33,820 bases of DNA from Elusimicrobiota bacterium (GTDB lineage: Bacteria > Elusimicrobiota > Elusimicrobia > UBA1565 > UBA9628), in contig JACRNU010000016.1 of the NCBI GenBank assembly GCA_016234805.1, positions 1 to 33,820 on the forward strand. The letters run 5' to 3'. A model generated the notes under the pieces. It was not told the DNA's origin, ran no database searches, and saw only the letters and a list, made by a program, of their open reading frames with translations. The position numbers and the translations under genes were made by a program. Below are positions 1 to 33,820 of this stretch, piece by piece. How positions within the stretch are numbered: position 1 is the stretch's first letter; the number at the start of each line of letters is the position of its first letter.

Positions 1-120
1 GTCCACGCTGTTCGCTTTCAGTCGGGGAAAAGGACTCTGGAGTGGACGACCAGATGTTCCTCCGAGCAGGAGAAAATCCTGAAGCTCGTCGGAGCGCTAC
101 GCTTGCTGCCTAGTGGCTAA
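1..120 (+). CDS. C-terminal end of an unidentified protein (cut by left edge)
   Basis: The first forward frame is open from base 1 to a TAA at 118-120 and gives 39 residues ending in RLLPSG. The mix of Lys, Glu, Leu and Trp looks like a real protein end rather than a GC-driven shadow, but the piece is too short to identify. It lies 17 bases before the TTG start of the next gene on the same strand, so the two may be co-transcribed. No function can be proposed. Confidence 0.4.
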   Translation, partial: VHAVRFQSGKRTLEWTTRCSSEQEKILKLVGALRLLPSG

Positions 121-137
121 GAGGCCCGAAAGATAGG

Positions 138-2090
138 TTGATAGTCATTTTCCTTTTCCCTTCAACCAGTCACGCACTGAAGAAACCGCCCCAAACGAAG
201 ATCGACGAGATCAATGCTGCCATCAAGAAAGCGCAGTTCCAAACAGACTCCGACCACGACAAGAAGTACTGGGCGCTCAAGGATGAGAAGAAGGCCATCG
301 AACACGCCATCGGCCTGACGGATGAGAAGGGCAATCTCCTGCGGCGGGTGGAGCCTGACAGCAAAGAGTGGCGGGACATCCTGGATTCGACAGCCGGCCT
401 GGCTTACAACCCGAAGAACGTGGCCGAGAGATACAGGAACCTTAAACCGAAAGTCAAGACGAGGTATTCCTCAATCCTCAAGGAGTTCAAGCCGTACCAG
501 GAAGAGTCCACCAGGCTTCGCAAGAAAGCCATTGAACTGACCAGGAAAGCCTATGGCATCGACCCACCCGAGACCTCAGGTCCCATCCGGTCAGGCGCGC
601 CGTGCCACCGATTGCCTGACGGTACTCCGGACCCGGATTACGTGGAGTGCCACATCGACAAACAAGCATCCTGGAACCCGGTGTTCTCCGAGAACCTCGG
701 CTCCCCCGAAGGCGTCACCTACCCCGACGGACATGTGAGCATTGGCCCCAACGCTTTCGCGCATCCCGGCACCCTCGCTTACGCGATCTACCACGAGGGC
801 GAGCATTTTCAGAACCTTCTGGCCGAAGGAGCAGACTTGCGCAACGAGCCTGGAGAGGAGGTCATGCGTAGGGAGACGGACCGGGCCATGTTGGAGAGCG
901 AATTCGACTTCACCCCCGGGGACCTTGAGAGATTCGATGAAAAACTGAAGAAAGAGCGTGAGCGAGCCAGGCAGTGGGACGAAAAGCTGAACGCCGGGCT
1001 CGATCCCTACAAGAAGAGGGAGCGGGATGCGTTTCCCAAGGACATCGATCTCACCGAGAGGGCCGGCGAATCCCCCAAGATCAGCGAAGCCCTCAAGGAG
1101 ATATGGAGAAAAGCCCGCGAACTGGATGAACGACAGAAGGCTGAGGCGAAGATCAGAGAGCAACTACAGGAGTATGGCGACATCGCGATGGAAGTATGCC
1201 TATCGAGGCGGGCCGTGACCCAGGAGAGACTCAACGCTCTCCCGCGACTCGACCCCCAAGCCTATCGGGATGCCATCCCGAAAGACAAGTATCCCCATTG
1301 CCAGCACGAGCTTTACGAGGCCATGCTGCTCAAGCTGGCCAATGGAGAAAGGCTCGATGCCGCCTGGGTCAATTCCGGCAGGGAGCGATCAAGCGAGGAG
1401 ACAGGGAAGCGGCGGCATCTGGAAGAGTTCTTGGACCTTGCCACGGCGATGTGCGGGAACCCGGATAAAGTCCCTGAATCCGCCTTGCGGAACCTGGCCA
1501 AGTACGACGAAAGCTTCTATGCCGGGGCTCCGCGGATCCCTGATGTCCCGTTCCTGCCCTGCCATCTGGAAGGCTACCGCCACATCCTTGACCGGCTGGC
1601 GCGTTCCGAGCCCATCGACCGGGACCGGATGATCCGGCTGCTCCTATCCCATGAAGGCACGCCTCCGACGCCCCCCTTCGACGCCGCCGGCTACCTGCAT
1701 ACCATCGCTGTCTATGCCTGCCAGGACCCGGGTAGCATCAACTACGACAGGTTCATCGTCTATGTGGATCGATGGCACTTTCCCAATCGCCGCCTGCTGT
1801 GGAAGGAATATTGGGCCGATGGCCTCGATGCATGCGCCAAAGAACTTTACTGGAAGCTGATCGAATTCAATGACACCTGGAGCTACGGCCAGACGCTCAA
1901 CCCAGAGTGGCTCAACGCTGAGGGCAAGCGGTTGAAGGAGAAACACTCCAAGCCGCAGCCGACGCCCAACCAGCCGGCACCCAGCCAGCCGGCGGGCGGC
2001 GGGGGCAGTTCGGGAGGCGGAGGCGGAGGCATCAATCCTAAGCCCAGCATGCCGCGCAATCCCAACTGGGATGGACGCGGGCCTCGTTGA
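138..2090 (+). CDS. Secreted putative zinc metallopeptidase (HEGEH) with three Cys-containing repeats
   Basis: This 650-residue protein starts at TTG 138; an in-frame stop at 111-113 leaves no other start. The N-terminus is a short hydrophobic stretch ending in SHA, like an export signal, but it lacks the usual positive n-region, so the true start may be damaged. Residues 219-223 read HEGEH, matching HEXXH of zincins. E246 in RRETDRA, 23 residues on, is a candidate third zinc ligand. Three degenerate modules follow at about 348-412, 433-500 and 522-580, with leading Cys at 354, 439 and 528. Modules 1 and 2 share a Pro-x-Cys and then Tyr/Leu spacing. The tail is a Pro/Gln linker and a Gly-rich stretch. 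I recognise no family beyond the motif; peptidase activity is inferred. Its GC content appears lower than that of the downstream operon. Confidence 0.7.
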   Translation: MIVIFLFPSTSHALKKPPQTKIDEINAAIKKAQFQTDSDHDKKYWALKDEKKAIEHAIGLTDEKGNLLRRVEPDSKEWRDILDSTAGLAYNPKNVAERYRNLKPKVKTRYSSILKEFKPYQEESTRLRKKAIELTRKAYGIDPPETSGPIRSGAPCHRLPDGTPDPDYVECHIDKQASWNPVFSENLGSPEGVTYPDGHVSIGPNAFAHPGTLAYAIYHEGEHFQNLLAEGADLRNEPGEEVMRRETDRAMLESEFDFTPGDLERFDEKLKKERERARQWDEKLNAGLDPYKKRERDAFPKDIDLTERAGESPKISEALKEIWRKARELDERQKAEAKIREQLQEYGDIAMEVCLSRRAVTQERLNALPRLDPQAYRDAIPKDKYPHCQHELYEAMLLKLANGERLDAAWVNSGRERSSEETGKRRHLEEFLDLATAMCGNPDKVPESALRNLAKYDESFYAGAPRIPDVPFLPCHLEGYRHILDRLARSEPIDRDRMIRLLLSHEGTPPTPPFDAAGYLHTIAVYACQDPGSINYDRFIVYVDRWHFPNRRLLWKEYWADGLDACAKELYWKLIEFNDTWSYGQTLNPEWLNAEGKRLKEKHSKPQPTPNQPAPSQPAGGGGSSGGGGGGINPKPSMPRNPNWDGRGPR

Positions 2091-2149
2091 GCGGCTTGCT
2101 CGCGCGACAGCCGGCGCGAAGCGCTGTTCGAAGCGCTTGCGGAGCCGCT
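2090..2149 (+). terminator. Nested inverted repeat between the zincin gene and rpsO
   Basis: Outer arms AGCGGCT (2090-2096) and AGCCGCT (2143-2149) are complementary. Inside lies a second hairpin, 2115-2141, with about nine pairs, one bulged G and an eight-base loop. It is followed by the moderately T-rich TTTGACTTTGCT. It starts exactly at the stop codon of the upstream gene, so it could end that transcript. It has no clean T-tract and overlaps the proposed rpsO -35, so the terminator role is only inferred. Confidence 0.35.
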
Positions 2150-2165
2150 TTGACTTTGCTATCAT
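2137..2165 (+). promoter_or_regulatory. Probable extended -10 promoter of rpsO
   Basis: TTGCGG (2137-2142), a 17-base spacer and TATCAT (2160-2165), preceded by TG at 2157-2158 (extended -10, TGCTATCAT). Transcription would begin near 2172, only a few bases before the rpsO ATG at 2176, where no Shine-Dalgarno sequence is visible. The message may be nearly leaderless. This is a motif match by eye only. Confidence 0.45.
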
Positions 2166-2175
2166 TCTTCCAGCG

Positions 2176-2442
2176 ATGATAACAAAGGAAAACAAAGCCG
2201 AAATCCTAAAGAAATTCGGGAAGAATCCAGTTGACACCGGTGGGTCCTCTGCGCAGATCGCGCTCTTGACGGAGCGCATCAAGCAAATCTCCGCGCACCT
2301 CAAGGACCACAAGAAGGATTACCTCACCCAATCGGGCCTTCTCAAATTGGTGAGTCAGCGCCGGAGGCTGCTGAGCTACCTCAAGCGCCGCGACCGCGAA
2401 TCCTACACCCAGGTCATCAAAGCGCTCGATCTCAGGAAGTAG
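2176..2442 (+). CDS. rpsO: 30S ribosomal protein S15
   Basis: S15 is a primary 16S rRNA-binding protein that nucleates the platform of the small ribosomal subunit. The product is 88 residues, close to the usual 89, and shows the family sequence throughout: MITKENKAEIL at the start, the DTGSSxxQIALLTERI-type segment, HLKDHKKD, and the LVSQRRRLLSYLKRRD region that binds rRNA. The frame stays open upstream to an ATG at 2071, but that would add 35 non-family residues overlapping the previous gene, so 2176 is chosen. It is followed by pnp after a perfect hairpin, the classic rpsO-pnp order. Confidence 0.97.
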   Translation: MITKENKAEILKKFGKNPVDTGGSSAQIALLTERIKQISAHLKDHKKDYLTQSGLLKLVSQRRRLLSYLKRRDRESYTQVIKALDLRK

Positions 2443-2466
2443 GCTCAGTCATCTCGATGACTGAGC
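2443..2466 (+). promoter_or_regulatory. Perfect rpsO-pnp intercistronic hairpin
   Basis: Starting at the base after the rpsO stop codon, GCTCAGTCAT (2443-2452) and ATGACTGAGC (2457-2466) form a perfect 10-bp stem with a CTCG loop. No T-tract follows, so it is unlikely to be a strong intrinsic terminator. In enterobacteria the rpsO-pnp interval carries an RNase III-cleaved hairpin through which PNPase limits its own mRNA. An equivalent processing or stability element is inferred here from position and shape. Confidence 0.6.
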
Positions 2467-2503
2467 AGGAGTACCCGCGACCTTTCTCATCCTAGGAGTC
2501 ACC

Positions 2504-4744
<2,241 letters not shown>

Positions 4745-4763
4745 CAGGCAAGAGGATCCCGTC

Positions 4764-5258
4764 ATGGAGAAAAAGGACAAACCCGCGGAGAACGGCTCCA
4801 AGACCCTCACCCGGCTCAAAGCGCTCTACGACTTCATGTCTCAGCACGGGCTCGAGACCCTCGAGGTCGCCGACGCCGAGGGCCAGGCCAGGCTCGTCCG
4901 GGCCGGCGCGCCCGCGCCGGTGCAGATCGTGACGGCGGCCCACGCGGCCGCTTTCACGGCCGGGCCCCCGCATCCCGGGACGCCCGCGGGACCGGCGGCC
5001 CCGGCCCTGCCTCCGGGCGCGGTCACGATCAAGACTCCGATGATGGGCATCTTCTACCGGGCCCCGTCCCCCTCGAGCCCGCCCTACGTCAAGGACGGGG
5101 AAAAGGTCCAGGCCGGGCACGTCTTGTGCATGGTCGAGGCGATGAAGGTCTTCAACGAGATCAAGGCTGAGTTCCCCTGCGCGGTACTGACGATCCTGGT
5201 CGAGAACGGCAAGGCGGTCAAGTCCGGACAAGACCTCTTCGTCGTCCAGCGTGCGTAA
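4764..5258 (+). CDS. accB: Biotin carboxyl carrier protein of acetyl-CoA carboxylase
   Basis: AccB carries covalently bound biotin between the biotin carboxylase and carboxyltransferase of acetyl-CoA carboxylase, the first committed step of fatty-acid synthesis. The protein has 164 residues. A helical N-terminus (about 12-60) and an Ala/Pro linker (about 60-85) precede a biotinyl domain with EAMK; Lys128 is the biotin acceptor. FYRAPSPSSPPYVKDG is the protruding thumb typical of AccB and separates it from decarboxylase carriers. The ATG at 4764 has AGAGGA upstream; the longer open frame would overlap pnp. No accC is adjacent, unlike the common accBC pair. The last eight bases overlap ftsK. 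Confidence 0.95.
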   Translation: MEKKDKPAENGSKTLTRLKALYDFMSQHGLETLEVADAEGQARLVRAGAPAPVQIVTAAHAAAFTAGPPHPGTPAGPAAPALPPGAVTIKTPMMGIFYRAPSPSSPPYVKDGEKVQAGHVLCMVEAMKVFNEIKAEFPCAVLTILVENGKAVKSGQDLFVVQRA

Positions 5259-7491
5259 CAGTCCGGCCTACCACTACAAGAACACGCGGAAGCCGCGCCG
5301 CGAAGGGGCCCTCGCGCCCGTGGCGAGGGTCGCCGTCTTCGGCTTGCTCGCCGCCTACCTCGCGTGGCTCATCCTCTTCCCGGGACTGGCCGGCAGCTTC
5401 GGCCGTTGGGTCGAGTACGGGCTCTGGATCGCGTTCGGCGCCGCGAGCATCCTCCTGCCGCTCTTCATCGTCAACGCCATGATCCACCGGATGGGCGCCC
5501 AGATGACGGCCGGCTGGATCACCCTCGGGGCCGGCTCGCTCGTGGTGATGGTGAGCGCCGGTTCCCTGCTGGCCATGCTCGGCGGAAGCCTCCCTCCGGA
5601 CTGGCTGCCGGCCGGGCCGGCCATCGGCGGAGCCACGGGCCGCTCCGTGCACGAGGCGCTGACCCGCTGGGTCGGCGCGCCCGGCTCCTTCATGATCAGC
5701 TTCGTCGCCTTCATCGCGGCCAGCCAGGTCACGACGCAGATCCGCTGGGCCAGGGTCGTGGCGGCCCTGGCCGCGCTCCTCGCCGAGGACTTCAAGGGCT
5801 GGATGCGCTCCCGCGCCGAGCTCGAAGCCTGGCGCAAGCGCAGCGCCGCGGCCGGGCCCAAGCCCTCTCCCTCTCTTAATGCCGCGCCCGACTCCGTCCT
5901 ATCCCCTCCCGAGCCGGAGGCCCCGCGCAAAGCCCCGGAGCGGCAGGACCCTCCCGCGAAAGCCCAGGACCCGGAGCCCGGCATCGCCAAGCCGGCGGCA
6001 AGGGCCCGCGCTTCCGGCCTCCTGCCGGACATCAACCTGCTCAACGCCCCGGCCCGTGACCGCGACAGCGGCCTGCCCACGGAGAGCGAGATCGCCTCGG
6101 CCACGGCCAGCCTCGAGCAGACCCTCGCCGACTTCGCCATCTCGGCCTCAGTCACCGGCGTTTCGCCGGGACCGGTCATCACCCGCTTCGAGGTGAGCCC
6201 CGCGCCCGGGGTCAAGGTGAGCTCCATCGTGGCCCTCGAGAACGACATCGCGCTCGCCATGCGCGCCCGGGGCATCCGCATCATCGCGCCCATCCCGGGC
6301 AAGGCCGCGGTGGGCATCGAGATCCCCAACGCCCGGCCGGTGCTCGTGACCCTGCGCGAGATCCTCGCCAGCCCCGCCGTCACCCCGAAGTCCCCGCTCC
6401 TGACCTTCGCCGTGGGCCTGACCGCGGACGGCGCGCCGCTCGCCGCGAACCTCGCGACCATGCCCCACCTCCTGGTGGCCGGGGCCACGGGCAGCGGCAA
6501 GTCCGTCCTCATCCACTCCATCATCCTCTCCATCCTCTTCCGGGCGGGCCCGGACCAGGTCAAGTTCCTCCTCATCGACCCCAAGAGGCTCGAGCTCACC
6601 TTCTACGAGGGCATCCCGCACCTCTTTGACCCCACCGTGCCGGCTCAGTCCGTGCAGGTCATCACCGACGCCAAGGCCGCGGCGCGCGCGCTCGACGCCA
6701 TGGTCAAGGTCATGGAGAAGCGCTACGAGAAGTTCCAGGTCCACAACGCGCGGCACATCGAGGGCTACAACCAGTCCGCGGCCGCCAAAGGCCTGCCCAA
6801 GGAGCCCTACGTCGTCATCATCATCGACGAGCTCGCCGACCTCATGCTCGTGTCCCGGGACGGGGTCGAGGGCTCCATCCAGCGCCTGGCCCAGATGGCC
6901 CGCGCGGTCGGCATCCACCTGGTCCTGGCGACCCAGCGGCCTTCGGTGGACGTCATCACGGGCGTCATCAAGGCCAACCTCCCCAGCCGCGTCGCGCTCC
7001 AAGTCACGGCCAAGGTGGACTCCCGCGTCATCCTAGACTGCGCGGGCGCCGACGCCCTGCAGGGCCGCGGCGACCTCCTGTACCTCGCCGCGGGCGCCCA
7101 GAAGCCGGAGCGCTGCCAGGGAGCCTACGTCAGCGAGGACGAGACGCGCAAGGTCGTCGATTTCCTGCGCACCACGGGCAAGCCCGACTATCCTTCCCTC
7201 GACACCATGCCCAAGCCCGCCGAGGCTGACCTCAAGAACTTCGGCGTCGAGCCCGGCGAGTTCCGCGACGCCCTCAAGCTCGTGCTCGAGCGGCGCCGGG
7301 TGTCGCAGGACCTCCTCAAGTCCCAGTTCGGGTCCTCGGCCCGGGCCACCAACCTGCTGAGCCTCCTCGAGGTCAAGCGCATGATCAACAAGCCCGAGGG
7401 CACCAACCGCTGGGAGATCGATTTCGACGCCATCAACGACTACCTCAGGTCCAACTTCCCGGAGAAGCCCGACAGGGTGGAGAAAGCCTGA
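5251..7491 (+). CDS. ftsK: DNA translocase FtsK/SpoIIIE
   Basis: FtsK is a membrane-anchored hexameric ATPase that pumps chromosome termini through the closing septum. It starts at GTG 5251, inside the accB end. The 746 residues show about four membrane segments between 25 and 175, a Pro/Ala-rich linker (about 200-260), then the motor: alpha domain (about 275-375), Walker A GATGSGKS (411-418), Walker B VIIIDE (about 523-528), and ATQRPSVDVITGVIKANLPS. A C-terminal winged-helix gamma domain (about 675-740) is the part that reads polar DNA motifs in known FtsK. The linker is short compared with E. coli FtsK. lolA follows after one base, as in E. coli. Confidence 0.97.
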   Translation: MRNSPAYHYKNTRKPRREGALAPVARVAVFGLLAAYLAWLILFPGLAGSFGRWVEYGLWIAFGAASILLPLFIVNAMIHRMGAQMTAGWITLGAGSLVVMVSAGSLLAMLGGSLPPDWLPAGPAIGGATGRSVHEALTRWVGAPGSFMISFVAFIAASQVTTQIRWARVVAALAALLAEDFKGWMRSRAELEAWRKRSAAAGPKPSPSLNAAPDSVLSPPEPEAPRKAPERQDPPAKAQDPEPGIAKPAARARASGLLPDINLLNAPARDRDSGLPTESEIASATASLEQTLADFAISASVTGVSPGPVITRFEVSPAPGVKVSSIVALENDIALAMRARGIRIIAPIPGKAAVGIEIPNARPVLVTLREILASPAVTPKSPLLTFAVGLTADGAPLAANLATMPHLLVAGATGSGKSVLIHSIILSILFRAGPDQVKFLLIDPKRLELTFYEGIPHLFDPTVPAQSVQVITDAKAAARALDAMVKVMEKRYEKFQVHNARHIEGYNQSAAAKGLPKEPYVVIIIDELADLMLVSRDGVEGSIQRLAQMARAVGIHLVLATQRPSVDVITGVIKANLPSRVALQVTAKVDSRVILDCAGADALQGRGDLLYLAAGAQKPERCQGAYVSEDETRKVVDFLRTTGKPDYPSLDTMPKPAEADLKNFGVEPGEFRDALKLVLERRRVSQDLLKSQFGSSARATNLLSLLEVKRMINKPEGTNRWEIDFDAINDYLRSNFPEKPDRVEKA

Positions 7492-7492
7492 G

Positions 7493-8272
7493 ATGAGATC
7501 CTCCCTGCTGGCCTCCGCGGTCCTCATCGCCGCGTCCGTCCTGCCGTGCCCCGGGTGGGCGAAGAAACCCTCGCCTCCCGCGCCGGCGGTCGGGACCGAG
7601 ACCTCGGCGCCGCGGCCCTCGCCCGGAACGGCGATGCCGCTCCTTCCCCCGACCACGGCCCCCATCACGGTGGAATCCGTCTTCGAGCGCCTGGCCGAGT
7701 TCGACGCGAAGATGACGAGCCTCGCGCTATCCTTCCGGCAGTCGGTCCGCCTGGAAGAGGGGGGGGCGCCCCAGACCAAGGAAGGCAGCCTCGTCTTCCT
7801 CAAGCCCAAGCGCCTGCGCCTGGAGTACCTCCGGCCCGAACCCCAGACCGTGGTGTCGGACGGCAGGACCTTCTGGGTCTGGAGGAAGTGGATCAACCAG
7901 GTCATCGAGTCCTCCTTCGAGGACTGGCGCAGGAACGACCCGGCCCTCGAGGGCCTGCTCAACTTCGGGAACTACGCCTCCCTGCTCAAGCGCTACGACG
8001 TGTCCGTGGCCAGCGTCTCAGCCCGCGGCGCGGACGGACACCGCTCCTTCCGGCTCGACCTGCGGCCCAAGGCCAAGGACGCCGGGTTCGTCCTGTCCCT
8101 GACCCTATCGACGAAAGACTACTTCCCTTACGACGCCCGCCTGACCGCCTCGGGCGCGGTCGTCGAATCCGCCTTCACCGACGTGCGCTTCAACCCCGAC
8201 CTCTCCCGCTCGCTCTTCGACTTCACTCCGCCCAAGGACGCGGACGTCTTCCGCTACCCCAACGGCCCCTGA
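7493..8272 (+). CDS. lolA: Outer-membrane lipoprotein carrier LolA family protein
   Basis: LolA is the periplasmic chaperone that carries lipoproteins from the LolCDE complex to the outer membrane. The 259-residue protein has a signal peptide (about 1-23, ending GWA), a Pro-rich spacer (about 24-58), and then the LolA fold. Visible landmarks are SFRQSVRL, EGSLVFLKPKRLRLEY, PQTVVSDGRTFWVW, the late LTASGAVVESAFTDVRFNPDLS and FDFTPPKDADVF. The spacer makes it longer than E. coli LolA (about 200 residues). The position right behind ftsK matches the order in gamma-proteobacteria. Paralogous LolA-like proteins with other cargo exist, so the exact cargo is not certain. Confidence 0.88.
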   Translation: MRSSLLASAVLIAASVLPCPGWAKKPSPPAPAVGTETSAPRPSPGTAMPLLPPTTAPITVESVFERLAEFDAKMTSLALSFRQSVRLEEGGAPQTKEGSLVFLKPKRLRLEYLRPEPQTVVSDGRTFWVWRKWINQVIESSFEDWRRNDPALEGLLNFGNYASLLKRYDVSVASVSARGADGHRSFRLDLRPKAKDAGFVLSLTLSTKDYFPYDARLTASGAVVESAFTDVRFNPDLSRSLFDFTPPKDADVFRYPNGP

Positions 8273-8278
8273 GGCCCT

Positions 8279-9010
8279 ATGCCCGACCGAGACCCCCTGC
8301 GCCGCATCCCTCCCAAGACCGTGCCCGCAGCCATCGACGTGGACGTCGGCTCGGTGCTGAAGGCTGCCCGCCTCAAGAAGGGCCAGTCCGTGGACGTCAT
8401 CAGCCAGCATACCCGCGTGCCCAAGAAGCTCATCGAGGCGCTGGAAGCCAACCACCTCGACGAGTTCCCGGCCATGGTCTATCTTCGGGGCTTCCTCAAG
8501 ATCTACTGCGACCATCTCGACGTCGAATTCGAGCCTCTCTGGAAGAAGGTCAACCCGGACCAGCCCGCCCCGGCCCTTCCCGGAGCCGGCCCCGGGAAGG
8601 CCGAGGCCCCCGCCGCGCCCGGACCCCGCCTGCCCAATCCCCTTCCGGCGGTTCTCCTGGCCGCCGGCGGCCTGATCGCCTGGCTCATCCTGCGCAGCCC
8701 GGCCCCGGCCATCCAGGGTCCCGAGGCCTCCCCGGCGCCGCCGCCGGTCCTCCAGCCCATCAGCGCGCCCATGGAGCCCGTGGTGACCCTCGCCTTCAAG
8801 GAGGATGTCTGGGTCCGCGTCACGGTCGACGACAAGATCCGATTCGAGGGCATCGCCCCGCGCGGCGGCAAGCCCCAGGAGTACAAGCCCAAGACCGCGG
8901 TCTCCATCCGCACCCCCAGCCCCGACGACATCATCCTCTCCCTCAACGGGGCGGCGACGGGATTCCCGGCGGCCGGACCGTCGGGGGAATACGCGCTGCC
9001 GGTCCGATGA
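8279..9010 (+). CDS. rodZ: RodZ-like protein: helix-turn-helix, one membrane segment, DUF4115 domain
   Basis: RodZ links the MreB cytoskeleton to the cell-wall elongation machinery. The 243-residue protein has a cytoplasmic HTH_25-type domain (about 22-90: LKAARLKKGQSVDVISQHT, MVYLRGFLKIYC), a Pro/Ala/Gly linker, one transmembrane segment (about 121-139) and a periplasmic beta domain of DUF4115 type (about 165-240: VTLAFKEDVWVRVTVDDKI). It is shorter than E. coli RodZ (337 residues), but the domain order is the same. It starts six bases after lolA and its stop overlaps the pgsA start as ATGA. No mreB lies in the window, so the role rests on domain architecture. Confidence 0.85.
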   Translation: MPDRDPLRRIPPKTVPAAIDVDVGSVLKAARLKKGQSVDVISQHTRVPKKLIEALEANHLDEFPAMVYLRGFLKIYCDHLDVEFEPLWKKVNPDQPAPALPGAGPGKAEAPAAPGPRLPNPLPAVLLAAGGLIAWLILRSPAPAIQGPEASPAPPPVLQPISAPMEPVVTLAFKEDVWVRVTVDDKIRFEGIAPRGGKPQEYKPKTAVSIRTPSPDDIILSLNGAATGFPAAGPSGEYALPVR

Positions 9011-9573
9011 CCCTCGCCAACCAGTTGACGATGCTGCGCATGGCGCTGGCGCTCGTCGTCTTCGGGTCCCTGATGACGGACTCCAACCTCATGCACCTGG
9101 CCGCCCTCGGGTTCTTCATCGCCGCGGTCGTCACGGACTGGGTGGACGGGTACGTCGCGCGCAGCACGAACACCGTGAGCGCCTTCGGCAAGGTCGCGGA
9201 CCCCATCGCGGACAAGATCCTCATCCTCGGGGCGCTCATCGCGCTGCTGCGCACCCGCGAGCTCGACATCCCTCTCTGGGGCGTGTTCCTCATCATCGCC
9301 CGGGACCTCGTGATCGGAGGCATCCGCGTCCTTCTGAGCAGCCAGGGCAAGATCATGGCCGCGGACCGCTGGGGCAAGCTCAAGACGGGCTTCCAGTGCG
9401 GGTCCGTGCTCGGGATGATCGTCCTCCTCGTGGTGATGGAGCGGATGAGGGTCCCGGGCTGGGTCCTGCGCCTGCCCTACCATCTCACGGTCCTGTGCGT
9501 GGCGATGACCTGGTTCAGCGCGGTTATGTACCTGAGGCAGTCCCTGTCCACGCTGGAGAAGACGTGGGGCTGA
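9007..9573 (+). CDS. pgsA: CDP-diacylglycerol-glycerol-3-phosphate 3-phosphatidyltransferase
   Basis: PgsA makes phosphatidylglycerophosphate from CDP-diacylglycerol and glycerol-3-phosphate at the inner membrane. The 188-residue protein is hydrophobic throughout and carries the complete CDP-alcohol phosphotransferase signature: D44-x2-D47-G48-x2-A51-R52-x8-G61-x3-D65-x3-D69. The N-terminal TLANQLTMLR matches the usual PgsA opening. The ATG overlaps the rodZ stop (ATGA), and the end overlaps the GTG start of pgpA, which encodes the next enzyme of the pathway. Other CDP-alcohol transferases share the motif; the pgpA partner and the length favour PgsA. Confidence 0.95.
   Translation: MTLANQLTMLRMALALVVFGSLMTDSNLMHLAALGFFIAAVVTDWVDGYVARSTNTVSAFGKVADPIADKILILGALIALLRTRELDIPLWGVFLIIARDLVIGGIRVLLSSQGKIMAADRWGKLKTGFQCGSVLGMIVLLVVMERMRVPGWVLRLPYHLTVLCVAMTWFSAVMYLRQSLSTLEKTWG
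9555..9560 (+). promoter_or_regulatory. Ribosome binding site deciding the pgpA GTG start
   Basis: GGAGAA lies inside the last codons of pgsA, five bases before GTG 9564. No other start with such a site exists in the pgpA frame near the pgsA stop. Confidence 0.6.
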
Positions 9574-10070
9574 ACCGGGAGGGCGGCAGGGAAGGCCTGT
9601 TCCTGCTCTTTGCGACCGGATGCTATATTAGCTATATTCCCGTCAGAATCCTGGGGAAAAAGAAATGGAGCGGAGCGGGTCTTTTCGGGACGATCGCGGC
9701 AGTGCCTTTCTGGCTGCTGCTCCCGACCGAGCCCTGGCGCTACGCGGTCGTCCTGGCCGCGGCGATCGTTGCGGCGGTCTGGGTCTGCGGCCGCGCCCAG
9801 AAGGCCCTGGGGGGCCACGACGACCCCCGCATCGTGCTCGACGAAGTCGTGGGGCTCTGGACCGCGCTCGCCTTCCTGCCCAGGACCCTCCCGGTGCTGG
9901 GCATGGGCTTCCTCTTCTTCAGGCTCTTGGACTCCGTCAAGCTGCCTCCCTATTCCTGGATCGACCGCGTGCCGGGGGGGATCGGCATCGTGGGGGACGA
10001 CATCGGAGCAGCCGTGATCGCCAACCTCTTGGTGCGGCTGTGCCTCGCGTACTGGCCGGGGCTGGCATGA
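9564..10070 (+). CDS. pgpA: Phosphatidylglycerophosphatase A
   Basis: PgpA removes the phosphate from phosphatidylglycerophosphate to give phosphatidylglycerol. The 168-residue product from GTG 9564 shows the family sequences ATGCYISYIP, GLFGTIAAVPFWLLLP, HDDPRIVLDEVVGLW and FRLLDSVKLPP followed by GGIGIVGDDIGAA, with several membrane segments. GTG 9564 is chosen because GGAG sits at 9555-9558 and the product then has the usual length. This start overlaps the end of pgsA by ten bases, giving translational coupling of consecutive enzymes. A short AT-rich patch with TATATT twice (9621-9638) stands out from the GC-rich surroundings. Confidence 0.93.
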   Translation: MGLNREGGREGLFLLFATGCYISYIPVRILGKKKWSGAGLFGTIAAVPFWLLLPTEPWRYAVVLAAAIVAAVWVCGRAQKALGGHDDPRIVLDEVVGLWTALAFLPRTLPVLGMGFLFFRLLDSVKLPPYSWIDRVPGGIGIVGDDIGAAVIANLLVRLCLAYWPGLA

Positions 10071-11266
10071 ACTACCAGACCCTGCCGCTCGCGCTGGCCC
10101 TGGCCTCCCTGCTCCTGATGAGCCCGTCCGTCCAGGCGCAGGAGCCCCCGGCCCAGGCTTCCACCGCGACCGTCCCTTCCGTCTTCCCATCCTCCCAGAC
10201 CGCGCTCTCCACCGACCAGGGTCCCTGGGTCCTGGGCGAGGTCCTGATCTTTTCCGGCGCCAAGGTCTCGGCCGAACCCTCCTGGAGGGAAAAGGTGCGC
10301 GGACATCGCGGCATGCTCTACACCAAGGCCGACATCGCCGACGACGTGGAGAAGCTTGTGGCCACAAGGAGATTCGACGGCGTCGAGCCCGTGCTCTTCG
10401 AGATCCCCGGCTCCCCGGTGCCGCCGGAGTACGCCAGCATCTCCGCGGTACCCAACCAGGTGCGCCTCGTCTACCGAGTCGCGGAGAAGCCCGCGCCGCC
10501 CGCCGCGCCCCAGGCGGACAAGCCCCAGACCCCTCCGGCCGCGGTCTCGGGCATCATCATCACCCCGACCGCGTACCGCGGGGCGGGAAAATACACGACC
10601 CCCGGCATGGGCCTGGACTTCAACGCCATCTACTTCATCGGCCGGCTCTACGGCCACAACTCGTTCGAGAACTCCGTGCGCAAGACCAACTACATCGACC
10701 GGCTCGGGGTGTGGCTCCTCTCCGCCGAGGGCAAGATGCAGATCCAGTCCGAGACGCGCTGGCGGCCGGCCATGGCCGTGGGCGCCCACGGGCACCTCAT
10801 GTTCCGCGACGCGCCCCAGCCCAGCATCAACACTCCGACCGTCTCGCTCCAAGTGAACCAGAAGACCACCAAGACCCTCTCCGACGCCTACGTCGTGGCC
10901 AGCAAGAACATCAAGGGCGTGCGGGTCAGCGCCGGCTATATGATGGGGAGCACCGGCGACATCCCGGCCCAGCTCACCGAGTACCTCACCCCCCAGGCCC
11001 TCGAGTTCTACGCGGGCCGCAGGAGCGACCGCGCCTGGAGCCGGAGCATGCCGTTCGCGAGCATCCTCTACCTGCCCAAGCCGGCCTATCCCCTGGGCGT
11101 GGAGATCATCAGGTTCAACGGCGCGGCCCTCAACCCCGTGCTGGTCAACTTCAAGCTGGGCTACTTCCTCAAGCTCAACTTCGACGTCTCCTACCTCAAG
11201 TTCAACGGCGGCTACGACGTCCTCGGCACCTTCCAGTTCCGCTACAACCACTTCCCGCGGCGGTAG
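10067..11266 (+). CDS. Outer-membrane protein with one POTRA-like domain and a small beta-barrel
   Basis: The ATG at 10067 overlaps the pgpA stop. The 399-residue protein has a clear signal peptide (about 1-24, ending VQA), a low-complexity spacer, and a POTRA-like domain at about 55-141: GEVLIFSGAKVS, then GMLYTKADIADDVEKLVAT, then VRLVYRVAEKP. A Pro/Ala linker (142-160) follows. The remainder (about 161-399) is Gly/Tyr/Phe-rich with alternating short strands and ends in FRYNHFPRR, consistent with a beta-barrel of limited size. BamA/TamA-type proteins insert or export outer-membrane proteins but usually have more POTRA domains and a 16-strand barrel. Family placement is therefore tentative. 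Linkage to lolA fits an envelope role. Confidence 0.7.
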   Translation: MNYQTLPLALALASLLLMSPSVQAQEPPAQASTATVPSVFPSSQTALSTDQGPWVLGEVLIFSGAKVSAEPSWREKVRGHRGMLYTKADIADDVEKLVATRRFDGVEPVLFEIPGSPVPPEYASISAVPNQVRLVYRVAEKPAPPAAPQADKPQTPPAAVSGIIITPTAYRGAGKYTTPGMGLDFNAIYFIGRLYGHNSFENSVRKTNYIDRLGVWLLSAEGKMQIQSETRWRPAMAVGAHGHLMFRDAPQPSINTPTVSLQVNQKTTKTLSDAYVVASKNIKGVRVSAGYMMGSTGDIPAQLTEYLTPQALEFYAGRRSDRAWSRSMPFASILYLPKPAYPLGVEIIRFNGAALNPVLVNFKLGYFLKLNFDVSYLKFNGGYDVLGTFQFRYNHFPRR

Positions 11267-11273
11267 GTCCATC

Positions 11274-12731
11274 ATGCGCCGAACCCTGCTGACGAGCCTC
11301 GCCCTGGCCTCCCTTCCGTTCCCTGCGGCCGCGGCCTGTCCCGGGCTCGAGGACCCCATGCCCGCCCGCCGGGCCCAGGCGGTGATGGCCTTCGGCAGGC
11401 AGAAGTCGGCGGAATGCCTGGCCAAGGCCCTCGGGGATCCCTCGCCAGCCGTCCGCACCGCCGCGGCCCAGACCCTGGCGGGCCTCGGTCCCGCCTCCGC
11501 TCCAGCCGTCGACGCCCTGGTCCGCGCGAGCAAAGATCCGGCTGCCCCGGTCAGGCGCAGCGTGTTCCAGGCCCTGTCCGTCGTGGGGGCCTCCGACCCC
11601 CGTGTCCGCGGCGCGTTCGAGGCAGCGCTCAAGGACGAGGATGCCTTCATCCGCCGCGCCGCCGCGCAGACGCTGAAGCTCGGCCCCGCGGCTCCATCCC
11701 CGGCTCCGCCCCCGCCGGAGCCGGGGATGCCGACAGCGGACCCCGCCCGAGCGTGGTTCCTGCGCATCATCTCCGCCGGCTCCCCGTACGCGCCTTGCGG
11801 CCCGGGGATGGAAGCGCTTCTCGATGAGCCCAAGGAAACTGTCGAGGGCGTCGTCCGCTACATCTCCCAACCCGGGATCGTCGCTCAGAACTGCGCCCTC
11901 GACATCCTGACGAGACTCGGCCCTGCCGCGCGCTCCGCCGCACCGGCATTGGAGCAGGCGTGCCGATCGGCCTCGATCCCGGCTCGTCTGCCCCATCTCC
12001 GCTGGGCGCTCTACCGCGCGGACCCCGCCGCTCCCGGAGCCCTCACCTCCCTCCTCTACGCGGGCCGCCATGGCGTGAAGGCGGCGGAAGAGGAGCTCGC
12101 GGCCCTCTGGCCTCCTCCCGAGCAGGGACTTCGGCTCCTGGCTGCCGGACCGGACAAGGAGACAGCGGAAGCGGCGTCCCTCCAGCTCGGACGGATCAGC
12201 CGCGCGTCCGCCGAGGCCAAGAGGCTTCGCAAGGAGCTCGGCCGCTGGAGCCTGCCCATCCACCCGGGCAAGCGGCGGTGCGAAAGCTGTTCCTTCATGC
12301 AATGCGCGTTCGTATCCTGCTTCTCCAGGATCGACTTCAGGCTCGATGCCCGCAAGAAAGCCGCGCTGGACCTGCTTCTGCTTGGGACCGCCGGCTTCGT
12401 GGAGCTCTCGGATGCCATGGTGGACGGCTGGCCCATGGTCCGGTTCGCCGTGCTCGAAGTCCTCGACCCTAGCCAGATCGGCGTGCGCTACCCCGAGGAG
12501 GCCGGATCCGAACGCCTCCTGCCCGGGCTCACCGCCTCCCTGGAAGACGGAAGCTGGGAGGTCCGCCACAGGAGCGCCTCCGCGCTCGCCCGGCTGGGCG
12601 TCAAGGCCGCCCCGGCCCTGGAGGCCCTGGCCAGGGCGCTCGCCCGGGAGAAGGACCAGGCCGTCATCGATTCCATCAATCGCGCCGTCGCGTCCATCCA
12701 GGCTTCCGGACAGCGCAGCGGCCGCCGCTAG
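11274..12731 (+). CDS. Secreted HEAT-repeat protein with a Cys cluster
   Basis: The 485-residue protein opens with a signal peptide (about 1-20). HEAT-like helical repeats cover about 28-137 (ARRAQAVMAFGR; VRTAAAQTLAGLG; VRRSVFQALSVVG; IRRAAAQTLKLG), followed by a Pro-rich linker (140-155), weaker repeats (about 180-320) and a final clear repeat near 435-475. Residues 336-349 contain four cysteines, CESCSFMQCAFVSC, which could form disulfides or bind metal in the periplasm. HEAT arrays usually act as protein-binding scaffolds; no enzyme motif is visible. It starts seven bases after the outer-membrane protein and appears to be the last gene of the long operon. Confidence 0.75.
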   Translation: MRRTLLTSLALASLPFPAAAACPGLEDPMPARRAQAVMAFGRQKSAECLAKALGDPSPAVRTAAAQTLAGLGPASAPAVDALVRASKDPAAPVRRSVFQALSVVGASDPRVRGAFEAALKDEDAFIRRAAAQTLKLGPAAPSPAPPPPEPGMPTADPARAWFLRIISAGSPYAPCGPGMEALLDEPKETVEGVVRYISQPGIVAQNCALDILTRLGPAARSAAPALEQACRSASIPARLPHLRWALYRADPAAPGALTSLLYAGRHGVKAAEEELAALWPPPEQGLRLLAAGPDKETAEAASLQLGRISRASAEAKRLRKELGRWSLPIHPGKRRCESCSFMQCAFVSCFSRIDFRLDARKKAALDLLLLGTAGFVELSDAMVDGWPMVRFAVLEVLDPSQIGVRYPEEAGSERLLPGLTASLEDGSWEVRHRSASALARLGVKAAPALEALARALAREKDQAVIDSINRAVASIQASGQRSGRR

Positions 12732-12892
12732 GAGTCCTTTCCTCTTGCTGCCATATCCTCATGGCCGGTCGGAGGGGGGGTTCTCCTGGCGAGATGTCTC
12801 ACCAGACCGGGCGGTCAGGACCGCGGGCAGCGCGGCCTGTCCGGCTCCCATGTCCGCAAGCGCGTTGAAAGATCCACGATGGAGGGCCTGCC

Positions 12893-14134
12893 ATGAAAAG
12901 TCCTGATGCAGTTCTTATCGTGGGCATATGGTTGACCGGGTTGACGGCTTTTCCTGTCACGGCGGAAGCCAGGTGCGCTGTCATGCCGGTTCTGGCCGGG
13001 AGAATACAGGCAAAGAGCGGGAACAAAGCCTTGTTCCAGTATTCCTGTGGAGCGTGCCAGTCCTGCCAGATCAACGGCAAGACTGGCTGCGTGGACATGA
13101 GATCCGGCCAGTGCGTCTCAACGGCCGATGGGCAGCTGAGGCTTGTCGTTGGTCAGGCGAGATACGATTGCCGGCCCATGGAAGCCGATTCGCTGCATGG
13201 CCGGGATGGCAAGTCCGTGGTTTTCCCTCCGAAGATCACGGCGGACGGCGATGTTTTCTTGAAGACCGAAACCTGTGGGGACGGCTCTCCCCATCAGGTG
13301 TGGCTGCTTCACAAGACAAACAAGGCGAAATACGTAAAAGTCCTTCACAATTTGGAAGGGAGTTCCGGCAAGGAGCGCGCTGACCCCAGTAATATCAACG
13401 GCATCATGATCGCGGCGGCGCAGAAGGACGTGCTGGGTTGCCGGGATCAATTCTGCGAATATTCCATTCTCTTCACGATCGATGGCGAAGATGCGGTCCT
13501 GAAGCCTGGGCAAACGTACCAGGGGAAGGGTTTCACCCTAAAATGCATCGCTTCCCGCGTTGCCGCGGAAGGCGCGCCCGTTGTCGAGGATGTTTTCAAC
13601 TCCTTGGTGTATGAAATCTTCTTCGACGCCGGAACGCCCCGTGCGGCCGCGGCGGCCGGCCCGTCGGAGCGGTCAGGCTCCGCCCAAGGCGGCGTGTGGA
13701 TCGAGTACGCGTACCACAACGGTTTCAAGGGCTACACGGACGTGTTGGCCATCAAGAAAAACGGCGGCTTTAGTTCGACGAGGACCAGCAGCCGCGAGGA
13801 AGCCTCCGTCAAACTGCTCGCGAAAGGGAAGCTCGATCAAGGCGAGTTGGAGGCGCTCGGCAAATTGGCGGCTGCCAGCGGTTTCATGCGGCTGGAAGAA
13901 TCCTATGATGTCTCCGGCGGGGTGCTCGATTCGCCGGTGGCGGTCATTACGCTGCGCAGCGGCGGCCGGGCCAAGACTGTCTCCGTCATGACGTCCGACA
14001 ACGAGGGGGCGTCTCTTCCGGCCGGGCTGGGAGGACTTTACCGCTGGTTGAACGGTTTCTACGGCAAGGCAGTGTGGTCCCGCCCGAAGGCCGCCTCTCC
14101 GGTCCCTGCCATTGATTCCCTTCCCGCCGACTGA
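12893..14134 (+). CDS. Secreted Cys-rich protein of unknown function
   Basis: The 413-residue protein starts at ATG 12893 with GGAGG upstream and an N-terminal signal peptide (about 1-26, TAEA). The N-terminal half is rich in cysteines (CGACQSC near 53-59, later CVD, CVST, CRP, CGDG, CRDQFC), suggesting a disulfide-stabilised exported domain. After an Ala-rich linker near 250-262, the C-terminal part (about 268-400) is a mixed alpha/beta segment with EYAYHNGFKGYTDVLAIKK and a helical GELEALGKLAAASGF. I do not recognise either domain with certainty. It is separated from the upstream operon by 161 bases. Its base composition seems less GC-rich than the housekeeping genes, as for the zincin gene at the left. 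Confidence 0.6.
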   Translation: MKSPDAVLIVGIWLTGLTAFPVTAEARCAVMPVLAGRIQAKSGNKALFQYSCGACQSCQINGKTGCVDMRSGQCVSTADGQLRLVVGQARYDCRPMEADSLHGRDGKSVVFPPKITADGDVFLKTETCGDGSPHQVWLLHKTNKAKYVKVLHNLEGSSGKERADPSNINGIMIAAAQKDVLGCRDQFCEYSILFTIDGEDAVLKPGQTYQGKGFTLKCIASRVAAEGAPVVEDVFNSLVYEIFFDAGTPRAAAAAGPSERSGSAQGGVWIEYAYHNGFKGYTDVLAIKKNGGFSSTRTSSREEASVKLLAKGKLDQGELEALGKLAAASGFMRLEESYDVSGGVLDSPVAVITLRSGGRAKTVSVMTSDNEGASLPAGLGGLYRWLNGFYGKAVWSRPKAASPVPAIDSLPAD

Positions 14135-14147
14135 AAGGCCCGGCGCA

Positions 14148-14178
14148 GCCGGGCTTCGCCCGGCCGTCTGACCGGCCT
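14148..14178 (+). terminator. Probable intrinsic terminator after the Cys-rich gene
   Basis: GCCGGGC (14148-14154), loop TTC and GCCCGGC (14158-14164) form a seven-pair, all-GC stem 13 bases after the stop codon. A second alternative stem, GGCCG against CGGCC, ends at about 14177. The only T-run is a short CTTTT about 15 bases later, so strength is uncertain. Confidence 0.5.
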
Positions 14179-14260
14179 CGAAGAACCAACTTTTCCCGCC
14201 CAGATCCGCGGCTTCCAGGGGCCCTTTCTATGCTGCCTACGATTCAGGCTGAGGTTGGGA

Positions 14261-14289
14261 TTGTGTTGTGCCCCATGCTCTAGTAAAAT
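14261..14289 (+). promoter_or_regulatory. Sigma70-type promoter of preTA
   Basis: TTGTGT (14261-14266), a 17-base spacer and TAAAAT (14284-14289). Transcription would start near 14296, followed at once by GGAGG (14303-14307) and the GTG start at 14313. Position, spacing and the short AT-rich island in GC-rich DNA support it. Confidence 0.6.
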
Positions 14290-14302
14290 GAGTTGATGTC
14301 CT

Positions 14303-14310
14303 GGAGGGGG
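14303..14310 (+). promoter_or_regulatory. Strong ribosome binding site deciding the preT GTG start
   Basis: GGAGGGGG lies immediately before GTG 14313, at optimal spacing. It supports a GTG start for preT over later ATG codons. Confidence 0.65.
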
Positions 14311-14312
14311 AA

Positions 14313-15695
14313 GTGAGCGAGCTCAAAAGCCTGGACGCGCCAGACGACGCCGGATTCGACATGCCAGCGGCGGTGGCAGAGGCAGGACGGTGCCTGCTCT
14401 GCCACGAGCCTCCGTGCTCCAAGGGCTGCCCTGCCGACACGGATCCCGGGACCTTCATCCGCAAGCTGAGGCTGCGCAACATCACGGGCGCGATCCGGAC
14501 CATCAAGACGAACAACATCCTCGGCGGTGTCTGCGGGGTCCTGTGCCCGGCAGCGCGTCTGTGCGAGAAGGAGTGCAGCGCCAGCGGCATCGACACCCCC
14601 ATCAGGATCGCGCGCATCCAGCGCTTCCTGGTGGAGCACGCGGCCAGGATCGGGTTCAAGCCCTTGGAGGCCCCTGCCTCCCGGGAAAAAGGGGCGGACA
14701 AGGCGAGGGTAGCGGTGGTGGGCGCGGGGCCGGCAGGCCTGAGCTGCGCGGCAGAGCTTGCCAAAGCCGGAGTCGCGGTCACTGTCTTCGAAGCCAGGCC
14801 CGAGCCTGGCGGAGCCATGCGCTACGGCGTGCCTGCTTTCAGGCTCTCGAGGGAGCTTCTCAGGTCGGAGGTCTCGGACGTCAAGGCCCTTGGAGTCGAA
14901 ATCAAGTGCTCTTCCCCCATTTCAGGCCGCGGCGCGGCCGAGAAGCTGCTCAAGCAGGGCTACCGGGCCGTGTTCCTGTGTCCCGGGCTCTGGGGGGAAA
15001 CTCGGCTCGAAGCCGGTCCCAGGCCTGCCAAGGGGCTCTACGCGAGCGTGGATTTCCTCGCCACCCTGGCCGAAGACCGGAGGACCGAACTCCGCCGGAA
15101 GATCAAAGGCAGAGCCTGCGGCGTGATCGGAGGCGGCTCGGTGGCCATCGACTGCTGCCGCTCAGCCCTCAGGCTCGGGGCCTCGGATGTCTACCTCATC
15201 TACCGGCGCAGCTACGCCCAGATGCCGGCTGAGGAGGACGAGAAAGTCTCGGCTCTCCGTGAAGGCACGCACCTTCTGGCCTTGAACCAGCCGGTGGAGT
15301 ACCTCGGGGACGCTTCAGGGAATCTCAAAGGCATCCGTCTCTGCCGCACCACGCTCGGGACCCCTGACACTTCCGGACGGCGCAGGCCCCAGGCAATCGC
15401 GGGCAGCGAGTGGACCCTGGACCTCCAGGTCGTCATCGAGGCCATCGGGAACAAGCCCGTAGACGACGCCCGCGGCTGGTATCCTACGGTCGCGGTCCGC
15501 GAAGGCGGGCTCATCAAGGCCCTTTCCGCCGATGGCCGCACTTCCAACCCAGCCATGTTCGCCGGCGGCGACATCGTGCGCGGGCCGGGCCTCGTGGTCC
15601 AGGCGGTCCAGGACGGCAAGGCCGCGGCTGCCGCGATCCTGGACCACCTTTCCCGAAAGCGGGGGCCCTGCGCCAAGGAAAGGGTGGCCCGATGA
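14313..15695 (+). CDS. preT: NAD(P)-dependent dihydropyrimidine dehydrogenase, PreT subunit
   Basis: PreT is the flavoprotein subunit that passes electrons between NAD(P)H and PreA, which reduces uracil or thymine to the dihydropyrimidine. The 460-residue protein is GltD-like. An N-terminal iron-sulfur region has Cys27, 30, 35, 39 and Cys74, 78, 84, 88. An FAD-binding GAGPAGLSCAAEL follows (138-150), then a nucleotide-binding GGGSVAID (274-281) and a C-terminal second FAD motif with FAGGDIVRGPGLV. Glutamate synthase small subunits look alike, but the partner gene preA overlaps its stop (ATGA) and fixes the assignment. It starts at GTG with a strong ribosome site and its own promoter. Confidence 0.92.
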   Translation: MSELKSLDAPDDAGFDMPAAVAEAGRCLLCHEPPCSKGCPADTDPGTFIRKLRLRNITGAIRTIKTNNILGGVCGVLCPAARLCEKECSASGIDTPIRIARIQRFLVEHAARIGFKPLEAPASREKGADKARVAVVGAGPAGLSCAAELAKAGVAVTVFEARPEPGGAMRYGVPAFRLSRELLRSEVSDVKALGVEIKCSSPISGRGAAEKLLKQGYRAVFLCPGLWGETRLEAGPRPAKGLYASVDFLATLAEDRRTELRRKIKGRACGVIGGGSVAIDCCRSALRLGASDVYLIYRRSYAQMPAEEDEKVSALREGTHLLALNQPVEYLGDASGNLKGIRLCRTTLGTPDTSGRRRPQAIAGSEWTLDLQVVIEAIGNKPVDDARGWYPTVAVREGGLIKALSADGRTSNPAMFAGGDIVRGPGLVVQAVQDGKAAAAAILDHLSRKRGPCAKERVAR

Positions 15696-16939
15696 ATAAA
15701 AAGAAGCCGGATCTCTCCATCTCGTTCTGCGGCAAGAGGTTCATCAACCCCTTCCTCCTATCGTCCTCGCCGGTCTCCAACTCAGCCGAGATGGTCGAGC
15801 GCTCCTACGAGGCGGGCTGGGGAGGGGTGGCGTACAAGACCCTGGTCTCGGACCGCATCCCCATCACGCACCCCTCGCCCAGGATGCACCCGTACCACTG
15901 CGGGGAGAAGAAGCTGGTCGGCCTCCAGAACGTGGAGCAGACCACGGACCGGGGACTCAAGCCCAACCTGCGGGACATCTCCTACCTCAAGAAGCGCTGG
16001 CCGGACCGGATCATCCTGGCCAGCATCATGGGCTTCTCCAACGACGAGTGGGCCGAGCTGGCCAAGGCCTGCGACGCAGCGGGCGCGGACATGCTCGAGC
16101 TCAACTTCTCCTGCCCGCACATGGCGGTGGAGGGCTCAGGCTGCAAGGTGGGCCAGGAGCACGAGCTCGTGGAGAAGTTCACGGCCACGGTCCGCAAGGT
16201 CACGCGCCTTCCGCTCGTGGCCAAGATGACGCCGAACCTCGCGGACATGAGCGTGCCGGCCCTGGCGGCCAAGGCCGGAGGCGCGGACGCGATCTGCGCC
16301 ATCAACACGGTCAAGGGCATCTCCGAGATCGGGCTCGACGACTGGGTGCCCAAGCCCAATGTCTTCGGCAAGGGAGCCATCAGCGGCTACTCAGGCCCTG
16401 CCATCAAGCCCATCGGCCTGCGCTTCATCGCCGAGCTGGCCATGGACAAGCGCCTTGGCCTCCCGCTCTCAGGCGTGGGGGGCATCGAGACCTGGGGCGA
16501 CTGCCTCGAATACATCCTGGCAGGAGCCTCGACCGTGCAGGTGACCACAGGCGTCATCCACTACGGCTACCGCATCGTAGAAGACATGATCGAAGGCCTC
16601 TCCGACTACATGGCTGGCCGCGGCATCGCCAGCGTCGAAGAGCTCGTGGGCAAGGCCGTGGGCCGCGTGCACGACACGGGCCGGTTCGACGTGAAGCGCC
16701 AGGGCTCGGCCCGCTTCGACCTGGAGCGCTGCGTGGGCTGCGGCCAGTGCTACATCGTGTGCCGGGACGCGGGCGGCTTCGCCCTGGAATGGGACGCGGC
16801 CAAGCGCCGTCCCCGCCAGGAGCAGGACAAGTGCCTGAGCTGCATGGTGTGCAGCTTCGTCTGCCCCGTGGACGGACTCATTTCCTTCGAGGAGATGCCC
16901 TCGGGCTGGAAGCGCCGGCCCACCGTGACGCTGGGCTAG
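15692..16939 (+). CDS. preA: NAD-dependent dihydropyrimidine dehydrogenase, PreA subunit
   Basis: PreA is the catalytic subunit of the first step of reductive pyrimidine breakdown. The 415-residue protein has an FMN-binding dihydroorotate-dehydrogenase-like barrel. LNFSCPHM (137-144) is followed by GSGCKVGQ, in which Cys151 corresponds to the active-site cysteine of mammalian dihydropyrimidine dehydrogenase. INTV (204-207) and GVGGIETWGD (261-270) are further barrel landmarks. Two [4Fe-4S] motifs close the protein (Cys347, 350, 353, 357; Cys381, 384, 387, 391). It is translationally coupled to preT. Its stop codon overlaps the stop of the convergent mmsA gene. Confidence 0.95.
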   Translation: MNKKKPDLSISFCGKRFINPFLLSSSPVSNSAEMVERSYEAGWGGVAYKTLVSDRIPITHPSPRMHPYHCGEKKLVGLQNVEQTTDRGLKPNLRDISYLKKRWPDRIILASIMGFSNDEWAELAKACDAAGADMLELNFSCPHMAVEGSGCKVGQEHELVEKFTATVRKVTRLPLVAKMTPNLADMSVPALAAKAGGADAICAINTVKGISEIGLDDWVPKPNVFGKGAISGYSGPAIKPIGLRFIAELAMDKRLGLPLSGVGGIETWGDCLEYILAGASTVQVTTGVIHYGYRIVEDMIEGLSDYMAGRGIASVEELVGKAVGRVHDTGRFDVKRQGSARFDLERCVGCGQCYIVCRDAGGFALEWDAAKRRPRQEQDKCLSCMVCSFVCPVDGLISFEEMPSGWKRRPTVTLG

Positions 16940-18402
16940 AGCCAGCGGCTCGAGATCACCTTGCGGTCGGTGTAGAAGTCGATGCTCTCCCCGCCGTGGG
17001 CCTTGAGGTCCCCGAAGAAAGACAACCGCGAGCCGCCGAACGAGAAGTAGGCCATGGGCGCGGCCACGCCGATGTTGACCCCGCACATGCTCGCGGGCAG
17101 GCGGTAGCCGAACTCCCGGGCCCACTTGCCCGAGGAGGTGAAGATGCTGCCCGCGTTGGCGAATGGGCAGTCCTCGACCCAGGCCATGGCCTCTTCGAAG
17201 TCCTTGGCCCGCATGATGTTGAACACGGGGCCGAAGATCTCCTCCTTGGCGATGGTCATGGAGGGGGTGACCTCGTCGAAGATGGTCGGCCCGATGTAGA
17301 AGCCGTTGGGATGAGCCGGGACCTTGACTCCGCGGCCGTCCAGGACCAGCTTGGCTCCTTCCTTGACGCCGAGCTCGATCATGCGCAGGACGCGCTCCTT
17401 GGCGGCCCGGGTGCTGACAGGCCCCATATGGACCGTGGGATCAAGGCCGTTGCCGACCTTCATGGCTTTGGCCTTCTCAACGAGTCCGTCGCGGAGCGCG
17501 TCGTGGATGTCGCCGACCGCAACGATGTTGCTGCCGGCCAGGCACCTCTGCCCGGCGCAGCCCAGGCACGAGCCCATGAGGGCGTTGACCGTGGACCCCA
17601 GGACCGCGTCCGGCATGACCAGGATGAAGTTCTTGGCGCCTCCGAGGGACTGCACGCGCTTGCCGTGCCTGGCGGCCTCGACATAGACGTGCTTGGCCGT
17701 GGCGGTCGAGCCCACGAAGGACACGCCCCGGATGCCGGGGTGCGCGAGCAGGGCGTTGACCACGTCCTTGCCGCCGTTGACGAGGTTGACCACGCCGGGA
17801 GGGAGGTCCAGCTCGTCGAGGATCTCGAACACGAGCTGCTGGGAGAGCGGCACGGTCTCGGAGGGCTTGACGATGAAGGTGTTGCCCGCGGCGATGGCCG
17901 CCGGCAAAGACCAGAGCGGGACCATGAACGGGAAGTTGAAGGGCGCGATGGCGGCGAACACGCCCAGGGGCTGGCGGAACACGGCGCAGTCCAGGCCTGC
18001 CGCGATGTCCTCCAAAGACTGGCCCTTCATCAAGGTGGGCGCGCCGGTCATGACTTCCACGACCTCGATGGCACGGCGCACCTCGCCGCGGCTCTCCTCG
18101 AGGGTCTTGCCGACCTCGGTCGTGCAGGCCTTGGCGCACTCCTCGAAGCGCTCTTCCAGCGCGTTCTTGAGCTTGAACATGTAGCGCGCCCTGGTGACAG
18201 GCGGCGTGGAGCGCCACTCCGGGAAAGCCGCGCGGGCGGCCTTGACCGCGGCATCCACCTCGGCCGAGGTCGAGAACACGACCTTCCCGATGGCCTCTCC
18301 GGTCGCGGGGTTGATGACCTCCTGCGACTCCGTGCCCTTGGAATCGACCCAGGCTCCGTTGACGTAGTTCTTCGTGACCTTGACCTGCGTGGTGGTAGGC
18401 AT
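16936..18402 (-). CDS. mmsA: CoA-acylating (methyl)malonate-semialdehyde dehydrogenase
   Basis: MmsA oxidises methylmalonate semialdehyde to propionyl-CoA, or malonate semialdehyde to acetyl-CoA, with loss of CO2. The 488-residue protein has the aldehyde-dehydrogenase fold with IAPFNFPFMVPLW (152-164), the NAD-binding GSTATAKHV, and the catalytic Cys287 in GQRCLAG. Where hydrolytic aldehyde dehydrogenases carry a general-base Glu (ELGGKN), this one has SLGGAKN (252-258), the hallmark of the CoA-dependent subgroup. The start at 18402 (MPTTTQ) is preferred over an upstream ATG at 18444 because AGGAG precedes it. It lies 13 bases after the aminotransferase gene and finishes the pyrimidine route. 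Confidence 0.94.
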   Translation of the reverse strand: MPTTTQVKVTKNYVNGAWVDSKGTESQEVINPATGEAIGKVVFSTSAEVDAAVKAARAAFPEWRSTPPVTRARYMFKLKNALEERFEECAKACTTEVGKTLEESRGEVRRAIEVVEVMTGAPTLMKGQSLEDIAAGLDCAVFRQPLGVFAAIAPFNFPFMVPLWSLPAAIAAGNTFIVKPSETVPLSQQLVFEILDELDLPPGVVNLVNGGKDVVNALLAHPGIRGVSFVGSTATAKHVYVEAARHGKRVQSLGGAKNFILVMPDAVLGSTVNALMGSCLGCAGQRCLAGSNIVAVGDIHDALRDGLVEKAKAMKVGNGLDPTVHMGPVSTRAAKERVLRMIELGVKEGAKLVLDGRGVKVPAHPNGFYIGPTIFDEVTPSMTIAKEEIFGPVFNIMRAKDFEEAMAWVEDCPFANAGSIFTSSGKWAREFGYRLPASMCGVNIGVAAPMAYFSFGGSRLSFFGDLKAHGGESIDFYTDRKVISSRWL

Positions 18403-18408
18403 GGAGTT

Positions 18409-18413
18409 CTCCT
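18409..18413 (-). promoter_or_regulatory. Ribosome binding site deciding the mmsA start
   Basis: AGGAG on the minus strand, six bases before ATG 18402. The alternative ATG at 18444 would overlap the aminotransferase coding end and add 14 Ser/Glu-rich residues outside the family. Confidence 0.6.
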
Positions 18414-18415
18414 CG

Positions 18416-19735
18416 CTACTGGATGCGCTCGAAGGCTTTCCCAAGCCTCTTGGCTGCGTCGTCGATCTCGGCCTTGCTCACGCTCATCGGAGGGCTGATG
18501 CGCAGGACGTTCCCGTAGAGCCCGCCCTTGCCGATCAAGAGGCCCTCCTTCCTGGTCTCCTCGAACAGCCTCAGCACGGTCTTGGCGTCCGGAGCCTTGG
18601 TCTTCCTGTCCGTGACGAGCTCCACGCCTGCCATCAAGCCCATGCCGCGCACGTCGCCGATGCACGCAAACCGCTTCTGGAGCTCTCGCAGGTGGCCGCG
18701 AAGATGCTCGCCCATGAGCTCCACGTGCTCCAGGAGTCCCTCACTTTCGATGGCGTCGATCGTGGCGTGCGCGGCGACGCACGAGACAGGGTTGCCGCCG
18801 AAGGTGGAGATCGTGGGCCCCTTCAAGGCCTCGGCGATCTTGGTGGTGGTCACGGTCCAGCCGATCGGGATGCCGTTGGCCATGCCCTTGGCCGAGGTCA
18901 TGATGTCGGGAACCACGCCGAAGTGCTCGATGCCGAACCACTTGCCGCCGGTGCGGCCCCAGCCGGTCTGGACCTCGTCCGCGATGAACAGCCCGCCGTA
19001 GCGGCGCACGATGTCCACCGCGACCTTGAAGTACTCCTTGGGCGGGACCACGAAGCCTCCCACGCCTAGGACCGGCTCGGCCAGGAACGCGGCCGGCTTG
19101 CCGCAGGTCTCGGTCTGGATCAACTCCTCGAGGTCCGTGGCGCAGGCCATGTCGCAGGCGGGGTAGGTCAGCTTGAAGGGACAGCGGTAGCAGTAGGGCG
19201 CGTGGCCGTGCCGGATGCCGGGGACTTGGGCCTTGGCGATCCTCCAGGCCGCGTGCGCGGTCAGGCCCATGGCCAGGGTGGAGCGTCCGGAGTAGGAGTG
19301 TCGCAGGGCGATCACCTCGGTCGCGCCCGTGTAGTGCTGGGCGGTGAGCACCGCGGTCTCGTCAGCCTCGGTGCCGGAGTTGGTGAAGAAGCTGCGCTTC
19401 AAGTCTCCCGGGGTGATGACGGCGAGCCTCTCGGCCAGGTCCGCGGCGGGCTGGGTCGGATACAGGGTCGAGACGTGCTGGAGCTTGCCCAACTGCTCCG
19501 TGACCCGGGCCGTGATCTTCTTGTGGCAATGGCCCACGGACACGGTCAGGATGCCCCCGAAGAAGTCGAGGTACTTCGCGCCGTCGGCGTCAACCACCCA
19601 GCAGCCCTCGCCCGAGACCAGCGGAAGGGGCTCCTGGTAATAGGTGATGACCGACGGGTACAGGAAGTCCTTGTACTTCTTGGTGAGCTCGGCGTTCCCG
19701 GCCTTGACCGCGTTCTTCGAAGTCTCGATCTTCAT
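18416..19735 (-). CDS. Class III PLP aminotransferase, probably beta-alanine / 3-aminoisobutyrate transaminase
   Basis: In this operon the expected reaction is transfer of the amino group of beta-alanine or 3-aminoisobutyrate to a keto acid, giving malonate or methylmalonate semialdehyde for MmsA. The 439-residue protein shows fold-type I class III motifs: FFTNSGTEADETA (116-128), LFIADEVQTGWGRTG (249-263) with Asp253 facing the pyridine nitrogen, and SAKGMANGIPIG with PLP Lys283. It resembles AGXT2-type enzymes. A four-cysteine segment CYRCPFKLTYPACDMAC (182-198) interrupts the large domain and may bind metal. Substrate preference is inferred from gene context. Confidence 0.88.
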   Translation of the reverse strand: MKIETSKNAVKAGNAELTKKYKDFLYPSVITYYQEPLPLVSGEGCWVVDADGAKYLDFFGGILTVSVGHCHKKITARVTEQLGKLQHVSTLYPTQPAADLAERLAVITPGDLKRSFFTNSGTEADETAVLTAQHYTGATEVIALRHSYSGRSTLAMGLTAHAAWRIAKAQVPGIRHGHAPYCYRCPFKLTYPACDMACATDLEELIQTETCGKPAAFLAEPVLGVGGFVVPPKEYFKVAVDIVRRYGGLFIADEVQTGWGRTGGKWFGIEHFGVVPDIMTSAKGMANGIPIGWTVTTTKIAEALKGPTISTFGGNPVSCVAAHATIDAIESEGLLEHVELMGEHLRGHLRELQKRFACIGDVRGMGLMAGVELVTDRKTKAPDAKTVLRLFEETRKEGLLIGKGGLYGNVLRISPPMSVSKAEIDDAAKRLGKAFERIQ

Positions 19736-19739
19736 GTCA

Positions 19740-21197
19740 TCAGCTCCATTGCCTCGCGTCGGATGCGCTTCTCTTGATGAACCTGCCGGCTCCCTTGGTC
19801 CCGGTGAACGCGCCGTCCTTGGAGACCACCCTGCCCCGCGAGAGCACCAGCGCGGCCATGCCCGAGAGCTCGAAGCCCTCGAACGCGGAGTAGTCCACCC
19901 GATGGCGGCTCGTGGCTTTGGAGATCCGGCCCTTCTTCTTGGGGTCGAAGAGCACGAGGTCCGCGTCGGACCCGACCGCGATCGTGCCCTTGGCCGGGGA
20001 GAGCCCGAATATCCTGGCCGGATTCGTGGCCACGACAGCGGCGAACTGGTTGCGGCTCAGCTTTCCTTTCGCCACGCCATAGGTGTAGAGGAGGTTCATC
20101 CGGTCCCCGACCGCCGGGATGCCGTTGGGGATCTTCAGGAAGGTGTCCTTGCCCATGTCCTTCTGTCCGGAGAAGTTGAAGGAGCAGTGGTCCGTGGCCA
20201 CTCCCTGGATGAAGCCGTCCCGGAGGCCCTGCCAGAGCTTCTCCTGGCCGGCCTTCTCCCTCAGAGGGGGGGACATGACCCATTTGGCGGCCTCGAACCC
20301 GTTGCCTCGGTAGAGCGAGTCATCCAGCAGCAGGTATTGGGGGCAGGTCTCGGCCAGCACGAGCTGGCCGCGGCAGCGCGCGGCCTTGACCTCTTCGAGC
20401 GCCTCGTTGCAGCTCAGGTGCACGATGTAGAGGGGGGCGCCGGCCATGCGGGCAAGCTCGATGCCGCGGTGCGTGGCCTCAGCCTCGGCCGCCGCGGGAT
20501 GGGCGATGGGATGATACTGGGCCGCGGTCTTGCCCTCGTCGGTCAGCTGCTTCATGAGGTAGGCCAGAATGTCGCCGTTCTCAGCGTGGATGGAGACCAG
20601 GGCACCGTGCTTCTTGGCCGCGTTGAGGACTCCTAGGAACTGGAGGTCATCCACCATGAAGGCGCCCTTATAGGCCAGGAAGCACTTGAAGCTGGTGATC
20701 CCCTCGGCCACCACCTTCGGGATTTCCGCGGCCACCTGGTCGTTGAACTCGACCAGGGCCATGTGGAAGCCGTAGTCCACCACGGCCTTGCCCGCGGCCT
20801 TGGCCTTCCAGGTCTCGAGGGCCTCTAGCACGCTGCGGCCCTTGGAAGGGATCACGAAATCGATGATGGTGGTGGTGCCGCCGCAGGCCGCGGCCGTGGT
20901 CCCGCTCTCGAAGTCGTCGGCCGAGACCGTGCCCATGAAGGGAAGGTCGAAATGCGTGTGCACGTCCACTCCGCCAGGATAGACCTCGAGTCCCCGGGCA
21001 TCGATGACCTCAACCGGGCCGGCCGCGGACACACACTCGGAGATCTCGACGATCTTTCCCTTGCGGATGAGGAGGTCCGCCTTGAAGGAGTCCGCGGCGG
21101 TGAACACGCTCCCGCCGCGGATCACCATCTGGCCGCTGCAGGGCTTCTCGGCCACGACGGCCCCGGACGTCCTGGGTGCGGCCTTCTTGCTGGGCAT
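19740..21197 (-). CDS. hydA: Dihydropyrimidinase
   Basis: This enzyme hydrolyses dihydrouracil or dihydrothymine to N-carbamoyl-beta-alanine or N-carbamoyl-3-aminoisobutyrate. The 485-residue amidohydrolase has the complete binuclear zinc site: H80 and H82 in GGVDVHTHFDLPF, the carboxylated Lys171 in FKCFLAYKG with the stereochemistry-gate Tyr176, H204 in SIHAENGD, H260 in VHLSC and D336 in ATDHCSF. A basic Ala/Ser/Lys N-terminal extension of about 20 residues precedes the usual start of the family. ATG 21197 follows GGAGGG. Hydantoinases share these residues; the pyrimidine operon decides the name. The aminotransferase starts four bases after its stop. Confidence 0.95.
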   Translation of the reverse strand: MPSKKAAPRTSGAVVAEKPCSGQMVIRGGSVFTAADSFKADLLIRKGKIVEISECVSAAGPVEVIDARGLEVYPGGVDVHTHFDLPFMGTVSADDFESGTTAAACGGTTTIIDFVIPSKGRSVLEALETWKAKAAGKAVVDYGFHMALVEFNDQVAAEIPKVVAEGITSFKCFLAYKGAFMVDDLQFLGVLNAAKKHGALVSIHAENGDILAYLMKQLTDEGKTAAQYHPIAHPAAAEAEATHRGIELARMAGAPLYIVHLSCNEALEEVKAARCRGQLVLAETCPQYLLLDDSLYRGNGFEAAKWVMSPPLREKAGQEKLWQGLRDGFIQGVATDHCSFNFSGQKDMGKDTFLKIPNGIPAVGDRMNLLYTYGVAKGKLSRNQFAAVVATNPARIFGLSPAKGTIAVGSDADLVLFDPKKKGRISKATSRHRVDYSAFEGFELSGMAALVLSRGRVVSKDGAFTGTKGAGRFIKRSASDARQWS

Positions 21198-21207
21198 GGT
21201 CCCTCCG

Positions 21208-22080
21208 CTACGGCAGAAGCTTGCCGATGTCCTCGTAGGTCTCGGGACGGCGGTCCCGGTAGAACTGCCAGGTGTTGCGGACCTCGGCGATCTTGTCGAG
21301 ATCGATGTCCGCGGTCACGAGCTCGTCCTTGTCCTCGCTAGCCTCGGCCAGGATCTCGCCGCGCGGGTTGACGAAGTAGCTGTGGCCGTAGAACTTCCCG
21401 AGCTTCCAGGGCCGCTCGGTCCCGACCCGGTTGATGCACCCCATGAAGTAGCCGTTGGCCACGGCGTGCGCGGGCTGCTCGAGCTTCCACAGGTGCTGGG
21501 AGAGCCCGGCCACGGTGGCGGACGGGTTGAAGACGATCTCGGCGCCGCCCAAGCCGAACACGCGCGCTCCCTCCGGGAAATGGCGGTCGTAGCAGATGTA
21601 GACCCCGACCTTGGCGTACCTGGTCTGGAACACCGGGTAGCCGAGGTTGCCGGGCTTGAAGAAGAACTTCTCCCAGAAGCCGGCCACCTGCGGGATGTGG
21701 ATCTTGCGGTACTTGCCGAGGTACTTGCCGTCGGCGTCGAGGACCGCGGCGGTGTTGTAGTAGACGCCGGGCATGCAGGTCTCGTAGAGAGGGACCACGA
21801 TGACCATGCGGTGCTTCTTGGCGTACTTCGAAAGGAGCTCGGTGGACGGCCCGGGCACCGGCTCGGCCGTGGCGTACCACTTGGCGTCCTGCGACGGGCA
21901 GAAATAGGGGGTCGAGAATATCTCCTGGAGGCAGAGGATCTGGACACCGTCCTTGCCGGCCCTGTCCACCAGGGCCAGGTGCTTCTTGATCATCGCCTGC
22001 TTGATCTGGGCCACGCTGCCCTCTCCCTCGTGGAGGGGCAGGCTGCACTGGATGAGGCCGCACTTGACGATTCTAGGCAT
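21208..22080 (-). CDS. pydC: Beta-ureidopropionase (N-carbamoyl-beta-alanine amidohydrolase)
   Basis: The enzyme cleaves N-carbamoyl-beta-alanine (or its methyl analogue) to the beta-amino acid, CO2 and ammonia. The 290-residue protein is a nitrilase-superfamily member with the catalytic Glu53 (LQEIFSTPYF), Lys126 (KYRKIHIP) and Cys163 (YICYDRHFPE), plus Glu137 in FWEK. N-carbamoylputrescine amidases are close relatives, but the position directly before dihydropyrimidinase in a pyrimidine operon points to beta-ureidopropionase. Its ATG overlaps the end of the preceding small gene by eight bases; dihydropyrimidinase starts ten bases after its stop. Confidence 0.92.
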   Translation of the reverse strand: MPRIVKCGLIQCSLPLHEGEGSVAQIKQAMIKKHLALVDRAGKDGVQILCLQEIFSTPYFCPSQDAKWYATAEPVPGPSTELLSKYAKKHRMVIVVPLYETCMPGVYYNTAAVLDADGKYLGKYRKIHIPQVAGFWEKFFFKPGNLGYPVFQTRYAKVGVYICYDRHFPEGARVFGLGGAEIVFNPSATVAGLSQHLWKLEQPAHAVANGYFMGCINRVGTERPWKLGKFYGHSYFVNPRGEILAEASEDKDELVTADIDLDKIAEVRNTWQFYRDRRPETYEDIGKLLP

Positions 22081-22492
22081 GTTCAGAGATCTCCGTGATG
22101 AGCTGGTTCTTCCGGTCCGCGATCCTTTCGAGCGACCTCTTCACCTCGGCCAGGTTCACGACGCACGCGGCCCGGCGGAGGAAGTCGCGCTGCTTCTCCA
22201 GGACAACTAGCGAACCCTTGAGAGCGCCTGAGCCAGGCAGGGCGGAGACCGCCTGGAAAGCGTAGGCGGCCTCGTCGATGGCCTCGCAGGGCTCCATGAC
22301 CATCTCGGTGACGTTCTCCCTGAGGATGGTCCGCAGGGTCTTGAGGGACCTCTGCGATTCGGCCTGGATCCTCCCGAGGGCCTCCCGGCCGGCCTCCGGC
22401 GCTGATGCCAGGGTTCGGGAAAGGGCATCCCCTGCGGATTCCTCCGCCTGGATCGCGAATCCCAGGATGGCGCTGAAGGTGGCCAAGGGCAT
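22073..22492 (-). CDS. Small all-helical protein, first gene of the pyrimidine-degradation operon, unknown function
   Basis: The 139-residue product starts MPLATFSAILGFAIQAEES and appears alpha-helical throughout, with long amphipathic stretches and only two cysteines. The opening faintly recalls ferritin-like or rubrerythrin-like helices, but no ExxH metal pairs are visible, so that link is weak. An ATG at 22519 lies in the same frame but sits inside the spacer of a strong promoter motif and would not be transcribed, so ATG 22492 with AGGA just before it is chosen. It overlaps the beta-ureidopropionase start by eight bases, so it is translated with the pathway enzymes. It could be a sensor, scaffold or accessory protein; nothing in the sequence decides. 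Confidence 0.7.
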   Translation of the reverse strand: MPLATFSAILGFAIQAEESAGDALSRTLASAPEAGREALGRIQAESQRSLKTLRTILRENVTEMVMEPCEAIDEAAYAFQAVSALPGSGALKGSLVVLEKQRDFLRRAACVVNLAEVKRSLERIADRKNQLITEISEHA

Positions 22493-22497
22493 GTGGT

Positions 22498-22501
22498 TCC
22501 T
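22498..22501 (-). promoter_or_regulatory. Ribosome binding site at the extreme 5' end of the pyrimidine operon mRNA
   Basis: AGGA on the minus strand, five bases before ATG 22492. With the -10 box ending at 22508, the leader would be only about nine bases. Confidence 0.45.
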
Positions 22502-22507
22502 GTCTCC

Positions 22508-22536
22508 ATTAAAGCTCATGTCACCGCAAAAGTCAA
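22508..22536 (-). promoter_or_regulatory. Sigma70-type promoter of the minus-strand pyrimidine operon
   Basis: On the minus strand, TTGACT (22536-22531), a 17-base spacer and TTTAAT (22513-22508): nine of twelve consensus bases at ideal spacing, in GC-rich DNA. It lies in the short gap behind oleD and contains the false upstream ATG (22519-22517) in its spacer. Confidence 0.65.
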
Positions 22537-22539
22537 AGC

Positions 22540-22569
22540 CTGGCGCGCGCCCCTGACCGACCGGGTCAG
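22540..22569 (-). terminator. Weak hairpin at the oleD stop codon, possible end of the ole transcript
   Basis: CTGACC and GGTCAG (22553-22558 and 22564-22569) pair around a five-base loop and include the oleD stop codon. On the minus strand they are followed by the palindrome GGCGCGCGCC and then CTTTGACTTTT. It could attenuate read-through from the ole operon into the pyrimidine operon. No clean T-tract is present, so the assignment is weak. Confidence 0.25.
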
Positions 22570-23558
22570 CCGGTACGGCGCAGCGACTCGGCCAAGCGCT
22601 TCAAGCCCTCGTCGATAGTGATTTTGGGCTCATAGCCCAGGTCGCGCCGCGCCGCCGAGATGTCGAACCAATGGCTGGTCGAGAGTTCAGCGGCCAGAAA
22701 GCGCGTCATCCTGGGCTCGCCCGACAGGCCCAAGGCCCGGTGCGCGAGTGCCAGCACGGCTCCGGCAGCGTAGGCGGCTAAAGGGGGGAGGCTCCTCTTC
22801 AGCGGGGGAAGTCCTGCGGCGACGAGGATGCCGTCCACGAGCTTCCACACGGGCCAGGGCTCTCCGTTGGAGATGAAGTACGCCCGGCCTGCCGGAGGCT
22901 TGCCAGGAATGAGGCGGTCGGCGGCTAGGATGTGGGCGTCCGCCGCGTTGTCGATGTAGGTCGAGTCCACCAGGCGGGGCGGGCCGCTGAGCTTGAAGAG
23001 CCTGCCCTGCTTCGCCCGCGTCACGATGCGCGGGACCAGATGGTTGTCTCCAGGCCCCCACACGAGGTGAGGCCGCAGGCTCACCGAGGCAAGAACCGGG
23101 CTGTCGGCAGCGAGTACGAGACGCTCAGCCGTTGCCTTGGTCTCGGGGTAAGGGGCTTCGTACCGGCTGGGATAGGGGACTGATTCGTCAACGCCTTCCA
23201 TGTCGCGGCCGTGGAAGACCACGCTGGGCGAGCTCGTGAACACCAGGCGAGGCACAGCGGAGGCCTTGCACGCCGCGATCACGTTCTCCGTGCCTGTCAC
23301 ATTGGACCTATGGTATTCCTCCGGGGAACCCCAGACTCCGGCCTTGGCAGCCGCATGGAAGACCACGTCCATGCCCCGGACCGCCCGGAACACTGTTTCA
23401 GAGTCCGCGATATCTCCCAGCGCGGAGTCGACACCCAGGCGGGCCAGGTCCGGGTGCAGGGTCCTGGAGAGGCTCCGGACCGTGTCCCCGCGCCGGGCCA
23501 GCCTCTCGACGATGGCTTTCCCGATGAAGCCTCCGCCTCCGGTGACGAGGGCCCTCAT
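22566..23558 (-). CDS. oleD: OleD-type NAD(P)-dependent 2-alkyl-3-ketoalkanoate reductase
   Basis: OleD reduces the 2-alkyl-3-keto acid made by OleA to the 2-alkyl-3-hydroxy acid. The 330-residue protein is an extended short-chain dehydrogenase of the 3-beta-HSD type. TGGGGFIG (6-13) is the Rossmann loop, followed by VVFHAAA, SSPSVV around Ser109-110, and the catalytic YPETK (Tyr137, Lys141). ATG 23558 overlaps the oleC stop (ATGA); a longer open frame upstream lies inside oleC and is rejected. The sugar-epimerase family is an alternative by fold, but the oleABC neighbours decide. This is the last gene of the hydrocarbon operon. Confidence 0.9.
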   Translation of the reverse strand: MRALVTGGGGFIGKAIVERLARRGDTVRSLSRTLHPDLARLGVDSALGDIADSETVFRAVRGMDVVFHAAAKAGVWGSPEEYHRSNVTGTENVIAACKASAVPRLVFTSSPSVVFHGRDMEGVDESVPYPSRYEAPYPETKATAERLVLAADSPVLASVSLRPHLVWGPGDNHLVPRIVTRAKQGRLFKLSGPPRLVDSTYIDNAADAHILAADRLIPGKPPAGRAYFISNGEPWPVWKLVDGILVAAGLPPLKRSLPPLAAYAAGAVLALAHRALGLSGEPRMTRFLAAELSTSHWFDISAARRDLGYEPKITIDEGLKRLAESLRRTG

Positions 23559-25201
23559 CTGAGCCGGGTCCCTGCCCAGACCGCGAGCGCTTCCCGGTCG
23601 ATCTTGGCGTTGTGGCGGATATCCACGGGCAAAGACGGGTGGAACAGGAGATCCTTGATGCCCGCCGTGACCGGATTCGAGGACGCGAGCAGGAGCAGCT
23701 CGTCCTTGAGGCTCTTCGAAGGCCGGACGCCGGCTTCGAACTCGATGATGATGACCGGTCGCCGGCTGGGCGCACGGCCCACGCCCACGAGAGCGCTGCG
23801 GCGCACCGAAGGATGGGCGTTGAACACGGATTCGCAGGGCACGCTGAAGAGCGTGCCGCTCGCGACTATGACCCGGTGGGCTTTGCGGCCGCAGAACCAC
23901 ACCCGGCCCTTGTCGTCGAGCCTGGCCAAGTCCCCCATGCGATGATAGAAGCCTCCGTCCGCGCAGGGGATCTTGCCGAGCTGGTCGCAGTCCGGACGGC
24001 CGAAATAGGACCGGGTGACATTCGGGCCCCGGACCGCGACCTCGCCTGTCTCGCCCGGAGCCGTGAGCAGGTCGTCCGACCAGCAGGAGGGGATGGGTGT
24101 GTCGCTGATCCTGATGATCCGGAGCTCGAGTCCCGGGAAGGGCCGGCCCACGCAGACCCCGGCCCCGCGGTCGGTGAGGCCCGCGGTCTCGGAGAGGATC
24201 TCGTTGCCGCCGATGGAGGTCACCGGCAGAGCCTCGGTCGCGCCATAAGGGGTGTGGACTTCCACGCCCGGAGCAAGCAGTCGCTGGAAGCGGGCCACGA
24301 CCTTGGGAGGCACCGGCGCGCCGGCGGACACAACGCGCTTGAGGGAAGGAAGAGCCACGCCCCGGGCTTCGCCCCAGCGGCCCACTCGGTCGAGCAGGGC
24401 AGGGGAGCCGAAAAGATGAGTCACGCGATGGCGGAGGATCGGGCCGATGATGTTCTCAGGGTCCACGCGTCCGGGCTTGGTAAAGTCCATCTCCGGGATC
24501 ACCGCGGTCATGCCCAGGCTGGGCGCGAACAGAGCGAAGAGCGGGAAGGTCGGAAGGTCGACCTCGCCGGGACGGATCCCGAAGTGGTCCCGGAGCATGG
24601 CGACCTGGGCCGCGAAGTTGCCGTGGGTGTAGACCGCGCCCTTGGGGATGCCGGTGCTGCCCGAGGTGAAGAGGATGGCCGCGGTGTCGTCCGGCCCCGA
24701 GGATACGGCCTGGTACGGCCGATCCTCGCCGAGCCGCAGGACCTCGGCCAGGGTGCGCATGCCCGGCACACGGCGCGGGCCCACGATGATCCTGGTCTTC
24801 AAGGTCCTCCTGGCCCAGCCAAGGAGGACACGGCCGAGATGCGCGAGCGGGATGCCGATGAACGCCTCAGGCGCGGCCGTGTCGAGACAGGCCCCCAGGC
24901 TCCTGCGGTCTATGCCCGGATCCACGAGCACCGGCACCGCTCCCATGCGAAACATGGCGAAGGTCAGGCTGGAGAACTCAGGTCCTGGACGGACCATGAG
25001 CGCCACGCGCGTGCCCCGTGTGATGCCGACCGCCGAAAGCCCTCGGCAGCACGCGTCCGTCTCCGCGTTCAAGCGGCTGAAGGACCAGGCTGTTTCTTTC
25101 CGTCCCTTGAGGAAGATGATGGCAGACCGGTCCGGCTCCCGTGCCGCGGTCTCCGCCAAAGGAGCGGAGAGGTCCACTCCGAGAGATGAGGGGGAGGTCA
25201 C
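23555..25201 (-). CDS. oleC: OleC-type AMP-dependent beta-lactone synthetase
   Basis: OleC uses ATP to activate the 2-alkyl-3-hydroxy acid and closes it to a beta-lactone. The 548-residue ANL-superfamily protein has the phosphate-binding loop LFTSGSTGIPKG (177-188), the adenine-binding TPYGATEALP, the YHRMGDLARLD core and the hinge region near FCGRKAHR. Annotation pipelines usually call it a fatty acid CoA ligase; the oleABCD context supports the beta-lactone role. It starts at GTG 25201, whose bases overlap the oleB stop (GTGA), and ends overlapping oleD (ATGA). Confidence 0.9.
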   Translation of the reverse strand: MTSPSSLGVDLSAPLAETAAREPDRSAIIFLKGRKETAWSFSRLNAETDACCRGLSAVGITRGTRVALMVRPGPEFSSLTFAMFRMGAVPVLVDPGIDRRSLGACLDTAAPEAFIGIPLAHLGRVLLGWARRTLKTRIIVGPRRVPGMRTLAEVLRLGEDRPYQAVSSGPDDTAAILFTSGSTGIPKGAVYTHGNFAAQVAMLRDHFGIRPGEVDLPTFPLFALFAPSLGMTAVIPEMDFTKPGRVDPENIIGPILRHRVTHLFGSPALLDRVGRWGEARGVALPSLKRVVSAGAPVPPKVVARFQRLLAPGVEVHTPYGATEALPVTSIGGNEILSETAGLTDRGAGVCVGRPFPGLELRIIRISDTPIPSCWSDDLLTAPGETGEVAVRGPNVTRSYFGRPDCDQLGKIPCADGGFYHRMGDLARLDDKGRVWFCGRKAHRVIVASGTLFSVPCESVFNAHPSVRRSALVGVGRAPSRRPVIIIEFEAGVRPSKSLKDELLLLASSNPVTAGIKDLLFHPSLPVDIRHNAKIDREALAVWAGTRLR

Positions 25202-26085
25202 GACTTCTTTCCGGGGGGGTGGCGCGCCAGAAAATCCTTCACGAGCCCGCTGATGGCCGGACCCTCATCCTCCAGGACATAGTGTCCCGCTTCAGGGAAG
25301 CGGTGCGTCTCGGCCGATGGGAAACGCCGCACCCACTCCGCGAGGAAGGACGCGTCGAACACGAAGTCCTTCATGCCCCAGCAGATGAGCATCGGGGCAT
25401 CGGTGAAGCGGTGCAGGCCCTCTGCCACGGCCTGGACCACCGGGTAGGCATTGTCCCCGGGGACCAGGGGGATGTCCTGCACGAAGCGCAGGGTCGCGAT
25501 GCGATTCGCCCAGGAATCGTACGGCGCGACATAGGCCGCGGCCGTCTCCCGGGACATGGGCTTCTTCGTGACGCAAAGCCGCGTGGCCCCGACCGCGAAC
25601 GCGTTGAAGCCCCGGATGAGGAGCGTGCCCAGCATGGAATCCCGGCCGAGCTTGAGCTGCCAGGGCAGGAACTTGCCTCCAGGCAGGGGAAAGGCAGCGG
25701 TGTTGAGGATCACGAGGCGGCGCACGCGTTCCGGACGGCGGGAAGCCCAGGCCATGCCGATCATGCCTCCCCAGTCGTGGAGGACCAGGGTGATATCCTT
25801 GACCAGGCCGAGCTTTTCCAGGAAGGCCTCGAGGTCCGAGACCCGGCGCGACAGGGTGTACTCGTAGCGCTCGTCGGCGGGCTTGTCCGAGAGGCCCATG
25901 CCGATGTGGTCGGGCGCGACACAGCGATAGCCCCCGGCCATGGCGTCGATGAGTCCCCGGTAGTAGTACGACCAGGAGGGGTTGCCGTGGAGCATCACGA
26001 GCGGCTCGCCCTGGCCCTCGTCGCGGTAGTGCATGGCCAGGCCGTCGATGTCCATGAAGCGGCTTCCGGGCATGGCGCTCACCAT
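25198..26085 (-). CDS. oleB: OleB-type alpha/beta hydrolase, beta-lactone decarboxylase
   Basis: OleB releases CO2 from the beta-lactone to give the cis internal olefin. The 295-residue protein belongs to the haloalkane-dehalogenase-like branch of the alpha/beta hydrolases: oxyanion HGNPSWSY (33-40), nucleophile Asp104 in LHDWGGMIG, a candidate acid in WGMKDFVFD (about 240-244) and His268 in EAGHYVLED. The Asp nucleophile, rather than Ser, fits OleB. ATG 26085 overlaps the oleA end; GTG 26082 and ATG 26073 are possible alternative starts, since none has a strong ribosome site. The stop overlaps the oleC start. Confidence 0.9.
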   Translation of the reverse strand: MVSAMPGSRFMDIDGLAMHYRDEGQGEPLVMLHGNPSWSYYYRGLIDAMAGGYRCVAPDHIGMGLSDKPADERYEYTLSRRVSDLEAFLEKLGLVKDITLVLHDWGGMIGMAWASRRPERVRRLVILNTAAFPLPGGKFLPWQLKLGRDSMLGTLLIRGFNAFAVGATRLCVTKKPMSRETAAAYVAPYDSWANRIATLRFVQDIPLVPGDNAYPVVQAVAEGLHRFTDAPMLICWGMKDFVFDASFLAEWVRRFPSAETHRFPEAGHYVLEDEGPAISGLVKDFLARHPPGKKS

Positions 26086-27035
26086 TTCAGACCCAGCATG
26101 AGGCAGTTGAGCCCGCTGCCGATGCCGAGCAGTCCCACCGTGTTCCCGGCTTCGATGTGGCCGCGCTCGGCAGCCAGCGCTGCGGTCAGGGGCAAAGAGA
26201 CCGTGCCGATGTTGCCCAGATACTCGAAGGTGGTGAAGTCTTTGGCAGGGGGGACGCCGAACGCGGCAAGGATCTCGCGCTGGTGCACGCTGCCCACCTG
26301 GTGGCAGATCACCTTGTCCACGCCCCCGGCCGTCCAGCCCAGCTCGGAGAGGAAATCCTCCCAGGTGCGCTTGCCGAGCACGACCCCGTTCTTGAGCACC
26401 GCGACCGCGTCCGTGGTCATGACCTCCGCAAGACGGCCGCGGACCGCTCCTGGCCCGGGAACAGGGTCCACGCCCCAGCGGCAGATGCGGTGATGCTCGG
26501 GCGCTGCCCGGCCCACCCCTCCCAGCAACCGGTGGCCCGCGCCCCCGAACGAGCCGTCCGTGAGGAGCACCGCGACAGCCCCGGACCCGCCGGTCAGGGT
26601 GGCGAGGCAGTCCTTCCAGGTCTCCACGTCGCGGCGGCCGAGCATCCGCTCGATGGAGAGCTCGTTGATCTCGCGGGCGGACTCGGTCGAGGTCACCAAG
26701 CCCGCGCGGATCTGCCCGAGCTCGATGCGGTTGGCCACGTCCACCATGCCGTTGAGCACCCCGAGGCAGGCGTTGGAGATGTCGTAGACCGCGGCGCTCC
26801 CGCGCACGCCGAGCTTCTCGGCCACGGCGCACGCGGTGGCGGGCTCGAAGTTCTCCCTGCAGACCCCGGAGTAGACGAGGACGCCCAGGTCCGAGGGACG
26901 CACCGCGGTCCCTTCCAAAGCCTTGCGGCCCGCGGCCGCGGCCCCGTCCGAGAGCCGGAACCCGGGGTCCCACCAGCGCCTCTCGCGGATGCCGGTGAAG
27001 GCCTCGAGCTGTCCGGCCTGGATGCCCAGGAGCTT
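26079..27035 (-). CDS. oleA: OleA-type thiolase (head-to-head acyl condensation), 5' end missing
   Basis: OleA condenses two fatty acyl thioesters to a 2-alkyl-3-keto acid. From base 27035 the frame shows 318 residues of clear family sequence: GQLEAFTGIRERRWW, the nucleophile Cys90 (visible numbering) in YDISNACLGVLNG, His245 in CHQVGSVH, Asn275 in YLGNIGTVSLP and the end GIGSGLNCLMLG. The catalytic triad is intact. No ATG, GTG or TTG start and no ribosome site exist where the N-terminus should begin. About 35 residues that precede this point in characterised OleA are absent, replaced by the end of the megasynthase read in another frame. The listed start is therefore the first residue with family likeness, not a start codon. 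Confidence 0.85.
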   Translation of the reverse strand, partial: KLLGIQAGQLEAFTGIRERRWWDPGFRLSDGAAAAGRKALEGTAVRPSDLGVLVYSGVCRENFEPATACAVAEKLGVRGSAAVYDISNACLGVLNGMVDVANRIELGQIRAGLVTSTESAREINELSIERMLGRRDVETWKDCLATLTGGSGAVAVLLTDGSFGGAGHRLLGGVGRAAPEHHRICRWGVDPVPGPGAVRGRLAEVMTTDAVAVLKNGVVLGKRTWEDFLSELGWTAGGVDKVICHQVGSVHQREILAAFGVPPAKDFTTFEYLGNIGTVSLPLTAALAAERGHIEAGNTVGLLGIGSGLNCLMLGLKW

Positions 27036-30000
27036 GCCAGGCCCAGAGAAAAGCCCTTCATCTGGTAGATAATGAGCCCGTCCACCTTGAGGAATCCGTC
27101 GGCGACGATGGTCCGCGCCGCGTCGTCGGCCTCGGTGACCACGGCTTCCACCGTCACGAGCTTGTTGGACGGGATGACCTGGCCCCGGTAGACCCACTCG
27201 TGGGGCCGGCCGAGGACCATGGGGATCCATCGGAGGCCTGGCGCCGCCTTCCAGCGCTCGCGCGCCACGACCTTGAGCAGCTGCAGGAAGGACTCGAGCC
27301 CGAGCGAGCCGGGGCACACCGGGTCCTGATAGAAGTGCGCTTTGAAGAACCACTCCGAGGGGTCCACCCGCTTGACGCCGCGGATGTAGCCCAGGCCCCG
27401 GGGTCCGCCCTCCGGGAGATAGGCCTCCACGGAATCGAACATCAACAGACTGCGGGCCGGCATGGGCAGCCCCTTCGCGTCATAGCCTCCGGCGAGGTCC
27501 TCCGGCGTCAGGGGAGGCAGGTCTTCCAAGACGGGGAGGGAAGAGCCCGCTGCTTTCCCGTCAGGCGCCCAGGGAGTCACGCCGAGCACGCCCTTCTGCT
27601 CGGAGAGGGCCTTCTTGGAGAAAAATCCGAAGTAGGTGTCGCCCTTGTAGACGAGGCGGCTCCCAGCGCGGACCTCCATGTCGTAGTTCTGGATGATCAT
27701 GCCCACGGACTGCGAGACCTTGGCGAGCTTGATCCTCGTCGAGAGCGTCCCGGCGTCCGGGAGCACCTCCGAGTGGACCACGGCCTTTCCTCCGAGGTTG
27801 CGGAAGGAGAGGTCGGTTTCGCTGCACAGGGCGCTGCCGAGGTACGCGGCTAGCCACCCGCAGGGCTGGAGCGCGGCCTCGAGCAGGACCGCGAAGGGCA
27901 TCCCGGCTTGGCGGTTGGCGCGGAAGTACCAGGCGTCCGGCGGGACGTCATACTCGGCTTCGATCTCGGCTCCGGCCTCAAGCACCCAGGGCCGGCAGCC
28001 TTCGATGCGGGTGATCCTGTCGAGGAACTGGTAGGGCGGCCCTGGCAGCCGGGCGATGACGCGCTCCGAGTCGAACACCTTGTAGCGGTCCCCGAAAGCC
28101 TCGGAGGGCTTGCCCTTCGCGAACGCGAGGATGCGCTCCGGACCGAAGAGAGCGGTCGGCCGCTCGCCCGTCGCGGCCGCGGGAGCGGGGCGGCGGTCCT
28201 TCCACAACGCCTCCACCTTCTCCCGGGTGAGCCCAGCTACGCGGACCGACATGTCCGTGATGAGCACGATGGGCTTGCCGTCCGAATACATGAGGGCGTC
28301 GGCGATGGCGAAAGGCACGGGCCCGTAGCCGAGCTCCTTGACCGAGATCTCGTAGACCACCTCCTTCGTGGCGGGCAGGACCTGTCCCCGGCACTTGAGC
28401 TTGCTCCCCACTCCGGGGACAGGCTCGAACCAGCACTCGGAGGCCTCCCCGACCCAGCCCATCCGGAGCAGGAAGATCCTCAGGGTGTGCATGCAGCACT
28501 CGAACATCAGGGTGCCGGGCATGACCTGGTCGTCGATGAAGTGGCAGGTGAGGAACCAGTCATCGGGGCGGATGTCCGCCTCGGCCCTAATGAGGCCCAG
28601 CCCGTAGCGGCCGCCCTTCGGGTCGAGCTCGAGCACGCGGTCCACCAGCCGCATCTTTCCTTTCTGTCCCGGGATGCGCAGGGGCTCCCTGAGCCCGAGA
28701 GCGCTGAACGCGGACCCGAACGCGGCCGCGAGGTCTCCGGCCCTCAGGGCCCCGACCGCCTTGTCGTCCAAGGCCTCCCGCTTCATGGGGACCAGGTCCC
28801 GCCAATCAGCGGGCTTGCGGCCAGGCAGGGGCTTGCGGTCCAGCTCGGTGAAGACGATGCCCTTGCCCTGGGCCAGCTGGTCAGGGGTGAAGAACCCGGC
28901 GCAGCCCTTGCTCATGCTCAGCAGGGGCTCGCCGTTGACCGTGCTCTCGAACTCGAAGAAGAAGATGTAAGTGTCGCCCTGTCGGGCGAAGCGGAGGATC
29001 TTGATGTCGTACCTGATGACGTCTCCCGGCACGGGCAGGCCGCGGTGGAAGGTGGCGGTCGCGTCGAGGAGCCGGTACATGGCCAAGCCCCGGGTCTTGA
29101 GGTCGATCCCCAGATAGCCGGAGAGGAACAGGTCCGCCTGGCCGGCCTCCACCGCGATGCAGGTCGGGATGCGGCCGCCATCCAAATACCACGCTCCCTC
29201 GGCTACGTCGTGCTCCGTGACGACCCCGCCCGAGGTCATGGAAAGAGGCTCTCCCGAGACGGAGAGGATCCTGTCCACCAGCATGAGCGGCTCATCCGGA
29301 AGCCGCACCCTCGTGGGGAAGGAGTCGATCTCCGCGAAAGCGTTTCCGAGGACGTCGCCGATCCTGCCCACGGCGAAGCGAAGGCAGTCCTCGCGGGTGA
29401 GGAAGAGCTTGGGGACTGAACCGGGCGTCACCCCAGGGACCGCCGGAAGCGGTACAGTGTCGGCGGTCATCAGGCTGAGTACACGAAGCCTAGCCTGGGC
29501 ATTGGCCTCGGCCATGCGCAGGAACGCCTCGTGCGCCTTGATGGCCGCGGCTTGGGCGGAGGCGATGCCTGCGAGCACGGGGTGGCCGGATCCTGGAACG
29601 ACAGGGGCCGCGGGCAGAGTCCGCTTCGGGGCTGGAGCGTGCTGGACCACATGAAGGGCAGGGGAAGAGACCTGGGCCGGCAGCGGAGTCTTGACCGGAG
29701 GCGCGGCAGGAGTCCGCGTCTCAGGCTTGGCAGGGGGAGAAGGCTTGGGGCCGGGACAGGCGTCAGGAAGGCCGCGCTGGATGGGGACTGACACCGCGTG
29801 CTTGGCCGGGAGCGCCGGCTCGGCATGGCCCAGGACGCGGGTCTCGAACCCGTAGAGGGCCGCGAGATCGACCGTGCTGCGCTCCGCGACCATGGCAGCG
29901 GCCAGCCTCAGGATCGAGGACGCGCCTTCCTGGTCGCGCACGCACGCTGAGCGGGCCAGGTGCGGCCTGTCCCCGAGGATCTTGGAGACCATGCGGCTGC

Positions 30001-33000
30001 AGGTGTTGCGCGGCCCCATCTCCAGGAACACCCGGAACCCATCTTGGTACGCGCGGTCCACGAGGACCGGGAAATCGATGCCGGAGACGGCTTGGGCCGT
30101 GACCGCCTGTGCCGCGGAATCCTTGTCCACCGGGTAGGACCTGCCCCAGGCCCCACTGTAGAAGCGGACACCGGCCGGAGTCTCGGTCGGGAGCGTATGG
30201 AGCTCGCGATAAGCTTCCTCCACCTCCCGGGCCACCTTGCAGTGCACGGTCGTGACGCCCTGCAGGGGCAGGAAGGTGCCTCCCAGGCCGGCCACGAGCT
30301 TGCCCACGGCCTGGCGAGTGCCTCCGACCACGCACTCCTTGGGCGTGTTGACGATGAGGAGGAACGCCTGCTCCATCTTGTCCACCGCGGTGCGCACGAG
30401 CTTCTCCGGCCGGTCGATGACGCCGAGGACCCAGTCCACGGCCTCGTGCGCGGCCAGGCCCCAGGCCTTGCGCGCGGCGTCGCAGCGGCCCGCGAGGTCG
30501 CTGACGAAGAGGCTCGACCGGTCCATGCGCCGCAGCATCTCATCGCGGTCCTTCCAGGCGCGCATGGCGAAGAGCCCGGCGGTCTCGCCGAGGCTGTAGC
30601 CGATGACCCCTTCGGGCGACACGCCTAGGGAGCGCACGAGGTCGCTCATGGCCACGCCATGGGAGACCTGGCCGAAGATCATGCCCCGGTGGTCGCGGCT
30701 GAGCTTCTCGGCCGCGCGTGCCTCCCAGCCCTCGGGCCAGGAACGGCGCCAGGGGAAGAACATGTCGGGACGGAACTGGTCCCTGAGACGCTTGTTCTGT
30801 GTGTCCTGCTTGCGGGGGATATCGGGCCACTGCGTCCAGACATCGCTTCCCATCCCGATGTACTGGTTGCCGGAGCCGGGGAACACGAAGGCGACCTTGC
30901 CCTCCGGACCGACCGGCTCAGGCGAATAGAAGACGCGGTCCAGGCCCTGGATCGGGACCCCGGGGTCCGCGATGAGGGAACGCTCCGCGAGCCCCAGCTG
31001 GCTGACGAGCTCGTCTTTCCCGCGCGCGACGAACGCCACGCCGAGCTTGCGGCGGCCGGAGCCGGCCGGGCGCGCCGCGAACCAGTCCCGGGCGAGAGCC
31101 TCGATGCCGCGGGAGGCCGGCTGCTCTCCGAGCCAATCCCTGAGCCCGGCGATGCCCGCGGTCAGGGCGGGAGGGGTGTTCTCCTCCACGCTGAACAATC
31201 CCTCGTTCCTCGCGCCGAGAGGCTGGCACCGTTCGACCGTCGACACCCCCGCGTCCACCTGGGATTCCAACCCCTCGAGCACGACGTGCACGCAGTCTCC
31301 GCCGAGGCCGACGCTGCTCACGCCCGCGCGCCGCGGCCCGTCCTCCCGGTTGTGCAGCCAGTACTGGGGGGACCGAGGGGCGTGGAAGCGCTCGCCCGCG
31401 TGCTTGAACTCGTCGCGGGCCTCGCGCAGGCCGAGGGGGGGCAGGATCTCCTGGTAGAGGGCCAGCGCGGCCTTCACCAGGGAGGCCATGCCTGCGGCCG
31501 CGCCCGCGTGCCCCACGACCTCCTTGACGCTGCCCAATGCCAGGCCGGGCCTCTTGGAGGCCCCGAAGAAGCGGGCGAGGGACGCGGCCTCTGCCTCGTC
31601 CTCGGCCGGGATGCCGCTGCCGTGGCCCTCCAGGTAGGACACGGAGGACGGCTTGACGCCCGCGTCCTCGTAGGCGCGTTCGAGCGCCGTCCCGTACTCC
31701 GCGGCGCGGCCGATGCCCCGGATGACCCCGTAGATCCGGTCGCGGTCGCGCAGGGCGTCCCCGAGCCGCTTGAGCACCACGGCCCCGGCCCCCTCGCCGA
31801 GAACGGCGCCGTCCGCGTCCCGGTCGAACGGAGCCGCGCTCCCGTTCGTCGAGGCCGAGCGGCTGGACTCGAAGGCGCGGCAAGAGCGCTCGTCTCCGGC
31901 CAGGTCCACGGCCCCGGCCAGGGCGGTGTCGAGCTCGCAGCGCTGAAGCGCCCGGACCGCGGCGTGGAGGGCGTTGAGGCCCGAGGTCTCCTCGGAGGCG
32001 ATCGTGAAGCTCGGGCCGCCGATGCGGAACTCGCGGGCCACGCGGCTGGCGATGATGCCGCCCAGCGCGCCCATGGTCCGGTTGGCGGAGAGCGGCGGCC
32101 CCGCCATGCCGCGAGCCTCCTCGGGCAGGGACCAGCGCAGGTGGAAATCCGCAGTGTGGACGTCTAGCTCCATGCCGATGAAGACCCCGGTCCTCTCGTG
32201 GTCCCGGTCGAGCGCCCCGGCGTCGCGCAGGGCGGCCTCGGCCACCTGGAGCATGAGGACCTGCTGAGGGAGCATCTCGGAGAGCTCCTTCGGGGGGATG
32301 CGGAATGCGGAGGGGGAGACCTCCAGGTCCGGGACCAGGCGGCCTGCCTTGTCCGAGGATCCGGCCAGCACCGCCTCCTGGAAGGCGCGCAGCCTAGTGC
32401 CCCCTCCGATGCCTTGGAAGGGGCCGACCGGGCAGGGCGCCGCGTCCTCGCCCGCCCGAGGCGGCTCGGGCCGCCCTTTGGGACGGCGGTGCGGGGGGAC
32501 GTGCTCCTCGAGCAGGACGTGGCCGTTGATCCCGCCGAAGCCGAAGGAGGAGACTGCGGCTTTGCGCGTGACCCCCTCGGAGCGCGGGGTCCAGGCCGCG
32601 GCCTCGGTCTGGACGCGGAAGGGACTGCCGTCCAACGCGATGCGCGTCCCCGGCTTGGAAAAGTTCGCGGACGGAGGCAGGATCCCGTTCTTGAGGCCCA
32701 GCAGGACCTTCATGAGTCCGGCCGCGCCCGCGCCCGTGAGAAGGTGCCCGACGTTCGACTTGACCGACCCGATGCTGGTCTGTCCGGGCCGCCACCCATC
32801 AGGCCCCCAGAGCGCCTGGAGGCTGCGGAACTCGGCCGCGTCGCCCACCGGAGTCCCGGTCGCGTGGCACTCGATGAGGTCCACGTCCGATGGGCTCCAG
32901 CCCGCCCGGTTGTAGGCCGTCCTCATCGCGCGCAGTTGGCCTCCGCCCTCGGGAGCCAGGAGACTGCCGTCGATGTCGTTGGAAAGCCCGAAGCCCCGGA

Positions 33001-33820
33001 TGACAGCGTAGACCTTGTCCCCAAGGGCTTCGGCGTCCGAGAGCCTTTTCAGAAGGAAGAGTCCCGCGCCCTCGCCCACCACGAGGCCGTCCGCGGACTC
33101 GTCGAAGGCCGAGCACCGGCCCGACGCGGAAAGCGCGCGCAGTTGGGTGAAGCCCATCTGGGTGTAGAGGCAGTCCGGCCGCGAGATGCCTCCGGCCAGC
33201 ATGGCGTCGGCCCGGCCCTCGAGGAGCTCGTCCGCAGCCAGCTTGAGAGCGTAGATGGACGAGGCGCAGGCCGCGTCCAGCGTGTACGACCCGCCGCCGA
33301 GGCCCAGCGCCCTGGCCAGCATGGGGCCGGGAAGCCCGGCCGCGTAGCGGTTGAGAGGGGAGACCGCTGCCCCGGCGCGGGGAAGGGACGGGCCGCTACC
33401 CGTCCTCAGCGGAGGCGGCACGTCCGCGCCAGGAACACCGGGCGCGGACAGGACGCGCTCCCGCAGAGCGTCCTCGAGAGCTCCGCGGCAGAAGGCGGAG
33501 AACAGGTCCGTGGGGAGAGCGATGTTCCCGATCACGACGCCCACGCGGCGGCGGTCGAGCCTCTCATCCGGCACCGCGTCCTCCATGGCCATCCTGCCCG
33601 CGTGCAGGGCGAAGTGGAAGGAAGGGTCGAGTTCCTTGATGAGCGCCGGATCGAGGTTCAGGCCGGCAGTCTCGAGCTCGAACCCGTCGATGTAGCAGCC
33701 GGCCGTGGAAGCCACCTTGTCGGAGGTCCCGGCCACGGGATCGTAGGCGGCGGCAGGGGGCATGATCCAGCGTCCCGCGGGAACCTCGCGGACAGCGGAC
33801 CGGCGAGCGACGATGTCGGA
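26693..33820 (-). CDS. PfaC-like megasynthase: KS - KS/CLF - AT - four FabA-like hotdogs (runs off right edge)
   Basis: The open frame continues past the window end; numbers here count from an internal Met at 33763. KS1 (1-425) has the triad Cys166, His300, His340. A second KS (about 475-830) has Glu592 in place of the Cys, as in a chain-length factor. An AT (about 955-1300) has FPGSGNQ, Ser1057 in GYSLGE and His1174. A Pro/Ala linker follows (1310-1400). Four hotdog domains follow (about 1480-1635, 1690-1855, 1905-2050, 2100-2242). Hotdogs 2 and 4 keep His1741/Glu1755 and His2143/Glu2157; hotdogs 1 and 3 lack the His. This is the PfaC plan of PUFA synthases with an AT added. No ACP, KR or ER is visible. 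Family sequence ends near 27038; the last 115 residues are out-of-frame oleA. Confidence 0.88.
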   Translation of the reverse strand, partial: SDIVARRSAVREVPAGRWIMPPAAAYDPVAGTSDKVASTAGCYIDGFELETAGLNLDPALIKELDPSFHFALHAGRMAMEDAVPDERLDRRRVGVVIGNIALPTDLFSAFCRGALEDALRERVLSAPGVPGADVPPPLRTGSGPSLPRAGAAVSPLNRYAAGLPGPMLARALGLGGGSYTLDAACASSIYALKLAADELLEGRADAMLAGGISRPDCLYTQMGFTQLRALSASGRCSAFDESADGLVVGEGAGLFLLKRLSDAEALGDKVYAVIRGFGLSNDIDGSLLAPEGGGQLRAMRTAYNRAGWSPSDVDLIECHATGTPVGDAAEFRSLQALWGPDGWRPGQTSIGSVKSNVGHLLTGAGAAGLMKVLLGLKNGILPPSANFSKPGTRIALDGSPFRVQTEAAAWTPRSEGVTRKAAVSSFGFGGINGHVLLEEHVPPHRRPKGRPEPPRAGEDAAPCPVGPFQGIGGGTRLRAFQEAVLAGSSDKAGRLVPDLEVSPSAFRIPPKELSEMLPQQVLMLQVAEAALRDAGALDRDHERTGVFIGMELDVHTADFHLRWSLPEEARGMAGPPLSANRTMGALGGIIASRVAREFRIGGPSFTIASEETSGLNALHAAVRALQRCELDTALAGAVDLAGDERSCRAFESSRSASTNGSAAPFDRDADGAVLGEGAGAVVLKRLGDALRDRDRIYGVIRGIGRAAEYGTALERAYEDAGVKPSSVSYLEGHGSGIPAEDEAEAASLARFFGASKRPGLALGSVKEVVGHAGAAAGMASLVKAALALYQEILPPLGLREARDEFKHAGERFHAPRSPQYWLHNREDGPRRAGVSSVGLGGDCVHVVLEGLESQVDAGVSTVERCQPLGARNEGLFSVEENTPPALTAGIAGLRDWLGEQPASRGIEALARDWFAARPAGSGRRKLGVAFVARGKDELVSQLGLAERSLIADPGVPIQGLDRVFYSPEPVGPEGKVAFVFPGSGNQYIGMGSDVWTQWPDIPRKQDTQNKRLRDQFRPDMFFPWRRSWPEGWEARAAEKLSRDHRGMIFGQVSHGVAMSDLVRSLGVSPEGVIGYSLGETAGLFAMRAWKDRDEMLRRMDRSSLFVSDLAGRCDAARKAWGLAAHEAVDWVLGVIDRPEKLVRTAVDKMEQAFLLIVNTPKECVVGGTRQAVGKLVAGLGGTFLPLQGVTTVHCKVAREVEEAYRELHTLPTETPAGVRFYSGAWGRSYPVDKDSAAQAVTAQAVSGIDFPVLVDRAYQDGFRVFLEMGPRNTCSRMVSKILGDRPHLARSACVRDQEGASSILRLAAAMVAERSTVDLAALYGFETRVLGHAEPALPAKHAVSVPIQRGLPDACPGPKPSPPAKPETRTPAAPPVKTPLPAQVSSPALHVVQHAPAPKRTLPAAPVVPGSGHPVLAGIASAQAAAIKAHEAFLRMAEANAQARLRVLSLMTADTVPLPAVPGVTPGSVPKLFLTREDCLRFAVGRIGDVLGNAFAEIDSFPTRVRLPDEPLMLVDRILSVSGEPLSMTSGGVVTEHDVAEGAWYLDGGRIPTCIAVEAGQADLFLSGYLGIDLKTRGLAMYRLLDATATFHRGLPVPGDVIRYDIKILRFARQGDTYIFFFEFESTVNGEPLLSMSKGCAGFFTPDQLAQGKGIVFTELDRKPLPGRKPADWRDLVPMKREALDDKAVGALRAGDLAAAFGSAFSALGLREPLRIPGQKGKMRLVDRVLELDPKGGRYGLGLIRAEADIRPDDWFLTCHFIDDQVMPGTLMFECCMHTLRIFLLRMGWVGEASECWFEPVPGVGSKLKCRGQVLPATKEVVYEISVKELGYGPVPFAIADALMYSDGKPIVLITDMSVRVAGLTREKVEALWKDRRPAPAAATGERPTALFGPERILAFAKGKPSEAFGDRYKVFDSERVIARLPGPPYQFLDRITRIEGCRPWVLEAGAEIEAEYDVPPDAWYFRANRQAGMPFAVLLEAALQPCGWLAAYLGSALCSETDLSFRNLGGKAVVHSEVLPDAGTLSTRIKLAKVSQSVGMIIQNYDMEVRAGSRLVYKGDTYFGFFSKKALSEQKGVLGVTPWAPDGKAAGSSLPVLEDLPPLTPEDLAGGYDAKGLPMPARSLLMFDSVEAYLPEGGPRGLGYIRGVKRVDPSEWFFKAHFYQDPVCPGSLGLESFLQLLKVVARERWKAAPGLRWIPMVLGRPHEWVYRGQVIPSNKLVTVEAVVTEADDAARTIVADGFLKVDGLIIYQMKGFSLGLASSWASRPDSSRPSPASARGAGGTPGSGSRTGPRPRAARLWKGPRCVPRTWASSSTPGSAGRTSSPPPRAPWPRSSACAGAPRSTTSPTPASGCSTAWWTWPTASSSGRSARAW

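Follow-up and report, generated by a model that had tools for sequence, protein, structure and literature searches.

A broken boundary between the PfaBC-type synthase gene and oleA in a pfaBC-oleABCD operon

Organization of the pfaBC-oleABCD locus

The window analysed here (33,820 bases) makes up the whole of contig C60 in G000, a draft genome of 128 contigs with 92% completeness. Its minus strand carries an operon in which a pfaBC synthase gene is followed by oleA, oleB, oleC and oleD (Table 1). The last three genes are intact and overlap by a few bases. The contig is thus an ordinary pfaBC-oleABCD operon, of a type that is already known, with a broken boundary between its first two genes. 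The synthase matched a ketosynthase (KS), a second KS-like domain (CLF), an AT domain and four FabA-like domains, arranged in the order KS-CLF-AT-DH in a single frame open over 2262 codons, with the N terminus cut off by the contig end. This is the order that Shulse and Allen (2011) gave for pfaBC fusions, [KS-CLF-AT-DH] (PMC3098273). The Type I secondary lipid synthase clusters of Geobacter and relatives have the same layout, with KS-CLF-AT and then FabA-like domains encoded in one gene directly upstream of oleA; these clusters, to which ole genes are linked, were proposed to feed olefin synthesis (PMC3098273). The window differs from these clusters in its host, most likely a member of the Elusimicrobiota, and in its broken oleA boundary; it has four FabA-like matches, where the same paper writes DH2 for pfaBC fusions. 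The closest named relatives are Elusimicrobia, among them a groundwater metagenome-assembled genome of the same genus (G022), which we used as the main reference for the boundary.

The contig end at 33820 falls inside the synthase. No PfaA scored over its cut-off elsewhere in the assembly, and the ACP-repeat gene expected upstream of the synthase is probably unassembled. Compared with other family members, the CLF entry region (32404-32300) is short by about 18 residues; the segment beginning KERWWG is absent, in frame, and the VAIVGM motif that normally comes immediately before it cannot be recognised.

Table 1. Features of the operon and of the pfaBC/oleA junction in the window
Feature	Position	Strand	Remarks
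PfaBC-type secondary-lipid synthase, KS-CLF-AT and four FabA-like domains	27035..33820	-	5' end lost at contig end; no stop at family end
CTGGGC copy 1	27041..27046	-	Encodes Leu-Gly in synthase tail; G022 homologue CTGGGA
Putative deletion join	27034..27036	-	About 115 bases absent relative to G022 (synthase stop, spacer, ribosome site, oleA start and 33 codons)
CTGGGC copy 2	27024..27029	-	Encodes Leu-Gly in OleA; G022 homologue CTCGGG
Nonsense extension of the synthase frame	26693..27034	-	113 codons and stop; overlaps oleA out of frame
oleA remnant	26079..27035	-	318 codons and stop; no start codon or first 33 residues; catalytic Glu/Cys/His/Asn present
oleB, alpha/beta hydrolase	25198..26085	-	Intact
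oleC, AMP-binding enzyme	23555..25204	-	Intact; beta-lactone synthetase homologue by position and family
oleD, NAD-dependent reductase homologue	22566..23558	-	Intact

A synthase without a stop and an oleA without a start

The last FabA-like domain of the synthase (27463-27059) is complete, covering positions 1-137 of a 138-position profile. The tail that follows, ..IIYQMKGFSLGL, reaches the end of the family with CTG at 27040-27038 and an Ala codon, GCA, at 27037-27035. The frame contains no stop from the contig end at 33820 until 26695-26693, and beyond the family end it reads as Arg/Ser/Pro-rich nonsense, as the first-pass annotation of this DNA had correctly placed it.

The oleA frame, offset by -1 from the synthase, becomes family-like from a Lys codon at 27035-27033 (LGIQAGQLEAF) and stays open to its own stop at 26079. 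It scored 424.6 bits against NCBIfam PRK09258 (cut-off 285), matching profile positions 36-338 only; a complete N terminus with a start codon is missing. From 27197 to 26918 the oleA frame contains neither ATG, GTG nor TTG, and hence no start near the junction. The annotation had described an oleA devoid of a start, a ribosome site and about 35 N-terminal residues, and the loss measured against the OleA of G022 is 33 residues. Likewise, the match to the Xanthomonas campestris type of OleA (PDB 3row/3fk5) begins at native position 36 and continues to the end (E 2e-50); relative to these structures the window OleA lacks the start and the N-terminal 33 residues and has an insertion of about 14 residues ahead of the MTTDA segment. 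The catalytic Cys, His, Asn and Glu, invariant across 71 distinct homologues, are all present. The lost residues are conserved about as well as the rest of the protein (mean majority fraction of 0.67 versus 0.71) and include the near-invariant positions L15, V19, S22 and E26.

A fourth-order coding-frame model trained on long open reading frames of this genome detected at 27034 a change of frame on the same strand with no intervening stop; the window has no other such switch, and 336 kb of the genome have just one more. Since the model finds the break independently, the observation is neither chance nor a misread frame. The scan counts only switches whose upstream frame is open for more than 75 nt, and its totals of two suspect switches in 336 kb of G000 versus eight in 376 kb of G022 are lower bounds. 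With two per 336 kb, we rejected widespread indel noise in this genome. The other suspect switch in G000 (L123:9543, contig C59) lies inside a long coiled-coil gene.

The boundary in related genomes

In G022 the boundary is normal: the synthase ends in ..DFSLGMA and a stop, and a short spacer with a GGAG site precedes the ATG and RYSKV... of a 353-residue OleA. The distance from the last homologous synthase residue to the first homologous OleA residue is 117 bases in G022 and 2 in the window, a shortfall of about 115 bases. In four more relatives with tight spacing the distance is 110-116 bases (108-114 missing), giving a loss of 108-115 bases over the five. These sizes presume an ancestral spacer like that of the relatives, chiefly G022, whose OleA is 86% identical across the remnant. 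Both ends can be seen in about 55 further distinct loci; in every one of them the synthase stop lies within 12 codons of the end of the protein, OleA has a separate frame, and no synthase-OleA fusion occurs. The comparison with relatives that the first-pass annotation had proposed thus found stop, spacer, start and OleA N terminus all kept, and supports its suggestion that a deletion or an assembly fault removed some 100 bases or more, at the size given above.

The pfaBC-oleA pair is common to Elusimicrobia and Geobacter-type bacteria (L049-L057), often only 2-19 nt apart. This distribution suggests that the linked pair spread between phyla, and the tight spacing fits joint expression of synthase and OleA.

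Origin of the broken boundary

We propose that about 115 bases were lost from the pfaBC/oleA boundary of an ordinary operon. Such a loss would have deprived the synthase of its stop and oleA of its start along with 33 codons, taken away the spacer and the ribosome site in it, and left the genes joined out of frame. Translated as recorded, the synthase would end in a nonsense tail of 113 residues. Because the oleA frame has no start codon from 27197 to 26918 and the last 60 synthase codons hold no slippery heptamer, OleA would not normally be makeable from this record, which points to a loss of OleA function in the record. A search for a second oleA that might rescue the function turned up nothing in this genome, which is 92% complete, beyond a KAS III of 27% identity on contig C64.

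We considered several ways in which the bases could have been lost. Two CTGGGC copies flank the join, at 27046-27041 and 27029-27024 as first annotated, and a collapse between them had been put forward as the cause. A deletion mediated by a repeat leaves a single repeat copy. Here both copies survive, 17 bases apart, each with its own counterpart in G022 (CTGGGA in FSLG and CTCGGG in VLGI), and the join falls between them; the pair is therefore not the cause of the loss. No repeat that spans the join exceeds 6 bases. Loss driven by a hairpin was also discarded, the homologous G022 segment folding no better than shuffled sequences (z = 0.77). A gap filled with N was rejected as well, the window containing no N; in the sampled 302 kb of G000 such bases occur only in a single 1.1-kb contig that is masked throughout, and the sequence sampled from G022 has none.

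The offset of -1, with both frames open across the join, could be read as a programmed frameshift that yields a real synthase-OleA polyprotein, the alternative raised in the first-pass annotation. We consider this very improbable. The last 60 synthase codons contain no X XXY YYZ heptamer, confirming what had been noted before, none of the roughly 55 relatives is fused in this way, and the product would be devoid of the 33 OleA residues with their near-invariant positions. That the join is real and a polyprotein arises by an unrecognised -1 shift is just as far-fetched; if true, it would channel the acyl product of the synthase straight into head-to-head condensation. Fusions within the ole pathway are documented, with oleB and oleC encoding one polypeptide in Actinobacteria (PMC7064751); in contrast, a synthase-oleA fusion was present in none of the loci examined here. 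Of the earlier interpretation, the loss of 100 or more bases stands, whereas the CTGGGC repeats as its cause and the frameshift fusion do not. Judged from the sequences compared here, the broken boundary is most probably either an assembly or consensus error, which we slightly favour, or a very recent real deletion, and not a functional fusion (probability of about 0.94).

Assembly error or recent deletion

Under an assembly or consensus error, the DNA of the cell would have a normal boundary and the flanks would have been wrongly joined in the contig, for example at a closed gap. We rate this slightly above even odds. The genome is a 128-contig draft, and many apparent bacterial pseudogenes are due to assembly errors (PMC11017572). 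Apart from the join, the genes on either side are intact and show purifying selection: the oleA remnant, compared with G022, has a dN/dS of 0.16, and oleB, oleC and oleD have values of 0.21-0.23. With OleB, OleC, OleD and the active-site residues of OleA intact, the loss would be very recent or would never have occurred in the cell. The congener G022 has its own, different small out-of-frame deletion in the same synthase, indicating that such breaks occur in these draft genomes. Against an error speak the rarity of such breaks in this genome and a join with neither a long repeat nor an N run in or near it. A scrambled assembly would leave a stray OleA N terminus, and none was found elsewhere in the genome.

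A real recent deletion, somewhat short of even odds in our judgement, would mean that this lineage or strain no longer has OleA and so cannot make head-to-head hydrocarbons, with decay yet to reach the other parts of the operon. It is favoured by the clean join in a contig free of ambiguity codes, by the lack of a long repeat that could mislead an assembler, and by the few other frame breaks in the genome. However, oleA, oleB, oleC, oleD and the synthase frame show no decay elsewhere, and the contig is the sole support for the deletion. We therefore lean slightly towards the error. Taken at face value, the contig would suggest that a single fused megasynthase makes lipid and hydrocarbon, or that the organism is OleA-null; neither should be claimed from this record alone.

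In the G022 break, about 64 bases have gone from the region that separates KS and CLF (L032:3729-3750; G022 contig C53, around 34745), where the window is in frame. The protein there reads ..LRAFQEA and then PSAFRIPPKE in another frame, and this join also sits between two kept short direct repeats (CGCTTTCC, 20 bases apart). The same synthase also breaks frame in a single-contig relative (L044, genome G013, 7971-7983), around residues 2021-2024.
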